A DNA stretch of 64,000 bases from Anaerolineae bacterium. Lineage in GTDB: Bacteria > Chloroflexota > Anaerolineae > Anaerolineales > Anaerolineaceae. Of the stretch, positions 1 through 64,000 are shown piece after piece (position 1 is the stretch's first letter; each line of letters begins with the position of its first letter). Below the pieces are notes generated by a model that saw only the letters and a program-made list of their open reading frames with translations, searched no databases and had not been told where the DNA came from. The stretch is from positions 1-64,000 of the forward strand of contig JABUFD010000003.1 of NCBI GenBank assembly GCA_013314735.1, read 5' to 3'. The translations under genes and the position numbers were made by a program.

Positions 1-723
1 CCCAGCCTGGTATTCAACCTGCTGGACAGCATAATCGATACCGGGATTCCGTTTTTTGGATATGTCGCTTTGTTTTTGTTTTATATTGTCCAATACACTG
101 TGATTCATTTCTGCAATACCGCCCTGGTCGGTGCCGCGATGATCCGACTGCGCGGTGGTGATCCCACGGTGCGCGACGGTTTCAAAATCGCCGCCGCAAA
201 CCTGCTGCCAATCCTGGGCTGGTCGGTGGTTTCGGCTACAGTCGGCCTGATCCTTAACATGATCTCTGACCGGTCTGAAAAAGGCGGAAAGAGTATCGGG
301 GCCATTATTAGCTCACTCCTCGGGGCTGCATGGAATGTGGTTACCTTCCTTGTCGTTCCCGTTCTGGCGGTTGAAGGACTCGGGCCAATCAAAGCCATTC
401 AGCGCAGCTGGGACCTGCTGAAACAAAGCTGGGGCGAACAGATTGCCGGAACCATTTCAATCGGCGCAGTGTTTGGATTGATTGGTGTGCTCGGTTCTTT
501 GCTCCTTGTCGGAATCGGGGTGGGACTTTCCATCCTGTTGGATACATTTATCCCAGGTATCCTGATGGGACTCCTGCTGGTTTTATTCCTGGTTGGGTTG
601 GGTCTCATCAATACAACCCTCAGCGGAATTTTTTCCGCGGCAGTGTATGCATACGCTGTTGATGGCAGAACCAGCCTTTTTGACTCGCAATTAATTGAAT
701 CGGCCGTTACCCGGCGTCAGTAA
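1..723 (+). CDS. DUF6159-like multi-TM membrane protein, 5' truncated
   Basis: The frame is open from base 1, so the N-terminus lies outside the window. About 240 residues are visible. They are strongly hydrophobic with roughly five to six membrane segments, glycine-rich helices and a short cytosolic loop containing IKAIQRSWDLLKQSWGEQ. That pattern (poly-TM protein with a conserved K-x-x-W-x-L-x-K-x-x-W loop) resembles the DUF6159 family, whose function is unknown. It sits 20 bp before the next gene on the same strand. The family name is from recognition only. Confidence 0.6.
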   Translation, partial: PSLVFNLLDSIIDTGIPFFGYVALFLFYIVQYTVIHFCNTALVGAAMIRLRGGDPTVRDGFKIAAANLLPILGWSVVSATVGLILNMISDRSEKGGKSIGAIISSLLGAAWNVVTFLVVPVLAVEGLGPIKAIQRSWDLLKQSWGEQIAGTISIGAVFGLIGVLGSLLLVGIGVGLSILLDTFIPGILMGLLLVLFLVGLGLINTTLSGIFSAAVYAYAVDGRTSLFDSQLIESAVTRRQ

Positions 724-743
724 TCTCACCAGGAAATCCTTGT

Positions 744-1610
744 ATGACATGCCCACTTTGCCGTTCGGAACATCATCACCCGTTTGAACAATCCACATCA
801 TTTGGTTACCCTGTGCAGTACGTGCAATGCACACGCTGCGGCCTGGTGCATCAAGCCGGGGATGCGGTTAAAGCTGCCGATCCCGCCTTTTACCAGGAGT
901 TGTACCGCAAGGTCTACCAATCCAATGAACGTCCGATCTCGAAAGATCTCAAAATTCAGGAAATGCGCGCACACCACCTATGTTCACTGCTGCCAGCCAA
1001 TCCGGTGCCGCGTGTGTGCCGCTCGCTGGATATCGGCGCTTCAGCAGGTGTTCTGCTGGATGCTTACCGCGAATTTTTCGCTTGCGACACAGTTGGTGTA
1101 GAGCCCGGCACGGCATACCGCAAATATGCCGCTGAGAAAGGCCATACAATGGTCCCGACCCTGGAGGATTTACTGGCCCAGAATCCGGAACTGTTTCAAT
1201 TGGTCAGCCTGATCCATGTGGTGGAGCACCTGGAAAACCCGGTGGATATGTTGCGCAGCATTCACCATTCCCTGCTCAGTCCGGACGGCCTGCTGCTGAT
1301 CGAAGTTCCCAACTTTTACGCCCACGATAGTTATGAACTGGCCCATCTGGCTTGTTATACCCCACACACCCTGCATCAGCTGCTGCGTCAAGCCGGGTTT
1401 GAGGTGATCCTGTCAAAAACCCACGGTGTTCCGCGGTCTGAAAAACTGGGGCTGTATCTGCTGGTACTCGCAAAACCGGTTGTATCTGCCGGGAATCCAC
1501 CATTGGAAGCAGAAAAGAACGTGAAGCTGAAACGGAAGGCAGCCATGTCGTGGCGCAGACTGGTACAAAAAGTGTTCCCCAACAGCACCTGGCTTCCGCT
1601 GCCGCAATGA
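744..1610 (+). CDS. Class I SAM methyltransferase with N-terminal zinc ribbon
   Basis: 288 residues. The N-terminus has two CxxC knuckles (CPLC near residue 3 and CTRCG near 30), a zinc-ribbon arrangement common ahead of sugar or small-molecule C-methyltransferases. A Methyltransf_23-type Rossmann domain follows: motif I LDIGASAGVLLDAY near 93, an acidic strand end (GVEPG), the LIHVVEHLENP signature typical of this family, and LLIEVPNF. A basic tail closes the protein. The start is supported by AGGAAA nine bases upstream. Substrate unknown. The gene may share a transcript with the preceding membrane protein. Confidence 0.75.
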   Translation: MTCPLCRSEHHHPFEQSTSFGYPVQYVQCTRCGLVHQAGDAVKAADPAFYQELYRKVYQSNERPISKDLKIQEMRAHHLCSLLPANPVPRVCRSLDIGASAGVLLDAYREFFACDTVGVEPGTAYRKYAAEKGHTMVPTLEDLLAQNPELFQLVSLIHVVEHLENPVDMLRSIHHSLLSPDGLLLIEVPNFYAHDSYELAHLACYTPHTLHQLLRQAGFEVILSKTHGVPRSEKLGLYLLVLAKPVVSAGNPPLEAEKNVKLKRKAAMSWRRLVQKVFPNSTWLPLPQ

Positions 1611-1635
1611 CGCACACAATGATTCCCCTATTCTA

Positions 1636-1664
1636 TTGAATTGGCGGTGAAAAACCAGTATAGT
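1636..1664 (+). promoter_or_regulatory. Putative sigma70 promoter for the HhH membrane protein
   Basis: TTGAAT (1636-1641), 17-base spacer, TATAGT (1659-1664). It lies about 40 bases upstream of the ATG at 1706, in an otherwise empty 95-bp gap. Confidence 0.45.
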
Positions 1665-1705
1665 AAGATTATTGACCCAATTGTTCTTAGGTGATGGAGG
1701 AAACG

Positions 1706-2128
1706 ATGCCCCCCTGGTTGTTGTTTGTGATTCTAATTGTGGTGATCCTGATCATCCTGTGGATTCTCATTAGTGGTAATCCCGGCAGCAAGCCGGAAGA
1801 AACCATGGTGGAGGCAAAACTGGAACCGGCAGCGGAACCGGAAACCCCATTGGTCGAAACCGTTGTCGAGGCAATTGCTCCTGATGACCTTAAAAAGATT
1901 GAAGGCATCGGCCCGAAAATAGCCGGTCTCCTGACGCAGCATGGCATCCTCACATTCCAGCAGCTTTCAGATACCCCGACAGAACAACTGCAATCAATTC
2001 TCGACGATGCTGATATCCGCATTGCCAACCCAGGCTCTTGGCCGGAACAGGCAAAGCTGGCTTCCATCGGTGATTGGGATAGCCTCTCATCGTTGCAAGA
2101 CTCGCTGAAAGGCGGAAAACGGGAATAG
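1706..2128 (+). CDS. Membrane-anchored helix-hairpin-helix protein
   Basis: 140 residues from the ATG at 1706, preferred over the GTG at 1691 because GGAGG lies five bases before it. Residues about 4-22 form one transmembrane helix. A Pro/Glu-rich linker of about 35 residues follows, then a HhH module with DLKKIEGIGPKIAGLL, the pattern of the 'flap endonuclease-like' H3TH/DUF4332-type domains. No nuclease catalytic residues accompany it. A membrane-tethered DNA- or protein-binding role is inference. Confidence 0.6.
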   Translation: MPPWLLFVILIVVILIILWILISGNPGSKPEETMVEAKLEPAAEPETPLVETVVEAIAPDDLKKIEGIGPKIAGLLTQHGILTFQQLSDTPTEQLQSILDDADIRIANPGSWPEQAKLASIGDWDSLSSLQDSLKGGKRE

Positions 2129-2260
2129 TTCCACTCCCTTTTCAGCAACTCATACCCGGCCTCAATCCTGCTGCTGCCGAAAGTCATCTTTTGGGCTGGC
2201 TGGAATTGTAAAGATTTGGACGAATTAAGCCCCTCTTAATCAGCAATACAGGCATTTATT

Positions 2261-2286
2261 AAGGGAATGGCTTATAATATTCCCTT
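2261..2286. promoter_or_regulatory. Perfect 8-bp dyad bracketing a TATAAT box
   Basis: AAGGGAAT (2261-2268) and ATTCCCTT (2279-2286) are exact inverted repeats separated by 10 bases. The spacer holds TATAAT (2273-2278), a perfect -10 hexamer 73 bases before the ATG of the first DsbA-cyclophilin gene. The -35 region is poor. The arrangement fits an operator overlapping a promoter. A plain RNA hairpin is the alternative. Confidence 0.4.
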
Positions 2287-2350
2287 GGCGCATTTGCATC
2301 CCCCATCGGATCCTCGCGGTCTGGTGATATCAAAGAAAGGCAGATAATTG

Positions 2351-3667
2351 ATGTTCAAATCACGTCTTGTGTATATTTTGGCAGCGGTACTGATTCTTGC
2401 TGTTGCACTGGCTTCCTGCAATACAGTGCAAAATGTCTATGACCAGGTACAGGAAACGATTGACGCGGAAGCCGCACTGACACCTGAAACCGCTCCCACC
2501 CAGGCCGGCACTTCGGAGGAAACTGGTCAATCCATTGAAGTCAGCGCACCTGACCCGAACTTCATTAACAGCGTGGGAGCTTGCCGGGTAAAAACGGACC
2601 CGATCTTCAGTTATCCTTACGCCAGCGACAGCGACTGGAGTATTGGCGTGGATGACCCCGCCGTGACCATCATTGTTTATTCCGACCTGCAATGCCCCTA
2701 TTGCGGATTGATGGACCCGGAAATCAATACACTGTTTGAAGCCCACAAGGATGAAACCAGGATGGTCTACCGTCAATTCCCGCTGGATTACCATGCCAAT
2801 GCCCAGGTGGCGGCTCAATCTGCCGAAGTGGTGGGAGAAGCGCTGGGGAATGAAAAATTCTTTGAATACATTTCCAGCATGTTCGCCGCCCAGGCCGAAT
2901 GGCAGGAACTGGACGCAGATGACTTCCTGGCATACCTTCAGTTAAAAGTGGAGAATGAGTACGGCCTGGATCCGGCAGAATTCACCGAACGCCTGGAGTC
3001 TGATGAGATTGCAGCAAGAGTAGAGGAAGACTTTAACAACGGTGCAGGTTTTGTTTCCGGCACACCTTTCGTATTAATGAACGGCATCCCGCTGATGTAC
3101 TTCCCCAGCACCATTGCCAGTTTTGAGGACGCCTACCAGTTCGCCAAGGAATTTCCCAACCTGGTATATGACGAATGTCCCGAGATGACGATTGACATCG
3201 AAAAACAATACCTGGCTGCCGTGGAAACCACCAAAGGCACTTTTGTGATCGAACTGTATCCCAAATCAGCCCCTTACACCGTGAATAGCTTCATCTACCT
3301 GGTCAATCAAGGCTATTTCGATAACTCACCCTTCCACCGTGTAATTGCTGATTTTGTCGCCCAGGTCGGCACCGGTATTACCGGCGAAATCGGTCCGGGG
3401 TATGAATTTGACAATGAAATTGACCCGAACCTCTCCTATGACAAAGCCGGTGTGGTCGGGATGGCCAACCGGGGCGAAGGCACCAACACCAGCCAGTTTT
3501 TTATCACCTACACCCCCCAGCCTACGCTGGATGGTTCTTACACCATTTTTGGCCAGGTGATCGAAGGCATGCCAGTGGTAGAAAGCCTGCAGCAGGTGAA
3601 CCCCCAGACCGATACCGAACCGGTGGAGCCGGATTATATTGTGAAGATCACGATTGTAGAAAAATAG
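2351..3667 (+). CDS. Lipoprotein fusing a DsbA-like thioredoxin domain to a cyclophilin PPIase
   Basis: 438 residues. A lipoprotein signal ends in LASC (Cys23), so the protein should be lipid-anchored outside the cytoplasmic membrane. A Thr/Glu/Pro-rich linker precedes a DsbA-like domain (about residues 95-270) with the CPYC redox motif (Cys115, Cys118) and a cis-Pro loop (GTPFVL near 237). A cyclophilin domain follows (about 287-438) with FHRVI, the DFVAQ segment and TSQFFIT, i.e. counterparts of CypA Arg55, Phe60, Gln63 and Gln111; the CypA His126 position is Tyr. Both halves suggest a thiol oxidase/isomerase plus prolyl isomerase for secreted proteins. ATG 2351 is chosen over TTG 2348; AAAGAAAGG lies upstream. 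A paralogue follows after 10 bp. Confidence 0.85.
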   Translation: MFKSRLVYILAAVLILAVALASCNTVQNVYDQVQETIDAEAALTPETAPTQAGTSEETGQSIEVSAPDPNFINSVGACRVKTDPIFSYPYASDSDWSIGVDDPAVTIIVYSDLQCPYCGLMDPEINTLFEAHKDETRMVYRQFPLDYHANAQVAAQSAEVVGEALGNEKFFEYISSMFAAQAEWQELDADDFLAYLQLKVENEYGLDPAEFTERLESDEIAARVEEDFNNGAGFVSGTPFVLMNGIPLMYFPSTIASFEDAYQFAKEFPNLVYDECPEMTIDIEKQYLAAVETTKGTFVIELYPKSAPYTVNSFIYLVNQGYFDNSPFHRVIADFVAQVGTGITGEIGPGYEFDNEIDPNLSYDKAGVVGMANRGEGTNTSQFFITYTPQPTLDGSYTIFGQVIEGMPVVESLQQVNPQTDTEPVEPDYIVKITIVEK

Positions 3668-3677
3668 GAAATCAGCG

Positions 3678-4940
3678 GTGTACCGCACTGTTTTTCGCAT
3701 CATACTGATTGTTTCCATCGCTGTGCTGGCTTCATGCGCCAGCACAGCGCCTTTAACCCCCACCCCAACCCCGCTCCAGCCAACCCAGACAACAGTCATC
3801 TTCGATCTTGCGGCATTGGCTCCTCCACCCGGCACCATGAATTGCACCCTCGGAGAGAGCATCGATGAACCAGCCTCTCCACTTGCAGAAGCAACGGTCC
3901 ATGACCGGGGATATGGCTCGGAACAGCCATCTGTGACCATCATCGTCTATTTTGATCCGCAATGTCCCTACTGCGCAGCCCTTCACCCGGTACTGCAGGA
4001 GATCAGCCGGGAATATCCAACCGAGGTACGCGTGGTGTACCGGGTGTTTCCCGCTTTTGTGGTGCACGAGAAAGCACTCCTCGCCGCCCAGGCGTTGGAA
4101 GCGGTGGTTTTGCAGGACCCATCAGCATATTTCTCCATGCTCGATCGTTTCTTCGCGCAGCAATCACAATGGTCACCAATGGAAGAGGATGCATTTTCAG
4201 CCTGGCTGCTGGAGAACCTCCTTGAACTGGGATTGGAACGCGAACCCTTTGAAAGCGCCATGCTCGACCCTGCCATTCAGGACCGGCTTCTTCAGCAGTT
4301 GGATGCAGACTTGCAGGCAGGTGTAACCTATACCCCTTACCTGCTGATTAATGGCAAAACCTACCCCAACATCCCCCGCGACCTGAACACAATCCGCAGT
4401 CTGGTCGAATTGTCATTGGTGGAACTGCGCCAATATGGCGAATGCCCTCCACCACTGTTGACGGAAGGACAATCTTACATAGCAGTGCTGCAAACAACAA
4501 AAGGTGAGATCACCGTACAGCTTTTCCCGGAAAACGCTCCCCAGGCGGTGAACAATTTCATTTTCCTCAGCGAACAGGGATGGTATCAGGATGTCCCGTT
4601 TTTCCGGGTGATTCCAGGAAGCTACGCCCTCACCGGCGACCCCAGCGGAACCGGCCTCGGCAGCCCGGGGTACACCTTTGCATCCGAAATTGATCCGGCG
4701 CTCTCATTTGACCGCCCGGGCGTAGTGGCAATGAACAATACCGGGGCTCCGGACACCAACGGCAGCGCATTTTTTATCACCTACCAGGCTCTACCTGAAT
4801 TTGATGGGGCTTTCACCATCTTCGGGCAGGTGATTGATGGTCTTGATATCCTTCAACAACTCACGCCCCGCGATCCGGTTAATGATGGGGAACCCATCCA
4901 GGCGGATCGGCTGCTTTCTGTTACAATTCTACAACCATGA
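3678..4940 (+). CDS. Second DsbA-cyclophilin lipoprotein, with degenerate PPIase residues
   Basis: 420 residues from a GTG start with AGGAA seven bases upstream. The layout matches the preceding gene: lipobox LASC (Cys20), Pro/Thr linker, DsbA-like domain with CPYC (Cys96, Cys99) and cis-Pro loop (YTPYLLING), then a cyclophilin domain from about residue 270. The PPIase site has diverged: Arg of FFRVI is kept, but the CypA Phe60, Gln63 and Gln111 positions appear as Ser, Leu and Ala (NGSAFFIT). The redox half looks intact while isomerase activity is doubtful, so the domain may now only bind substrate. Its stop overlaps the next start (ATGA). Confidence 0.8.
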   Translation: MYRTVFRIILIVSIAVLASCASTAPLTPTPTPLQPTQTTVIFDLAALAPPPGTMNCTLGESIDEPASPLAEATVHDRGYGSEQPSVTIIVYFDPQCPYCAALHPVLQEISREYPTEVRVVYRVFPAFVVHEKALLAAQALEAVVLQDPSAYFSMLDRFFAQQSQWSPMEEDAFSAWLLENLLELGLEREPFESAMLDPAIQDRLLQQLDADLQAGVTYTPYLLINGKTYPNIPRDLNTIRSLVELSLVELRQYGECPPPLLTEGQSYIAVLQTTKGEITVQLFPENAPQAVNNFIFLSEQGWYQDVPFFRVIPGSYALTGDPSGTGLGSPGYTFASEIDPALSFDRPGVVAMNNTGAPDTNGSAFFITYQALPEFDGAFTIFGQVIDGLDILQQLTPRDPVNDGEPIQADRLLSVTILQP

Positions 4941-6238
4941 ATCGTGAAACAGGGAATAACAAACCGACTTTTTCGTTGATCACCCGCCTGCTGGTGTTCT
5001 CCATTGGGGTTGGATTCACCCTGTTGGAAGTATTCCTGTTACTGCTGCTGGTCGCGGGGTCGCTGTTCAGCGGTTTCGCTGGGCAGAACTTGGCAACAGA
5101 CCTGTACCCGCTGATCAATGCCACCGTGATGATCGTGTTGGTTGGATGCCTGTTGCTGCCCGGGCTGGTGTTCAGCCTGCTGGAAGCTTTCCGGGTACCC
5201 CATAAATTCCCATTCAAGCGATTCGCCAACCGCATGATCTTTCCCAATCTGCTGTTGGTCGTGTGGATGATCTTGATGGGTGCCACCTTCTTGCTCCTGC
5301 GCACAGTTCCCGGCGTGCAATGGCTGCTGCCACTCCTGCAAATACCGGTGATCCTGATCCCGATCTTCTGGCTGTACCGACTTGCCACTCGTACGATGGA
5401 CGATTCAGAACCAATCCGCAATTGGAACCTGTTGGGCCTAAACCTGGGTTTACAACCGATCCTGGTGATTTTGCTGGAACTGGCGGCATTGGGCATCGTC
5501 ATGGCTGCCGGCGTTGCGTGGCTAGCCACCCAGCCAGATTTGTTGGAATCACTCACTCACCAGATGGAGCAGTTGGCCCAAACCAACTTCAATATGGAAA
5601 CCGCAGACCGGATTCTTTCTCCTTACCTGGAAAAGCCTCTGGTGATGTATACCATCCTGTTCTTTATCGCCGGGCTGGTTCCCTTGCTGGAAGAACTGAT
5701 CAAACCCATATTGGTAATGCGCTGGATGAAAAAACCACTTTCAGAAAGTCAGGGATTCCTGATCGGCCTGCTTGGCGGCAGTGCCTTCGCCCTATGGGAA
5801 AACTTCAGCGCGTTGGGCAATATCACCGCAGATAGCTGGTTTTTTGTGGTGATCGCCCGGTACGGCACCAGCATCCTGCACATGTCAACCGCAGCGTTAT
5901 TGGGCTGGGCTTTGATGAAAAGTTTCCACGACCACCGCTACATCCGCGCTGCCGGTGCTTACCTGGTTGTGGTTGCCCTGCATGGCGCGTGGAATTTTTT
6001 CACCATGCTCCAGGCTTTTTCTACCTTCTCCGTAGCGACAGTACGCTTTCCAATGACATTGACACCGGTTGCGCCATTTGCGATGGTGGCACTTGTGTTG
6101 ATCGGCATTGCAATCCTCTTACAAGGTGGCAGACGTGCGGTTTCCGGCATCAAGGAAACTTCTTCACAACCCGGCTCTGCAGCCGAACAAAACCCGCGGC
6201 TGGACGAATCGAATCCATCAAACCCGCCTTCATCATGA
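4937..6238 (+). CDS. PrsW-like glutamic-type intramembrane protease
   Basis: 433 residues with about nine membrane segments. The C-terminal half carries the PrsW signature: LLEELIKP (EExxK, near residue 252), ALWENF (near 288), LHMSTAALLGW and LHGAWNF. PrsW-family proteins cleave anti-sigma factors or other membrane proteins inside the bilayer; the substrate here is unknown. The ATGA overlap with the preceding lipoprotein gene implies translational coupling, linking this protease with the two DsbA-cyclophilin proteins. The C-terminal 35 residues are polar and probably cytosolic. Confidence 0.75.
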   Translation: MNRETGNNKPTFSLITRLLVFSIGVGFTLLEVFLLLLLVAGSLFSGFAGQNLATDLYPLINATVMIVLVGCLLLPGLVFSLLEAFRVPHKFPFKRFANRMIFPNLLLVVWMILMGATFLLLRTVPGVQWLLPLLQIPVILIPIFWLYRLATRTMDDSEPIRNWNLLGLNLGLQPILVILLELAALGIVMAAGVAWLATQPDLLESLTHQMEQLAQTNFNMETADRILSPYLEKPLVMYTILFFIAGLVPLLEELIKPILVMRWMKKPLSESQGFLIGLLGGSAFALWENFSALGNITADSWFFVVIARYGTSILHMSTAALLGWALMKSFHDHRYIRAAGAYLVVVALHGAWNFFTMLQAFSTFSVATVRFPMTLTPVAPFAMVALVLIGIAILLQGGRRAVSGIKETSSQPGSAAEQNPRLDESNPSNPPSS

Positions 6239-6254
6239 ATCCCCAGGTATCTTT

Positions 6255-6923
6255 ATGACGCGACAACAACTGCAAAAAATCATTCAATTTCTGCTGTTCA
6301 CCCTGACCCATGTGGAGTATGTCGGTGTGGAACATATCCCGCAGCGTGGCCCGTTGATGATCGTCACCAATCATCTCAGCCGGATTGATATTCCTGTGTT
6401 ATTGGAAAACCCTGTTCGCCCGGAGATTACCGCGCTGGTGGCAACCAAATACAAAGAAAAGCCCTTTTTTCGCTGGATTCTGGATACGGCGGGTGTCATT
6501 TATCTGGACCGGGATGCCGCCGATTTTAAAGCATTCCGTGAAGCCAAGCGCGTCCTAAAAGAAGGGGTAGCCCTGGGGATCGCACCGGAAGGCACTCGCA
6601 GCAAGACCGGCAGCCTGGCGGAAGGAAAAAGTGGCGCGGCAATGCTTGCCATGCAACTCCAAATCCCAGTCGTCCCGGTTGGCATCAGTGGAACGGAAGC
6701 AACCTTCACCAGTCTGGCCAGGTTGAAACGGCCTCACATTCTCGCCAGGTTTGGCAAAGCTTTTCACCTGCCCCCGCTGGACGGCACGAATCGCGAAGCC
6801 CAATTACAGCGAGGTACAGATGAAATCATGTGCCGCATTGCCGCAATGCTGCCTGAGCAGTACCATGGTTATTATGCCGGGCACCCACGCCTGGTGGAAC
6901 TGTCGGCGGAAAATTCGGTATAA
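6255..6923 (+). CDS. plsC: 1-acyl-sn-glycerol-3-phosphate acyltransferase
   Basis: 222 residues from ATG 6255; an in-frame extension back to 6108 overlaps the previous gene and lacks family sequence. The PlsC signature is complete: NHLSRID (NHx4D) near residue 37, APEGTRSKTG (EGTR) near 113, and the PVVPVGISG strand. It transfers an acyl chain to lysophosphatidate in membrane phospholipid synthesis. It lies 16 bp after the PrsW-like gene, so it is probably co-transcribed. Confidence 0.85.
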   Translation: MTRQQLQKIIQFLLFTLTHVEYVGVEHIPQRGPLMIVTNHLSRIDIPVLLENPVRPEITALVATKYKEKPFFRWILDTAGVIYLDRDAADFKAFREAKRVLKEGVALGIAPEGTRSKTGSLAEGKSGAAMLAMQLQIPVVPVGISGTEATFTSLARLKRPHILARFGKAFHLPPLDGTNREAQLQRGTDEIMCRIAAMLPEQYHGYYAGHPRLVELSAENSV

Positions 6924-6942
6924 TGAAGGGGAAAGGTACATC

Positions 6943-7248
6943 ATGAGGAAACTGCTGAACATGTTCAATCCCCCATACCCCCGAGAACAACGTGACGACG
7001 TGCTTCGCCTGATGGATGAGTTAATCAAAATCGGGCAGGTGGAAGATTACCTTTCCGAACATCCAGGCGGGGCTTTCACCGGGCAATGCCGGCACCGCCG
7101 TGCGCGGGAAATCGGCACACGATTGAATGATATCGGTGGCTATCCCCTGATGGAACTGGCGTATGAGCGGGTACGGAAAAAATTGGGGCGCAACCTGGCA
7201 GATCATCTGGAATATGCCTGGGCTGAAATTGGTGAATGGATGCGCTGA
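6943..7248 (+). CDS. Small protein of unknown function
   Basis: 101 residues from ATG 6943, with GGGGAAAGG upstream; longer in-frame starts overlap plsC. The protein is charged and helical, without signal peptide or membrane segment. Visible features are an N-terminal PPYPREQRDDVLRLMDELI helix, a TGQCRHRRAREIG segment with a lone Cys, and LMELAYERVRKKLG. No family recognised. The 19-bp gap suggests co-transcription with plsC, and a terminator follows. Confidence 0.6.
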   Translation: MRKLLNMFNPPYPREQRDDVLRLMDELIKIGQVEDYLSEHPGGAFTGQCRHRRAREIGTRLNDIGGYPLMELAYERVRKKLGRNLADHLEYAWAEIGEWMR

Positions 7249-7274
7249 CCTTGCCTCTAGGGTTTGGATTCACG

Positions 7275-7302
7275 AAAAAAAGCTGCCGCATGGCAGCTTT
7301 TT
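7275..7302. terminator. Bidirectional rho-independent terminator
   Basis: AAAAAGCTGCC (7277-7287), loop GCAT, GGCAGCTTTTT (7292-7302). The perfect 11-bp stem has A and T tracts on both sides, so it can stop both the + operon ending at 7248 and the - gene ending at 7342. Confidence 0.85.
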
Positions 7303-7341
7303 CCATTGTATTACCGCATGACCAACACAAAATCCAGCGCA

Positions 7342-8409
7342 TTATTCCCAGATCACATCATCCTGGATCGCTTTCAGGAAGGTATCGACAATCTTCGGAT
7401 CAAACCCCCGACCGGATTCGGACTGGATGTAGGAAATCACTTTTTCGCGCAGCCATGGTGCCTTGTAGGGACGGCTGTGGCGCAAAGCATCCCACACATC
7501 GCCTACGGCGAACACCCGCGCCGGTAAAGGAATGTTCTCACCAGACAGGCCTTCGGGATATCCGGTGCCATCCCAACGCTCATGGTGATACAGCACCACA
7601 TCCAATGCGGGGCGCAGATATTCAATGGGTTTGAGCATATCATAGCCATAAATGGTGTGCAGCCGCATGACATCCCATTCCTGCGGGGTTAGTGGCCCGG
7701 CTTTGAGGAGAATGTGATCCGGAACCCCCATTTTCCCGACATCATGCAAAATAGCGCCGCGGCGCAGATTGTTCAATTTTTCCGATTCGGTAATGCCACT
7801 TAATTGTGCCAGGTGGATCGACATCGCCACCACGCGCTGGGAATGCCCCTGGGTTTCCTGGTCGCGCAATTCCAATGCGCGCGCCCAGCCTTTGATCGTG
7901 GCATCATACGCGGTTTGCAGTTCATCATTGACCTGTTGCAGCCGGGTGTTCAGCAGCAGCAACTCCTCATTGGCATCCTCCAGCTTGGCACGTTCATCCC
8001 GCAAGCCGCGGTAGCGGTTCAGGCGCACAATGGTATTGACACGCGCCATCAATTCTTCGCCATAAAAAGGCTTGGAAATGAAGTCGTCCGCACCGGCATT
8101 TAACCCCCGCACCCTTGATTCTCGGTCATCGAGTGCCGTCACCATTAATATCGGTACTTCCGCCAGTTTCTCATGGTTTCGTAGCCGCTCACAAACTTCA
8201 TACCCATTCATTTTGGGCATCATCACATCCAGCAAAATCAAATCCGGGAGGATCGATATCGATTTCTCCACCGCATCCTGGCCATTCTCAGCAAACACCA
8301 GGTCATAATTGTGCCCGGAGGAGGAGAGCAACTCGCCCAGCATTTCCTGGACAATGACATTGTCATCAGCGATGAGAATGACTGCTTTATTCTGTCGATC
8401 ATTGATCAT
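7342..8409 (-). CDS. Response regulator with HD-GYP c-di-GMP phosphodiesterase output
   Basis: 355 residues. An N-terminal receiver domain (about 8-130) has phosphoacceptor Asp61 in LLDVMMPKMNG and the IADDN acidic pocket. A coiled coil links it to an HD-GYP domain with ILHDVGKMGVPDHILLK (HD) and HHERWDGTGYPEGL (HHE and GYP). HD-GYP proteins hydrolyse cyclic di-GMP, so phosphorylation probably tunes c-di-GMP breakdown. No kinase gene is adjacent. The GGDEF cyclase at 26.4 kb is a possible opposing enzyme. Confidence 0.9.
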   Translation of the reverse strand: MINDRQNKAVILIADDNVIVQEMLGELLSSSGHNYDLVFAENGQDAVEKSISILPDLILLDVMMPKMNGYEVCERLRNHEKLAEVPILMVTALDDRESRVRGLNAGADDFISKPFYGEELMARVNTIVRLNRYRGLRDERAKLEDANEELLLLNTRLQQVNDELQTAYDATIKGWARALELRDQETQGHSQRVVAMSIHLAQLSGITESEKLNNLRRGAILHDVGKMGVPDHILLKAGPLTPQEWDVMRLHTIYGYDMLKPIEYLRPALDVVLYHHERWDGTGYPEGLSGENIPLPARVFAVGDVWDALRHSRPYKAPWLREKVISYIQSESGRGFDPKIVDTFLKAIQDDVIWE

Positions 8410-8487
8410 TGGTTTGGATCCTCTTCCCCTTACGGATAAGAATTGGTGAATCGATTATCACGCACTTTTCTATATCATATCATGAAT

Positions 8488-9093
8488 CTAGAGGGAATAA
8501 CCCATGTTTTGCAGTGCATGTCGGGCTGCATTGCGCACACGCATGCGTTTGTCATTATTCATCAATTTCACCAGCGGATTGACGGATTCACTGGGTCCAA
8601 GATAACTGATGGAGATACAAAAGCGTATCAATTTCTCTTCATCAGCCTGGACGCCAGGGTCGGTTAATTGCGCCACCATGGCCTGATTCACCGCGCGTTC
8701 CATGGAACCCAGGTTGCCGTCGATACCCAACACCACAAAGGCATGGGTTACCTCAAACGGCAAAACCGGCAGCAGGTTGAGCAATGCCTTGATGATCCGT
8801 TCGGTTTCATCCCAGTCAATGGAATGACTGCGAAACAGCATCGGCACCCCGGTGCGTGCCGCCGCTGCCTGGTACTCGCGCGCATTTGGCAGCAGTTCAT
8901 GATCCAGCTGCAGCATTTCCACCAGGCGGTCGGTCTGCCCGGTGTAAGCGAAGGTCTTTGCCAGTTCATGCGGCGGCCTCGATTGTGCGCTCCAATACAC
9001 CGCGCCCAATTCAGGACGTTTTCGGGGTTCGGTGAAAATGAATACGAGAACCGTTAAAACGGCAAAAATCACAACCGTCAGGATGGGAGGCAT
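8488..9093 (-). CDS. Single-TM protein with HEAT-like C-terminus
   Basis: 201 residues. Residues 3-20 form one transmembrane helix, followed by a cytosolic helical region. The end (VNPLVKLMNNDKRMRVRNAARHALQ, split here as PLVKLMNN and RVRNAARHAL) resembles a HEAT repeat. It may be a scaffold for protein contacts; no specific function recognised. The start has only a weak ribosome-binding site. It lies between two - strand genes at gaps of 78 and 94 bp. Confidence 0.55.
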   Translation of the reverse strand: MPPILTVVIFAVLTVLVFIFTEPRKRPELGAVYWSAQSRPPHELAKTFAYTGQTDRLVEMLQLDHELLPNAREYQAAAARTGVPMLFRSHSIDWDETERIIKALLNLLPVLPFEVTHAFVVLGIDGNLGSMERAVNQAMVAQLTDPGVQADEEKLIRFCISISYLGPSESVNPLVKLMNNDKRMRVRNAARHALQNMGYSL

Positions 9094-9187
9094 GAGTCTA
9101 TTGTACCTGTTTCACCCAAATTCGGCAGCTGGATTTGCGGGTTAATCACCAATACTCCTGCCAAATCAATTCCAGGACAGGATGGGG

Positions 9188-10351
9188 TTAAAACAGTTTT
9201 CGATACACGCGATGAATCTTCCGCACCGTGACCCCCAGGTTGTTTTCCATATCGGAACGCATTTTGCGGGTCGTTTCTGCAATCTGGCAAATTTCGACGT
9301 CTACAAACCCATAATCAACGGCAGTCTTTTTCATTTCCGTATACATCAGGGCATTCCCCCCGCGGCCCTGGTATTTGGGCAGAATGCCGGCGCCGTTGAG
9401 GATCAGGTTCTCACGGTTTCGCTTGATCGCTCGCATCATTTTTAACATCCCCCACGGCGTCAACCGCCCTTTTCCCTCCTGAATTTCCCGGGTTACATCG
9501 GCAAATCCGATCAGGAACCCGACCAGGGTTCCATCCTGGGCGCGGACCAGTTTGATCAAATCCGGGTCGGCTATCAACAGCACACCATTAATCGCAAACT
9601 CCAATTCCTCCTGCAGCCAGGGATAATATTCCCAGTTGGTGTAAAAGGTGGTTTTGTACATTTCGATCAATTCGGTTTTCGCAATCTGCTCCAACTCTCT
9701 TTTATCCTTGATCTGGTACACATTCAGGTAACCACGCTCCTGCACCTTGTCGGATACCGCCTGAACTCGTTCGGGAATCAGGAAATTTTGCACGCCGCCG
9801 GGAACGATAAAGGTATTAAAATCAACCTCCAATTCAAAACCGGCGCGTTCGAACAGGTCTTTGTAATAGGGATAATTATATTTAGACATTGTCATCGAAG
9901 CAGGATATTCAAAACCTTCAACGAGAATTCCGTAACCGTCAAAAGAACTGAAACCTTTTTCACCGATCATCAGGTTCAGTCCACGTTCCCGTCCCCAGGC
10001 CATACCGGCCGCAAACAGGGCGTCTGCCGCGACCTGGTCGTCGATACATTCAAACAGGGTAAACGACAGCACCTGTTTGCCGTGGTGCTGGTTATAGAGC
10101 TTGTTATCGAACACCGCAATCCGCCCGATGACCTTCCCATCATCCCCATAGCCGAGGAAAAAGGCGGATTCTGAATGCAGGTAAAAGGGGTGACCTTTCG
10201 GGTCAAACAGGGTGGGGATGTTCATCATGGTCTTGATGTCATTCCGAAATGGCGGAACCCACTGCGGACAATTGCGGTACAGATCATACTGAAATTCGAT
10301 GAAATCACGCACCTGGCGGCGGTTATGGGTATTGATTTGAACAACCTTCAT
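9188..10351 (-). CDS. GNAT-like N-acyltransferase family protein
   Basis: 387 residues. The opening, with FIEFQYDLYRNCPQWVPP and later HPFYLHSE and GRIAVFDN, matches a family of GNAT-fold proteins of about 380 residues seen in many bacteria with unknown acceptors. The C-terminal half has NGAGILPKYQGRGGNALM, the acetyl-CoA loop of GNAT enzymes (Q/RxxGxG/A). It is predicted cytosolic. The start has AAGGAG seven bases upstream. Confidence 0.65.
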   Translation of the reverse strand: MKVVQINTHNRRQVRDFIEFQYDLYRNCPQWVPPFRNDIKTMMNIPTLFDPKGHPFYLHSESAFFLGYGDDGKVIGRIAVFDNKLYNQHHGKQVLSFTLFECIDDQVAADALFAAGMAWGRERGLNLMIGEKGFSSFDGYGILVEGFEYPASMTMSKYNYPYYKDLFERAGFELEVDFNTFIVPGGVQNFLIPERVQAVSDKVQERGYLNVYQIKDKRELEQIAKTELIEMYKTTFYTNWEYYPWLQEELEFAINGVLLIADPDLIKLVRAQDGTLVGFLIGFADVTREIQEGKGRLTPWGMLKMMRAIKRNRENLILNGAGILPKYQGRGGNALMYTEMKKTAVDYGFVDVEICQIAETTRKMRSDMENNLGVTVRKIHRVYRKLF

Positions 10352-10416
10352 TGGATGGCTCCTTGTATGGTTCTCGCTTGTACAAACAATCCATTTCCCG
10401 CCTGCAAATTACCCCT

Positions 10417-10445
10417 ATTATACAGAATATTGGACGGAATGGCGA
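10417..10445 (-). promoter_or_regulatory. Putative promoter for the GNAT-like gene
   Basis: Read on the minus strand: TCGCCA (10445-10440), 17 bases, TATAAT (10422-10417), about 65 bases upstream of the ATG at 10351. The -35 is a 4/6 match and the -10 is perfect. Confidence 0.4.
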
Positions 10446-10571
10446 ATACTGAATTAAAGGTTCTGATTTGTACTACAATAAGAATCAAACCATCACCAAC
10501 ACAGTCCTACGTATCATGCTCGTACAGCAACGAAACCCCGCAGCCCGGTTGACAGCAGAAAGGAGTCAAGA

Positions 10572-12080
10572 ATGGATCAGGCGAAATCACCTCTCTCATT
10601 GGAAAGACGCCCGGCGTTGCAGCGCCTGTTCTTTTTCCTGATCGTACTGACAGCCCTGTACCTGCTGATCCAGAGCATTGATCCGATTACTGCGTTGGTG
10701 GATACAGCGGTGAAAGCGGTGCCATTTCCCTATTCACTGGACTACGGCGAAGGTCCCCTGCTGGATCAGGCCGTGCGGTTGTCACAGTGGGAAGGAATTT
10801 ACCCGGATGAAGTGCAATCACCGCCCTATACTATCACCAATTACCCGCCCCTCTACCCGCTTGTGCTGACGCCTTTCGTGTGGTTCTTTGGTCCACACCT
10901 GTGGTATGCCCGTTTAATTTCAATCATAAGCACCATGGCTGTGGCCTGCTTCCTGTTCCTGATCCTGTATAAACTGACAACCTCCTGGCTGGCTGCCGGC
11001 ATTGCCGCCCTCACCTTTTTGGTGATGCCAGCCATCAGCACCTGGAGCGTGCTGGCAAGAGTCGATTCGTTCGCCCTGGCACTTTCCTTCGCCGGGTTGT
11101 ATCTCCTCGTCCGCAACCCTCAAAACCGCGCCAATCGGATCGGTGCTGCCTGCTTGATTACTGCGGCAATCTACACTCGCCAATCCTACGGGCTGGCAGC
11201 CCCTGTGGCCGCCTTCCTGTTCCTGCTAAAGGACAAACCACGCAAGAATGCCTTCGAGTTCGCCGGATGGGTGGCCCTGATCGGTCTCAGTGCATTCATG
11301 ACACTCAATGTGATCAGCAACGGCGGTTTTTTCTTCCACGTTTTCACCGCCAATATGAACCCATTCAGATGGGAAACAGTAATTCACTACATGACGGAAG
11401 CCCAAACACATTATTTGCTGTTTTTCATCCTCGGTGTGCTCTACCTGTTGGGCGGCATATGGAAACCTATCCGCCAGGATGCCTGGTGGCTGACAGGGCC
11501 TTATTTCTTGCTGGGCACACTCACCGCTCTCACAATCGGCAAGGATGGTTCCAATGTGAATTACCTGTATGAAATGTACGCCGGTATCGCACTATTGACA
11601 GGCGCGCTTTTGGGACTGACCCGCGAAAACCAGCACTACCGATGGGTACAATTTGGGCTGCTGGCTTTGCTTTTCTTCCCCATCACCGGGGCAATCCAGC
11701 TCAATCTGGAAGAATATGCTGACCGTCATCATAACCGCATGGCAGAGGCAACCGACCTGGCGCTGTTGCAAAATTGGATTGCGCAGACCGACGGCGCCAT
11801 CCTTGCGGATGAGCATATGAGCATGGTGGTGACCGCCGGTAAGCCCCTCCGATTCCAACCGTTTGAATACAAGATGCTGGAAAACGCCGGCCTCTGGGAC
11901 CAATCCGACTTTCTTACCAGCATCCGGGAGAAACAATTCAGCCTGGTCCTGCTCTATGATCCGCCGTGGTGGGATTCCAGGAGCAGCCGGTGGTCGCCGG
12001 AACAACTGGCGGCCATTGAGGAAAATTATGGGATTTCCGAGCGCGTTGCAGATACCCTTGTCTACCAACCCCTGCCCTGA
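10572..12080 (+). CDS. GT-C (family 39-like) membrane glycosyltransferase
   Basis: 502 residues with about ten to twelve membrane helices. After the first helix comes an outside loop with DYGEGPLLDQA, the acidic catalytic-type motif position of GT-C/ArnT-like enzymes that use polyprenyl-phosphate sugars. The soluble C-terminal part (from about residue 385) includes DGAILADEHMSMVV. It probably glycosylates a lipid or secreted protein on the outer face. AAAGGAG lies seven to eight bases before the ATG. The 220-bp gap upstream contains a TACAAT element (10474-10479) but no convincing -35. Confidence 0.7.
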   Translation: MDQAKSPLSLERRPALQRLFFFLIVLTALYLLIQSIDPITALVDTAVKAVPFPYSLDYGEGPLLDQAVRLSQWEGIYPDEVQSPPYTITNYPPLYPLVLTPFVWFFGPHLWYARLISIISTMAVACFLFLILYKLTTSWLAAGIAALTFLVMPAISTWSVLARVDSFALALSFAGLYLLVRNPQNRANRIGAACLITAAIYTRQSYGLAAPVAAFLFLLKDKPRKNAFEFAGWVALIGLSAFMTLNVISNGGFFFHVFTANMNPFRWETVIHYMTEAQTHYLLFFILGVLYLLGGIWKPIRQDAWWLTGPYFLLGTLTALTIGKDGSNVNYLYEMYAGIALLTGALLGLTRENQHYRWVQFGLLALLFFPITGAIQLNLEEYADRHHNRMAEATDLALLQNWIAQTDGAILADEHMSMVVTAGKPLRFQPFEYKMLENAGLWDQSDFLTSIREKQFSLVLLYDPPWWDSRSSRWSPEQLAAIEENYGISERVADTLVYQPLP

Positions 12081-12098
12081 CCCGATGGAGATATCCGA

Positions 12099-12536
12099 AT
12101 GAAATGGCACAAAACTACACTCGAAGTCCGTTCACGCGGTAAAGGAATGATCGCGATCACGGATGCTGTGCAGCAGCAGATTCGCACGTGGCAGGTGCAA
12201 GAAGGTTTATGTGTCCTGTTCCTTCAGCATACCTCGGCATCTCTCGTCATTAATGAAAACTATGATCCCACCGCACAGATGGACATGGAACAGTTCATGG
12301 AGCGGATCGCCCCGGAAGGCGAACCCTGGATGGAACATACCCTCGAAGGTTCGGATGATTCAACCTCCCACTTGCGCAGCATGCTCACCCCCATCAGCCT
12401 GACAATCCCGATTGAAAATGGCCGATTGTGCCTGGGCACGTGGCAGGGATTGTACCTGTTTGAACACCGCACCCGGCCGCATACCCGCAGAATTTTAATG
12501 CGCGCCATGGCTGTTGACGAAGGAGAGATGATATGA
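12099..12536 (+). CDS. yjbQ: YjbQ / UPF0047 family protein
   Basis: 145 residues, full length for the family. Signatures: LFLQHTSASLVINENYDP (residues about 39-57), WMEHTLEGSDDSTSHLRSML and the terminal TWQGLYLFEHR. Conserved His residues form a metal-like site. Family members have been reported to have thiamine-phosphate-synthase side activity, but the physiological role is unsettled. GGAG lies eight bases before the ATG. Its stop overlaps the sulfatase start (ATGA). Confidence 0.9.
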   Translation: MKWHKTTLEVRSRGKGMIAITDAVQQQIRTWQVQEGLCVLFLQHTSASLVINENYDPTAQMDMEQFMERIAPEGEPWMEHTLEGSDDSTSHLRSMLTPISLTIPIENGRLCLGTWQGLYLFEHRTRPHTRRILMRAMAVDEGEMI

Positions 12537-13981
12537 AAAACCGCCCCAACATCGTTTTGATCTTTGCGGACCAGTGGCGTGGAGATTGCCTCTCGATCGC
12601 CGGGCACCCGGTTGTGGAAACCCCTTACCTCGACCAGATGGCGCTGAATGGAATTCGGTTCACCCGCGCTTACTCCTCCACCCCCACCTGCATTCCCGCC
12701 CGTGCCGCCCTGTTCACGGGGCTTTCCGCCCGCAGCCACGGACGGGTGGGTTACCAGGATGGTGTACCCTGGAATTATGACACCACCCTTGCTGGCGAGT
12801 TCACCCGCCATGGTTACCAGACGCAAGCGGTGGGAAAAATGCATGTGTATCCGGAACGCTCCCAGATGGGCTTCCAGCATGTGGTTCTGCATGATGGTTA
12901 CCTGCATTACGCCCGCAGGCATCACCGGGATTATGCGCAGGTGGATGATTACACCCCCTGGCTCCAGGCCCAGCTGGGTTATCCAGCCGATATGCTTGAT
13001 CACGGCGTGGATTGTAATGCCAACCTGGCGCGCCCCTGGGACAAACCTGAATACACCCATCCCACCAACTGGGTGGTCACCCAATCGGTCGATTTCCTGC
13101 GGCGCCGTGACCCGCGCAAGCCGTTTTTCCTGTTCATGTCGTTCCACCGGCCGCACCCGCCTTATGACCCCCCACAGGCCTATTTTGACCAGTACCTGCA
13201 CCGGCAAATGTCGCCAGTCCCCGTCGGCGACTGGCACGCTTCCCTTGCCGGGTATGGAAACGGGTTGGACCCCAACACCCTGTACGGCGAGGTCAGCCCG
13301 GAGCGCCAGCAGCGCGCCAGGGCTGGCTATTATGGCCATATGAGCCACATTGACCACCAGCTGCAGCGCTTTTTTGAGGTGCTGCGGGAATATGATGAAT
13401 TCGACAACACCTGGTTCCTGTTCAGTTCAGACCACGGTGAGCTGTTGGGGGATCACCATCTGTGGCGAAAATCCTTCCCCTATGAGGGGTCAGCACATAT
13501 CCCCCTGATCCTGCGGCCGCCGGCAAGCGCTGGAATTAAACCGGGCGTGATTAACAACGCCGTGGTATGCCTGCGCGATGTGATGCCCACGTTGCTCGAA
13601 TGCGCCGGGCTGCCCATCCCGGCCAGTGTGGAAGGGCAAAGCATGCTTCCACTGCTGAACAATAACGCCAATCAATCCTGGCGGGAATACCTGCACGGTG
13701 AACATACCGTCACCGGGCAATCGGTGCAGTATATCACCACCGGGCGCCATAAATATATCTGGTTCAGCGGCAGCGGGGAAGAGCAATTTTTCGACCTTGA
13801 ACACGACCCTCACGAACTCCACAACCGGATTGATGAACCAGGCTGCGCGGAAGCGGTTTCACGCCTGCGCGGATGGCTGATCAAAGAATTGGCCAGGCGG
13901 GAAGAGGGTTTCACTGACGGACAACACTTGCTGCCAGGAAAACAGGTCAAACCGGTACTGTCATCGCTGACAGGCATATAA
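12533..13981 (+). CDS. Sulfatase (alkaline-phosphatase superfamily)
   Basis: 482 residues. Metal site IFADQWRGD near residue 11; the sulfatase motif CIPAR (Cys53, Pro55, Arg57) marks the cysteine converted to formylglycine; a second metal site FSSDHGELLGDHH lies near 300. No signal peptide is seen, so it appears cytosolic. The substrate (sulfated sugar, ester or phosphonate) cannot be told. Maturation needs a formylglycine-generating enzyme or radical-SAM maturase; none with catalytic cysteines is in the window. It is translationally coupled to yjbQ. Confidence 0.85.
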   Translation: MKNRPNIVLIFADQWRGDCLSIAGHPVVETPYLDQMALNGIRFTRAYSSTPTCIPARAALFTGLSARSHGRVGYQDGVPWNYDTTLAGEFTRHGYQTQAVGKMHVYPERSQMGFQHVVLHDGYLHYARRHHRDYAQVDDYTPWLQAQLGYPADMLDHGVDCNANLARPWDKPEYTHPTNWVVTQSVDFLRRRDPRKPFFLFMSFHRPHPPYDPPQAYFDQYLHRQMSPVPVGDWHASLAGYGNGLDPNTLYGEVSPERQQRARAGYYGHMSHIDHQLQRFFEVLREYDEFDNTWFLFSSDHGELLGDHHLWRKSFPYEGSAHIPLILRPPASAGIKPGVINNAVVCLRDVMPTLLECAGLPIPASVEGQSMLPLLNNNANQSWREYLHGEHTVTGQSVQYITTGRHKYIWFSGSGEEQFFDLEHDPHELHNRIDEPGCAEAVSRLRGWLIKELARREEGFTDGQHLLPGKQVKPVLSSLTGI

Positions 13982-13995
13982 GACCGGGGGTCTTT
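13981..13995. terminator. Short hairpin between convergent genes
   Basis: AGACC, loop GGG, GGTCT followed by TTAT, in the 12-bp gap between the sulfatase stop and the prmA stop. The 5-bp stem is short, so termination efficiency is uncertain. Confidence 0.3.
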
Positions 13996-14935
13996 ATCCG
14001 TGGCGGAAGGCCAGGGCGATCCAGTCGGTCAGTTCTGTTTCATCCACCAATCGAAAGCCTGCCTGTTGCGCGCGTTCCACGATCTGGTCACGCTGGGTAT
14101 CCAGGATGCCGGAAAGCACCAGCATGCCGTCTTCGGTAACCAGTTCTCCCATGCCGTCGTCAAACAACCGCATCAGGATCGGCGTCAGGATATTTGCCAC
14201 CACCAGCGGTGCCTTCCTGTGGTTGAAGAAATTGCTGCGGATTTCCTTAACAGAACCTCGACCGATCTCAATCTGATCCGCCACGCCATTGCGCGCGCCG
14301 TTCTCTCGCGTGGCCGTCACCGAAGCCGGGTCCAGGTCCACTGCCAGGGCATGCGCCGCGCCTAATTTCACTGCCGTGATCGAAAGCACCCCCGAACCAC
14401 ACCCGACATCAATCACATTCATTCCAGGTTTCACATAGCGCTCCAACATGACCATGCTTAACTGGGTGGTCGGATGTGTGCCAGTGCCAAACGCCATGCT
14501 CGGGTCAATTTTGACTGCAATCCGCTCCTGATGTTCCTGTTTCACCCAGGCGGGCAGTATCAGCAATCGCTCCCCGACCGGGATGGGATGATAATGTTCT
14601 TTGAACATTTGCATCCAATCCTGATCCTCAATGAAGCGGTATTGCAGTGGAGGCAATTCTACAATGCGGCCCATGTACCAGTAGCCCTCTTCCAATTTTT
14701 GTTTCAAGCTTTCCAGGTCATCATGGACGGGAATATAACCGAATACCTTCACCGGCCCCACCGGCATGGCGTGTTCTTCAGCAGCGTCATATTCCACACC
14801 CTGTTCACATACCACCCCATTGGCAGCGAAGCGGGAGATCAATTCGGAAACCGCTTCGGCCAATTCACCATCGACAGAAACGGATACTTCCAACCAATGT
14901 GGACTCCGCACAATATCATCAAAATCATCAACCAT
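13994..14935 (-). CDS. prmA: Ribosomal protein L11 methyltransferase
   Basis: 313 residues. An N-terminal substrate-binding region precedes an SAM-binding Rossmann domain with [20 protein letters not shown] (motif I, near 180), AVDLDPASV and [11 protein letters not shown]. The ANIL motif is the PrmA hallmark, and [14 protein letters not shown] is conserved in the family. It trimethylates L11. It ends the heat-shock operon, a common position for prmA, and overlaps the 3' end of dnaJ by 8 bp. Confidence 0.95.
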
Positions 14936-16061
14936 TAAAGAAATCCTTCAATCCTTCAAAGAAACCACGTTCCTGTGGCACCACCACGCCATCCATGGTT
15001 TCCCCCAGCGCTTCCATCAATTTACGCTGCTCCTTGCTCAGGCGTACAGGGATTTCCACATTCACAACCACCTTCTGGTCACCCCGTCCGCCACCGTGCA
15101 AATGTGGTACACCAAAACCGCGCAGGGTGAATATTTTCCCGGGTTGGGTGCCAGCGGGAACCACCAGCTCCTGCTCACCCTCGATTGTCGGTACAGTGAT
15201 TTTGGTACCGAGCGTTGCCTGGACCATGTTGACATTCAAATCCAGCCAGATGGTATCTTCTTTGCGCCGGAAGAATTTGTGCGGCTTGACCCGAACTTCA
15301 ATGTACAGGTTGCCATTCGGCCCGCCGTTACTGCCAGGCTCCCCCTCGCCTGCCATGCGGATCTGGGTACCGCTGTCGACACCAGCCGGTACTGCCACTT
15401 TGCGCTTGACCGCTTTCTGAACGGTTTTGTTACCGCGGCATTGGTGGCAGGGCGTGCTGATCACCTCGCCGCTTCCATTGCAAGTCGGGCAGGTACGCAC
15501 CTGAACCATCGAACCCAGGAAGGTCTGGCGGGTCTGGCGGATTTCGCCGCTACCGCCGCAGGAAGGACAGCGGGTGGGTGATGTGCCCGGTTCAGAACCT
15601 GACCCCTTGCACACCGGACAGGCTTCTGAGCGGTTAAATTCGATTTCCTTTTCGACCCCTTTGACCGCTTCTTCAAATTCCAGCGTCAGGCGCAGGCTGA
15701 GATCGCGCCCACGGGCCGGGGCATTGCGGGAACGTCCGCGTGACGAACCGCCCATCCCGCCGAAACCAAAACTGCCAAACAACTCCTCGAAGATGTCCAT
15801 ATAATCGGCTGAAGAATAGTTGGGCATCCCACCCATCTGGTTCAATCCTTCAAACCCATACCGGTCATAGGTGGAGCGTTTCTGGTCATCAGAAAGCACC
15901 GAATATGCCTCATTGATATCTTTGAAGTGTTCTTCAGCATCCGGTGATTTATTGACATCGGGGTGGTATTCGCGCGCCTTTTTACGGAAAGCGCTTTTTA
16001 TTTCGTCAGCAGAGGCGCCGCGCGGGACGCCCAATGTTTCATAATAATCCTGTTTCGCCAT
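14928..16061 (-). CDS. dnaJ: Chaperone protein DnaJ
   Basis: 377 residues. J domain (1-70) with the HPD tripeptide in [11 protein letters not shown]; Gly/Phe-rich segment ([10 protein letters not shown]); zinc-binding domain with four CxxCxGxG-type repeats ([32 protein letters not shown]) at about 148-220; then the C-terminal substrate-binding domain. It is the Hsp40 partner of DnaK. The 119-bp gap from dnaK holds a GC-rich hairpin, so its level may be lower than DnaK's. Confidence 0.97.
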
Positions 16062-16126
16062 GTCGTCTATTGTACTATAACGTTAATCTTCTGTCCCTGT
16101 CGAAATGCATGGGCTTTTACGGGAAA

Positions 16127-16156
16127 TCCCCCGTCCCCAACAATGGGAACGGGGGA
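16127..16156 (-). terminator. GC-rich hairpin between dnaK and dnaJ
   Basis: On the + strand TCCCCCGTCCC pairs with GGG-A-ACGGGGGA around loop CAACAAT (one bulged A). Read from the minus strand it lies 25-54 bases after the dnaK stop and is followed by only a short TTT. It more likely attenuates or stabilises mRNA ends than acts as a full terminator. Confidence 0.5.
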
Positions 16157-16180
16157 ATCAAAACACATCACGCGTTGGAT

Positions 16181-18085
16181 TTACTCGGTGAATTCACCCT
16201 CAACCACATCTTCATCATCCGCGTTTCCGCTGCCCCCAGCGAATCCTGCGCCGGGTTCGCCTTGTGGGCCGCCCTGGCCGGGCTGCTGGTACATGGCCTC
16301 GCCGATCTTCTGGATCTTCTGTGAAAGGTCATCCATGGCTTTCTTGATGGCATCCGTATCGTTCGCGGCCAGTTTGTCACGAACAGTTTTGACGCTCGCT
16401 TCAATCTCCGTGCGGACATCCACCGGCACCTTGTCACCGGCATCGCGCAGGGCTTTCTCTGCTGAATACGCCAGCGATTCCGCCTGGTTGCGGGTTTCAA
16501 TGGATTCTTTCCGCTTGGCGTCTTCCTCGGCGTGGGCTTCGGCTTCCTTGCGCATCTTTTCGATTTCCGCTTCGGTCAGGCCGGACGAGGCCGTGATGGT
16601 GATCTTCTGGCTGCGATTGGTGGCTTTGTCCATTGCGGTTACCTCGAGGATACCGTTCGAGTCAATGTCGAACTTGACTTCGATCTGGGGCATGCCGCGG
16701 GGAGCCGGGGGAATGCCATCGAGGATGAATTTGCCGAGTGATTTGTTATCGGCCGCCATCGAGCGCTCACCCTGGACCACATGGATTTCCACCTGGGTCT
16801 GGTTGTCAGTCGCGGTGGAGAATACCTGGCTGGCACGGGTGGGGACGGTGGTGTTGCGTTGAATGATCGGGGTGGCAACTCCGCCCAGTGTTTCAATCGA
16901 GAGTGTCAGCGGGGTGACATCCAGCAGGATCACATCGTTCACCTGCCCACCCAAAACACCCGCCTGGATCGCGGCACCCACGGCCACCACTTCATCCGGG
17001 TTGACACCGCGGTGTGGTTCGCGTCCGAATTCCTTTTTCACAGCTTCCTGCACGGCCGGCATACGGGTCATACCGCCCACCAGCACCACTTCGTCGACCT
17101 TGTTCTTGCTGATCCCGGCATCCTGCAGTGCCTTGCGGCAAGGCTCCATCGAACGGGTGATCAAGTCATCGGTCAGCTGTTCCAGTTTGGAACGGGTCAT
17201 GGTCATCACCAGATGCTTGGGACCTGTGGCATCCGCCGTCAGGTACGGCAGGTTTATTTCCGACTGCATAGTGGAAGACAACTCAATTTTCGCCTTTTCC
17301 GAAGCTTCGCGCAGGCGCTGCATCGCCTGGCGGTCCTTGGTGAGGTCCATGTTATTCTCGCGGTTGAAGGTTTCCAGCAGGTAATCCATGACGCGCTGGT
17401 CAAAGTCGTCACCGCCCAGGAAGGTGTCACCACTGGTGGAACGCACCTGGAAAGCGCCTTCGCCCACATCGAGGATCGACACATCGAAGGTACCACCGCC
17501 AAGGTCATAGACCGCGATCACTTCACTGCGGTCGGTTTTGTCCAGACCATACGCCAACGAAGAGGCTGTCGGCTCGTTGATGATGCGCAGCACTTCCAAA
17601 CCGGCAATTCGGCCGGCATCCTTGGTAGCGTTGCGCTGAGCGTCATTAAAATACGCTGGTACCGTGATCACGGCCTGCGTAACGGTTTCACCCAGGTAGG
17701 CTTCCGCATCTGCTTTTAATTTCGCCAGGATCATGGCCGAAATTTCGGGGGGAGAATAGGATTTTCCGCCCAACACCACCTGCGCGTCGCCGTTGGGAGC
17801 TTTGGTAATCTTGTAGGGCACGCGGGAAATGGTGCGCTGCACTTCAGGATCATCATACTTGCGTCCCATCAGGCGCTTGATGGAATAAATTGTATTTTCC
17901 GGGTTGATCACAGCCTGGTTACGGGCGGTACGCCCCACCAGCCGTTCGCCGTTTTTATTCACAGCGACCACCGAAGGGCAAAGTCGTTCGCCTTCCGATG
18001 TAGGAATCACAATCGGTTCACCGCCCTGCATGACGGCCACAACCGAGTTGGTGGTTCCAAGGTCAATACCAATGATTTTAGCCAT
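16181..18085 (-). CDS. dnaK: Chaperone protein DnaK (Hsp70)
   Basis: 634 residues from ATG 18085, with GGAGG eight bases upstream; the longer TTG start at 18100 would sit on that site. Hallmarks: [14 protein letters not shown] (phosphate loop 1), [26 protein letters not shown] and the linker region [18 protein letters not shown], then the beta-sandwich and helical lid. The tail is Gly-rich ending [10 protein letters not shown]. Length is normal. ATP-driven folding chaperone acting with DnaJ and GrpE. The grpE stop is 23 bp upstream. Confidence 0.98.
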
Positions 18086-18108
18086 TTTGTTTTCCTCCAA
18101 ATAACTTT

Positions 18109-18714
18109 CTATAATGACACTCGTACCCGCGCCGGGCGAAGTACACGATTCCCAATTTGATACCCCTGTTGCACCACACCAATGATGTGACCGGATTCCA
18201 CTTCCGGATTGGGTTCACTGCTGATGGCTTCGTGCAGTGTGGGGTTAAATTCGCCTTCCACCTGGATCGGCTTGACGCCTTCGTTCTCCAGGTAGGTCAG
18301 CATCTTGCGATGGATAAGGCTGATGCCACCCGCCCACTTTTCAGCATCCTCACCTTTGGGCTGATTGCCCAGGGCGCGTTCCAGGTCATCCATCACGTCA
18401 AGAAAAGAACGCAATGCGTTCACCTTCATCGTTTCCTGGAGTAGTTGCCGGTCTTTCAGAACCTGTTTCTTGTAATTTTCCAGGTCCGCCTGGGTGTACT
18501 GCCAGTTTTTCAGATAGCGTTCACTCTGTTCTTTTTCCGCCGCCAGGGCGTTTTCCAATTCTTCCAATGCTTTTCGCAATGCTTCAATATCCTCCTCACC
18601 GATTGTATGTTCTTCCTCGACAATTTCGCCTTCCAATACCGGTTCGCCCGTTTCAGCGGCCGTATCAGGTGCCACATTTTCTGGTTCTGTTTCCATTCTG
18701 GTTTTTTTACTCAT
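18109..18714 (-). CDS. grpE: Nucleotide exchange factor GrpE
   Basis: 201 residues from ATG 18714; AGAAAGGG is eight bases upstream, which excludes the in-frame GTG 18720 and TTG 18717. An acidic disordered N-terminus (about 45 residues) leads to a long coiled coil ([14 protein letters not shown] through [12 protein letters not shown]). The C-terminal beta domain has the GrpE signature [20 protein letters not shown]...[14 protein letters not shown] (shown in parts). It releases ADP from DnaK. Confidence 0.96.
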
Positions 18715-18747
18715 CAACACAACCCTTTCTGTATCGTTTCAGTCAAT

Positions 18748-19785
18748 TCAGGCTTCCGTCAGGGTGTCTTCCACCAGGTCACTCAGCAGTGAAGACAGGA
18801 AGCGGATCGTTGAAATACTGCGGCCATACGGCATGCGCATCGGTCCCATCACACCCAGCATCCCGGTCACCATCCCTGGCACACCGTACTGCGTCAGAAT
18901 CAGCGAACACTGCCGCAGCTCATCGCGTGTACCTTCCCCGCCGATCAACACCTGCACCCCGCCCACTTCACTGGTTGGATGAGAACTGACCAGCAGATCA
19001 CGCAAGATGGAACGCTCCTCAAGGGAGCGGATTGCCATCCGGGCATCTTCCGAATCGACAAATTCCGGTTCCGCCAGCACATGCGATATGCCATCGAGGA
19101 ACACCTCACCCATCGGGTTGATATTCACACTCTTCATTTCTTGTAATACCAGGCGGGCAATATCCTGTTCCAACCCCGACAGGTTGAGCGCCATATGTCC
19201 CACCTGGTCTGCCGAAGCATTGACCAGGCGATTGGTCAGGCTCTGCGCAGCTTCTGAAAGCTGCTGCTGCGAAACAGGTTCAGTGAGTGTGATGTATTGC
19301 TGGTCCACCTCACCCCCCTGCAGTACCAGGATCATCAGAACCTGGCGTCCACGGGTCTGAATTAATTCCAGGTGCTTGAACCTTGCTTCTTCCGGATGCG
19401 GGGCTGTAACCACCGAAGCCGCGTGGGAATGCTGCGCCAGGATCGATGCTGCCAGGCGCATCCATTGTTCCACATCATATGGCATCTGGTAAAACTGGTG
19501 CGCAATCATGTGCCGCGTAGGTGAAGGCAGTTCTGTGTTCTGCAGCAAATGGCCGACGAAATACCGGTAACCATCTTCGGTCGGTACACGCCCGGCAGAG
19601 GTATGCGGCTGCCGCAGGTAGCCTTTTTCATCCAGGGTGGAGAGTTCATTTCGCACAGTTGCCGAACTTAAACCCAGGTTAAATTCATTCACCAGGTACT
19701 TCGAACCGACCGGATGTGCATGCTGAATGTAATCATGTATGATCAGGGTCAGTAAATAACGTTGTCGTTCGGTTAACTCATCCAT
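18748..19785 (-). CDS. hrcA: Heat-inducible transcription repressor HrcA
   Basis: 345 residues from ATG 19785 (AAGGAA about nine bases upstream). N-terminal winged helix (LTERQRYLLTLIIHDY, LSSATVRNELSTLDEKGYL, TSAGRVPTEDGYRYFV), then the GAF-like dimerisation domain and C-terminal LGVMGPMRMPYGRSISTI. HrcA binds the CIRCE operator 34-60 bases upstream and represses its own operon until heat shock titrates GroEL. Confidence 0.97.
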   Translation of the reverse strand: MDELTERQRYLLTLIIHDYIQHAHPVGSKYLVNEFNLGLSSATVRNELSTLDEKGYLRQPHTSAGRVPTEDGYRYFVGHLLQNTELPSPTRHMIAHQFYQMPYDVEQWMRLAASILAQHSHAASVVTAPHPEEARFKHLELIQTRGRQVLMILVLQGGEVDQQYITLTEPVSQQQLSEAAQSLTNRLVNASADQVGHMALNLSGLEQDIARLVLQEMKSVNINPMGEVFLDGISHVLAEPEFVDSEDARMAIRSLEERSILRDLLVSSHPTSEVGGVQVLIGGEGTRDELRQCSLILTQYGVPGMVTGMLGVMGPMRMPYGRSISTIRFLSSLLSDLVEDTLTEA

Positions 19786-19798
19786 TGGAAGCAATTCC

Positions 19799-19845
19799 TT
19801 AGCACTCTCACCAGACTGTTAGCACTCGATTGCTAAGAGTGCTAA
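19799..19845. promoter_or_regulatory. CIRCE operator with an extra half-site
   Basis: TTAGCACTC (19819-19827), nine-base spacer, GAGTGCTAA (19837-19845): an exact match to the CIRCE consensus. A third, directly repeated TTAGCACTC lies at 19799-19807, 11 bases closer to hrcA. The element sits right after the predicted promoter, the usual place for HrcA repression. Confidence 0.95.
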
Positions 19846-19858
19846 TTAATCCGTGATA

Positions 19859-19886
19859 ATTATAGCACAGCATATGAAGAGGACAA
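19859..19886 (-). promoter_or_regulatory. Predicted sigma70 promoter of the hrcA operon
   Basis: Minus-strand TTGTCC (19886-19881), 16-base spacer, TATAAT (19864-19859). The start of transcription would fall near 19851, immediately before the CIRCE dyad. A 6-bp inverted repeat AAGTGC/GCACTT (19883-19898) overlaps the -35. Confidence 0.65.
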
Positions 19887-19978
19887 GTGCGAAGCACTTT
19901 TCTTATATATTTTTTACGATTGAGCGACCCACCTTGCCGCAAGGGGGACGGTGTTTATTGCGATAATGATAGATGCTT

Positions 19979-21778
19979 TTATTTTCGTTCCATCACACAA
20001 CGGAAGCCAAGGTCAGGGTACATGAAAGCAGGATCAATGGCATGTCGGAAAAAAGTTCGGACAGAATTCGCGTCAAACCCAAATCCACCACCGCGAATGA
20101 CCTTGAGATCGCCGGATTCAGGGCCGTTTGGGTTATCAGTATCGCCCGTTCGGTAGTATGTCTCGCCAAACCAGTCTGCCGTCCATTCAAGCACATTCCC
20201 TGCCATATCCATTGCGCCATAAGGGCTGGCCCCCTTTGGATATGTCCCGACTTGCGTGGTATCGTTGACCAGTCCGGCGTAATTCAAATAGATACCCCCG
20301 GGCACAGTGTTACCCCAGGGATACATCCGGCTGTCTGTTCCCCGGGCAGCTTTCTCCCATTCAGCCTCTGTCGGCAGCCTGCCGCCCACCCAACGGCAAT
20401 AATCATTAGCCTGATCCCACCGCACAAAGATCACCGGATAATTGGCATATTCCTCGGCGCCATAATATGCTGAGCGAGTATTTGAATTTGGGGTACCACC
20501 TCCTGGACGATCACAGGCCCCATTGCGCACGCATTCTTCATATTGCCCATTGGTCACCTCATACTGATCAATCCAAAAGCCGGAGAGATTCACCATATGG
20601 GCAGGCCGCTCATACTGACCCCCCTGCTCACTACCCATGGTAAATTTACCCTCAGGGACAAAAACGATCGACATTCCATCGGCTTTCCGCAATTCTACCA
20701 GGGGAAGTTCAACTGCGAGTAAACCCTTCATCCATCCCGGCCAGACAAAACCAATGAAGGCAAACCCACCGATCAGGATCATGCAGAACATCATCCACAG
20801 CAAAGGTTTCCGATACCCTGAAAGGTGTTTTGTTTTTACCACGACACTGCGATCGGCTCCGGTAATTTCCACTTCTTTATCTGCCTTTAGCCCAGAACGC
20901 GCCCCCAGTAGAGTTTCTGCTTCTGGCGGGTGAACCGCAGCGGTTTCGTTACTTTCCACCAGGTTCCTTAGAACATCGTGGAATTCTCTCATGGAACCAT
21001 ACCGGTGTTGTGGCTCTTTGGCTAATGCCTTTAAAAGTACCCGTTCAATGGCATCCGGAATAGAAGGAATTATGGAAGTTGGCCTGGGCAAGGGTTCCGT
21101 CGCTTGCAAGATGGCAACTGCCGCCGGTGTTTCAGCAAAGTACGGCTTTTTGCCTGTAACCATCTCATACAAAACCACCCCCAGGGCGTAGATATCGGTC
21201 TGCTGTGTCACCTTGCCGTGCCATTGTTCAGGCGCCATATATCCAGGTGTTCCCACACCCAACCCGGTGGATGTCAGGTGCATATCGTCGCCCTCCAGCA
21301 TCTTGGCAATACCAAAATCACTCAACACTGGTTGGCTTTCACCGCGAATCAGGATGTTTCCAGGTTTGATATCGCGGTGGATCACGCCGCGCTCGTGGGC
21401 ATAAGCCAATGCATCAGCAATGGGGGCCAGCCACCGCACCGATTCCTCATGCGGAATGGGTATCCCGATCCTTTCCTTTAAGGTAGCCCCAGGGACATAT
21501 TCCATCACCAGGTACGGCACTCCGTTGATAACCCCGTAATCATAAATGGGAACGATATTCGTATGGTTAAATTTTGCCTGCGCCTTAGCTTCTCGTTCAA
21601 ACCGCTTTATTAATTGCTCGTGCATGCTTTCAGGTATGTTTTCAGTACGGATCATCTTTATGGCAACATCCCGCTCAAGCGCCGTATCATAGGCATGGTA
21701 AACGACGGCCATGCCACCTGCACCCTGACGTTCAAGGACCTGGTAACGACCGATACTTTTCCCTTCGTAATTTTCCAT
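19979..21778 (-). CDS. Ser/Thr protein kinase fused to a formylglycine-generating-enzyme-like domain
   Basis: 599 residues. PknB-type kinase (about 10-270): glycine loop GAGGMAVVY, VAIKM lysine, HRDIKPGN catalytic loop, SDFGIAK and GTPGYMAPEQ, so it looks active. A linker and one TM helix (about 330-352) place the C-terminus outside. Residues 365-597 form an FGE-sulfatase/SUMF1 fold (FTMGSEQGG, WIDQYEVTNGQYE, GGRLPTEAEWEKAARG, MDMAGNVLEWTADW). The region that carries the two catalytic cysteines in true FGEs reads IRGGGFGFDANSVRTFFRH, without Cys, so this is probably an extracellular sensor or binding domain. GGGAG lies before the ATG. Confidence 0.85.
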   Translation of the reverse strand: MENYEGKSIGRYQVLERQGAGGMAVVYHAYDTALERDVAIKMIRTENIPESMHEQLIKRFEREAKAQAKFNHTNIVPIYDYGVINGVPYLVMEYVPGATLKERIGIPIPHEESVRWLAPIADALAYAHERGVIHRDIKPGNILIRGESQPVLSDFGIAKMLEGDDMHLTSTGLGVGTPGYMAPEQWHGKVTQQTDIYALGVVLYEMVTGKKPYFAETPAAVAILQATEPLPRPTSIIPSIPDAIERVLLKALAKEPQHRYGSMREFHDVLRNLVESNETAAVHPPEAETLLGARSGLKADKEVEITGADRSVVVKTKHLSGYRKPLLWMMFCMILIGGFAFIGFVWPGWMKGLLAVELPLVELRKADGMSIVFVPEGKFTMGSEQGGQYERPAHMVNLSGFWIDQYEVTNGQYEECVRNGACDRPGGGTPNSNTRSAYYGAEEYANYPVIFVRWDQANDYCRWVGGRLPTEAEWEKAARGTDSRMYPWGNTVPGGIYLNYAGLVNDTTQVGTYPKGASPYGAMDMAGNVLEWTADWFGETYYRTGDTDNPNGPESGDLKVIRGGGFGFDANSVRTFFRHAIDPAFMYPDLGFRCVMERK

Positions 21779-22049
21779 CGCAAACTCCCAAGGATTTCTA
21801 CCTGCGTTCGATAAGTTTCAGTATGTCCCGTCAAATATTGCCCGCCATTAACAATTATACAAGCATCACAAACCATAAACAATCATCGGAGAAGCACCCC
21901 GTAAGTTTTAATTACCTAGAGATATACGCCTTCTGATGACCTTTGGTACCACCAGATAACCACCCCCATTTCTCAATCTCCATTCAGGATCAGGTCCACT
22001 GTCCTCTTTCTATTGTATAATTCCGATATCCTGATCAGAAAGTGAAACA

Positions 22050-22901
22050 ATGGAAAACTTTGTCCTCAAATCCGCTGCCTGGTTTGCACGCCAGTTGCCA
22101 GCTTCATGGAAAAAAGCGCTGTACCGCGTGAAACCCCTCGCCGGATTACTGCGGCGAACGCTCAACACAGCCGCACCGGAAGGCCTGACCCGGGTCAAAG
22201 TTGCTGCGGGAGGCCTGAAGGGAACCAAACTTTACCTGAACCTGCGTACGGAAAAGGACTATTGGCTGGGAACGTACGAGCCGGAATTGCAGAAGGCTGT
22301 ACAGATGTATTTCAAGCCCGGCATGGTTGTCTATGACATCGGGGCCAACATCGGCTACATCAGCCTTTTATTTTTACGTGCAGTTGGCACGACCGGGCAT
22401 GTGTACGCGTTTGAAGCCCTGCCTGCCAATGTAGAACGCCTGAAACAGAACCTGATTCCTTCCGGAGCATTGCACAAGGTGACTGTCTTCCATGCGGCAG
22501 TGATCAACCAGGAAACACCGGTGGAATTCCTGGTGCATTCCAGCACCAGCATGGGAAAAGCACTTGGCTCTGCCGGCCGCAAAGACGCGCACTATGAGAG
22601 TACCATCCAGGTTCCAGGAATTGCCCTCGATACTTTTGTCAGCACGCAACAACTGCCCAAGCCAGACGTGATCAAGATGGACATTGAGGGGGGTGAGGTG
22701 CTGGCAATTGAAGGAATGCGGGTAACACTTACCACCCACCATCCGCTGCTGTTAATTGAACTCCACGGCCCGGAATCTGCCCTTGCCGTGGGACGGGTAC
22801 TCAAAGATTGCGGCTACCAGGCATATCGCATGGAAAATCCTGCCAAGGTAATTGACCTGGAGCACCCGGACCACTGGAAAGCGTATATCATCGCCAAATA
22901 G
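22050..22901 (+). CDS. FkbM-family SAM methyltransferase
   Basis: 283 residues. A basic N-terminus precedes the FkbM core: VVYDIGANIGYISLLFLR (SAM motif I, near 93), YAFEALPANVERLKQNL, and LDTFVSTQQLPKPDVIKMD followed by IEGGEVLAIEGM. FkbM proteins O-methylate sugars or secondary metabolites, often in cell-surface glycan genes. It has its own upstream region with TATAAT at 22016-22021 (preceded by TTG) but a weak -35. Confidence 0.85.
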   Translation: MENFVLKSAAWFARQLPASWKKALYRVKPLAGLLRRTLNTAAPEGLTRVKVAAGGLKGTKLYLNLRTEKDYWLGTYEPELQKAVQMYFKPGMVVYDIGANIGYISLLFLRAVGTTGHVYAFEALPANVERLKQNLIPSGALHKVTVFHAAVINQETPVEFLVHSSTSMGKALGSAGRKDAHYESTIQVPGIALDTFVSTQQLPKPDVIKMDIEGGEVLAIEGMRVTLTTHHPLLLIELHGPESALAVGRVLKDCGYQAYRMENPAKVIDLEHPDHWKAYIIAK

Positions 22902-23107
22902 AACGAGACTTCCGGTAATCACATCCTGTCACCTGCCGCATCATGGGTGAGAGTGTATTTGCCGCTTCCTGGGGGTGATATCCATCAGCGATGTTCCGCA
23001 ATTGTTCATTTGTATCCTGCGCCTGAAAAAGCTATACTTCCTGTAAACCAATCTTCACCAGCCTGAACGTATGGCTGGACAATCCCCAGGAAAAAGGAGA
23101 AACCTGT

Positions 23108-24226
23108 ATGAGTGCTTCAAGTGAAAAAGTGCGTGTGGGTGTGATCGGTGTCGGCCAGATTGGCAAATCGCACCTCAACGGCTATACAGACAAATGCAAA
23201 GATTCCGTTGAAATCGTGGCGATTGCCGATATTAATGAAACTGAGGGTGCCCGGGTTGCCGAAAAATATGGCATTCCCAACCGCTATACCAATTTTCGTG
23301 ACCTGTTGGCACGGGATGACATCCAGGCAGTAGATGTCTGCCTGCACAACAACTTCCACATGCCGGTGACGGTAGCCGCACTGCAAGCCGGGAAAAATGT
23401 GTTTTGTGAAAAACCCATGGCAGGTGCATATGCCGATGCCCTGACCATGATGAAAACCGCCCGTGAATGCGGCAGGATGCTGTCGATCCAGTTGGCCACT
23501 TTATTTGAAAAAGAAACCAGGGCAGCGAAATTCCTGATTCAACAGGGTTTGTTGGGAAACATCTACCATGCCCGTTCCACCGGATTCCGCCGCCGTGGAC
23601 GCCCGTATGTGGATGGCTATGGCACACCGCAATTTGTCCAGAAACAAACCTGCTCCGGCGGTGCGCTGTATGATATGGGTGTTTACCATATTGCCATGAT
23701 GCTGTGGCTGTTGGGGAATCCTGAGGTTCTGCGCATCAGCGGGAACACGTACCAGGAACTCGACATGGACGCCAAACGGCGGGAACTCAGCGGCTACAAT
23801 GTGGAAGAATTGGGGTTGGGCTACGTGAAATTCGCCAACCATATCAGCCTGGATATCATTGAGGCTTGGGCCGTCAACCTGGACCGGCTGGATGGCTCTG
23901 TGGTGCTGGGTTCCAAAGCTGGGATCCGTCTGTCGCCGTTTGGATTGTTCCAGAGCATCGGTGACCTTGACCTGAATGCAGGCTCAGATATGGGCGGTTT
24001 CGATTGGCGTCTGCACAATGTCGGGGAAAATGCCGATGCCTACGATAGTCCCATTCAGCATTGGGCGGCCGTTCAACAGGGGCGGGTTCCCCTGCTGCCT
24101 ACGGCAGAACTTGCGCTGAATACCATGCTGATCTCGGAAGGCATCTACTTATCAGACCGCCTGGAACGGGAGGTCACCGCCGAGGAGGTGGAAGCTCTGT
24201 CGGTTTCCACGGCGGTTAAATTATAA
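23108..24226 (+). CDS. Gfo/Idh/MocA-family sugar oxidoreductase
   Basis: 372 residues. N-terminal NAD(P)-binding Rossmann fold with [16 protein letters not shown]; the catalytic EKP motif is in [10 protein letters not shown] (near 100); the C-terminal alpha/beta sheet domain contains [20 protein letters not shown] with the conserved D/H pair. These enzymes oxidise or reduce sugars and inositols. AAAAGGAG lies eight bases before the ATG. It is followed after 15 bp by a sugar isomerase-like gene, so the pair probably serves one sugar or polyol pathway. Confidence 0.9.
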
Positions 24227-24241
24227 GAACAGGAGATAAGA

Positions 24242-24991
24242 ATGACTGTATCCATTGCCTCCTATGCGTTCCACGGCTTGCTCCGTGACCACAAGATTGA
24301 TGTATTCGGTTACCTCGAATCGTGCCGGTACCGATACCAGTTGCATACAGCCGATATCTGGAATGGCATGTTCCCCTCACTGGATGACAATTTCCTGGCC
24401 AATGTCAAAGAAGCTCTGTGCGAACGGGAATTGACATTGGTAAACCTGTGCGTCGATGGGCCGCATATCTGGGAGGATGACCCGGCCGTGCGCGAATCTC
24501 ACTACCGTGATGCACTGAAATACCTGGAAATTGCCAGAACATTGAATGCAAAAACCATCCGCATTGACGCCGGGGGACAGGGTGAAACCTTTACCAATGA
24601 ACAAATGGACTTGATCGTCAGACGGTACCGGGAATATGCGCAAATCGCCTATGACCATGGATTTAAGGTAGGCCCCGAAAACCATTGGGGACCCGAGGTG
24701 GTCCCTGCCAACATGAAGGCAATTTGTGAAGCTGTCGACCATCCCGGGTTCGGAATGCTGCTGCACTTCCGCGGTAACGACGGTGATGCCGTCATGGCAC
24801 CATGGGCGATGCACACCCATATCTCCTGGGACATTGTCACCGTTTCACTGGAAAAAAGCATGACCATGCTGCGGGATGCCGGGTACCAGGGCAGCTGGAG
24901 TGTCGAGCATCACAGCGGTGAAAACGAGTACACAGAAGTGGCTGTGCAGCTGGCACAGGTTCAGCGCATTCTCGCCATGTGGCGCGAATAG
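24242..24991 (+). CDS. Sugar phosphate isomerase/epimerase-like TIM barrel protein
   Basis: 249 residues. The AP_endonuc_2-type TIM barrel has metal-site segments TIRIDAGGQGE, KVGPENHWGP, WAMHTHISWDIV and SVEHHSGENEY. Related to xylose isomerase-like and IolE/IolI proteins; the exact substrate is unknown. AGGAG is six bases upstream of the ATG. It is predicted to share a transcript with the oxidoreductase at 23108 and is closed by the strong terminator at 25015. Confidence 0.85.
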   Translation: MTVSIASYAFHGLLRDHKIDVFGYLESCRYRYQLHTADIWNGMFPSLDDNFLANVKEALCERELTLVNLCVDGPHIWEDDPAVRESHYRDALKYLEIARTLNAKTIRIDAGGQGETFTNEQMDLIVRRYREYAQIAYDHGFKVGPENHWGPEVVPANMKAICEAVDHPGFGMLLHFRGNDGDAVMAPWAMHTHISWDIVTVSLEKSMTMLRDAGYQGSWSVEHHSGENEYTEVAVQLAQVQRILAMWRE

Positions 24992-25014
24992 GACAGCCAG
25001 GCAAAACCAATCTT

Positions 25015-25052
25015 TATCAGCCGGACAGAAACTGTCCGGCTGATAGCTTTTA
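25015..25052 (+). terminator. Rho-independent terminator
   Basis: A perfect 14-bp stem, TATCAGCCGGACAG (25015-25028) with CTGTCCGGCTGATA (25032-25045), loop AAA, then GCTTTT. It ends the oxidoreductase/isomerase unit. Confidence 0.9.
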
Positions 25053-25158
25053 ATACATATTTCTTATAAATTTATTAAATTTATGTGGGATAATTATGAA
25101 TAAGAAACAATTAATACAATCACATTGTGATTTTCAGGAAACAACAGGAGGTTTCGAT

Positions 25159-26118
25159 ATGAATTACCGCAGGTTAGGCAACACAGGATTGAAAGTCAGT
25201 GAAATTTCTTTGGGAGCATGGGTCACCTTTGGCGGGCAGATCAAAGATAATACTGCCCAAAACCTCGTTCGCACTGCCTTTGAACATGGCGTGAACTTCT
25301 TTGACTGCGCAGATGCTTATGAGAACGGCGCAGCCGAAAGAGTGCTGGCGGATGCCATCAAGGATATCCCGCGCAGTGAACTGGTCATTTCCAGCAAGGT
25401 GTTTTTCCCCACCATGCAGGGACCCAATGGACGTGGTCTTTCCCGCAAACACATCACGGATTCCATTGCGCGGACATTAAAAAACCTGGAATTGGACTAC
25501 ATTGACATTTATTACTGCCACCGCTTTGACCCGGACACCCCGATTGAAGAAACCCTGCGTACCATGAACGACCTGATCCACCGCGGCCAGATCCTGTATT
25601 GGGGTACTTCAGAATGGACACCGGCGCAAATTACCGAGGCTCATGGCCTGGCACGCCAATATGGCCTGATCCCGCCTGTGGTCGACCAACCCCAATATTC
25701 CCTCATTCATCGAAAACGGGTTGAGGAACAATTGATGCCGGTAACAAAACACCTGGGCATCGGACTGACCACATTCTCTCCCCTCGCCAGCGGTGTACTG
25801 ACGGGCAAATACAACAATGGCATCCCCGAAGACAGCCGCGCCGCCCTTTCTGGCTTTGAATGGATGAAAGGCCGTCTGTCCGATGATGCATTGGAACCAG
25901 TGCGTGCGTTCACTGCCTATGCAGATGAGTTGGGCATAGCCCCCGGGCAGCTGGCGGTGGCCTGGATCCTGCGGCGTGACGAGATCAGCAGTGTGATCAC
26001 TGGCGCCACCAAACTCTCCCAGTTGGAAAGCAATCTCAAGGCAGAGGAATATGCCGGCAAATTAAGTGAGGATATCCTCACCCGCCTCGATACCCTCTTC
26101 AGCATTACCGACCGCTGA
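25159..26118 (+). CDS. Aldo/keto reductase
   Basis: 319 residues from ATG 25159, with AGGAGG six to seven bases upstream; the longer start at 25096 adds 21 residues unlike the family. AKR tetrad: FFDCADAYENG (Asp and Tyr), VISSKVFF (Lys), IYYCHRFD (His). The C-terminal NADPH-binding region has SSVITGATKLSQLESNL. It resembles the Kv-beta/YghZ-type AKR group. The AT-rich region upstream (25053-25158) has a GATAAT (25089-25094) and no good -35. It may act in the same sugar pathway as the two preceding genes but is transcribed separately. Confidence 0.9.
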   Translation: MNYRRLGNTGLKVSEISLGAWVTFGGQIKDNTAQNLVRTAFEHGVNFFDCADAYENGAAERVLADAIKDIPRSELVISSKVFFPTMQGPNGRGLSRKHITDSIARTLKNLELDYIDIYYCHRFDPDTPIEETLRTMNDLIHRGQILYWGTSEWTPAQITEAHGLARQYGLIPPVVDQPQYSLIHRKRVEEQLMPVTKHLGIGLTTFSPLASGVLTGKYNNGIPEDSRAALSGFEWMKGRLSDDALEPVRAFTAYADELGIAPGQLAVAWILRRDEISSVITGATKLSQLESNLKAEEYAGKLSEDILTRLDTLFSITDR

Positions 26119-26160
26119 CATTGTTTCTACCACCAGGGAATGTAATAACTTAGTTCATCC

Positions 26161-26196
26161 ACACTCGAACCCCATTGCGGGTTCGAGTGTTTTTTG
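26161..26196 (+). terminator. Rho-independent terminator after the aldo/keto reductase
   Basis: ACACTCGAACCC (26161-26172), loop CATTGC, GGGTTCGAGTGT (26179-26190) and a T tract. The 12-bp stem is perfect. Confidence 0.93.
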
Positions 26197-26390
26197 TCCC
26201 CTGTTTCAAAAGTCCACCAGGACTCCCTTCCTGTTGGTAAAAACTACCCGCAGGGGAAACTGACACCACATTTTCAACAATTCACTATATAATCAATCAA
26301 GTTCCCCCCATAATGGGACCGATTTTTGTACCAGGTTAACCAATACCCTCAATCGCTGCCGACCGGGCTGCCACGCAACAGAATGCAAAG

Positions 26391-28004
26391 ATGACACCAA
26401 CCACACTCAATGAATGGATGTATGTGTTCTTCTGCCTGATCGCAGTTCTCACCACCGCGGTCACGATCAGCATGCTTCGACACCTCCACCGGGCACGGGT
26501 GGGAGTTTCTTTAAGTTCCCTGGCACTGTGCGTGATGCTGTGGCTGCTGGCCTACTGTATCGCCACCTTGTTTGACCAGACCCCTACAGCACCGTTGGTT
26601 GTGATGTATATTGTGGATTATCTTGCCTTTACAACCGGCATCATCATGCTGTACTTTGCGCGGGTGTTTACCGGCTGCCGCGGGAAATGGTATTGGCCCT
26701 TGTGGTTCTATCCCACCATTGTATACGGGGTCCTCTACCTGCCGAACCTGTGGGGGCGCGGATTGGTCAGTTATTCTGCCACCCTGGTTGGTGGTCTTGG
26801 CTACCGGGTAGTAGGGATGCTGACACCAGCTGGTAACCTGATGTTCTATATCGGCTACGCCATCTCATTCATGGCTGTGCTCACCCTGTTGATTGGCCTG
26901 GTGCGGGTGAACATCAACTATCGTCCTGCCGCTTCTTTCTTAATCGTAGTGGTGATACTGCCGTTCGTTGCCAGCTTCATCCAGACCTTTGTGTTCTTTG
27001 ACCGCCCCAATTTCTATGACTATACCCCCTTGTTGTTGGCAATCGGGATTATTTCAATCGCACTGTTTATCCGGAAAACTAAGATCACCAACCTGTGCCT
27101 GCTGGCGCGCGACCAGTTTTTCGACGATATCCTCAATGCCGTCATCGTCATTGATCACCAGGGCTACGTGCTGGATGCCAACCGCCAGGCGGGTGAAATG
27201 TTCCAGTCATCCATCAAATACCTGGTCGGGCGCCAGATCCGTGCCTTCTTTCCGCTTGACGAGAAGAACCGCATCCGCCGCGAACAGGGCGAAAAAGCCC
27301 CGCCCAGTTATCCCTGGACCAATGCCCGGAACCGCGAGTATGAGGTATATACCCATGAATTCACCAACGATTATCATGATGTTCTGGGAGAGGTGCTGAC
27401 CTTCCAGGAAGTAACCGAATTCAACCAGCTTCTCAACCAGACCGTGCAGCTCTCCATCCGCGACAGCCTGACCAACGCCTACAACCGCCGGCATTTCGAA
27501 GCCCTGGCAGAGAAACAATTCGCCCATGCCCGGCGCTATGCTGCCCCATTCAGCATCCTGATGCTGGATATCAATCACTTTAAAGCGGTCAACGACCAGT
27601 ATGGCCACATCGCGGGTGACCGCCTGCTGGTGAAGGCAGTGGAAATCTTCCACCACGAAATCCGCGAATCCGATACCGTGGCACGCTATGGGGGCGATGA
27701 ATTCGTAATTGTGCTGCCCAATACTGACCTGCGGGGAGCAATCCAGGCTGCCCAGCGCATCACCCGTCACTGCCGCAGTACCGATCTGCGGATTGACGAA
27801 ATCCACCAATCTGTCAACTTGTCAATCAGCATCGGTGTGGCGGCATGGCATAGCTTCCTTTCAAAATCAGAACAGGCACTGACGGTGGAAGAACTCATTC
27901 ACCAGGCAGACCAGGCGCTGTATTTTGCCAAGCAAGCGCCTTCCGGCGATATGGCTTTCTATGAATCCGGCGCTTGCCGATTGATTCCCGTTCTCAAACC
28001 CTGA
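26391..28004 (+). CDS. Diguanylate cyclase with 7TM sensor and PAS domain
   Basis: 537 residues. Seven transmembrane helices (about 10-225) of the kind found at the N-terminus of some sensor kinases, then a PAS-like domain (about 235-345; FFDDILNAVIVIDHQGYVLDA), then a GGDEF domain (about 360-530). The active loop is ARYGGDEFVIVLP near 434, and the inhibitory I-site RESD is exactly five residues before it. Substrate loop DINHFKAVNDQYGHIAGD is intact. It should make c-di-GMP in response to a membrane signal with product feedback. TATAAT at 26288-26293 may be its -10. Confidence 0.92.
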   Translation: MTPTTLNEWMYVFFCLIAVLTTAVTISMLRHLHRARVGVSLSSLALCVMLWLLAYCIATLFDQTPTAPLVVMYIVDYLAFTTGIIMLYFARVFTGCRGKWYWPLWFYPTIVYGVLYLPNLWGRGLVSYSATLVGGLGYRVVGMLTPAGNLMFYIGYAISFMAVLTLLIGLVRVNINYRPAASFLIVVVILPFVASFIQTFVFFDRPNFYDYTPLLLAIGIISIALFIRKTKITNLCLLARDQFFDDILNAVIVIDHQGYVLDANRQAGEMFQSSIKYLVGRQIRAFFPLDEKNRIRREQGEKAPPSYPWTNARNREYEVYTHEFTNDYHDVLGEVLTFQEVTEFNQLLNQTVQLSIRDSLTNAYNRRHFEALAEKQFAHARRYAAPFSILMLDINHFKAVNDQYGHIAGDRLLVKAVEIFHHEIRESDTVARYGGDEFVIVLPNTDLRGAIQAAQRITRHCRSTDLRIDEIHQSVNLSISIGVAAWHSFLSKSEQALTVEELIHQADQALYFAKQAPSGDMAFYESGACRLIPVLKP

Positions 28005-28071
28005 ACCGGCCATTGCCAGTTGGCAACAGAGCAGGCAATTAAGACCTGGGCAGGCAACGATCAAGCAAACC

Positions 28072-28097
28072 AAAACCCCTTCCGTTTCAGGAAGGGG
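28072..28097 (-). terminator. Terminator for tRNA-Leu (also a hairpin after the GGDEF gene)
   Basis: CCCCTTCC (28076-28083), loop GTTTCA, GGAAGGGG (28090-28097). On the minus strand the stem is followed by TTTTGGTTTG, giving a T-rich tail just after the tRNA. On the + strand it is followed by CTGTTAT, a poorer tail. Confidence 0.7.
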
Positions 28098-28112
28098 CTG
28101 TTATAATTCTTG

Positions 28113-28194
28113 TGCCGAAGGTGGGAATCGAACCCACATTCCCGAGGGAACGCGATTTTGAGTCGCGCGCGTCTGCCAATTCCGCCACTTCGGC
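28113..28194 (-). tRNA. tRNA-Leu (anticodon CAA)
   Basis: 82 bases. Acceptor GCCGAAG/CTTCGGC with discriminator A; D arm GGCGGAATTGGCAGAC; anticodon stem CGCGA/TCGCG around loop CTCAAAA, giving CAA; a long type-II variable arm (TTCCCTCGGGAA); T arm GTGGGTTCGATTCCCAC. CCA is not encoded. It reads UUG codons. Confidence 0.96.
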
Positions 28195-28249
28195 TTGAAT
28201 GCATCCAGTATAATAAAACTTCACAGAAGGGTCAAGGTTTTTCAGGCTT

Positions 28250-29323
28250 ATGCAACTAGGAATTATCGGTTTACCACAATCCGGCAAGACAACCATCTTC
28301 AACGCACTCACCGGCGGGAGCGAACCCACTGGTATGGCATCCGGCCGGATTGAAGTGCACACCGCTGTGGTGGATGTTCCCGATGCCCGTGTGGATACAC
28401 TTTCGGCAATGTTCAACCCCCGCAAAACCATCTATGCCAAAGTGACCTACGCCGATATCGCCGGCCTGGATGGCTCTGCCGGCGAGAAAGGCATCAGCGG
28501 TCAGCTTCTTAACCAACTGACACAAATGGACGGCTTGATCCATGTGGTGCGGGTGTTTGAGAATGACCTGGTCCTGCACCCCAATGACAGTATCAACCCC
28601 ATCCGCGATATTGAAGCCATGGAAGGTGAATTCATCATCAATGACCTGATCTCGGTGGAACGCAAACAGCAGCGCCTGGCGGATGAATTTCGCAAAGGCG
28701 GCGGCCGCGATAAAGCCATCATCAAGCATGAGATCGAATTATTCGACCATTTGCACCAGGCCCTCAGTGAAGAACTTCCCCTGCGCCGCCTCGAATTTAC
28801 CGCGGAAGACCTGCGTATCCTGTCGGGGTTTGGTTTCCTCAGTCTGAAACCGATGCTACTGGTGCTCAACCTACACGAAGGCCAGTCCCCACCCGCCGAT
28901 GCCCAATTGGGTAAATTCCAGCTGCCGTATGTTGCCCTGCAAGGGAAACTGGAAATGGATATCGCCCAACTCCCGCCGGAGGATGCGGCGATGTTCATGG
29001 AAGAATACGGTATCACCGAACCAAGCCTGAACCGGATGATCCGTTACTCCTATGACCTGCTGGGCTTGCAATCGTTCTTCACGGTGGGCGAAGATGAAGT
29101 GCGCGCATGGACGGTACGGCGCGGTGCCACCGCACCGGAAGCTGCCGGTGTGATCCACTCCGATCTGGAAAAGGGTTTCATCCGCGCCGAAACCATCCGC
29201 TATGAGGATCTGGTCAACCTCGGTTCCATGGCCGAAGCCCGTGCTCACGGAAAACTCCGACTGGAGGGTAAGACCTATATTGTCCAGGAAGGGGACATCC
29301 TGCACATTCGCTTTAATCTATAA
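28250..29323 (+). CDS. ychF: YchF-family (Obg-like) ATPase/GTPase
   Basis: 357 residues. P-loop GLPQSGKTTIFNAL at the N-terminus, G3 DIAGL, and the NxxE-type specificity motif (VLNLHE) in place of NKxD, as in YchF proteins, which prefer ATP. A helical insertion (about 125-190) and a C-terminal TGS-like domain (FFTVGEDEVRAW, GVIHSDLEKGFIRAE, VQEGDILHIRF) match. Ribosome-associated; role in stress and translation. The start codon is 56 bp from the divergent tRNA and has a weak ribosome-binding site. Confidence 0.93.
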   Translation: MQLGIIGLPQSGKTTIFNALTGGSEPTGMASGRIEVHTAVVDVPDARVDTLSAMFNPRKTIYAKVTYADIAGLDGSAGEKGISGQLLNQLTQMDGLIHVVRVFENDLVLHPNDSINPIRDIEAMEGEFIINDLISVERKQQRLADEFRKGGGRDKAIIKHEIELFDHLHQALSEELPLRRLEFTAEDLRILSGFGFLSLKPMLLVLNLHEGQSPPADAQLGKFQLPYVALQGKLEMDIAQLPPEDAAMFMEEYGITEPSLNRMIRYSYDLLGLQSFFTVGEDEVRAWTVRRGATAPEAAGVIHSDLEKGFIRAETIRYEDLVNLGSMAEARAHGKLRLEGKTYIVQEGDILHIRFNL

Positions 29324-29333
29324 CCCATTGCCG

Positions 29334-29374
29334 CATCGCTCTTCATTTATCACTGGAAGAGCGATGGGTTTTTA
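29334..29374 (+). terminator. Rho-independent terminator after ychF
   Basis: CATCGCTCTTC (29334-29344) pairs perfectly with GAAGAGCGATG (29356-29366) around an 11-base loop, followed by GGTTTTTA. Confidence 0.88.
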
Positions 29375-29428
29375 TGCAGACGACCGATCGACAGAAGAAG
29401 ACAGTCAATCAAACAAAACAGGAATCCT

Positions 29429-30304
29429 ATGAACCCCAGGCAATTTTATTTTGACTTCACATTGATGGCGAAAACAACAGCACCCGCCACATTCTTTGAA
29501 CGTGGCGTACCGCTGGAAGATTTTTGGAATAATGAATATATCTCGAAGCAGATGCTGCAGGCCCATCTTGACCCCAACACAGATGCTGCCAGCCGTAAGC
29601 CAGAAACCATCCGCCGCAGCGTAGACTGGATCATTGATCAGGCGAAATTACGGCCTGAACACAACCTGCTCGATCTTGGCTGCGGCCCGGGACTGTATTG
29701 CACCGAATTCGCCCGGCGGGGGTATAAGCGCATCACCGGAATTGACTTCTCACGCCGGTCAATTGAATACGCGCGCGAACAAGCCGCAAATAACAACTTA
29801 CCAATCGAGTACATTCATCAGAATTATCTGGACATGGAATACGATAACCAGTTTGATGTTGCCATGATGATTTACTGCGATTTCGGCGTATTCTCCGATG
29901 TGGAAAGGGACAAGGTCCTGAAAAAAGTCCACCGCGCATTGAAACCGGGCGGCCTGTTCATCTTTGATGTATGCACCCAACACAATGCAGAATTTGTTCG
30001 TGAATTTAAGGACTGGACCATTTACCCTGAGCGTGGTTTCTTCAGCGCAGGCCCGCACATGGAGCTCCAGAACAATGTACATTATCCTGAGCACAACCTG
30101 GTTCTGGATCAATATGTGATCCTGGACCAATACGGCAACACGACAATCTACAATCTGTGGGAGCGGTACTACTCGGTGAAAGGCCTGGTAGATCTCCTGC
30201 GGCCATACGGTTTCCAGGGGGTTAAATTGGCGGGTGACCTGACCGGCAAAGAATACACCGAAACATCGCCGTTTATTGCGGCAATTGTCAAAACACTCAA
30301 ATAG
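29429..30304 (+). CDS. Class I SAM-dependent methyltransferase
   Basis: 291 residues. A helical N-terminal cap leads to a Rossmann core: LLDLGCGPGLYCTEFARRGY (motif I, near 90), ITGIDFSRRSIEYAR, FDVAMMIYCDFGVFSD and ALKPGGLFIFDV. The C-terminal half is mostly beta, ending TSPFIAAIVKTL. Small-molecule methyltransferase of unknown acceptor. AGGAA precedes the ATG. It ends 41 bp before xpt, so co-transcription is possible. Confidence 0.8.
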   Translation: MNPRQFYFDFTLMAKTTAPATFFERGVPLEDFWNNEYISKQMLQAHLDPNTDAASRKPETIRRSVDWIIDQAKLRPEHNLLDLGCGPGLYCTEFARRGYKRITGIDFSRRSIEYAREQAANNNLPIEYIHQNYLDMEYDNQFDVAMMIYCDFGVFSDVERDKVLKKVHRALKPGGLFIFDVCTQHNAEFVREFKDWTIYPERGFFSAGPHMELQNNVHYPEHNLVLDQYVILDQYGNTTIYNLWERYYSVKGLVDLLRPYGFQGVKLAGDLTGKEYTETSPFIAAIVKTLK

Positions 30305-30345
30305 ATGGTTGATTGATTTATGATTGGTACAAGGAGATTAGAAGT

Positions 30346-30918
30346 ATGGACATGTTGAAGCGGAAAATCCTCGAATCAGGCCGATACTTGGGCAACGGCA
30401 TTCTCAAAGTGGACGGGTTCATCAACCACCAGGTCGACCCGCAGTTAATGGATGCCTGCGGTGCAGAATTCGCGCGGCGCTTTCGGAATTGTGGCGCGAC
30501 CAGAATCTTAACCGCGGAAATTTCCGGGATCGCCCCCGCCTTGATGACTGGCAAGCACATGAACCTGCCGGTGGTGTATGCCCGCAAACACAAACCGGTC
30601 ACCATGCCGGATGATGTTTTCCTGACACTGGCACCCTCACACACCAAGGGCCGCACCGTGGAATTAATTGTGTCACCCGAATACCTGCGCGCCGGCGAAC
30701 ATATCCTGATCATCGACGACTTTCTTGCCTCCGGCGCAACCATCGCTGGTTTGGTGCGGTTGGTGGAAGTGGCCGGGGCAACCCTGGCCGGCATCGGTGC
30801 CCTGGTTGAAAAAAGCTTCGAGGGTGGCCGCGAAATGCTTTCAACCCCCGGGCTGCAGATCGAGTCACTCGCCTGCATTACCCGCATGGATGAAAGCGGC
30901 ATCCATTTTGATGATTGA
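30346..30918 (+). CDS. xpt: Xanthine phosphoribosyltransferase
   Basis: 190 residues from ATG 30346 (AAGGAG nine bases upstream); the longer TTG start at 30313 lacks family sequence. The N-terminus DMLKRKILESGRYLGNGILKVDGFINHQVDP (shown as ILKVDGFINHQVDP) is characteristic of Xpt. PRPP-binding motif ILIIDDFLASGATI near 123; purine-pocket segment ARKHKPVTM. It salvages xanthine to XMP, the substrate of GuaA, whose gene follows after 9 bp. Confidence 0.93.
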   Translation: MDMLKRKILESGRYLGNGILKVDGFINHQVDPQLMDACGAEFARRFRNCGATRILTAEISGIAPALMTGKHMNLPVVYARKHKPVTMPDDVFLTLAPSHTKGRTVELIVSPEYLRAGEHILIIDDFLASGATIAGLVRLVEVAGATLAGIGALVEKSFEGGREMLSTPGLQIESLACITRMDESGIHFDD

Positions 30919-30927
30919 GGCTGGTGC

Positions 30928-32475
30928 ATGAAAAACACGATCGCTGTTCTTGATTACGGTTCTCAGTATTCCCAGATCATCGCCCGGCGGGTGCGCGAGG
31001 CTCAGGTGTATTGTGAATTGTTCCCCTGGAACGCCACCTCTGAAACTGTGATGGCACTCGAACCGCGCGGCTTTATCCTTTCCGGCGGCCCCAATTCGGT
31101 ATATGCCCCCGGTGCGCCGACCCTCCCTGAGTACATTCTGCAAAGCGGCCTGCCGGTGCTGGGCATTTGCTACGGCATGCAGCTGCTGACCACGCATTTC
31201 GGCGGCGTGGTTGCACGCGGCACTGAGCGTGAATATGGGTATGCTGAGGTGGAAATTGACACCGCCAACCCGCTTTTTCCCGCCGGCCGCCAGAAGGTAT
31301 GGATGTCCCACGGTGACCGCATTGAAGTGCTCCCGGATGATTTTACCGTTTTGGGCCATACGGCCAACAGCCCGTATGCTTTCATGGCACACCGGCATGC
31401 ACCGTATTACGGTGTTCAGTTCCATCCTGAAGTCAACCATACCGAAAACGGGCGTGCCTTTCTGGAAGCTTTTGTAAGACAGGTGTGCGGCACCGAGCCT
31501 GACTGGACCCCGCAGTCGATCATCGAAGCCTCGATTGAGAACATTCGCCGCCAGGTGGGCAGCCGTCGTGTCCTGTCAGCTGTCAGCGGCGGGGTCGATT
31601 CGTCGGTTGCCACCGCGCTGGTACACCGCGCCATCGGTGACCAGTTGACTGCGATCTTCGTTGACAACGGCCTGCTGCGGCTCAACGAGCGTGAACTGGT
31701 GGAACAGGCCTTCCGAAAGAACATGGGCGTTGATCTGCACGTGGAAGATGCCGAGGAGGCCTTCCTGACCGTGCTGCGTGGGGTGACCGAACCGGAACAA
31801 AAACGGCGCATCATCGGCGAAACCTTCATCCGCATTTTTGAAATTCGTGCGCGTGAACTCGGCAAACCAGATTTTTTGGTTCAGGGCACCATTTACCCGG
31901 ACGTGGTTGAGTCAGCTGCGCCGGACCGCCAGCAGGCGGCACGCATTAAAAGCCATCATAATGTTGGCGGTCTGCCAGAGGATATGAAGTTCGAACTGGT
32001 GGAACCGCTGCGTTACCTGTTCAAAGACGAGGTGCGCGCTGTGGGTGAAGCCCTCGGCCTGCCATCCGAACTGGTGTGGCGCCAGCCCTTCCCCGGCCCG
32101 GGGTTGGGTGTGCGCTGCCTGGGTGAGTTGAGCAAAGCGCGCCTCGATACCCTGCGCGCCGCAGACGCGATCTTTACCGGCGAGTTGGAAAGCAGCGGCT
32201 TGATGAAAACCAGGGAACGCAGCGGCAGCGCGCAAGCCTTCGCTGTACTGCTGCCGGTTCGCACTGTGGGCGTGATGGGCGATGAACGCACCTACGATGA
32301 GGTGATCGCGCTGCGCGCGGTGGAAACAGATGACTTTATGACCGCTGATTGGACCCAATTGCCGCACGATTTCCTGGCACGGGTTGCCAACCGCATTGTT
32401 AACGAGGTGCAGGGCGTCAACCGGGTGGTGTATGATATCACCAGCAAACCCCCGGGAACCATTGAGTGGGAATGA
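30928..32475 (+). CDS. guaA: GMP synthase (glutamine-hydrolysing)
   Basis: 515 residues. N-terminal class I glutamine amidotransferase: nucleophile Cys in GICYGMQLL, His/Glu in [16 protein letters not shown]-pyrophosphatase domain with the P-loop [11 protein letters not shown] (near 218), then the dimerisation domain ending [18 protein letters not shown]. It converts XMP to GMP. Together with xpt it forms a salvage operon. No purine riboswitch-like fold is visible in the short leader. Confidence 0.97.
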
Positions 32476-32556
32476 TCACCCGTGCCAAACTGATATGGGT
32501 TAGCCTCCATTAACATCAAATGCTTCACCTGCAAAATATGGTACAGTAAACACAAT

Positions 32557-34422
32557 ATGGTCAAGATCAATCCTGTGACGGCAAAAGTCCGCACGCAATT
32601 GGAAGATGAACTCCCGATCGGTGATTTTAAACCGCGAACCGAGATGATGCAGCGCGCGTTTGATTGGGGCAGGGAACTGCATAAAGGCCAGATCCGCCTG
32701 AGTGGAGAACCATATTTTGAATGCCACTGCGGCTGGGTCGCCTCGCTGGTTGATCACCTGATCGGAAACGAGGCGTGGACAATTGCCGCCCTGTTGCACG
32801 ATGCGATTGAAGACCAGGATGTTACCCTGGAAGATATTCACCGCAAATTTCCAGGCCCCCTGGGCGAAGAAGTGGGAACCATCGTGGATGGCACCACCAA
32901 GCTGATCACCTCACGCGGTGGACGTTCCAAGGAAATTGAAACCCTGCGAAAAATTGCCACCTTCCGAAATCCGGCGGTGTTCCTGATCAAGCTGGCAGAT
33001 CGCACCCATAATATGCTGACACTCAACTTCATGCCGCGCAGCAAGCAAATACCCAAAGCCGAAGAAGCCATCCGCGCTTATGGGCGGCTGGCGGGTATTT
33101 TAAATTGCTACCGCTGGCGCTGCTGGCTGGAGGATATGGCTTTTCCCTATTACCAGCCCGAAACCTACGAATATGTCCGCAGCAAAATTGATGCTGATCC
33201 ACGCCTTTCTCCTGGATTCATCAACCCGCTGATGGAAAAATTAGCCGGCGTGATGGAAAAAGAGGGGTTGTCCGGCGAGGTATCCGTGGTGGTGAACGGC
33301 TACTGGCGTTCCTGGCTCAAGCTGAAAGAAATGGCGCGCAACCGCCTCACTTCACTTGACACCTTCGCCAATGTCGATGACCTGGTCAGTTTCCGCCTGG
33401 TTGCTGACAGCAGTGATGACCGCGAATGTTACCGCTTACTGGCCGGCGTCAACCGTTTTCTTGGTTCCTATCTCGATCAGACAGGCTTCAATGACTACAT
33501 CGCCATTCCGCAGAACGGTTACCAGGCACTGCAAGTGACCGGTTGGTTTGAAAATTTCGGTGCCATTGAGGTGGCGATTGCCTCCCGTGAGATGGAAGGG
33601 GAAAACATGTGGGGCGTGGTGTACAACCTCCAGCATAACCGCCCCATCAGCCAATACCAGCCGGTTACCATCCTCACCCCCACCGGGGGATTGCGCTTTG
33701 TCGAAGAAGGCGCCACTGTATTGGATGCAGTCGCTTCCATCCAGCAGGATTTTTTCCTCGACAAAGTCACCAATGTGGAAGTCAATGGAAACCTGGCACA
33801 CCTCTCTGACCGGGTACATCCCGGCGATGTGATCGAAGTCATCACCGGTGACCAGCGCATGGTGCCCAGTGAGAACTGGCTTTCCTTTGCATCCCGGTCC
33901 ACCATTCCGCTCCTGCGATCGGTACTGGTCAACCAGGAGCTGAAACGTGAAGCCGATGCCGGCCGCAAGATCATCCGTTCGATCATCATTGAACACGGCA
34001 TCACCGACCTGGAAGATGTGCAGGCGCTGGAGCCGGAGAAAATGGACCGCCTGCTGGGTTTACTGGCCAGCCCCAACCTGGAAGACCTGTATGCTGCTGT
34101 TGGTGGTGGCGCAATCGGCCTGACGGAACTGACCGAAAAGCTGGAGAAAGTCGCCATCACCCGCAAGGAATTGGGCTGGAGCACCATTTTCCTGGAAGGT
34201 CCACCGCATGCCAATCAGCCAGGTGTGATGGCACACCTCGCCGGCCTGATCTGGCAGGCAAATGCCAATATTCTGCGGGTGGTTAACAATACCTACCCCA
34301 ACCGCGGCTACGAAATCCGCATTGTAACTGTGAAACTCTCGTCAGAGCAAAAAGAAATTGTCTGGGATGCGCTCCACCAGTTGAAAGACGAATTGGGCCT
34401 GCATGTTGTCGATGTAATATAA
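32557..34422 (+). CDS. RelA/SpoT homologue with intact HD hydrolase and degenerate synthetase motifs
   Basis: 621 residues, shorter than typical Rel/SpoT (about 720). The HD domain keeps His57, His81-Asp82 and Asp148 (LLHDAIED, KLADRTHNM), which align at a constant +4 offset with the metal ligands of Rel from Streptococcus, so (p)ppGpp hydrolysis is predicted. In the synthetase region the GRPKHxYSI stretch is replaced by GYWRSWLKL, GYxSLH reads GYQALQ and EVQIRT reads EVAIAS. A TGS domain (ILTPTGGLRFVEEGATVLDA, about 370-430) and a C-terminal ACT domain follow. It is probably hydrolase-biased or synthetase-dead. It lies 81 bp after guaA, which makes GMP. Confidence 0.85.
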   Translation: MVKINPVTAKVRTQLEDELPIGDFKPRTEMMQRAFDWGRELHKGQIRLSGEPYFECHCGWVASLVDHLIGNEAWTIAALLHDAIEDQDVTLEDIHRKFPGPLGEEVGTIVDGTTKLITSRGGRSKEIETLRKIATFRNPAVFLIKLADRTHNMLTLNFMPRSKQIPKAEEAIRAYGRLAGILNCYRWRCWLEDMAFPYYQPETYEYVRSKIDADPRLSPGFINPLMEKLAGVMEKEGLSGEVSVVVNGYWRSWLKLKEMARNRLTSLDTFANVDDLVSFRLVADSSDDRECYRLLAGVNRFLGSYLDQTGFNDYIAIPQNGYQALQVTGWFENFGAIEVAIASREMEGENMWGVVYNLQHNRPISQYQPVTILTPTGGLRFVEEGATVLDAVASIQQDFFLDKVTNVEVNGNLAHLSDRVHPGDVIEVITGDQRMVPSENWLSFASRSTIPLLRSVLVNQELKREADAGRKIIRSIIIEHGITDLEDVQALEPEKMDRLLGLLASPNLEDLYAAVGGGAIGLTELTEKLEKVAITRKELGWSTIFLEGPPHANQPGVMAHLAGLIWQANANILRVVNNTYPNRGYEIRIVTVKLSSEQKEIVWDALHQLKDELGLHVVDVI

Positions 34423-34437
34423 CAACTCGTTCCGCGT

Positions 34438-35226
34438 TCAGGCAGAAGATGAGTTTTTCAGCTGCGTAAACAATTCCTGGTAAATGCCTGGGGTGCTGGC
34501 GATGATGTTACAGGGCGGTTGCAGCATGCCGCCTTGCGAACCATCCATCCGGGTCACAATTCCCCCCGCCTCACGCACGATCAATATCCCGGCACCGATA
34601 TCCCAGGGTTTGACCAGCAATTCCCAATAGGCATCCATGCGACCCGCAGCCACGTACGCCTGGTTGAGGGCGGAGGATCCCATTCGCCGCAGGGATTGTG
34701 CCCTGGCATTGATGCGTTCAGATAGCTGGTTGTTTACACCGACATATTCCCATTCGTTGTGCGAAAAACCGGTTACTACCAGGGCACGCTTGAGTTGGCT
34801 GATATCGCTGACATGGATCGGCTGATCGTTGAGATACGCACCCCTGCCACGCTCCGCCGCAAAACACTCATCCGCAATTGGATCATACACCACCCCCAAA
34901 CGGCATCCTTCCCCATCCGAATAACCAAGGGATACACAGAAGTACGGCAAACCGTGGGCGAAATTGGTGGTACCATCCACCGGGTCAATATACCAGGTGT
35001 CATCCTCGCTACCGGCATGGTTTCCCCCTTCCTCACCAACAATCGTGTGTTCAGGGAAATCTCCGCGGATTTGGGCAATCAAAAACGCTTCCGCCTTGCG
35101 ATCAAATTCGGTCACAAGGTCATTGTCCGTCTTAAATCCGATTGTGTGCCGTGCGCCATAACCCGCACGCAGGATCTGTCCTGCCTGCCGCGCCCACAGG
35201 ATGCATTGTGCCAGGGTTGGTTCCAT
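34438..35226 (-). CDS. Inositol monophosphatase family protein
   Basis: 262 residues. Metal-binding motifs VGEEGGNHAG (Glu), WYIDPVDGTTNFAHGLP (DPxDGTxNF) and KPWDIGAGILIVREAGG (WDxxAG). Family members hydrolyse inositol-1-phosphate, histidinol phosphate, fructose-1,6-bisphosphate or NADP-type substrates; which one applies here is unknown. A TATAAT-like minus-strand element lies at 35284-35289. It is convergent with the RSH gene, 15 bp apart, with no clear terminator between. Confidence 0.9.
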   Translation of the reverse strand: MEPTLAQCILWARQAGQILRAGYGARHTIGFKTDNDLVTEFDRKAEAFLIAQIRGDFPEHTIVGEEGGNHAGSEDDTWYIDPVDGTTNFAHGLPYFCVSLGYSDGEGCRLGVVYDPIADECFAAERGRGAYLNDQPIHVSDISQLKRALVVTGFSHNEWEYVGVNNQLSERINARAQSLRRMGSSALNQAYVAAGRMDAYWELLVKPWDIGAGILIVREAGGIVTRMDGSQGGMLQPPCNIIASTPGIYQELFTQLKNSSSA

Positions 35227-35321
35227 TGTTACACTCCAGAATTCAATATTCAGGCTACCATGCTGTTAGTGCAGCCAGCCTGAATTATACTGCCAAACCA
35301 TACGTGCAGCCGATAGCCGGG

Positions 35322-35945
35322 TTATTCCTGATCCTGGTCTTCCTGCCCGCCACGGGCGGCTGCCAGTTCCGCTTCCACTACATCCCGTTCCCGGATTTCC
35401 GACTGGAGCAGGGCTTCAAATTGTGAACGCTGTTCTTCAGGCAGGGAGCTGAGCAGGCGCCGCATGCGTGAGATTAATTCTGTTTTATGGGTCAGTTTTT
35501 CCTGCAGCCGCTCCACATGGCGTGCCCTGAATTCTTCATCCTCCAGCGGTGGTACGGATTTCTTACCGGCGCTGAGGATTTCATCCACCGAAAGCAGCAG
35601 GTCATTCACATCATACGGTTTCTTCAGGTAACGATCCGCCCCTAATTTCTGGGCGAATTCATAATCTTCCAACTGCGTATAGGTGGCGGAAAGAAAAATC
35701 ACCGGAACATCCCGTAAATTGGGTAACCGCCGAATCTGGTGAACCAGTGAAAAGCCATCCACTTGCGGCATGAGGATATCAGTGATGATCAGCGCGGGTT
35801 TCACAGTTGCCAGCAAGCGCAGCGCGTCTGCGCCGTTGGAAGCCGTCACCACCTCATACCCTTTGAATTTCAGGGTGATCTCCAGCATTTCACGCACATG
35901 GCGTAAATCTTCAACAATCAATATGGGATCAATACTTTTATCCAT
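35322..35945 (-). CDS. Stand-alone response regulator with coiled-coil tail
   Basis: 207 residues. A receiver domain (about 6-125) has acidic pocket IVEDL, phosphoacceptor Asp56 (IITDILMPQVDG) and the conserved KKPYD lysine. Residues 130-200 form a charged helical coiled coil ending in a Gln/Asp/Glu tail; there is no DNA-binding domain. Output is probably by protein contact. No histidine kinase gene is adjacent. Confidence 0.85.
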   Translation of the reverse strand: MDKSIDPILIVEDLRHVREMLEITLKFKGYEVVTASNGADALRLLATVKPALIITDILMPQVDGFSLVHQIRRLPNLRDVPVIFLSATYTQLEDYEFAQKLGADRYLKKPYDVNDLLLSVDEILSAGKKSVPPLEDEEFRARHVERLQEKLTHKTELISRMRRLLSSLPEEQRSQFEALLQSEIRERDVVEAELAAARGGQEDQDQE

Positions 35946-36020
35946 CGCTGTTTTCCTGTCATGGAACCCTGTCGATCAAGACCCCCAATTCGAGTATACC
36001 CGAAAAAAGACAGAACAAGC

Positions 36021-36659
36021 TTACAATTCGCCATTTACTTCCTGTGACAGCCTTTCAAAATAGTCAGCCATGGCACTGTGGCGCTGCCACGCCAACGCCT
36101 GACCGGTGGGGGTTAACAGTCGCTGATGGATGCGGCGCAACTTGAACAGGTATTCATGATAAGCGGAATGCACCTCACCGGGGGCGTGGTTGCCATCCGC
36201 CAGAAATTGTGCTGAAGGCACCGCATAAAACGGGTTACCCTGAAGCGCCGCATAAGCAATCGCCCGCGCCACGCCCACCGCGCCAATCGAATCCAGTTTA
36301 TCGGCATCAAACAATACTTTTGCCTCCAGCATGGCCGGTGATTCCGTTTCATCACGGTAACGGTGGGCGCGGATACAATGCGATACCGCGGCAATCCGTT
36401 CTGGCAGCCAACCAATTTCCGCCAGCCAAGTATCGGCGAAATCGGCAGAATGCCGGTGATGATTTTCCCGCCGCTCGCTATCTTCATCCGCCCCGGCGAC
36501 ATCATGCAGCAAGGCCGCAGTCAGGAGGATTTCCATTTCCGCCCCTTCCGCCCTGCCGATGTGGTCACACAGGCGGTACACGCGTTCAATATGCGAAAAG
36601 CCATGTACCGGGTCAGAGCCATCATACAGGTGCTTCACAGAACTCAGTGACAGGATCAT
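36021..36659 (-). CDS. HD-domain phosphohydrolase
   Basis: 212 residues from ATG 36659, with GGAGG four bases upstream; the longer frame to 36758 adds 33 residues without family similarity. HD motifs: PVHGFSHIERVYRLC (first His), AALLHDVAGAD (HD), HHRHSADFAD and LFDADKLDSIGAVGVARA (final Asp). It resembles the YedJ-type HD phosphohydrolases; the substrate is unknown. The bases between it and gdhA hold no obvious regulatory site. Confidence 0.8.
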   Translation of the reverse strand: MILSLSSVKHLYDGSDPVHGFSHIERVYRLCDHIGRAEGAEMEILLTAALLHDVAGADEDSERRENHHRHSADFADTWLAEIGWLPERIAAVSHCIRAHRYRDETESPAMLEAKVLFDADKLDSIGAVGVARAIAYAALQGNPFYAVPSAQFLADGNHAPGEVHSAYHEYLFKLRRIHQRLLTPTGQALAWQRHSAMADYFERLSQEVNGEL

Positions 36660-36766
36660 ACTACCTCCATTACTGCCCGGGATTTTCCAGCCAGTATAAC
36701 AGGAAACGCGCCTCCCAAACAACAATAGTTCGGAAGGCGCAGGTTGCTGATGACACAAAACAGGGG

Positions 36767-38053
36767 TTAAATCCAGCCGCGCAGCTCCATTGCTTTGGTC
36801 ACCCGGCTGATCGCCACCATATAGGCGGCATCGCGCATGGAAACATCTTCATTCTGCGCCATTTCATACACGGCGGCAAACGCATCGGTCATGCGTTTGT
36901 CGAGGCGTTCCAGCACCTCTTCGCGCGTCCAGTAGAAATTCATATCATTTTGTACGCTCTCAAAGTACGAAACCGTCACCCCACCCGAATTGCACAGGAA
37001 GTCTGGAATCACAAAAATACCGCGTCCGCGCAAAATTTCATCGGCTTCAGGTGTTGTGGGACCGTTGGCGCCTTCCGCCACGATTTTTACGCTGTGGGAG
37101 ATGTGCTGCACGGTATCCGCATTGATCTGTCCTTCCAGGGCGGCCGGGATCAGCACATCCACATCCTTGCTGATCCAGGCGCCAGCATCTTCGATCTGGT
37201 AGCCTTCGGCGATAGCCGCGGCTTTATCGATGGAACCATACTGGTCCGTGATGCGAATCAGGTAGTGGGGATCAATCCCATCCTCCTTGCTCACAGTATA
37301 CGCCTTCTGATCGGTGCGGTCCCAATACGATACACACACCACCTTGCCGCCGATAATTTCGGTGAACCCGATTGCGGCATACTGCGCCACATTGCCAAAC
37401 CCCTGCACCGCCGCGCGCGCCTGGCTGCCATCCAGCTTGAGCCGCTTCAGTGCTTCACGCACGTTATAGGTAACGCCAAAACCGGTCGCCTCGGTGCGCC
37501 CCAATGACCCGCCGCCGCCCACTGGTTTGCCGGTGATTACGCCGGGGGTATACTGCCCGGATAGTTTCGAGTATTCATCCATCATCCAACCCATCATTTG
37601 GGGGGTGGTTCCCACATCAGGTGCGGGGACATCCTGGCGGGGACCGATGTTTTTCCAGATCTGCTGGATATAACCGCGCACCAGGCGTTCTTTTTCACCG
37701 TTGGAAAGCGTGGCTGGGTCAATGATCACGCCGCCTTTGCCGCCGCCGAGGGGAATATCCACCACAGCGCATTTCCACGTCATCCAGGTTGCCAGGGCAC
37801 GCACAGTATCAATGGTTTCCGAGGGGTGGAAGCGGATACCGCCCTTACTGGGGCCGCGCGCATCGTTATGCTGTACACGGAAACCTTCGAACACCCGGAT
37901 GGTGCCATTGTCCATGCGCACCGGAATGCGGAAATGGTATTCCCGCAGCGGCCAGCGTAAAATTTCCGCCACCTGCGGGTCGAGGTTCAGCAGTTTTGCC
38001 ACATGGTCAAATTGCTGCTGAGCCATCTCAAAAGCGTTGGTCTGTTCTGACAT
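36767..38053 (-). CDS. gdhA: Glutamate dehydrogenase (Glu/Leu/Phe/Val family)
   Basis: 428 residues from ATG 38053, with TAGGAG six bases upstream; an upstream extension to 38140 is unlikely. Catalytic segment GPSKGGIRFHP and PLGGGKGGVIIDP with the active-site Lys; PAPDVGTTPQMMGWMMDEY; Rossmann motif AAVQGFGNVAQYAA; NGPTTPEAD. Length and motifs fit the hexameric Glu dehydrogenase group, linking 2-oxoglutarate and ammonia to glutamate. A leader of about 135 nt follows the predicted promoter. Confidence 0.93.
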   Translation of the reverse strand: MSEQTNAFEMAQQQFDHVAKLLNLDPQVAEILRWPLREYHFRIPVRMDNGTIRVFEGFRVQHNDARGPSKGGIRFHPSETIDTVRALATWMTWKCAVVDIPLGGGKGGVIIDPATLSNGEKERLVRGYIQQIWKNIGPRQDVPAPDVGTTPQMMGWMMDEYSKLSGQYTPGVITGKPVGGGGSLGRTEATGFGVTYNVREALKRLKLDGSQARAAVQGFGNVAQYAAIGFTEIIGGKVVCVSYWDRTDQKAYTVSKEDGIDPHYLIRITDQYGSIDKAAAIAEGYQIEDAGAWISKDVDVLIPAALEGQINADTVQHISHSVKIVAEGANGPTTPEADEILRGRGIFVIPDFLCNSGGVTVSYFESVQNDMNFYWTREEVLERLDKRMTDAFAAVYEMAQNEDVSMRDAAYMVAISRVTKAMELRGWI

Positions 38054-38194
38054 TTTTTCTCCTATTGCAAGACTGAAAGGTGTATGGGTTCTTTCTGCTG
38101 CGTTGTAAGTGATTATTGGCGGGGACAGGCAGGTTCCCATCCCATGAAAAAGTGCCTGACCCGAACCGGGCAGACACTCCTCCTTACCGGTTTA

Positions 38195-38222
38195 AGTGTA
38201 CCGCATGCTGGAATAGCGTCAA
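38195..38222 (-). promoter_or_regulatory. Putative promoter of gdhA
   Basis: Minus-strand TTGACG (38222-38217), 16 bases, TACACT (38200-38195). The rest of the 230-bp gap between gdhA and the upstream gene holds no reading frame I trust. Confidence 0.45.
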
Positions 38223-38283
38223 GTGACTTTTGTCGCATTTTCAACAGTTGTCTGACAATTGAGCAGCCGGGATGACGTTCAGG

Positions 38284-39369
38284 TCAATCGGTGTAATACG
38301 GTTCCACCGCTTTCTGCAGCTGTTCATACTGCGCCATGCTGCGCGAATAGGTAAGGATATGAATACCAGCGCCGCCGAATAAATCGAGGAAAGGTACAAC
38401 CTCTTCTGGTTCAACTCCCACCACCTGCAGCGACTTACCCGCATTCAGGATATGGCGGTACATCTCATGCCAGCGCGGATCGGCACCGCCGGGGTGGGCC
38501 GCACCGGGAGTCCACTCAATCGCATCCAGTTCATCAATCGCCAGCAGGTTATCCAGGTGGCAGATGCATTCCGGCCCATCCAGGTGGTACATGGAGGTAT
38601 CCAGCCAGGCGCATTGTTCCGTCAACGCCGGGGTGACAAATTGCCGGAACATGCGCGGTGAGAACATGGCACAGGCATCACACTGCAATTTGGCGGTTTT
38701 CCCTGTCGACCAGATTCCAAACGCACCCCAACAGGAACCGCCTTCTTCATCTTGGATCAATTCGTAAATGCGGTCATACGCTTCGAACCAGGCCCGGTTG
38801 ATCTCCATTACCTTTTCGGCAACCCATCCCGGCCGTTCGATCATGTCCACCATCAGGGTTTGCGCATCACGCAGCGAGGCCAGCACGTCAATATTCTCGA
38901 CCAGGTCCGGTATCCCGATCAGGTATTTGCCCTGGGCCTGGCGCACCGATGCCCGGCACAGTTTTTCGGTGACCTGCCACCAATGATTCTGCTGAAAACG
39001 CAGTACGGGCAGTTCCTCCGGTGCGGGATGATCCTTGAACACAGGGTTAAACCACACAGTTTCTATCGTCAGGCCGGGTTCCGAACCAAGGTACAGCGCC
39101 AGCGAACCCGGTCCGATCATGATATCGGCGATCGGCAGGGTTTCAAACCCATAAGGGTTTTTCGCCAGCCGGTAATGGTTGGCGGGAATCCGCCAGTCTG
39201 CATCACAGTAATATTGTTCCGCCGACACCGCCGGAACCGGTTCCGGTATCGTTTCGTGCAGGGGCTGCCGAATGAAAGGTGTATCCATCTGGATCACCAG
39301 GTTGGCATGATTCCACCAGCCCATCATACGCTCGCGGCTCTGTGCCCAGTTCTCTTTCCATTGATTCAT
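38284..39369 (-). CDS. Uroporphyrinogen-decarboxylase-like protein
   Basis: 361 residues from ATG 39369 (AAGGAG about nine bases upstream). The fold signature is URO-D/MtaA-like: TPALTEQCAWLDTSMYHLDGPE (shown as SMYHLDGPECICHLD), then AIEWTPGAAHPGG and LQVVGVEPEEVVPFLD. The typical heme-pathway motifs are absent. Related proteins act in corrinoid-dependent methyl transfer or are uncharacterised. No corrinoid protein gene is nearby, so function is open. Confidence 0.65.
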   Translation of the reverse strand: MNQWKENWAQSRERMMGWWNHANLVIQMDTPFIRQPLHETIPEPVPAVSAEQYYCDADWRIPANHYRLAKNPYGFETLPIADIMIGPGSLALYLGSEPGLTIETVWFNPVFKDHPAPEELPVLRFQQNHWWQVTEKLCRASVRQAQGKYLIGIPDLVENIDVLASLRDAQTLMVDMIERPGWVAEKVMEINRAWFEAYDRIYELIQDEEGGSCWGAFGIWSTGKTAKLQCDACAMFSPRMFRQFVTPALTEQCAWLDTSMYHLDGPECICHLDNLLAIDELDAIEWTPGAAHPGGADPRWHEMYRHILNAGKSLQVVGVEPEEVVPFLDLFGGAGIHILTYSRSMAQYEQLQKAVEPYYTD

Positions 39370-39446
39370 GGTTCTCGCTCCTTTTTTCTCTATGAACGAG
39401 TCCATTATACGATGGCACCGGGGTTTTCTGGCAGGGAAACAGGCGC

Positions 39447-40907
39447 TTACTTTTCCAGTTCCTGTTGCAGCAGCTCCCGTACCATGGCCGGGTTGGCTTT
39501 ACCGCCGGTGCGTTTCATCACCTGGCCAAAAAACCAGTGCGCCAGTTCCACTTTCCCGACACGGTACCGTTCATATTCCGTGGTATGCTCACCGATCACA
39601 GCCCGAATCACCGCCACGATTTCATCATGATCCGAAACCTGTTCCAACCCCTGCGAACGGATGAGCTCTTCCGCGTCCACGCCGCTGTCGAGCATGCGGA
39701 ACAGGACTGACTGGGCAGTGGCGCGGTTCACGCGGCCGGTGCGCACCGCATCCATCAGGCCTGCCAGCATCTGCGGCGTGGTCCTGCCCTCAGCGAACAA
39801 CCTGCCGCGCTCGTTCATCCATGCAAAGTAACTGTCTGTGATCCAGTTCGCCAGGGTGCGCCCGGGCATGGCGGTCATTGAACAGGTTTGCTCGAAGAAA
39901 TCCGCCACCGGGTAGGATTCCGCCAACTGCTGCGCCTGCGGCAGATCCAACCCGTATTGTTCCACCAGGCGCATGATACGGGCCGATGGCAATTCTGGCA
40001 GTGTTTCACGTACCTCCGCCACCCAGTCCTCCCCCACCACCAGCGGTGGGAGGTCAGGTTCGGGGAAGTAGCGGTAATCATGCGCGTCTTCCTTGCTGCG
40101 CATCACCCGCGTTTCCCCCGTTGCTTCATCGAAAGAGCGCGTTTCCTGCTCCACTATCCCGCCCGTTTGCAGCAGATGGGTCTGGCGCTCGATTTCGTGT
40201 GCCACGGCGCGTTCCATCGTGCGGAAACTGTTCAGATTCTTGATTTCCACCCGTTTTCCCAGCACCGCACTGCCAGCGGGACGAATGGATATGTTCGCCT
40301 CAAAACGGATCACCCCTTTTTCCATATCACCGCTGTTCACACCCAGCACGCGCAGCACCGCGCGCAACTCCGCGGCATACGCTTTCATCTCCTCAAGCGA
40401 ATGCAGGTCGGGTTCGGTCACAATTTCCAGCAGCGGCAGCCCGGCACGGTTCAAATCGACCAGCGAATACGCCGCGCCGCCATCATCCTGGAGATGCACC
40501 AGCTTGCCGGCATCCTCTTCCATATGCACCCGATTGATGCGTACACGCCGTGCCCCTGCGCAGGTGAGGATCTGCAGTGAACCGGATTCCGCCAGCGGAT
40601 GCTGGTACTGGGAAATCTGGTACCCTTTGGGCAGGTCGGGATAGAAGTAATTTTTGCGCTCAAAAATACTGGTGGGGTTGATGCGGCAGCCCAAAGCGAG
40701 ACCGACCTTGATCGCGTATGCCACCGCCTGGCGGTTGACCACCGGCAGAGTCCCCGGCATGCCGGCACAGATCGGGCAGACCGCCGTATTCGGCTGCGCC
40801 CTGGTGGAATCGACCACCGGGCAGGCGCAGAACATTTTGGAGCGGGTCAACAGTTCGGCATGGACTTCCAGGCCGATCACAGGTTCGTAGGTATTCACGT
40901 TCGTCAT
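39447..40907 (-). CDS. gatB: Asp/Glu-tRNA amidotransferase subunit B
   Basis: 486 residues. Opening [20 protein letters not shown] and Cys residues of the zinc site ([14 protein letters not shown]); [25 protein letters not shown]; the [19 protein letters not shown] signature. The C-terminal YqeY-like tail binds tRNA. It works with GatA and GatC to make Gln-tRNA or Asn-tRNA; neither partner is in the window. Its ATG shares one base with the preceding stop (TGATG), so it is translationally coupled to a glycosyltransferase. Confidence 0.97.
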
Positions 40908-41899
40908 CAGGGCAATTTCTCCATCCGGCCTGGATCGATTTCCTCATCCGGTTTCGGATACTGGAACTGCTCCCGGATGGTATAAGTGGGTTTGTTTTGG
41001 GACTCATGGTAGGTGCGCGTGAGTTGTTCCGAAAGCAGTCCCATCAGGATCGATTGGAAGCCCAGAATCCCGACCATCAATGCCGTGGGGAAGAGCGGAC
41101 TATCAAACGGAGAAACACCGCCTGCCACGCGCCGTACCATCAAAAACAGCAGCACCAACAGGCTGGCCAACGCCAAAAGCAGCCCGGTACCACCGAACAG
41201 GTAAATCGGTTTGCTGGCATAACTGACCAGGAACTTGACTGTGAACAAGTCCAGCACCACTTTCAATGTGCGCTCCAGCCCGTACTTGGTTTTGCCGTGT
41301 ACACGCGCATGGTGACGCACCTTCACTTCGGTTACCCGCGCCCCAACCGAGTGGGCATAGACCGGGATGAAGCGATGCATTTCACCGTACAGCCGGAACC
41401 CTTTCAGCACCTCACGCCGGTACGCTTTCAGCGTGCAGCCATAATCATGTAACTTGACACCGGTTACCCAGGAGATCAATCCATTGGCCAGCTTCGAAGG
41501 GAGCACCCGCGTGAGAAAAGCATCCTTGCGGGAATAGCGCCAGCCGCTGACCACATCATAACCTTCGTTGATTTTTTCCAGCAACATCGGGATATCAGAA
41601 GGGTCGTTCTGCAAATCGGCATCCATCAACACAATCACCTCGCCCTGCGCATGGTCAATCCCTGCCGCAATGGCAGCTGTCTGCCCGAAATTGCGCCGCA
41701 GGTCGATCAATTTCACCGCAAAGGGGCTTGTCTGCGCCAGAGGGGACATCACTTCGAATGAGTTGTCAGAACTCCCATCATTCACCAGGATCCACTCCCA
41801 CTCTCCGCTGAAATCCTGCATGGCACCAGATACCGCGGTGAACAAATGCGGCAGACTGTCTGCCTCATTAAAGATCGGACTCACAATCGACAATTTCAT
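40907..41899 (-). CDS. Family 2 glycosyltransferase (polyprenyl-phosphate sugar synthase type)
   Basis: 330 residues. GT-A domain: [41 protein letters not shown] (DxD) and the [11 protein letters not shown] acceptor loop. Two C-terminal TM helices (about 230-290) resemble DPM1/GtrB/ArnC-like enzymes that load sugars on polyprenyl phosphate. It overlaps the upstream GT-C gene by ATGA, consistent with making its lipid-linked donor. Confidence 0.9.
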
Positions 41900-43455
41900 T
41901 GGTCACCACCCTTGAGTTGCTTACTATTTCCGGGAAGGCTTTTTCTGCGCCATTCCACGAACAAACCCTGGCCCATGACAATCAGAGCAAGCATGATAAT
42001 TGAAAAAATCAGCCCCTGTAAAGAAAGCTTGACCCAATCAAAGAAAATGTAGCGGCACAGGTACCAGTAGGTGAACCCGGCCAGCGCGAATCCTTCCACC
42101 GTTAGCACCCGCCACAGCCAGTGGCTGCGCGCCTGCCAGAAATGCACCGCCAGCAGCGCCAGCCACGGCAGGTAGATCATACGGTAGCGGGGATTGTCCC
42201 ACAGGTCTCCTCCGGCCCGCAGCGATGAGAACAGGATCCACACCCAGCTCATCACCAGTAGGAACAGCCATACCCAACGTTCTTTGCGGTCTTTCCCCTT
42301 CCATACCAACAGCCAACCGGCCAACAGCAATGGGAGCATCATGTACCATCCGAGTGAACGCAGGATGGTGATTCCCTTCCACAACGGGATCGATGTTTCG
42401 ATCACTGCCGATGGCAGCACCACCTGCAGCACTCCGAAAATAGTGGTCACGGCATACTGAACCGGCACTGGCAGACCTTCATTGAGGATAACCAACCAGC
42501 CTGAGGTCAAAGACATCTCGTGCATATCCCACCAGATGGTATAGCGCAGCCATTCACCGCCCACCAAATAGACCACAACAGCCCCCACAAGCAACGCCAA
42601 CCCCATCATCAGCCAGTGCCGCCGTCGACGATGGTCATCCGGGATCGTTCGGATGTGTTCGATCCAACCCCACAAACCAACCAGGAGAAAAATACCCATC
42701 GCCGCCCGCCATGAGATCAACACCATTAAAAGCGCAACCGGCAGGCAGATGGCAAGGGACAGGCGGCGTTTTCCTGCCTGGAACCACGACACAAGACCCC
42801 ATACCATGATCATCGCTGCGCCGATCATGAAAGGTTCCCGCATCTGGCTGATGGTGAAAAAAACACCTTCCGGGTACAGCACAACCAGCCAGGCAGCAGG
42901 CACAGCCAGACTCCTCCCCCATCGCTGCCGGAGGGCGGCATGGAAAAACGGGATTCCCTGGGCAAACGCATAGGCGGCAAGAATCAACACCAGGAATGGG
43001 CGGTGCGCATCCGGACTGAGAAAACGATAAACAAATGAAGATAGCAGGGACAACCCACCATACTGGTCTTCAAAAAAAGAAGCGTCAAACACCGCGGTCA
43101 ACGGTGCGCCAGAAGCTGCCAGTTCCCAGGAGGCAGTATCGCGCACATAAGCATCTTTGAACAAATAACCGGCATTCTGCTGATCGGTGTCGTACCCCCA
43201 CAACGGCAGCACCGCCAGCAGGAACACACCAACCACAAGCCGCAGTCCAAAAGCGGCCAGGGTCAGCCGTATGGAAGTTGGACGTGGATCGAAGGCAGCG
43301 GCACTCGACAGCAATACAAATAAGGCAACGGACAACACTCCTGCACCAGAAGCAACCGTTATCCACCAGGCGCCATCGGGAAACAGAAACACCAGCACGC
43401 CACCGCCGATCAGGCCGGTAATGATCGAAAAGACAAGCCTTTTTTGAACAGACAT
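41896..43455 (-). CDS. GT-C-like multi-TM glycosyltransferase or mannosyltransferase
   Basis: 519 residues with about eleven to twelve TM helices. The first outside loop has LPLWGYDTDQQNAGYLFKD, with paired acidic residues where GT-C enzymes bind the lipid-sugar and metal. Soluble loops are short, and the C-terminus is basic. Probably transfers sugar from the lipid donor made by the next gene. AGAGGA lies upstream of the ATG. First gene of a GT-C, GT2, gatB operon. Confidence 0.65.
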   Translation of the reverse strand: MSVQKRLVFSIITGLIGGGVLVFLFPDGAWWITVASGAGVLSVALFVLLSSAAAFDPRPTSIRLTLAAFGLRLVVGVFLLAVLPLWGYDTDQQNAGYLFKDAYVRDTASWELAASGAPLTAVFDASFFEDQYGGLSLLSSFVYRFLSPDAHRPFLVLILAAYAFAQGIPFFHAALRQRWGRSLAVPAAWLVVLYPEGVFFTISQMREPFMIGAAMIMVWGLVSWFQAGKRRLSLAICLPVALLMVLISWRAAMGIFLLVGLWGWIEHIRTIPDDHRRRRHWLMMGLALLVGAVVVYLVGGEWLRYTIWWDMHEMSLTSGWLVILNEGLPVPVQYAVTTIFGVLQVVLPSAVIETSIPLWKGITILRSLGWYMMLPLLLAGWLLVWKGKDRKERWVWLFLLVMSWVWILFSSLRAGGDLWDNPRYRMIYLPWLALLAVHFWQARSHWLWRVLTVEGFALAGFTYWYLCRYIFFDWVKLSLQGLIFSIIMLALIVMGQGLFVEWRRKSLPGNSKQLKGGDQ

Positions 43456-43659
43456 CTGTGGACAAATCCTCTCTTCAAATGCCTATAATTCTACCGTAGA
43501 AAGCGCCTCACCGGTATTCAATCTACATGATGGACAGGGCTTTAACATTCTCGCAATGGTTCGTGAAAAGCAAGGGCTGTGCAACTGGCATACCATTACG
43601 GGCACAACTACACGCGAGCATGACTGTATTCCTGTTCCTGAGCCAGTCGCAGGGAACCC

Positions 43660-43734
43660 CCCCACCCCGACCCTCCCCCAGGCGGAAAATCAGCGGTTTC
43701 ACACGGTTCTTTGGGGGAGGGGCCTGGGGTGGGG
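43660..43734. repeat. Large GC-rich inverted repeat in a 558-bp gene-free gap
   Basis: Left arm CCCCACCCC-GA-CCCTCCCCCA (43660-43680) pairs with right arm TGGGGGAGGG-GCCT-GGGGTGGGG (43712-43734) around a 31-base loop. Only the small internal GA/GCCT mismatch breaks the roughly 19-bp stem. The whole gap 43456-44013 has no reading frame with believable codon use or ribosome-binding site. The arms are one-sided in pyrimidine/purine, unlike a usual terminator, and no T tract follows. Confidence 0.6.
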
Positions 43735-43924
43735 CAATGATGGCCAAATCGCGGTGAAAGTGATCATTGGGTTCGAAAATGTAAAATCCCTGACATGATG
43801 GACCGAAACCATCACAAGCCCGGAACCATTCCGGAAAGGGAGGGAACATGGCGGTAACAACGCCTCCTGCTGATCGATATCCGCCAGGCGGGACCGAACT
43901 GCGATGCGACCGCCATGACATCAT

Positions 43925-43966
43925 AAACACATCGAACCGCCAACCTCAACGATTCGATGTGTTTTT
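43925..43966 (-). terminator. Terminator after the GPH symporter gene
   Basis: AAACACATCGAA (43925-43936) pairs with TTCGATGTGTTT (43953-43964) around a 16-base loop; A and T tracts lie on both sides. On the minus strand it begins about 50 bases after the symporter stop. Confidence 0.65.
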
Positions 43967-44013
43967 AGCCATCCGGAAAGACAACGGGTTCAGCCAGTCA
44001 ACAATAGAAAATA

Positions 44014-45414
44014 TTATCCCATTTCCTGCAATTTTGCTTCTTTTTCGGCATGCAAATCCAACACTTTCGCCTTCACCTCCGCCAGGACCTGCCCCTGCAG
44101 CGGGAAGAATTGCAGGATCACCGCCCCGAGAAGGAGAGCAATACCGGGGATCAAGCCGATGAAGAGTTTGATGCCAAATATGGCGGATGTCGGCTGGTCA
44201 AGGAAAATGACCCCATTGTTGGATTCGCGTGTCACAAAATCGGTGGCCTCCAGCACCTTGGCCACCAGGAACAGTGCCACCGATTGAGCCGGTTTGGTCA
44301 ACAGGGCATTCACTCCGAAGAAAGCGCCCTCGCGGCGTGCGCCGGAACGCAATTCATCCTCATCGGCCACCTGTGCAAACAGCACATTCGTCAGGACCTG
44401 CGGTCCGCTGAGCCCGATCCCCGCCAGAACCAGGCTGACCCAGATCAAGTTTTTGGGAATGAATGCCAGTGAGATCAACCCGATTCCCGCCACCACCAGC
44501 AGCAGCTGCTGGGTGCGCAGCACACCCAACTTGCGCCGCAGCAGGCTGGTGATCGGGATCATGATCAAGAGCGGGATAAACAAAGCGATCAATAAATTAA
44601 TCGTCGGCAGCTGCATAACATAATCTGCGAGGTAAAACAATGAACCGGTCACCAGTGACGAGGTTAGAATCGCCATGAAGTTTTCCGCAGCCAGGATCAG
44701 GAACGCCTTGCTGGTGAAAGTATATTTGATCGAATCCAACAACTTCATCGGTGGGTCAACGCGGGTGAATGCCGCGCGTTCTTTCACCTTGAACGTTGTG
44801 GTGATGATCAAGAACATGGCCACCAGCGCCACACCAATCATCGCCAGGCGGAACGGCAGCAATGAGGACTCCGCCCCCGTGCGCGGACGGACCATGTCAG
44901 GGATCAGGAACCCCAGGATCATACCGAGCATCGCGAACAGCGAAGAAGAAATTTGCAATCCGTTGCGTTCACCATCCGATTCGCTGACTTCTGGCAGCAG
45001 CGCGGAATACACCAATCCAATGATGGTGTAGCAGGTATCGTAGAGCAGCATCGTGATCAGCATCCACCAGAACTGGGCGATCTCCCCCGCGCCTTCAGGC
45101 GCGAACCACACCAGCACAAAGGTGAACACCAGGAACGGCGCCGTGAAGCGCATGTACGGAATACGCCGCCCGCGTTTGGAGCGGGTGTTGTCCGTGATGA
45201 AACCGAACAACGGATCGTTGACCGCATTCCAGATGGCGTAAATCAACGATGCAACGCCAATCCAATTGGCGGAGATGCCCAGGTAATCTTGGTAGAAAAT
45301 GGGCAACATTGCGCCGTAGATCCCAGAGATGAGTGAATTCCCCAGTGCGGCCAGCCCCCATACCACTTTATAGCCGCCGCTGAGTTTGATGCCCTGTTCT
45401 GTTTTAATCGACAT
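44014..45414 (-). CDS. GPH-family sugar:cation symporter (MFS fold)
   Basis: 466 residues with twelve TM helices. The N-terminus (LGNSLISGIYGAMLPIFYQDYLG) and the loop NDPLFGFITDNTRSKRGRRIPYM match the melibiose/glycoside-pentoside-hexuronide symporters (the NDPxxGxxxDxxxxxxGRxRP signature). It would import a glycoside or sugar with Na+ or H+. CAGGAG lies upstream of the ATG. Its neighbour at 45484 is a YdjC-type deacetylase, so the pair may handle an acetylated oligosaccharide. Confidence 0.88.
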   Translation of the reverse strand: MSIKTEQGIKLSGGYKVVWGLAALGNSLISGIYGAMLPIFYQDYLGISANWIGVASLIYAIWNAVNDPLFGFITDNTRSKRGRRIPYMRFTAPFLVFTFVLVWFAPEGAGEIAQFWWMLITMLLYDTCYTIIGLVYSALLPEVSESDGERNGLQISSSLFAMLGMILGFLIPDMVRPRTGAESSLLPFRLAMIGVALVAMFLIITTTFKVKERAAFTRVDPPMKLLDSIKYTFTSKAFLILAAENFMAILTSSLVTGSLFYLADYVMQLPTINLLIALFIPLLIMIPITSLLRRKLGVLRTQQLLLVVAGIGLISLAFIPKNLIWVSLVLAGIGLSGPQVLTNVLFAQVADEDELRSGARREGAFFGVNALLTKPAQSVALFLVAKVLEATDFVTRESNNGVIFLDQPTSAIFGIKLFIGLIPGIALLLGAVILQFFPLQGQVLAEVKAKVLDLHAEKEAKLQEMG

Positions 45415-45483
45415 GGTAGTCTCCTGAATCGAGTGAATGGTGAAAACCCTGGCTCTCGAGGATACCAGGATTATAGTTGTATG

Positions 45484-46380
45484 CTAGGGAATTAACTCCT
45501 TCAATGCCCGGTAACCGATCACATGCAGGCCGGTGTTCTTCAGATGCTGGCGCAGTTCTTCCCGCAGGAAGGTCTGGTAATCAGCCACACGGCAGCGCCA
45601 ATCCGGCGCAATCGCTTTGATCTCCGGTGTCTCCACGGCGGGATGGATGATGAAGTGGGTGATGCCTGCCGGCAAACCGTCGAAAACAGCTTTGGCCTGT
45701 TCCAGCCGGGTGGCGGGGTCCGCGTCTAATTCCAGGCTGGCGATGTTGTCCAGCATCGGCAATCCCATCTCTTCCAGCTGCAGCACCATCATCGCGGCGG
45801 CTTCGGCCAGTTCCTCGGTGATGGAACGGTGGGCATGCTTCCAGCCTTCCTTGTCGAGGCGGAAGATCATCGGCGGGAGTTTATTGGCCATCGCCAGTTT
45901 GACATAATCTTGCATGAACTTGGGATGCGCCACGGTACCCATATGGGTATCGACATGCGTCGGGACCATTCCCCACTCCACCGCGCGCCGCACCTGGGCT
46001 GCCATTTCAGCCCGGGCGTACGCCACCCCGGCGTTATTTTGAAATTCCGCAGAGGTGCGTGGGAAACAGCCTTCGGCATCCATCATGCCGCTGGCCGGCT
46101 CTCGGCTCGAGATCGGCCCCCACCGGTAGGTGGACCATTCACAGGTGAGGGTCAGATGAACCCCCAGGTCAGCATCGGGATGTTCTCGCGCGAAGGCTGC
46201 CGCAGCAGGCGCCCACCCGCAAGGAATCATCACCGCGCCGGATGAGATCAAGCCGAAATCCCACAGATCGGCAAATGCAGCCACACTCGCCTGGCACATG
46301 CCAATGTCATCAGTGTGGATGATCGCCACCCGGTCAGTATCTGCCAGACCCAATTTCTTCAGTACAGGATTGGGGTGCAT
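45484..46380 (-). CDS. YdjC/ChbG-family carbohydrate deacetylase
   Basis: 298 residues. Metal-site motifs of the family: IIHTDDIGMC (Asp-Asp), DLGVHLTLTCEW (His) and THVDTHMGTV (His), with the C-terminal THFIIHPAVETPE. Members remove acetyl groups from chitooligosaccharides or related sugars. It is 69 bp upstream of the GPH symporter on the same strand. A short element (TATAAT, minus strand 45475-45470) between them could give the symporter its own promoter. Confidence 0.88.
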   Translation of the reverse strand: MHPNPVLKKLGLADTDRVAIIHTDDIGMCQASVAAFADLWDFGLISSGAVMIPCGWAPAAAAFAREHPDADLGVHLTLTCEWSTYRWGPISSREPASGMMDAEGCFPRTSAEFQNNAGVAYARAEMAAQVRRAVEWGMVPTHVDTHMGTVAHPKFMQDYVKLAMANKLPPMIFRLDKEGWKHAHRSITEELAEAAAMMVLQLEEMGLPMLDNIASLELDADPATRLEQAKAVFDGLPAGITHFIIHPAVETPEIKAIAPDWRCRVADYQTFLREELRQHLKNTGLHVIGYRALKELIP

Positions 46381-46415
46381 AGATCAATACTCCTTTCGCA
46401 ATTCACACTGCCTAT

Positions 46416-46443
46416 ATGGTAGCGCAAATTTATGGTTTTACAA
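46416..46443 (-). promoter_or_regulatory. Putative promoter of the YdjC gene
   Basis: Minus-strand TTACAA complement reads TTGTAA (46443-46438), 16 bases, TACCAT (46421-46416), 36 bases before the ATG, whose ribosome-binding site is AAAGGAG. Confidence 0.35.
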
Positions 46444-46566
46444 GCCTGTTGGACAGCGAAAACGGAGCCAATTCAGGTCAGTCATCCCCCCTTTTTTTCC
46501 TTCACTCCAACCAGTTGCCCTGTAGATTAAGCAATACACAGCAAACAGTTACCTGGTATTGATCGG

Positions 46567-46857
46567 TTAAAACCTCACGCGGAACGACGCAAACTCTCCT
46601 GTCGCCGGCAGCCATTCGCTCTCCACATCCTCCACCAGTGCGGAGGGAGGACCCTGGTATAGCAGCCCCAGCAAGCGCAGCAGGCTGGCGTGGGCACCTT
46701 CTGCAGCAAATTCGACCGAACCATCCCAGGTGTTGCGCACCCAGCCATTGATTTCCAGATCAACCGCGTTCTGTTGCACAAAATAGCGAAACCCCACACC
46801 CTGCACCCGGCCACGCACTACCCCTTGCAGGCGTTCCATGACGGGCAGGTCAGGCAT
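46567..46857 (-). CDS. acyP: Acylphosphatase
   Basis: 96 residues, normal length. Signature GRVQGVGFRYFV (catalytic Arg) and the second motif GWVRNTWDGSVEFAAEG with catalytic Asn. It hydrolyses acyl phosphates such as carbamoyl or acetyl phosphate. The ATG overlaps the 3' end of the preceding gene by 8 bp. Confidence 0.95.
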   Translation of the reverse strand: MPDLPVMERLQGVVRGRVQGVGFRYFVQQNAVDLEINGWVRNTWDGSVEFAAEGAHASLLRLLGLLYQGPPSALVEDVESEWLPATGEFASFRVRF

Positions 46858-48067
46858 TTTCAGCCTCTGCAGGCCGGGCTGGATGAAACAGGCTCAAACC
46901 AATCGGCAGCAGCACCGTCAACAGCAGGAACAACAACCACGGAGCGGCTTTTTCCAGCAGTACCAATGAGGAGCTGACTCCCAACACTTCGCGCTGCCAC
47001 ATCGTTGCCATCCGGTCCAGCGGTATGCCATACACATTTTGAAAACCCGATTCACAGCTGGTACCGGAGGCATATTCGCGCAAAAGCGCCAGCAGGGCGT
47101 CATTGCCGTGCCGGGTACGCAGATACCGCACAAAAGATTCCGATTGCGCATATGCCAGGTAAACAGCATCACCCTGGGCAGGAAAAGCGCTGCACAGGCT
47201 GTTCAGGGGGATCAATCGTAGATCATCGGCGGCATCCTGCAGCAGCTGCGGGTAAGAAGGGTCCTGCTCCAGCTGGGCTATGGCCGCCAGGCCTTCCAGT
47301 AACCACACCGGCTGATTTTGGTATTGCCCGCCGACAACCTGGTAGGTGAACAGGTGCGCCAATTCATGCGGGATCTGCCGGTTCATTTCAGATCGCTGAT
47401 CCGGTCCTGGCGCGATCCACATCAACACTTGGCCTAGTTCCGGATCTGCATGGGCAGCTTCCCATCCCGCGGCACTCCCGCTGAGGGTGTCCAGCAGGGC
47501 TGCACGTGAACCATACAGAAACAGGTCAATCACCTGTCCCTCGTACACATCGCCATAATCCAACGCCAGGTCATTGTAGCTGTTCTCAGCAACATTCACT
47601 GCCGCCGTGGCGAAGGTCAGGTCTCCTTCATACCAGTACAGACGAAAGTGGTCTGTTTGCAATGCGCGCCAATTGAAGCGGTCATCGTTGTATGCAAAAC
47701 GGTACTGGCCGCTCTCGCGGCTGGTTCCATCGGAAAATTCCGCCTGGAACCAGTAAATCACATCACCAAAGGTGCGCAATGGCAGGGAATCCGGCGCCAA
47801 AGCAAACCGAAGTTCGTTGGATTGCTGTGTCACTGGAACCTCCAGCAATACCAGATCCGTGCTTTCGGGCTGAAGAAACAGGTACAGTTTTTCCAACATG
47901 GGTTCAGAAGCCACCTGCACGGTGAAATCCAGGGAAGTCCCGAATGAAACCTCAACCGAGGATGACAGGAAATAGGCAGATTCTGCAGAAGCGGCAGGAT
48001 GAAACACCCCCGCCATCAACAGCACAATCCCCACCGCCAGCATCCACCTGTATTTTACCAAACCCAA
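46850..48067 (-). CDS. Secreted/membrane peptidase-MA-like metallohydrolase
   Basis: 405 residues. An N-terminal signal/TM helix (8-28, ending AASAES), a beta-rich region (about 35-125), then a catalytic region with HELAH near residue 230 and the downstream acidic WLLEGLAAIAQLE, as in peptidase MA (HExxH...E zincins). A second TM helix near 380 anchors the C-terminus. The domain should face outward. Substrate unknown. It overlaps acyP by 8 bp and follows the HEAT-repeat gene after 29 bp. Confidence 0.7.
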   Translation of the reverse strand: MGLVKYRWMLAVGIVLLMAGVFHPAASAESAYFLSSSVEVSFGTSLDFTVQVASEPMLEKLYLFLQPESTDLVLLEVPVTQQSNELRFALAPDSLPLRTFGDVIYWFQAEFSDGTSRESGQYRFAYNDDRFNWRALQTDHFRLYWYEGDLTFATAAVNVAENSYNDLALDYGDVYEGQVIDLFLYGSRAALLDTLSGSAAGWEAAHADPELGQVLMWIAPGPDQRSEMNRQIPHELAHLFTYQVVGGQYQNQPVWLLEGLAAIAQLEQDPSYPQLLQDAADDLRLIPLNSLCSAFPAQGDAVYLAYAQSESFVRYLRTRHGNDALLALLREYASGTSCESGFQNVYGIPLDRMATMWQREVLGVSSSLVLLEKAAPWLLFLLLTVLLPIGLSLFHPARPAEAENA

Positions 48068-48096
48068 CCTCCCTGTTTCCGGCCTGCCGTCAGGCG

Positions 48097-49305
48097 TTAA
48101 TGGCGATGCCTTTTTCGGCTGCTCTGGCGCGGCGAATCATCCAGGTCATCGTCATCATCCATGCTGTGATCATGATCATGGAATAAGTCCTCATCATCAC
48201 GATCGAAATTCTCATCCTCCACGTATTCCCCGTCATCATCCAGCATATAGCCGAACTCCTCGCGCAGGTAGTTGCGCATGTCATCCGCATCGATGTCATC
48301 GCCTTCGATCTCATGGATCGCCTCTTCGAAGGTTTCACCTGAGAAACCAAACATGCTGGGCATACGCACACTGCCGGTAAAAGCGGTAAATTCCACCGCC
48401 TGCTCCAGCAGTTCCATTTCTTCATCATCATCCGCCCATTCCATCAGGGATTCCAGGGCCTCCATCACACCATCTCCGCCGATATTTTCCAACGCGCGCG
48501 CAATAGCCATGCGAATCGATTGATCGAGGTTTTCCGCATCGCGCGCGGTTTTCAGCAGCCAGGGGCGCGCCGTCTCGAGGTACATCTCGCCGGCAGCCTG
48601 GATCGCTTCAAATTGAATATCAGTATCGTAATGGTCCAGATTTTGCATCACAATTTTGCCCCACTCCTGGCTGGCGCTGCGGCCCATGGCATACAGAGCA
48701 GTCAGGATCCAATCGCGCTCGTTCTTTTCATAAGCTGCCAGGATCAATGGACTGACCTCTTCCCGGCCAGAGAAAGACACTGCTTCCAGTGCCCGGCGTT
48801 GTACCAGCACGGAATTGCTTTCATCAATCGCCCGCAGCAGGGCATCCTCGATACGGTGGGCCTCTTCTGCCGGAAACTCCTCCAATTCGCCCAGGTAAAC
48901 GTAATTCCCCAGCATGGTGGCGGCGGTGGATTGTACCAGTTCGTCCGCGTCATTTTCCAGCACATCCAACATTTTGTCCACCAGGTCGCGCCGGTCATAT
49001 TCAAACAGCAGGCGGATCGCCCCGGCGCGTACTGCCGGTTCGTCGTCGTCCATGCAGAATTTCGCAAATTCATCGAAATTCACCTGGAAATTGTAATCCA
49101 TCATACTTTCCAGGTCTTCCAGCAGGGCGGTCTTACGCTCCGGCCTGACTTCTGTCCATTTTCGCTTCAGCGCATTCAGTTCCACGCGGCTGATGTCGGA
49201 GAACTGGTTCCACAAGGAAGGCGGAAACGGCTGGTCTTCCTGGCGTAGCAGGTCGATCACCGCCTCAAATTCAGGAATGGTTGATTCTTCGTCGTACAGG
49301 CTCAT
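48097..49305 (-). CDS. HEAT-repeat protein with acidic tail
   Basis: 402 residues. From about 80 to 320 it is a series of paired helices of HEAT type (VRAGAIRLLFEY, VQSTAATMLGNY, VQRRALEAVSFSG, IQFEAIQAAGEMYLE, IRMAIARALENIGG). The last 60 residues are almost all Asp/Glu before a basic SSRKRHRH end. Scaffold function likely; partner unknown. AAAGGAA precedes the ATG. It is 22 bp after the NfnAB-type gene on the same strand, so possibly co-transcribed. Confidence 0.75.
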   Translation of the reverse strand: MSLYDEESTIPEFEAVIDLLRQEDQPFPPSLWNQFSDISRVELNALKRKWTEVRPERKTALLEDLESMMDYNFQVNFDEFAKFCMDDDEPAVRAGAIRLLFEYDRRDLVDKMLDVLENDADELVQSTAATMLGNYVYLGELEEFPAEEAHRIEDALLRAIDESNSVLVQRRALEAVSFSGREEVSPLILAAYEKNERDWILTALYAMGRSASQEWGKIVMQNLDHYDTDIQFEAIQAAGEMYLETARPWLLKTARDAENLDQSIRMAIARALENIGGDGVMEALESLMEWADDDEEMELLEQAVEFTAFTGSVRMPSMFGFSGETFEEAIHEIEGDDIDADDMRNYLREEFGYMLDDDGEYVEDENFDRDDEDLFHDHDHSMDDDDDLDDSPRQSSRKRHRH

Positions 49306-49327
49306 GGCTTGTTCCTTTACCGGAGAA

Positions 49328-51586
49328 TTATGGATGGTTTTGCAGCATCACATTGATTGCCGCGGCAGCCTGGCGGCCGGCGCCCATGGCGCGGATCACG
49401 GTGGCACCGCCCGTGACAATATCACCGCCAGCAAACACACCATCCAGGTTGGTTTGTTGTGTCTCTTCACTTACTATAATATTCCCCCGGCGGTTAAAGT
49501 CAAGTTCCGGTGTGCTGCGGGTGATGATCTTGTTGGAGCCATTGCCAATGGCGATAATCACAACATCAATCGGCAGCACATAGGTATCGCCTTCGATCGG
49601 TACCGGGCTGCGCCGCCCGGAGCTGTCGGGTTCGCCCAGTTCCATCCGCTGCAAACGCACGCTGTGCAGCCAGCCTTCATCATCGCCCAGGAACTCAATC
49701 GGGTTGTTCAGGAACAGGAATGTTAAGCCTTCCTGTTCACCGTGATGAATTTCCTCTTTACGGGCGGGCATTTCTTCCGCGGTACGGCGATAGATCACGT
49801 AAACTTCCTTTGCGCCCAGGCGTTTTGCCACACGTGCCGAATCCATCGCGGTGTTGCCACCGCCGATCACCGCCACACTCTTGTTACGGCAGTCAATCAC
49901 CGGGGTTTCATACACCGGGAACTGGTAGGCTTTCATCAGGTTCACACGGGTGAGGAACTCATTGGAGGAATACACCCCAATCAGGTTTTCTCCGGGAATA
50001 TTCATAAAGTTCGGCAGTCCCGCGCCAGCGCCGATGAATACGGCATCATACCCCATCTTGTGGCGCAGATCATCAATCGTGAAGGTCTGGCCGATCACCA
50101 CATTCTTACGGAACTCCACTCCCATCTGTTCCAGGCGTTCCACTTCTTCGCGCACAATTTGTTTTGGCAGGCGAAATTCCGGAATTCCATACGCCAGCAC
50201 ACCGCCATACTCGTGCAGTGCTTCAAACACCGTCACCCCGTGCCCCATTTTGACCAGGTCACCAGCGCAGCTTAACCCCGCCGGACCGGATCCAATAATC
50301 GCCACTTTTTTACCTGTGGGAGGTATGGTCGGAATTTCCACTTTGTCTGTCGTGACACGCTTTTCCCGCTTATAATCGGTCACAAACCGCTCCAACGCAC
50401 CAATCGCCACCGATTCACCGCGACTGGTTAATATGCACACCCCTTCACATTGGTCCGATTGCGGGCAAACCCGCCCGCATACAATTCCCAGCACATTGTC
50501 TTGTTCAATTACATCAGCCGCGCCCACGAAATCGCCTTCACGGATTTTCATAATGAATTGCGGAATCTGCACATTCACCGGGCAGCCCGCCACACACTTG
50601 GGATTGTTACATTGCAGGCAACGTTCCGCTTCGGTACGTGCCTGGTCTTCGGTGAAACCCAGGGCAACCTCCTCGAAGTTTCCCACCCGGATTTCAGGTT
50701 CCTGTTCTGGCATCTGCTGCCGCGGAATGGCCATGCGTTCTTTGGGCGTCAACGCGGCTGTTTCCGCACGGCAGGCATGCAGCAGCTCCGCTTCCTGTTC
50801 CCGGTAGGCGCGGCCGCGTTTCATCAGGGTGGAAAAATCGACCTGGTGGCCGTCGAATTCAGGACCGTCGACGCAGGCAAAGACGGTTTTACCGCCGACA
50901 GTAGCGCGGCAGCCGCCGCACATGCCGGTGCCATCCACCATGATCGTGTTCAAGCTGACAACCGTCTTGATTCCATACGGCCGGGTGACTTCCGCCACCG
51001 CACGCATCATCGGCAGCGGTCCCACCGCCAGCACATAATCCACCGGTTCACCGCTGTCGATCAGCGCTTGCAGGCGCTGGGTAACAAAACCGTGGAAACC
51101 ATAACTGCCATCATCGGTGCAGGCATAACAGGCATCACAAATTGCTGTCAGTTCTTTCTCCAGGATCACATATTCCTTACTGCGCCCACCGATAATCGAA
51201 ATCACTTTGTTGCCGGCTTGTTTCATCGCCACCGCGTTGGGATAAGCCACCCCGGTACCCACACCGCCGCCAATCACCACCACTGTGCCGTACTGTTCAA
51301 TCTCCGAGGGCGTACCCAGCGGACCGACTATATCGCGTACCATTTCGCCCGGTTTCATCGCATTCAATTCTGTGGTGCTCTTCCCTATCTCCTGTACGAT
51401 CAAGGTGATAGTCCCCTGATCAACATCAGAATCGACGATGGTCAGCGGAACACGTTCGCCGGTTTCACTGAGGTGAACGATAACAAATTGCCCGGGTTTC
51501 CGCGTCAGGGCGATATCAGGCTGTTCGATGACCAGGCGTTTCACACCTGGACCAATATATTCCGATGAAACGATGCGATTGCTCAT
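49328..51586 (-). CDS. Fused NfnAB-type flavoprotein: SudB/NfnA plus NADPH:glutamate-synthase-like NfnB
   Basis: 752 residues from ATG 51586; the longer start at 51658 is unlikely. N-terminal half (1-280): ferredoxin-reductase-like FAD/NAD domain with VVVIGGGVGTGVAYPNAVA and a [2Fe-2S] cluster motif GTGMCGGCRATVGG...C. C-terminal half: two [4Fe-4S] motifs (CLQCNNPKCVAGCP and CGRVCPQSDQCEGVC), FAD-binding IIGSGPAGLSCAGDL and NADP-binding AVIGGGNTAMDSARVA. NfnAB couples NADH, NADPH and ferredoxin by electron bifurcation; usually two subunits, here one chain. A sulfide dehydrogenase or glutamate-synthase small-subunit role is the alternative. Confidence 0.88.
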   Translation of the reverse strand: MSNRIVSSEYIGPGVKRLVIEQPDIALTRKPGQFVIVHLSETGERVPLTIVDSDVDQGTITLIVQEIGKSTTELNAMKPGEMVRDIVGPLGTPSEIEQYGTVVVIGGGVGTGVAYPNAVAMKQAGNKVISIIGGRSKEYVILEKELTAICDACYACTDDGSYGFHGFVTQRLQALIDSGEPVDYVLAVGPLPMMRAVAEVTRPYGIKTVVSLNTIMVDGTGMCGGCRATVGGKTVFACVDGPEFDGHQVDFSTLMKRGRAYREQEAELLHACRAETAALTPKERMAIPRQQMPEQEPEIRVGNFEEVALGFTEDQARTEAERCLQCNNPKCVAGCPVNVQIPQFIMKIREGDFVGAADVIEQDNVLGIVCGRVCPQSDQCEGVCILTSRGESVAIGALERFVTDYKREKRVTTDKVEIPTIPPTGKKVAIIGSGPAGLSCAGDLVKMGHGVTVFEALHEYGGVLAYGIPEFRLPKQIVREEVERLEQMGVEFRKNVVIGQTFTIDDLRHKMGYDAVFIGAGAGLPNFMNIPGENLIGVYSSNEFLTRVNLMKAYQFPVYETPVIDCRNKSVAVIGGGNTAMDSARVAKRLGAKEVYVIYRRTAEEMPARKEEIHHGEQEGLTFLFLNNPIEFLGDDEGWLHSVRLQRMELGEPDSSGRRSPVPIEGDTYVLPIDVVIIAIGNGSNKIITRSTPELDFNRRGNIIVSEETQQTNLDGVFAGGDIVTGGATVIRAMGAGRQAAAAINVMLQNHP

Positions 51587-51676
51587 GAATTCTATACTCC
51601 AACGCTGGATTCCGGGCGGCTGCGCCGCTCCCCCTCTCAAACGGGTTAAGCATACCATAAATGCCCATGGCTGCTA

Positions 51677-52369
51677 TCAGGATAAATATTGTTTAAGTTT
51701 GCCCAAATCGAGGATTTGAAAATGTGCGCGGTCAAATTGCAGCACGCCTTCATCACGCAACAGCCCCAATTCACGGGAAATGGATGGGCGCGGAATGTTG
51801 AGAAAATTGGCCATCTCTGACCGGCTCATTGGAAGCACAAACGCCAACCGTCCGGCTTTACGCGAGTGCTCAAACAACAACGCGCAAATCTTCCCGCGGA
51901 TGGTTTTGATCGATAAGTACTCCACTTTCCGATTTAACAACAGTGCTTTCTGCGCCAGGATCTTTAGCATATTTTCCATCAACATGCGGTGGCTGAGGCA
52001 TCCTTTGGCACACATCCCCAACACCTGTTCCATCGAGAGATACACCACCACGCTTTCCTCTAGGGTGCGCACCGAGGAAGGGAAACGTTCCACGCCGGCG
52101 AACACCACTACCTCTCCCAACATATCGCCCGGCTCCAACACAGTCAGCATCAACTGCTGCCCCAGCGCATTTTCTTTGATCACCGCCAGTCGGCCGGAAA
52201 GCACCAGCCCCATTGCCTCTACCGGGTCACCGGTGAGGAAAGCAAATTCATCCTTGCGATACATTTCCAGCCGCGGCCACAGGCACTCAAGCAGTTCAAT
52301 TACCTCTTTGACCGGAATATTCTGAAATAATGGGGCCTGTGCCAGTACATGCTGCCATTGCTCGTACAT
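51677..52369 (-). CDS. Crp/Fnr-family regulator, probably of the hcp operon
   Basis: 230 residues from ATG 52369 (AAGGA seven bases upstream); the frame open to 52780 overlaps the divergent gene. A cyclic-nucleotide-binding-type beta roll (about 20-130; LTVLEPGDMLGEVVVFAG) and a C-terminal winged helix with LPMSRSEMANFLNIPRPSISREL. It lacks the N-terminal cysteine cluster of Fnr, so it may sense NO or another ligand through heme or the beta roll. A dyad lies 15 bases upstream of its start. Divergent transcription with the Fe-S/cupin/hcp genes suggests it controls them and itself. Confidence 0.85.
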   Translation of the reverse strand: MYEQWQHVLAQAPLFQNIPVKEVIELLECLWPRLEMYRKDEFAFLTGDPVEAMGLVLSGRLAVIKENALGQQLMLTVLEPGDMLGEVVVFAGVERFPSSVRTLEESVVVYLSMEQVLGMCAKGCLSHRMLMENMLKILAQKALLLNRKVEYLSIKTIRGKICALLFEHSRKAGRLAFVLPMSRSEMANFLNIPRPSISRELGLLRDEGVLQFDRAHFQILDLGKLKQYLS

Positions 52370-52383
52370 ATTGCCATCCTTTT

Positions 52384-52397
52384 CGTAACATACGTTA
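52384..52397. promoter_or_regulatory. Crp/Fnr-type operator GTAAC-N4-GTTAC
   Basis: An exact 5-4-5 inverted repeat (GTAAC at 52384-52388, ATAC, GTTAC at 52393-52397) in the 96-bp divergent region. Half-site spacing equals that of Fnr/Crp sites. It is 14 bases from the regulator start and 68 from the Fe-S gene start. Confidence 0.65.
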
Positions 52398-52465
52398 CCG
52401 ACAGATTGCCCTGATTGTACTACACTCATTATCAGATGAAAACAAACAACCCGAAAGGACAGGCA

Positions 52466-53194
52466 ATGAAGCGAAACATCATCACGATTGATGAGAAAAA
52501 GTGTAACGGCTGCGGATTGTGTGTCAGCGCCTGTCACGAAGGCGCCATTCGACTGGTGAACGGCAAAGCAAGGCTGATCTCCGAATCGTACTGCGACGGC
52601 CTCGGGGACTGCCTGCCGCACTGTCCGACCGGTGCCATTACGATCGAAGAACGAGAAACCGCTGCTTACGATGAACTGGCTGTTCAGGCACACCTGGGGC
52701 AACACCGGGTGCAATCCCAAACAGATGCGCCTTTTGCCAACGCCGCCACCATTGCCCAAACTCTGCAGCGCCCGTCGCAATTGTCCGTTTCAGACCTCAC
52801 TCCGATGGTGGAAGCACCGTCTGCTGCATCCCAATTGCGGCAATGGCCGGTGCAGATCAAGCTGGTTCCGGTGAATGCGCCTTTTTTTCACCATGCCGAC
52901 CTGCTGGTTGCCGCCACCTGCGCCGGATTTGCCTCTCCCCGCCTGCACGAAGATTTCATCCGTGGCCGTATCACACTGATCGGTTGTCCCAAACTGGATG
53001 GCGTCGATTACGCAGAGAAATTGTCCCAGATATTCGCCGCCAATGAGATCAATAGTGTCACCGTGCTACGGATGGAGGTTCCCTGCTGCGGCGGACTCAC
53101 CCAGGCCGTTAAGCGAGCTTTTGCTGCCAGTGGCAACATGATCCCTTGGCAGGTGATTACCCTCTCATCAGAGGGTCGAACGATTCAACCCTGA
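52466..53194 (+). CDS. Hcp-associated 4Fe-4S protein
   Basis: 242 residues from ATG 52466 (GAAAGGA upstream); earlier in-frame starts are not supported. The N-terminus has two cluster motifs: CNGCGLCVSAC (residues about 13-23) and CDGLGDCLPHC. A proline/acidic linker leads to a C-terminal domain with PVNAPFFHHADLLVA, TLIGCPKLDGVDYAEKL and MEVPCCGGL. This architecture is common beside hcp in anaerobes and probably passes electrons to Hcp, but the C-terminal domain has no assigned function. First gene of Fe-S/cupin/hcp. Confidence 0.8.
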   Translation: MKRNIITIDEKKCNGCGLCVSACHEGAIRLVNGKARLISESYCDGLGDCLPHCPTGAITIEERETAAYDELAVQAHLGQHRVQSQTDAPFANAATIAQTLQRPSQLSVSDLTPMVEAPSAASQLRQWPVQIKLVPVNAPFFHHADLLVAATCAGFASPRLHEDFIRGRITLIGCPKLDGVDYAEKLSQIFAANEINSVTVLRMEVPCCGGLTQAVKRAFAASGNMIPWQVITLSSEGRTIQP

Positions 53195-53229
53195 AAGAAA
53201 TAACCCACAACCATTGAAAGGAAAACAAC

Positions 53230-53556
53230 ATGATCGAAAAACTGTATCAATTCACTGTCACCGATGACAAAAAAATCGAACGCATCATTGATGAAGAGGC
53301 AGTCGCCATCAACCACATGGTGTTGCCCCAAGGGGACCGCTTGCCACCACATGCCGCCAATTCGCACGTCTATATGATCGTTGCCCGTGGTACCATCAGC
53401 CTCCAGTTGGATGACCAGGAAGAACACCACTATCCTGCCGGCAGCATCATCAACATCCCTTTCCGCACTTTCATGAATGCCGTCAACACCCATGAGGAAA
53501 CGGTCGAATTGTTCGTCGTCAAAGCCCCTGGCCCGAAATCCATGCCCGCCCTATAA
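53230..53556 (+). CDS. Small single-domain cupin
   Basis: 108 residues. Cupin barrel: PPHAANSHVYMIVARGTISL (motif 1, with the His/His/Glu-like positions partly His and Tyr) and PAGSIINIPFRTFMNAV (motif 2). GAAAGG precedes the ATG. It lies 35 bp after the Fe-S gene and 19 bp before hcp. The gene order suggests a role in nitrosative stress, for example metal or NO-product binding. Function unknown. Confidence 0.75.
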   Translation: MIEKLYQFTVTDDKKIERIIDEEAVAINHMVLPQGDRLPPHAANSHVYMIVARGTISLQLDDQEEHHYPAGSIINIPFRTFMNAVNTHEETVELFVVKAPGPKSMPAL

Positions 53557-53575
53557 ACCATTGAGGAGAGTTTGA

Positions 53576-55138
53576 ATGTCCATGTTCTGTTACCAGTGTG
53601 AGCAGGCGGCAGGCCGCAAAGCCTGCACCCGGATCGGCGTATGCGGGAAAACCCCCGAAGTATCGAACCAGCAGGATGAGCTGACTGGTGCATTGGTCGG
53701 CCTAGCACGTGCCGCAAGGCAGCCCGGTGATGTTCCAGAAGCCGCTGAAATGATGATGCGGGGGCTGTTCACCACCATCACCAATGTCAGTTTTGATCCA
53801 ACGCGAATGGTTCAGATCATTGACGAAGTGCGCCGGATGAATGCCCGTTTAGGCGGCGGTGAAGAATTTGATCCCGCGCAATTGTGGACCGGCGACCAGG
53901 ATGTGGTATCGCTGCGTTCCATCCTGCTGTTCGGAATGCGTGGCATGGCGGCCTATGCCTACCATGCCCACATCCTCGGCTACGATGAACCCGAAGTGAA
54001 TGAATGGCTGCTGAAAGGTATGCGTGAATTCGGTACCGAGCACAGCATCGAAGAATGGCTCTCACTCCTGATGGAGTTCGGCTTTGCCAACCTTAAATGC
54101 ATGGAAGTGCTCGACCATGCCCATGTGACCAGCTACGGCAGCCCCGTGCCCACCCCTGTCAGCATGACCATTGACCCCGGACCATTCATCGTCATCAGCG
54201 GCCACGATCTGCACGACCTCAAGCAGCTTCTGCAACAAACCGAAGGCAAGGGCATCAATATCTATACGCATGGTGAAATGCTGCCTGCCCATGGATACCC
54301 GGAATTAAAGAAATTCTCCCACCTGAAAGGCAACTTCGGCACCGCCTGGCAGAACCAGCAGAAAGAATTCGATGGTGTTCCCGCTGCCTTCCTGTTCACC
54401 ACCAACTGCCTGATGCCGGTCAAACCCAGCTACGCAGACCGCGTTTTTACCACTGCCGTGGTTGCTTACCCCGACCTGGTCCATATCCCCGCCGACAATC
54501 TTGGCCGCAAGGATTTCTCTCCGGTCATCGAAAAAGCTCTCGCCCTGGGCGGTTACGACCACGAAGTGGTGATGACCGGGATCAACGGCGGTTCCAACCT
54601 GATTACCGGCTTCGGCCATGATGCCGTCCTTGGCGCTGCCGATACCGTCATCAGCGCGGTCAAATCCGGTGATATCCGCCACTTTTTCCTTGTCGGCGGC
54701 TGCGACGGTGCCCGTGCCGGGCGAAATTACTATACCGATTTCGTCCAACAATCCCCGAAAGATACCATCGTCCTCACCCTGGCCTGCGGTAAATACCGCT
54801 TCAACGACCTTGACCTGGGGCAGATCGGCGGCCTGCCGCGCATTATGGACATGGGGCAGTGCAATGACTCTTATTCCGCCATCAAGGTGGCAACCGCCCT
54901 CGCAGAAGCCTTTGAATGCGGCGTCAATGAACTGCCGCTGACCCTGGTGCTTTCCTGGTACGAACAAAAAGCGGTCTGTGTCCTGCTCAGCCTGCTGGCG
55001 CTCGGTATCCGCAACATCTACCTGGGACCGTCTCTGCCGGCATTCTTCTCCTCCAATGTGCTCGATGTTCTGATTGAAAAATTCGACATCAAGGCCATCA
55101 GTACCGCCGAACAGGATCTGGCAGAAATACTCGCCTGA
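53576..55138 (+). CDS. hcp: Hybrid cluster protein (hydroxylamine reductase / prismane)
   Basis: 520 residues. N-terminal cluster motif Cys5-x2-Cys8-x8-Cys17-x5-Cys23, the class I [4Fe-4S] spacing of strict anaerobes. Hybrid-cluster ligands are recognisable in YTHGEMLPAHGYPELKKF, FTTNCLMP, VGGCDGARAGRNYYTDF, LACGKYRFND and the C-terminal region. Hcp reduces hydroxylamine and probably NO to N2O. AGGAG precedes the ATG. It is the last gene of the operon, closed by the terminator at 55156. Confidence 0.97.
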   Translation: MSMFCYQCEQAAGRKACTRIGVCGKTPEVSNQQDELTGALVGLARAARQPGDVPEAAEMMMRGLFTTITNVSFDPTRMVQIIDEVRRMNARLGGGEEFDPAQLWTGDQDVVSLRSILLFGMRGMAAYAYHAHILGYDEPEVNEWLLKGMREFGTEHSIEEWLSLLMEFGFANLKCMEVLDHAHVTSYGSPVPTPVSMTIDPGPFIVISGHDLHDLKQLLQQTEGKGINIYTHGEMLPAHGYPELKKFSHLKGNFGTAWQNQQKEFDGVPAAFLFTTNCLMPVKPSYADRVFTTAVVAYPDLVHIPADNLGRKDFSPVIEKALALGGYDHEVVMTGINGGSNLITGFGHDAVLGAADTVISAVKSGDIRHFFLVGGCDGARAGRNYYTDFVQQSPKDTIVLTLACGKYRFNDLDLGQIGGLPRIMDMGQCNDSYSAIKVATALAEAFECGVNELPLTLVLSWYEQKAVCVLLSLLALGIRNIYLGPSLPAFFSSNVLDVLIEKFDIKAISTAEQDLAEILA

Positions 55139-55155
55139 TCTCGAACGAACACAAG

Positions 55156-55193
55156 AAATCCACAGGTCTCAATCGGCCTGTGGATTTTTGTTT
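55156..55193 (+). terminator. Rho-independent terminator after hcp
   Basis: AAATCCACAGG (55156-55166) pairs with CCTGTGGATTT (55177-55187) around a 10-base loop, followed by TTGTTT. Confidence 0.9.
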
Positions 55194-55354
55194 AAGACTG
55201 CTTGCTGGAGTGGTCATTGTTACCGCAGGATATCAGAATGGTGGTGAATCCCTTCTATACCAAATCTAAACCCCAAGGGAGTACCGGAATACTACAATCA
55301 TGCAAATTCGTTCCCCACCCTGTCAGATGATGGGGTAAACCAAGGAGAAATTTC

Positions 55355-57238
55355 ATGAAAAAAAAGGTACTAACCCTCATCTCTCTCATCATTATCATAC
55401 CACTGGCCGCCTGCGCCACCGGCGTTGCTGACACCCAGACCCAGGCGGTAACCTCAGGCACAGTGTCGGAATCAACCACAGACCTTACCAGTACGGAAAC
55501 AGAAAGCAGCCTGGTATTGGAGGTACTCACCCATATAACGGCAGAACTCGACCCTCAGGATACCACCTGGAATGAAGCCGATATGATCCCAATCACACTC
55601 GATGGAACCGCCATCTTATCGGAGAATGCTTCCGTCCAGGTACAGGGCAGCACAGCAACCATTACCGATGCCGGAACCTACGCTCTCACCGGCACACTGA
55701 CCAACGGACAGATCATCGTGGACACCCAGGAAGATGGCATGGTGCGATTGGTCCTGGACAGCGCGGCAATTCATAACGCGACCGGTCCGGCGATTCTGGT
55801 GGAAAATGCAGAACAAGTGATGCTTGTTCTCGCCGATGCCACGGAAAATTCCCTCAGCGATGGAACGGAGCGTGTGACGGCAGCGGTCGAAGAAGATGGA
55901 CCCAATGCCACTGTTTACAGCAAAGCGGATCTCATCTTGTATGGAAACGGGACGCTCATTGTCAATGGAAACTACCAGGACGGTATCACCAGCAAGGACA
56001 ATTTATTGATCGCCGGTGGCACTTATATTGTCACGGCGGTTGATGATGGGATTCGCGGCAAGGATTCCCTCCAGGTTCTGGATGGGTACATTACCGTCCA
56101 GGCAGGTGGTGACGGCTTGAAATCAGACAACGAAGAAGATGTCACCCTGGGGTATATCCAGGTGGAAAATGGGCAGATCACAGTGATTGCCAATGGCGAT
56201 GCCATCACAGCCCAGGCCGATGTAATCATTGCAGGTGGTGAATTCAACCTGTCATCCGGTGGTGGAAGCCAGGCCTTACTCACCGACGATACCTCGGCAA
56301 AAGGAATCAAAGCGGTGAATACCATCACCATCACTGGTGGAACTTTCCAGGTGGATTCAGCGGATGATGCGGTACATGCCAATAACAGTATCCTGGTCAC
56401 CGATGGTAGTTTCACAATCACCACGGGAGATGACGGTTTTCATGCGGATGCGGTGCTTCAGATCGATGGCGGAACAATTGCCATTGAAGAATCCTATGAG
56501 GGATTGGAAAGCGCTGTCATCATGATCAACGGGGGTGACATCCATCTTGTGGCAAGTGACGATGGCATCAATGTATCCGGTGGAAACGATGGTTCGGGAA
56601 TGATGAATCCCGCCATGGGTCATGGCACCCGTCCCGAACCCGGGCAGCGGCCAGCCAATGGCTTCGCTCAACCCGGCACAGACGACACGTTCGAATACGA
56701 TGGTGACTATTACCTGTACATCCATGGCGGATATATTGTTGTCAACGCCGATGGAGACGGAGTTGATGTCAATGGCGCGGTGGAAATGACAGCCGGTACC
56801 GTGATTGTCAATGGCCCCACCGACCCAAGAAATGGCGCCATCGATTATGATGCCACATTCACTCTCTCCGGCGGCGCCGTCATTGCGGCAGGCAGTGCGG
56901 GAATGGCACAAAGCGCCGGCAATGTCAGCAGTCAGTATTCGATCCTGATCAATTTCGAGCAGGCTATCCCAGCGGGTACATTGATCCATATCCAGGATGG
57001 CCAGGAAAATGATATTCTCACTTACTCCCCCGCCAAATTATACCAATCCATTGCTTTCACCTCCCCCGCCCTCGTTCGGGGTGAAACCTATACCATCTTT
57101 ATTGGTGGCACAGCTTCAGGTACAGTAACCGATGGGCTATACCAGGTGGACACCTATACCCCGGGGGACGAATATACGACCCTTACATTATCTGAAATGA
57201 TTACCACCATCGGAATCCAGGGCGGTTTCCGCCCATAA
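55355..57238 (+). CDS. DUF4353-type beta-helix lipoprotein with Asp-Gly repeats
   Basis: 627 residues. Lipoprotein signal with lipobox LAAC (Cys20). After a Thr/Ser-rich spacer, residues about 85-540 are short beta-strand repeats of roughly 20-23 residues: each has a GG-type turn and a DDG/DDA/GDG element (VDDGIRG, GGDGLKS, ADDAVHA, GDDGFHA, SDDGINV, DGDGVDV). Right-handed beta-helix fold and surface Ca2+ or sugar binding are inferred. A Pro/Gly-rich insertion (RPEPGQRPANGFAQPG) interrupts near 430. The family is annotated as carbohydrate-binding. AAGGAG precedes the ATG. The gene lies 170 bp ahead of the VTC/DUF4956 genes. Confidence 0.8.
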   Translation: MKKKVLTLISLIIIIPLAACATGVADTQTQAVTSGTVSESTTDLTSTETESSLVLEVLTHITAELDPQDTTWNEADMIPITLDGTAILSENASVQVQGSTATITDAGTYALTGTLTNGQIIVDTQEDGMVRLVLDSAAIHNATGPAILVENAEQVMLVLADATENSLSDGTERVTAAVEEDGPNATVYSKADLILYGNGTLIVNGNYQDGITSKDNLLIAGGTYIVTAVDDGIRGKDSLQVLDGYITVQAGGDGLKSDNEEDVTLGYIQVENGQITVIANGDAITAQADVIIAGGEFNLSSGGGSQALLTDDTSAKGIKAVNTITITGGTFQVDSADDAVHANNSILVTDGSFTITTGDDGFHADAVLQIDGGTIAIEESYEGLESAVIMINGGDIHLVASDDGINVSGGNDGSGMMNPAMGHGTRPEPGQRPANGFAQPGTDDTFEYDGDYYLYIHGGYIVVNADGDGVDVNGAVEMTAGTVIVNGPTDPRNGAIDYDATFTLSGGAVIAAGSAGMAQSAGNVSSQYSILINFEQAIPAGTLIHIQDGQENDILTYSPAKLYQSIAFTSPALVRGETYTIFIGGTASGTVTDGLYQVDTYTPGDEYTTLTLSEMITTIGIQGGFRP

Positions 57239-57275
57239 CCGGAAATTATTTCTTCATCTGTCTCCTCCCCAAACA

Positions 57276-57306
57276 GGGTGCGCCGCTGTGATGCGGCGGC
57301 GCACCC
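57276..57306. other. GC-rich hairpin before the VTC gene
   Basis: GGGTGCGCCGC (57276-57286) pairs with GCGGCGCACCC (57296-57306) around nine bases. No T tract follows on either side, so it may slow or process transcripts between the lipoprotein and the VTC gene rather than terminate fully. Confidence 0.5.
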
Positions 57307-57407
57307 GCACAATCAAAACCCAACGTATACAAAAAGTAAACCAGAAACACCCCGCAACCACGTAAGATATCCGCAACACACACATAGAATCGATTGAGAG
57401 GTTCCCA

Positions 57408-58265
57408 ATGAATCATACAAACCGGACTACGACCCTGATGGAGGCAGAATTAAACAACCAGCCCTGGCAGCTTCCTCAGTTAAGCAGCGGTGGGCAGAGG
57501 TTTGTTAATAATCTCCAGACCCTGGTCGGAAAATTCGCCCCTATCTCCTTAAATGAAATGGATCAGGCGGCGCTGTTGAACCGGATCGATACCAAATACG
57601 TCTTCCCTATTGACCAACTGCGCTGGCTTCTGCCCGAATGCAGCCGGTCCTATCGTATCTTGTCGGTGGCGGGAACCCGCCTCAACCATTATCGCACACT
57701 CTACTTCGACACCCCATATTTCGACCTGTACCTGATGCATGTCAATGAACGCGCGGAACGTTACAAAATTCGCAGCCGCCAGTATACCGATTCCAACGAT
57801 TCCTTCCTGGAAGTGAAACACAAGACCCGCAAAGATCGCACCATTAAGACCCGCATTGCCACCAGCAGCATGATCGAGACCATCTCGATCGAAATGGACA
57901 AATGGCTCTCTGGTATATTTCCACTGGAAACCCGCCATCTGGAACCAAAAATTTGGAACACATTCACCCGCATCACCCTGGTTAACCAAACCCGTCCGGA
58001 ACGAGTTACGCTCGACACCGACATCACCTTCCACTGGGGCAGCCAGGCAATTTCACTGCCGGATATCGTCATCGCCGAGGTGAAAACAGGGCAAGGAAGC
58101 GCCGATTCGCCCTTCATAGCCCAGATGCACAACAACCACATTCACCCGCAGGGCTTCAGCAAGTATTGTTTGGGGATTTCCCTGCTCTACCACGAGGTAA
58201 AAAAGAACAATCTTAAACCCAAAATGCTGCGTATTCAGAAAATCAGCAAAGGAGAATTGGCATGA
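57408..58265 (+). CDS. VTC-domain protein, polyphosphate-polymerase-like
   Basis: 285 residues. A VTC tunnel domain covers about 45-270. Basic tunnel residues are present in order: NRIDTKY (Arg59, Lys63), HYRTLYFDT (Arg96), ERYKIRSRQY (Arg122, Arg124), FLEVKHK (Glu135, Lys137), RKDRTIKTR, VIAEVKTGQG, and the late GFSKYCLG lysine. In yeast Vtc4 this fold makes polyphosphate from ATP with an Arg/Lys-lined tunnel and a metal-binding Glu. The key set looks intact here, so polyphosphate or a related anionic polymer is predicted. No membrane segment of its own. Overlaps the DUF4956 gene (ATGA). Confidence 0.8.
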   Translation: MNHTNRTTTLMEAELNNQPWQLPQLSSGGQRFVNNLQTLVGKFAPISLNEMDQAALLNRIDTKYVFPIDQLRWLLPECSRSYRILSVAGTRLNHYRTLYFDTPYFDLYLMHVNERAERYKIRSRQYTDSNDSFLEVKHKTRKDRTIKTRIATSSMIETISIEMDKWLSGIFPLETRHLEPKIWNTFTRITLVNQTRPERVTLDTDITFHWGSQAISLPDIVIAEVKTGQGSADSPFIAQMHNNHIHPQGFSKYCLGISLLYHEVKKNNLKPKMLRIQKISKGELA

Positions 58266-58900
58266 CAACCCTGGGTAATTTTCTTTTCAGTTTCGGTTTC
58301 AACTTTCTGGTCACATTGATCATTGTTCGTTTGATCTATTATCCGACCACCCCCAATAAACGATACGTTTTCACATTCCTAGCCTTTAATACCGTGATCT
58401 ACTTTGTTCTGACCTTCATGAACAGCATCGAGATAGGTGTCGGGGTGGGATTTGGCCTGTTTGCCATTTTCTCAATCCTGCGCTACCGGACAGACCCCAT
58501 CCCGATCCGCGAAATGACCTATTTATTCATCATCGCCGCCCTGCCCGTTATGAATTCCGCCGGGAGTGATGTGACCATCTGGCCGCAAATGATCGCTGCC
58601 AACATCGCCATCATGGTCATCATGGCGGTTCTGGAGAAGGAATGGGGGTTCCATTACGAAGCCTCAAAACGCGTCATCTATGAAAAAATCGAATTGATCC
58701 GCCCGGATCGCCGTGCCGAATTGGTGGCCGATCTCGAACTGCGCACCGGCCTTCGTGTGAAAAAGATTGCGGTAGGTAAGATCGATTTCCTGCGTGATAT
58801 CGCCGAAATACGTGTGTATTACGATGATATACACCAGGAAGGTTGGCTCAACCACATAGAATCTTCCATTGTCCTGTTAAATGGCGATGATGCAGATTGA
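58262..58900 (+). CDS. DUF4956 membrane protein
   Basis: 212 residues. Four TM helices in the first 130 residues with the family's conserved loop GLFAIFSILRYRTDPIPIREMTYLF. A cytosolic alpha/beta C-terminal domain (about 135-212; ELRTGLRVKKIAVGKIDFLRD) follows. DUF4956 genes commonly sit next to VTC-domain genes; function unknown. By analogy with the TM part of the yeast VTC complex it may anchor the polymerase and form a translocation path (inference). Translationally coupled to the VTC gene. Confidence 0.85.
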   Translation: MTTLGNFLFSFGFNFLVTLIIVRLIYYPTTPNKRYVFTFLAFNTVIYFVLTFMNSIEIGVGVGFGLFAIFSILRYRTDPIPIREMTYLFIIAALPVMNSAGSDVTIWPQMIAANIAIMVIMAVLEKEWGFHYEASKRVIYEKIELIRPDRRAELVADLELRTGLRVKKIAVGKIDFLRDIAEIRVYYDDIHQEGWLNHIESSIVLLNGDDAD

Positions 58901-58960
58901 CCGGTAACGCACTGTTTTGCAATCTCACGAATGGATTTCACAATTGGATATAATGAATTT

Positions 58961-59647
58961 ATGACCCGGAAAATCTTAGTGGTTGATGATACGCGGAATG
59001 TGCAGGTGTTATTATGTGACTTCCTCGGCAGCCAGGGTTTTGAAGTCCAGGCAGCATCCGACGGGAAAGAAGCGCTGGCATGTGTTAAGGATTTCAAACC
59101 TGATCTGATCCTGCTCGATATCATGATGCCGTCCATGGACGGCTATCAATTCATCAGCCATTTACGTAGGGATTCCAATATTCCGGTCATCATGATCACG
59201 GCCAAACAGCAGGAGGCGGATGTTGTGAAAGGATTCGATCTCGGCGCCGATGACTATATCATCAAGCCGTTTCGTATGCGCGAGTTATTGGTCCGCATCC
59301 GGGCGGTTCTGCGCCGTGCCGCTGCCGAAACGGCCGCCCAGCCTCTACTGGTCGTCGGCGACATCACCCTGGATTCCAGCAAGCACGATGTCAGGAAACA
59401 GGATCAACCAATCGAGTTAACCCCGCTGGAATTCCTGGTGCTGGAGCGACTGATGCAGAACGCCGGGCAGGTAGTAAAGCGCGCCGAATTGTGCATGCAA
59501 TTGCTCGAAAATGGGTTCAGCGGTTCAGAAGCAACCCTCAAGATTCACATCCGCAACCTGCGGATGAAACTGGAAGAGAACCTGGCTCAACCCCGCTACA
59601 TTGAAACCGTCTTTGGGATTGGTTATCGTTTCATGGAGGGCTCATGA
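58961..59647 (+). CDS. OmpR-family response regulator
   Basis: 228 residues from ATG 58961, the usual distance before KILVVDD; ATG 58931 is an in-frame alternative. Receiver domain with Asp53 (LILLDIMMPSMDG) and Lys in YIIKPFRM; C-terminal winged helix (ELTPLEFLVLERLMQN, ATLKIHIRNLRMKLE, VFGIGYRF). The start has only a weak ribosome-binding site, and TATAAT lies at 58949-58954, so a leaderless transcript is possible. It overlaps the kinase gene by 4 bp. Confidence 0.9.
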   Translation: MTRKILVVDDTRNVQVLLCDFLGSQGFEVQAASDGKEALACVKDFKPDLILLDIMMPSMDGYQFISHLRRDSNIPVIMITAKQQEADVVKGFDLGADDYIIKPFRMRELLVRIRAVLRRAAAETAAQPLLVVGDITLDSSKHDVRKQDQPIELTPLEFLVLERLMQNAGQVVKRAELCMQLLENGFSGSEATLKIHIRNLRMKLEENLAQPRYIETVFGIGYRFMEGS

Positions 59648-61035
59648 AAAACACATCGCTAAAACTGAAACTGATCCTGTCTTATCTCGCAGTTGCCCTC
59701 ATCACCGTGCTGGCAGTGCTGGTTCTAATCCGCCTTACCTCAGGACAATTCATGCTGAATATGGTGGTGGAGCAGCAAACCGCATGGGTGGAAGATGAGA
59801 TCATCACATACTATACAACCAATGGAACCATGAGTGGTTTCATCGACTACTATAACCAGATCACACACCCCCAACCATCATTCGCACCGCCGGAGGCAGG
59901 CGATATTCCGCCCGTCTCACGTGAATTGCGCGGTGTGCTGGGTTTGCTGGATGCATCGTACCGTGCATTGATCCCCACCTTCGGGTATAAAGTGGGAGAG
60001 GCAGTCCCCAGCGAAATGGTACGGCAATCCATTCCTGTTGAAGTTGAGGGCGAGACCATCGCCCTCATCCTGCCTGATACCAAGTACCAATTCAAGCTGA
60101 GCTTTGAGGAAAAATTGTTTTTACAGAGGACCACCCTGGCAACAGGCCTGGCGGCAGGCGTGGGTGTAATCCTGGCACTTTCGATGGGTTTCTTCTTTGC
60201 CGCCCAATTATTAAAACCGATTTTTAAGTTACAGCGCGCTTCCCAGGCACTTGCCAGGGGCGATCTCCAACAGCAGGTGACCAACACATCGCACGATGAA
60301 ATCGGGCAACTGGTCGAAGCATTCAACCAGATGAGCGCAGACCTTCACCGGGCTGACCAACAACGCAAACGTCTGACCGCCGATATCACCCATGACCTCA
60401 GTACTCCTTTGCAGATCATTTCGGGATATGTGGAAATGCTGGAGGAAGAGGATCTGCAGCTGACCCCGCAGCGGTTGGAAATCATCCGGACAGAAATCGG
60501 CCACCTGCGCCGCCTGGTGGATGACCTGGGCATCCTCACCCAGGTGGAAGCCGGTGGATTGGAAATGCAAATTCAAAAGATTTATCCTGCTTTCCTGCTG
60601 GAGCAGATTTTCCAGGTCTATCGACCCATTGCCGCTCACCATGGCATCCAAATGGAACTGGCACTCCCTGGTTCCCTACCCGCCATCCTGGCGGATGAAG
60701 GTCGGATGTTACAGGTGATTAAGAACCTGGTTGAAAATGCCTTGCGATATACCCCGGCAGGCGGCACGGTCACTCTGGGCGTCAGCCTCAATGATAAAAT
60801 GGAAATCTCCATCAAAGACACAGGTTCCGGGATTGACCCTGATGATCTTCCTTACGTGTTCGATCGTTTTTACCGGGCAGATAAATCCCGCGGCGCAAAT
60901 TCCGGCAAAATGGGGCTGGGATTGGCGATCTGCAAGGCGCTGGTCACTGCCCAACAGGGTGATATCACCGCCCATTGCACCCCGAATGAACCTGGCACAA
61001 CCATGCTGATGCGTTTTGATCCCGTGGTTGACTGA
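59644..61035 (+). CDS. Membrane histidine kinase
   Basis: 463 residues. TM1 (about 10-30), an extracytoplasmic sensor region of about 130 residues, TM2 (about 160-190), HAMP (KLQRASQALARGDL), HisKA with His250 in DITHDLSTPLQIISGY, and HATPase_c with NLVENALRYTPAGG, DTGSGIDPDDLP and MGLGLAICKALV. BaeS-like organisation for envelope signals. Cognate of the response regulator at 58961. The signal is unknown; the adjacent VTC/DUF4956/lipoprotein genes are the obvious candidates for target or input. Confidence 0.92.
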   Translation: MKNTSLKLKLILSYLAVALITVLAVLVLIRLTSGQFMLNMVVEQQTAWVEDEIITYYTTNGTMSGFIDYYNQITHPQPSFAPPEAGDIPPVSRELRGVLGLLDASYRALIPTFGYKVGEAVPSEMVRQSIPVEVEGETIALILPDTKYQFKLSFEEKLFLQRTTLATGLAAGVGVILALSMGFFFAAQLLKPIFKLQRASQALARGDLQQQVTNTSHDEIGQLVEAFNQMSADLHRADQQRKRLTADITHDLSTPLQIISGYVEMLEEEDLQLTPQRLEIIRTEIGHLRRLVDDLGILTQVEAGGLEMQIQKIYPAFLLEQIFQVYRPIAAHHGIQMELALPGSLPAILADEGRMLQVIKNLVENALRYTPAGGTVTLGVSLNDKMEISIKDTGSGIDPDDLPYVFDRFYRADKSRGANSGKMGLGLAICKALVTAQQGDITAHCTPNEPGTTMLMRFDPVVD

Positions 61036-61128
61036 CCGATTCCCATTCACCAGCCTTGCGGATGACTGCCACAAGCATGGAAACCCGATATAATCGCCGG
61101 TAAACACACAACCATTGGAGAAAATACC

Positions 61129-61983
61129 ATGTCGATAAAAAATCCAGTTTTGTTTTCCACCGGTTCGCTCTACCTCGAAGAAGTCACCACCTGTTTTGAA
61201 TTGGCTGCCCAGGCGGGTTTTGATGGCATGGAAATTCTCATCGACAATCGCTGGACCACCCGCAACCCGGTGAAGCTGAACCGCCTGTCCCAGGCACACC
61301 ACCTGCCGATCATGGCGGTTCATAATCCTTTCTTTACCAATATCCCGGATTGGCCCAGTTCTTCCAGGCCAATGGAAATCTTGCAGGCCTCAGTGAACCT
61401 GGCCAAGCAGGTAGGCGCCCAGGTTGTCGTTCTTCACCTTCCCGCGCGGATTGGAGGAAGGGTCATGATCGTACCCGGTAGAACCTTCGTCCGACCCAGG
61501 TTGAAAAACCCTGACCATGCCCTGGCAAAAGCCATCCAGAATGGATTGCTGAAAAGAATGGAAACCGCCAGTGGAGTGAAGATCTGTGTGGAAAACATGC
61601 CCCAGCGCAATGTGCTGTGGTGGAAATCGCTTTACCGCTGGAACACCCCGGCACGCTGGCAGCAGGTTCATGATACCTTGACGTTTGACAGCACCCATTG
61701 GGGCACCTGGAACATGGAACCGGTAGATGTCTTCCAGCAGGTGAAAGACCAGGTTCGGCACATCCATCTTAGCAACTTCAACGGCAAGGAACACCAATTA
61801 CCGATGGAAGGCCGCCTTCACCTGGACAGGCTGCTGCAAGCGGTGGCACAAACAGAACAAACCATCAGTGTTACATTGGAAGTGGAGCCCAATGCGTTAC
61901 ATTACAAAGAGGAATCCCGCCGGGCGGAAGCCTTGCAGGCCTCGCTGGCATTCATCCGGAAACACCTGAATGGGAAAAGGTAA
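61129..61983 (+). CDS. Sugar phosphate isomerase/epimerase-like TIM barrel protein
   Basis: 284 residues. AP_endonuc_2-type barrel with GFDGMEILIDNRW, VVVLHLPARIGG, KICVENMPQRNVLW, DTLTFDSTHWGTW, HIHLSNFNGKEHQLP and VTLEVEPN, supplying the usual Glu/Asp/His metal ligands. It differs from the copy at 24242. Substrate unknown. TGGAG precedes the ATG. The 93-bp gap after the kinase contains no terminator that I can see. Confidence 0.8.
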   Translation: MSIKNPVLFSTGSLYLEEVTTCFELAAQAGFDGMEILIDNRWTTRNPVKLNRLSQAHHLPIMAVHNPFFTNIPDWPSSSRPMEILQASVNLAKQVGAQVVVLHLPARIGGRVMIVPGRTFVRPRLKNPDHALAKAIQNGLLKRMETASGVKICVENMPQRNVLWWKSLYRWNTPARWQQVHDTLTFDSTHWGTWNMEPVDVFQQVKDQVRHIHLSNFNGKEHQLPMEGRLHLDRLLQAVAQTEQTISVTLEVEPNALHYKEESRRAEALQASLAFIRKHLNGKR

Positions 61984-62031
61984 ATTCTGTCCTGGGAACA
62001 GCAAGGCCTTTTACGATAGGAGCAGTGACGA

Positions 62032-62664
62032 ATGTACATCTACTTTATCCGGCACGGCGAAAGTGAAGCCAATGTGCTGCACGAGTTCTCCAATGGTCTC
62101 AATAAACACCCATTGACCGCTAGAGGCTATCGGCAGGCACAGGCATTGGCTGCAAGGATGAAGGAGGTCCCTCTCACGGCGATTTACACCAGCCCGATCC
62201 TCCGTGCCCGGCAGACCGCAGCCATTTTGGCAGAATCACAAAGGCTGATCGTGGCGACTGAAAACGCGTTGCGGGAATTCGACATCGGCCTGTTGGAAGG
62301 GCATTCCGATCAGGAATCGTGGAAAACCTTTGACAAAGTCAATCAGGAATGGCTGCAGGGCATCAACCAGGATGTCCCCCTCGCTGGCGGTGAGTCGTAT
62401 ATGGATGTAAAACGACGTTTCCTGCCTTTCCTGCAACAAATCATCGCAGCCCATGCCGATCCTCCCGGCCAGCATCTCGCCCTGGTGGGGCACGGCGGTA
62501 CCTACCGCCTGATGCTGCCTCTCGTGATCCACGGATTGAGTGGTCAAACCATGACCGGAAAAGGAATGGGCAACACCTCTATCATTATGGCCGAAACACA
62601 GAGTGGTTACTTGCGCCTGATTTCCTGGGATGGGGAAATGCTTACCCCGAATGATGGGGATTAA
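62032..62664 (+). CDS. Histidine phosphatase (phosphoglycerate mutase-like)
   Basis: 210 residues. Catalytic RHG motif YFIRHGESEAN (His8); IYTSPILRARQTA with the second Arg; ALREFDIGLLEGH acid/base Glu; VGHGGTYRLMLP second His. The broad family includes phosphatases for sugar phosphates and cofactors. AGGAG lies about nine bases upstream of the ATG. Possibly co-transcribed with the isomerase-like gene (48 bp gap). Confidence 0.88.
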   Translation: MYIYFIRHGESEANVLHEFSNGLNKHPLTARGYRQAQALAARMKEVPLTAIYTSPILRARQTAAILAESQRLIVATENALREFDIGLLEGHSDQESWKTFDKVNQEWLQGINQDVPLAGGESYMDVKRRFLPFLQQIIAAHADPPGQHLALVGHGGTYRLMLPLVIHGLSGQTMTGKGMGNTSIIMAETQSGYLRLISWDGEMLTPNDGD

Positions 62665-62682
62665 TCCACTTCGTTGATGTGT

Positions 62683-64000
62683 TTACCCAACCTCGAATTC
62701 TCCGACCAGCAAATCTTCATCCCGCGAGGAGGAACCGACCATGACTGAAAACACACCGGGTTCCACCGCGGTTTCCAGTTGCTCATTCACCAACGCCAAT
62801 TCAACGTAAGGTACCACCAGTTCCACGGTTTTTTCCTGGCCGGGATCCAGCGCTACCCGCGCGAATGCCTTCAATTCCTTCACCGGTGTGATCACAGAAC
62901 TGACGACATCGTTAATGTACATCTGCACGATCTCCGTCGCCGCAAGACCGCCGGTATTTCTGACCGTCACCTGCACCCTGGCTGTTTCGCCGGCATGCAC
63001 CACCGGCGTCAGTATCCGCAGATCACGATAGACAAAGGTGGTGTAATGCAGCCCGAAGCCAAAAGCGTACAAAGGTTCTGCCGGCATGTCGACGTACTTC
63101 CCGCCGTGCCAGCCGGGAAAATGATTGTAGTACACCGGTAATTGCCCGACATGATACGGGAAAGAAACCGTCAGTTTCCCGGTGAAATCGCGGTCGCCAA
63201 ACAACAGGCCGGCGATCGCCTCACCGCCCGGCATGCCGGGATTGAATGCCTGCACCAGCGCATCCGCCTCCTGCGCCGCCCATGGAATGCTCAACGGTTT
63301 GGAACTGAGCACCACCACTACCAGCGGGGTGCCGGTGGCTTTGACCGCTTCCAGCAGGGCTTGCTGCTCACCGCTCAGGTCCAGGTTGGCGCGGTCACGG
63401 AATTCACCAATATAGGGGCGGTTATCCCCCACCACCACGATCGCCAGGTCAGCCCTTGCCGCGAGTTGGACGGCGGTGTCAATCGAAGCAGGCCCCATTT
63501 TGGAGAGCATCTCTTCATAGAAAAGCCCCGCGCCAGCTTCGAAGGCATCCATCAGGCGCAGTTGTACTTCTTCATCCGCCAGGGTGCTGCAGCCGCGGTT
63601 GAACGTCACTTCGATCTTCTTACCGCCCCTGGCACGAATCCCATCAAGGATGGTGGTGGTCAGTTCACGCGGACGGTCGCGGCCGTCGGCTTCGCCGTGC
63701 GCTTCCCAACTGACCCAATCACCCAGCTGCGCGACCACATCATCCGCATTCGGCCCCAGGACGGCAATTTTTTTCACTGCCGGTGATATCGGCAATACAC
63801 CTTCATTTTTCAGCAACACCGCGCTCTGGTAGGCAGTCTCCAGCGCCGCCTGGCGATGTTCCGGCCGGCCGATCCACTCCGCCTGCTTTCCCAGGTCGGT
63901 ATAGCGGCGGTCATCAAACAACCCCAGCATGAACTTGAGGCGCAGCACCCGCCGGCAGCCATCATCAATCAGGGCTTCATCCAGTTTCCCTGCTTTCACC
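62683..64000 (-). CDS. Glycoside hydrolase family 3 protein, N-terminus cut off by window end
   Basis: About 438 residues are visible; the N-terminal (catalytic nucleophile) barrel lies beyond base 64000. Visible part: the linker RVLRLKFMLGLFDD, the GH3 C-terminal alpha/beta domain (IAVLGPNADDVVAQLGDW, VVVGDNRPYIGEFRDRANLDL, AFNPGMPGGEAIAGLLFG) and a fibronectin type III-like domain (VRNTGGLAATEIVQMY) from about residue 320. Matches beta-glucosidases/beta-xylosidases. It converges with the phosphatase gene. Confidence 0.92.
   Translation of the reverse strand, partial: VKAGKLDEALIDDGCRRVLRLKFMLGLFDDRRYTDLGKQAEWIGRPEHRQAALETAYQSAVLLKNEGVLPISPAVKKIAVLGPNADDVVAQLGDWVSWEAHGEADGRDRPRELTTTILDGIRARGGKKIEVTFNRGCSTLADEEVQLRLMDAFEAGAGLFYEEMLSKMGPASIDTAVQLAARADLAIVVVGDNRPYIGEFRDRANLDLSGEQQALLEAVKATGTPLVVVVLSSKPLSIPWAAQEADALVQAFNPGMPGGEAIAGLLFGDRDFTGKLTVSFPYHVGQLPVYYNHFPGWHGGKYVDMPAEPLYAFGFGLHYTTFVYRDLRILTPVVHAGETARVQVTVRNTGGLAATEIVQMYINDVVSSVITPVKELKAFARVALDPGQEKTVELVVPYVELALVNEQLETAVEPGVFSVMVGSSSRDEDLLVGEFEVG

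Follow-up and report, generated by a model that had tools for sequence, protein, structure and literature searches.

With the VTC complex of yeast (Vtc4/Vtc3/Vtc1) the locus described here shares the triphosphate tunnel fold, aligned catalytic residues and a membrane partner. It differs from the yeast complex by the lack of an SPX match, by a DUF4956 protein with five predicted helices instead of the three-helix Vtc1-type domain and by probable two-component control. The VTC-DUF4956 pair as such has already been published beside CotH in Pel clusters (PMC7112168; PMC12345266; passages on these clusters). In the Gram-positive Pel accessory genes (CotH-polymerase-DUF4956, SIR_1592-1594), as far as described in these passages, a VTC-type polymerase is likewise found beside a DUF4956/MgtC-ACT-type protein and a secreted partner. 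In contrast, the present locus contains a Cthe_2159 lipoprotein as partner, a dedicated two-component system and candidate operators in front of both units. For S. intermedius the relevant passages of PMC12345266 describe no change after loss of SIR_1593, the gene with the polyP-polymerase domain; loss of its neighbours alters Pel level or aggregation, with less Pel in the case of the CotH gene.

Cellulose and polygalacturonic acid have been described as ligands of the Cthe_2159 family (PMC6712302, in the part available). The PolS-PolR system of Microlunatus phosphovorus has the two-component control of polyphosphate-related genes in common with our locus; the available part of PMC6754071 mentions no VTC, DUF4956 or Cthe_2159 protein. 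Our literature search found no paper that settles the function of prokaryotic VTC-DUF4956 pairs. The locus is this known pair in a new, regulated form.

Gene content and distribution of the locus

The window, i.e. the whole analyzed stretch of 64,000 nucleotides from an Anaerolineae bacterium (family Anaerolineaceae), contains the following features.

55160..55189, + strand: hairpin and T run (CCACAGG-N10-CCTGTGG-ATTTTT), read by eye, probable terminator
55255..55298, + strand: candidate operator and promoter 1 (CTATACC-AAATC-TAAACC-N20-TACAAT), upstream of the lipoprotein gene
55355..57238, + strand: Cthe_2159-type (PF14262) beta-helix lipoprotein, 627 aa (Pfam 2e-95, 319.5 bits, cut-off 25.8)
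57276..57306, + strand: 14-bp G+C-rich hairpin in the lipoprotein-VTC interval with no T run behind it, probable terminator or attenuator
57326..57368, + strand: candidate operator and promoter 2 (TATACA-AAAAG-TAAACC-N20-TAAGAT), upstream of VTC
57408..58265, + strand: VTC-domain (triphosphate tunnel) protein, 285 aa (VTC/PF09359 7e-30, 104.7 bits, cut-off 23)
58262..58900, + strand: DUF4956 membrane protein, 212 aa (PF16316 1.2e-54, 185 bits, cut-off 30.6)
58931..59647, + strand: OmpR-family response regulator (RR), 238 aa (Pfam: receiver and Trans_reg_C)
59644..61035, + strand: sensor histidine kinase (HK), 463 aa (Pfam: HAMP-HisKA-HATPase)

All five open reading frames were found in the window sequence on the + strand, and their Pfam identities agree with the five genes of the preliminary description. 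The 4-bp overlaps reported there for VTC/DUF4956 and RR/HK are both present; the latter also occurs in 17 of the 18 loci that carry the two-component system (TCS+ loci). A PADLOC search gave no match for the lipoprotein, VTC and DUF4956 proteins and only weak matches for RR and HK, and an anti-phage defence function was therefore rejected.

The lipoprotein contains the lipobox LAAC and five DDG/GDG motifs, where six or more had been proposed. A phmmer comparison related it to the solved protein 4PEU/4PHB (E 9.3e-33), listed in the PDB as an uncharacterized protein, which we take to be Cthe_2159 of Clostridium thermocellum. Both proteins share the PF14262 domain; the solved chain comprises 313 residues, whereas the protein studied here has 627, is lipid-anchored, is encoded beside a VTC-DUF4956 pair and probably stands under an operator.

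The distribution of these genes was analyzed in 104 DUF4956 loci, part of which were fetched via VTC matches and 80 via DUF4956 alone. In 103 of them a VTC gene lies no more than 500 bp away from DUF4956, and this also holds for 79 of the 80 loci fetched through DUF4956 alone; thus, the adjacency exceeds chance. Among 61 related genomes, including that of the window, VTC was present in 28, all of which also contained DUF4956. Cthe_2159 was found in 18 genomes, each with VTC and DUF4956, and 17 of these fall among the 18 genomes with a canonical DUF4956. Going by the titles of sequence records, VTC-DUF4956 pairs are spread over at least four prokaryotic phyla. The proposal that the five genes constitute one system had depended on co-occurrence beyond this strain, which was indeed found. 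Judged from genome comparison, the genes are one conserved set and belong together.

In other loci a CotH kinase stands in for the beta-helix protein. CotH adjoins the pair in 25/104 loci, a predicted secreted partner of either type (Cthe_2159 or CotH) accompanies it in 57/104, and both together were found in none of the 104. PelG gave no match in 60 of the 61 genomes, including that of the window, and a contig-end fragment in the remaining one (G003), so a Pel context was rejected for the window's locus. In the available passages of PMC12345266 the authors state that they did not find this synteny of three genes anywhere but at the Pel locus. The CotH-VTC-DUF4956 neighbourhoods which we observed in PelG-negative genomes (e.g. 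G016, G028, G041 and G046) disagree with this statement. The polyphosphate kinase PPK1 is present in the window's genome; its occurrence in 15/28 genomes with VTC and 13/33 genomes without VTC reveals no clear association and led us to reject PPK1 as an obligatory partner or substitute of VTC.

The VTC protein and its membrane partner

The residues R59, K63, R122, R124, E135, K137, K147, R188, R199, D203, E224, K226, S251 and K252 of the VTC protein were invariant among 22 divergent VTC proteins. They align with Vtc4 residues, among them the positions equivalent to R264, R266 and E426, which are called conserved in the passages seen of PMC9911596 and were changed there to inactivate Vtc4. The intact row of Arg, Lys and Glu positions noted before is thus retained in these homologues, with no loss of tunnel residues.

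In a structure search the model of the VTC protein was closest to Vtc chains, which occupied the best seven rows (Z 16.6-18.0), e.g. 9umg_E (Z 18.0, rmsd 3.1 over 214 residues) and 3g3r_A (Z 17.7, rmsd 3.2 over 215 residues). The next tunnel enzyme followed with Z 15.3, and two further Vtc4 entries scored lower (Z 14.3 and 13.6). Triphosphatases and class IV cyclases were also returned. When a sequence profile was compared with solved proteins, Vtc chains were the only matches at E ≤ 1; a phmmer search with the VTC protein alone gave nothing at this threshold. At E ≤ 0.01 Pfam assigned only the VTC domain to this protein, with no SPX, and only DUF4956 to the membrane protein, with no Vtc1-type module. 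All in all, the VTC gene product is strongly suggested to be a triphosphate tunnel enzyme of the Vtc4 type that works together with DUF4956 as a near-constant membrane partner.

For the DUF4956 protein a low-confidence model (pLDDT 68) predicts five membrane helices, instead of the four previously counted, and a C-terminal alpha/beta domain. Hydropathy peaks were found at the same five places, some of them merging. With this model Foldseek yielded no match under E 0.001 and no structural match reached Z ≥ 8, an absence from which we draw no conclusion, and the DUF4956 profile matched among solved structures only two interleukin-34 sequences (E 0.7-0.8). In profile comparisons hhalign gave 96% for type-B DUF4956 versus MgtC and 96% for type A versus type B, but 2% when the window's DUF4956 subtype was directly compared with MgtC. 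Three type-B proteins also match the Pfam model of MgtC at E 1.1e-4 to 3.4e-4, without reaching the cut-off of the model. Consequently, DUF4956 is possibly a remote relative of MgtC, linked to it indirectly through the type-B members. These profile ties do not favor the earlier view of DUF4956 as a replacement of the Vtc1-type membrane module that would act as polymer channel.

Two-component system and candidate operator

Orthologues of the histidine kinase (identity ≥ 53%) were detected in 13 of the 61 genomes, in all 13 cases beside the VTC-DUF4956 pair, and the next best score was 42%, with one partial match at 44%. By this comparison the HK/RR pair is shown to be tied to the VTC-DUF4956 locus in these genomes. 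Family-wide, identities run down to 48% and 10 of 32 HK-bearing genomes are without a detected DUF4956, seven of them belonging to one genus that lost the operon. On these matches the kinase is less strictly tied to the locus across the family.

OmpR/PhoB-type promoters, which go with a Trans_reg_C regulator, contain direct-repeat half sites with an 11-bp period beside the -10 hexamer. Here, the half sites are of the type TATACC and go with this two-component system. The candidate operator CTATACC-N5-TA[AT]ACC-N20-TANAAT is a direct repeat with an 11-bp period followed by a -10 hexamer. It was found upstream of 17/18 Cthe_2159 copies in TCS+ genomes versus 0/11 others, and a similar element upstream of VTC in 17/18 TCS+ loci versus 0/64 other loci. 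In eight loci outside the operator definition, it was carried by 5/5 Cthe_2159 promoters and 8/8 VTC promoters. The second Cthe_2159 copy of the TCS+ genome G002 (L043) is without operator; in G022 the element precedes an unlinked Cthe_2159 gene and the two-component system lies on another contig.

The 13 TCS+ genomes contained 50 operator sites versus 8 for the reversed pattern, compared with 12 versus 18 in 13 genomes without the system. Two half sites without the -10 hexamer (≤ 1 mismatch) gave 36 matches versus 25 reversed in the window's genome; the half-site pair alone is unspecific. This genome has two such operator sites, both at the present locus, and none besides when up to two mismatches are allowed. 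The element is probably the operator of the locus's own regulator.

Among the 50 sites, 11 are assigned by position to Cthe_2159 promoters and 12 to VTC promoters, and 27 lie elsewhere; judged from the reversed-pattern control, chance alone would account for about 8 of the latter. The genes behind these other sites were inspected for part of them (20 stretches). They include CotH in G022 and GT2-GtrA-NAGPA in G005; in G002 as well as in G030 they code for NAGPA phosphodiester glycosidase and for a VTT-domain protein, which in G030 scores just under the Pfam cut-off. The most trustworthy of these are, in our view, the NAGPA/VTT combination, which is seen repeatedly, and CotH; matches upstream of DUF4405, HlyD and HtrA-type genes may be due to chance, and one site (L214) has no clear downstream gene.

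The hairpin between the lipoprotein and VTC genes (57276..57306) has an MFE of -31.4 (z -3.7), and z ≤ -2.7 was obtained for 10 of 11 folded lipoprotein-VTC intervals. With this strong hairpin and the second operator between them, the lipoprotein gene and the genes from VTC onward are probably transcribed as two units instead of a single one. The hairpin at 55160..55189 sits 3' of the upstream hybrid-cluster-protein gene. With its N10 loop it was not listed by the terminator scan (loop limit 8), which remained below shuffle level; a scan for sigma-70 promoters did no better than shuffled sequence (9 found versus 7.1 expected). Since the probable operator precedes both the lipoprotein and the VTC-DUF4956-RR-HK unit, HK/RR would drive both gene groups and itself, and the common operator suggests one surface system. 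Control by HK/RR, as proposed in the preliminary description, is thus very probable, with candidate sites in front of the two genes named there. From its overall interpretation the conserved system, the intact tunnel residues and, very probably, the two-component control stand; DUF4956 as a Vtc1-like channel, a polymer that is made and moved to the outside and its binding by the lipoprotein are so far unsupported proposals.

Possible roles of the system

Our best explanation, to which we assign a probability of about 0.4, is a surface system in two units under two-component control, with a polymer that is made by the VTC protein and used outside. An envelope or surface signal would activate HK/RR and thereby the lipoprotein unit and the VTC-DUF4956-RR-HK unit. 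On the inner side of the membrane the VTC protein would then convert ATP to polyphosphate, and DUF4956 may hold the enzyme there and gate or regulate the hand-over of the chain. The chain would leave the cytosol, and the acidic, lipid-anchored beta-helix protein could bind or use both this polyanion and its cations within an adhesive coat; in other loci, CotH kinase might take over this outside role. We infer polyphosphate as the product, its export and the signal of the kinase. The surface reading is supported by the further operator sites, which precede genes of surface-glycan type. Against it argue the PPK1 gene of the genome, the absence of a described change upon loss of SIR_1593 (PMC12345266, in the passages at hand), the looser family-wide tie of the kinase, the operator-free L043 and the unspecific half sites.

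MgtC is known as a regulator, and the link of DUF4956 to it, itself indirect, rather than to a channel argues against a polymer channel. It would fit a rather doubtful alternative in which the pair is an inner MgtC-like balancer of phosphate and ATP, with polyphosphate retained in the cell or at the membrane as a buffer, and the adhesin is linked to it only by joint regulation through a common envelope stress signal. The hhalign values, the MgtC Pfam matches to type-B proteins and the reading of SIR_1592 as MgtC plus ACT (PMC12345266, in the same passages) are in agreement with it, but a predicted secreted partner in 57/104 loci and the PPK1 already present speak against it. If instead extracytoplasmic CotH-type kinases or glycan enzymes drew the phosphate for modifying a surface glycan or protein from an exported polyphosphate or related product, the CotH neighbours in 25/104 loci, the operators before CotH, NAGPA with VTT and GT2-GtrA-NAGPA and the lowered Pel after CotH gene loss (PMC12345266, as far as described) would be explained. 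We consider this reading unlikely; the window's own locus has no such kinase or glycosyltransferase gene, and with up to two mismatches its genome contains no operator sites beyond the two described. Moreover, we know of no phosphate-donor activity of this kind. Several members of the tunnel-enzyme superfamily are not polymerases, and triphosphatases and class IV cyclases appeared in the fold search; nevertheless, a VTC protein that acts as tripolyphosphatase, NTPase or cyclase and forms no polymer is quite improbable, with Vtc chains first by structure and the only solved proteins matched by sequence profile at E ≤ 1.

As a wider and speculative proposal, which we regard as holding only with some luck, bacteria and archaea might possess an outward-facing polyphosphate system of a Vtc4-type polymerase and an MgtC-type partner. 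During synthesis the chain would be pushed through the membrane, to serve on the outer side either as a calcium-bound coat on beta-helix lipoproteins or as phosphate donor of extracytoplasmic CotH kinases, and in Anaerolineaceae the system would be switched on by a dedicated sensor. If the polymer is exported as in our best explanation, the locus would represent a polyphosphate surface system and could explain the phosphate source of extracytoplasmic CotH kinases. Clues to the conditions and partners of the pair's action come from the dedicated regulator with its probable operator, from the surface genes under joint regulation and from the exchange with CotH. Two named Anaerolineaceae strains carry variants of the module, which makes the question testable: Longilinea arvoryzae KOME-1 contains the full module (L064, the same place as L033) and Pelolinea submarina MO-CFX1 the CotH variant (L100).

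Organization and conservation of the gene group

Five plus-strand genes lie in a row in the window at the places claimed in the preliminary description. They encode a PF14262 (Cthe_2159) beta-helix lipoprotein, a VTC-domain protein, a DUF4956 membrane protein, an OmpR-family regulator (RR) and a sensor kinase (HK). Both claimed 4-bp overlaps, VTC/DUF4956 and RR/HK, were present, and RR starts 30 bp behind DUF4956. The lipoprotein contains 84 acidic versus 18 basic residues and five DDG/GDG motifs instead of the six or more turns claimed. For the neighbouring genes, a hybrid-cluster-protein gene on the 5' side and a TIM-barrel and a histidine-phosphatase gene on the 3' side, no tie to the system was found. 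The sole Rfam match in the window above gathering score is one tRNA gene (28113-28194, minus strand). The genome (4.09 Mb, 13 contigs) shares the module with G030, a genome of the same family, in which it occupies the position known from Longilinea arvoryzae KOME-1 (NZ_DF967972.1, Anaerolineaceae).

Among 61 genomes (the window's own and 60 relatives) VTC was detected in 28, DUF4956 in 31 (30 above its cut-off) and Cthe_2159 in 18. DUF4956 accompanied VTC in 28/28 genomes, and all 18 Cthe_2159 genomes possessed both VTC and DUF4956. Canonical DUF4956, defined by a score over 140 bits, occurred in 18 of the 61 genomes, of which 17 encoded Cthe_2159; in five of these 17 (G016, G022, G041, G046 and G033) the Cthe_2159 gene stood apart, at a distance of 11 kb or on a different contig. 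When named genomes were scanned with the DUF4956 alignment, the best 80 of 567 relatives were kept; judged by record title, these came from Chloroflexota, Acidobacteriota, methanogenic archaea and Bacteroidota. VTC was immediately 5' of DUF4956 in 79 of these best 80. When all fetches were pooled, VTC was found within 500 bp of DUF4956 in 103 of 104 loci, where duplicate copies of a contig were counted once and part of the loci had been fetched via VTC. At the lone exception, L070, Cthe_2159 adjoins DUF4956 and no trace of VTC was found at the locus. The proposed co-occurrence search for VTC, DUF4956, lipoprotein and two-component system revealed a set conserved beyond this genome, and the grouping of the genes is strongly supported by sequence comparison.

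The VTC and DUF4956 proteins

The claim of intact tunnel residues in the VTC protein was borne out. Across 22 proteins from the two subtypes, type A (that of the module) and type B, 14 charged or polar residues of the tunnel never vary. A VTC profile compared with solved proteins matched only Vtc chains (best 2e-16). R122, R124 and E224 align with Vtc4 R264, R266 and E426, on the presumption that the index of the aligned chain is three ahead of published numbering; the latter are the residues changed to inactivate Vtc4 according to the available part of the source (PMC9911596). With the predicted model (pLDDT 84.8), the seven best rows of a structure search were Vtc chains (Z 16.6-18.0), followed by the next tunnel enzyme at 15.3 and two more Vtc4 entries at 14.3 and 13.6. 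Homology makes polyphosphate synthesis by the VTC protein likely.

The motifs GxGFGLFAxF and LRxRT...REMxYLF are common to 17 DUF4956 homologues (consensus; some letters vary). A low-confidence model predicts five helices, not the four transmembrane helices claimed, and a C-terminal alpha/beta domain. R74, R76 and R83 would lie where helices 3 and 4 probably reach the cytosol. Profile comparison gave 96% for type A versus type B and for type B versus MgtC, and 2% for type A versus MgtC directly. The Streptococcus intermedius counterpart is described as MgtC plus ACT in the available part of PMC12345266. Because of this description and the MgtC profile link, a Vtc1-like channel reading of DUF4956 is unproven. 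Polymer export, use at the surface and a signal for the system are inferences.

The two-component system and its candidate operator

Twelve of the 60 relatives encode a match to the window's HK with 53-63% identity, always adjoining the canonical pair; the next best score was at 42%, with one partial match at 44%. RR identity was 65-75% at these loci. The remaining neighbourhood proteins reached at most 39%, except for a single partial match (50% over 123 residues). Within the 61 genomes the HK/RR pair is dedicated to the VTC-DUF4956 locus, family-wide less strictly so. A survey of 147 family genomes (HK cut-off E 1e-108, lowest identity 48%) yielded HK in 32, canonical DUF4956 in 34 and both in 22. 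DUF4956 was undetected in 10 genomes with HK. Two of these loci (L249, L250) are interrupted by contig ends; at L248 VTC lies directly 5' of RR and DUF4956 is missing, either by real loss or by assembly error. The other seven (L241-L247) belong to one genus and kept RR-HK and the operator, located 5' of RR in 7/7, while the complete operon is gone. L242 and L246 retain DUF4956 remnants between operator and RR, and these seven loci appear to represent operon decay in progress. Twelve DUF4956 genomes had no HK match; in two (L263, L264) a contig end cuts RR or HK.

The candidate operator was recognised in DNA 5' of Cthe_2159 as CTATACC-N5-TA[AT]ACC, followed after 20 bp (19 in two cases) by TANAAT. 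The half-site period of 11 bp, beside a -10 hexamer, is expected of an OmpR/PhoB-type dimer. In genomes with the two-component system the operator, with at most one mismatch, preceded 17 of 18 Cthe_2159 copies (16 by scripted scan and L063 after correction of its start), the only copy without it being the second one of G002 (L043). It was absent from 11 other copies, five in genomes without HK orthologue and six known from the locus alone; the best match had five mismatches, wider regions included. Since the motif was derived from Cthe_2159 promoters, the VTC promoters provide a test. At loci with the two-component system the operator (at most three mismatches) was present before 16/18 VTC genes, or 17/18 with the L092 box inside a too-long ORF; at the exception, L063, the gap behind Cthe_2159 measures only 15 bp. 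Type-A VTC genes at loci without the system gave 0/64, and shuffled regions at the same threshold 0/340 and 0/360.

A later-fetched set served as a further test. Eight loci with the system or its contig-cut remains (L248, L252, L253, L256, L258, L259, L263, L264) carried the operator before 5/5 Cthe_2159 (at most one mismatch) and 8/8 VTC genes (at most two), the box overlapping the start of the longest ORF in L256 and L264; four without the system (L261, L266, L267, L268) gave 0/4. The claimed control of the gene group by its regulator is strongly supported by sequence comparison. In two CotH variants with the system, L259 and L067 (same locus as L260), both VTC and RR have an operator in front of them, an arrangement that suggests self-control of the regulator.

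The five genes probably belong to two transcription units. The interval between lipoprotein gene and VTC was folded:

57276-57306: 14-bp hairpin between lipoprotein gene and VTC, 5' of the second operator

Ten of 11 such intervals gave z scores of -2.7 or lower (mononucleotide shuffles; the L022 interval takes in part of a broken Cthe_2159 frame), and L025 gave -0.1. A T run follows the hairpin in some intervals and is absent at the window's hairpin.

Candidate regulon and exchange of the partner gene

A genome-wide scan (at most two mismatches in 17 positions, spacer 20) detected two full sites in the window's genome, at 55256 and 57326, and none with the reversed pattern used as control. Half sites without the -10 hexamer lack specificity: with one mismatch allowed, this genome has 36 of them, two exact, versus 25 for the reversed pattern. 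Thirteen genomes with the two-component system contained 50 full sites versus 8 reversed, and thirteen without it 12 versus 18. In G022 the operator precedes an unlinked Cthe_2159 gene, which suggests that the regulator and not the neighbourhood accounts for the motif. Further sites precede the CotH lipoprotein gene of G022, a divergent NAGPA/VTT pair in G002 and G030 (VTT score of G030 just under cut-off), a GT2-GtrA-NAGPA gene of G005 with Cthe_2159 on one side and VTC on the other, and HlyD- or DUF4405-type genes. These genes point to a cell-surface regulon, of which single sites may be due to chance. L201 and L220 contain divergent genes for a NAGPA phosphodiester glycosidase and a VTT-domain membrane protein, with operators on both sides.

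Within 5.5 kb around DUF4956, the 104 loci contained Cthe_2159 in 32 cases, CotH, a kinase predicted to be secreted, in 25, both in none and neither in 47 (own profile thresholds; counts uncorrected for relatedness; some flanks truncated). The CotH assignment was confirmed by Pfam in representative proteins. Since G022 has both partners, unlinked and each behind an operator, the swap is a property of the locus and not of the cell.

The trio of CotH, polyphosphate polymerase and DUF4956 is known from Pel clusters (available part of PMC7112168). For S. intermedius, the available part of PMC12345266 reports that aggregation persists in all four accessory mutants, that mutants of SIR_1592 (MgtC-ACT type) and CotH lose more than half of it in sputum medium, and that Pel is increased in the former and decreased in the latter; no change is described there for the polymerase-domain mutant. 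Among the papers listed for DUF4956, VTC domain, Cthe_2159 and combinations, none dealt with the operon described here or with the regulator and operator that belong to it.

Type-B VTC/DUF4956 genes at L052, L053, L056, L058 and L059 adjoin proteins of up to about 900 amino acids. The one scanned, from L052, gave weak CotH and beta-helix matches; both partner types may be joined in one protein at such loci. At L055 (8308-10080) a 3-keto-disaccharide hydrolase domain shares the frame of type-B DUF4956, and further long type-B frames comprise 450-480 amino acids. In the Bacteroidota loci L099, L102 and L105, VTC-DUF4956 lies amid small predicted secreted or lipoprotein genes, possibly a further partner type.
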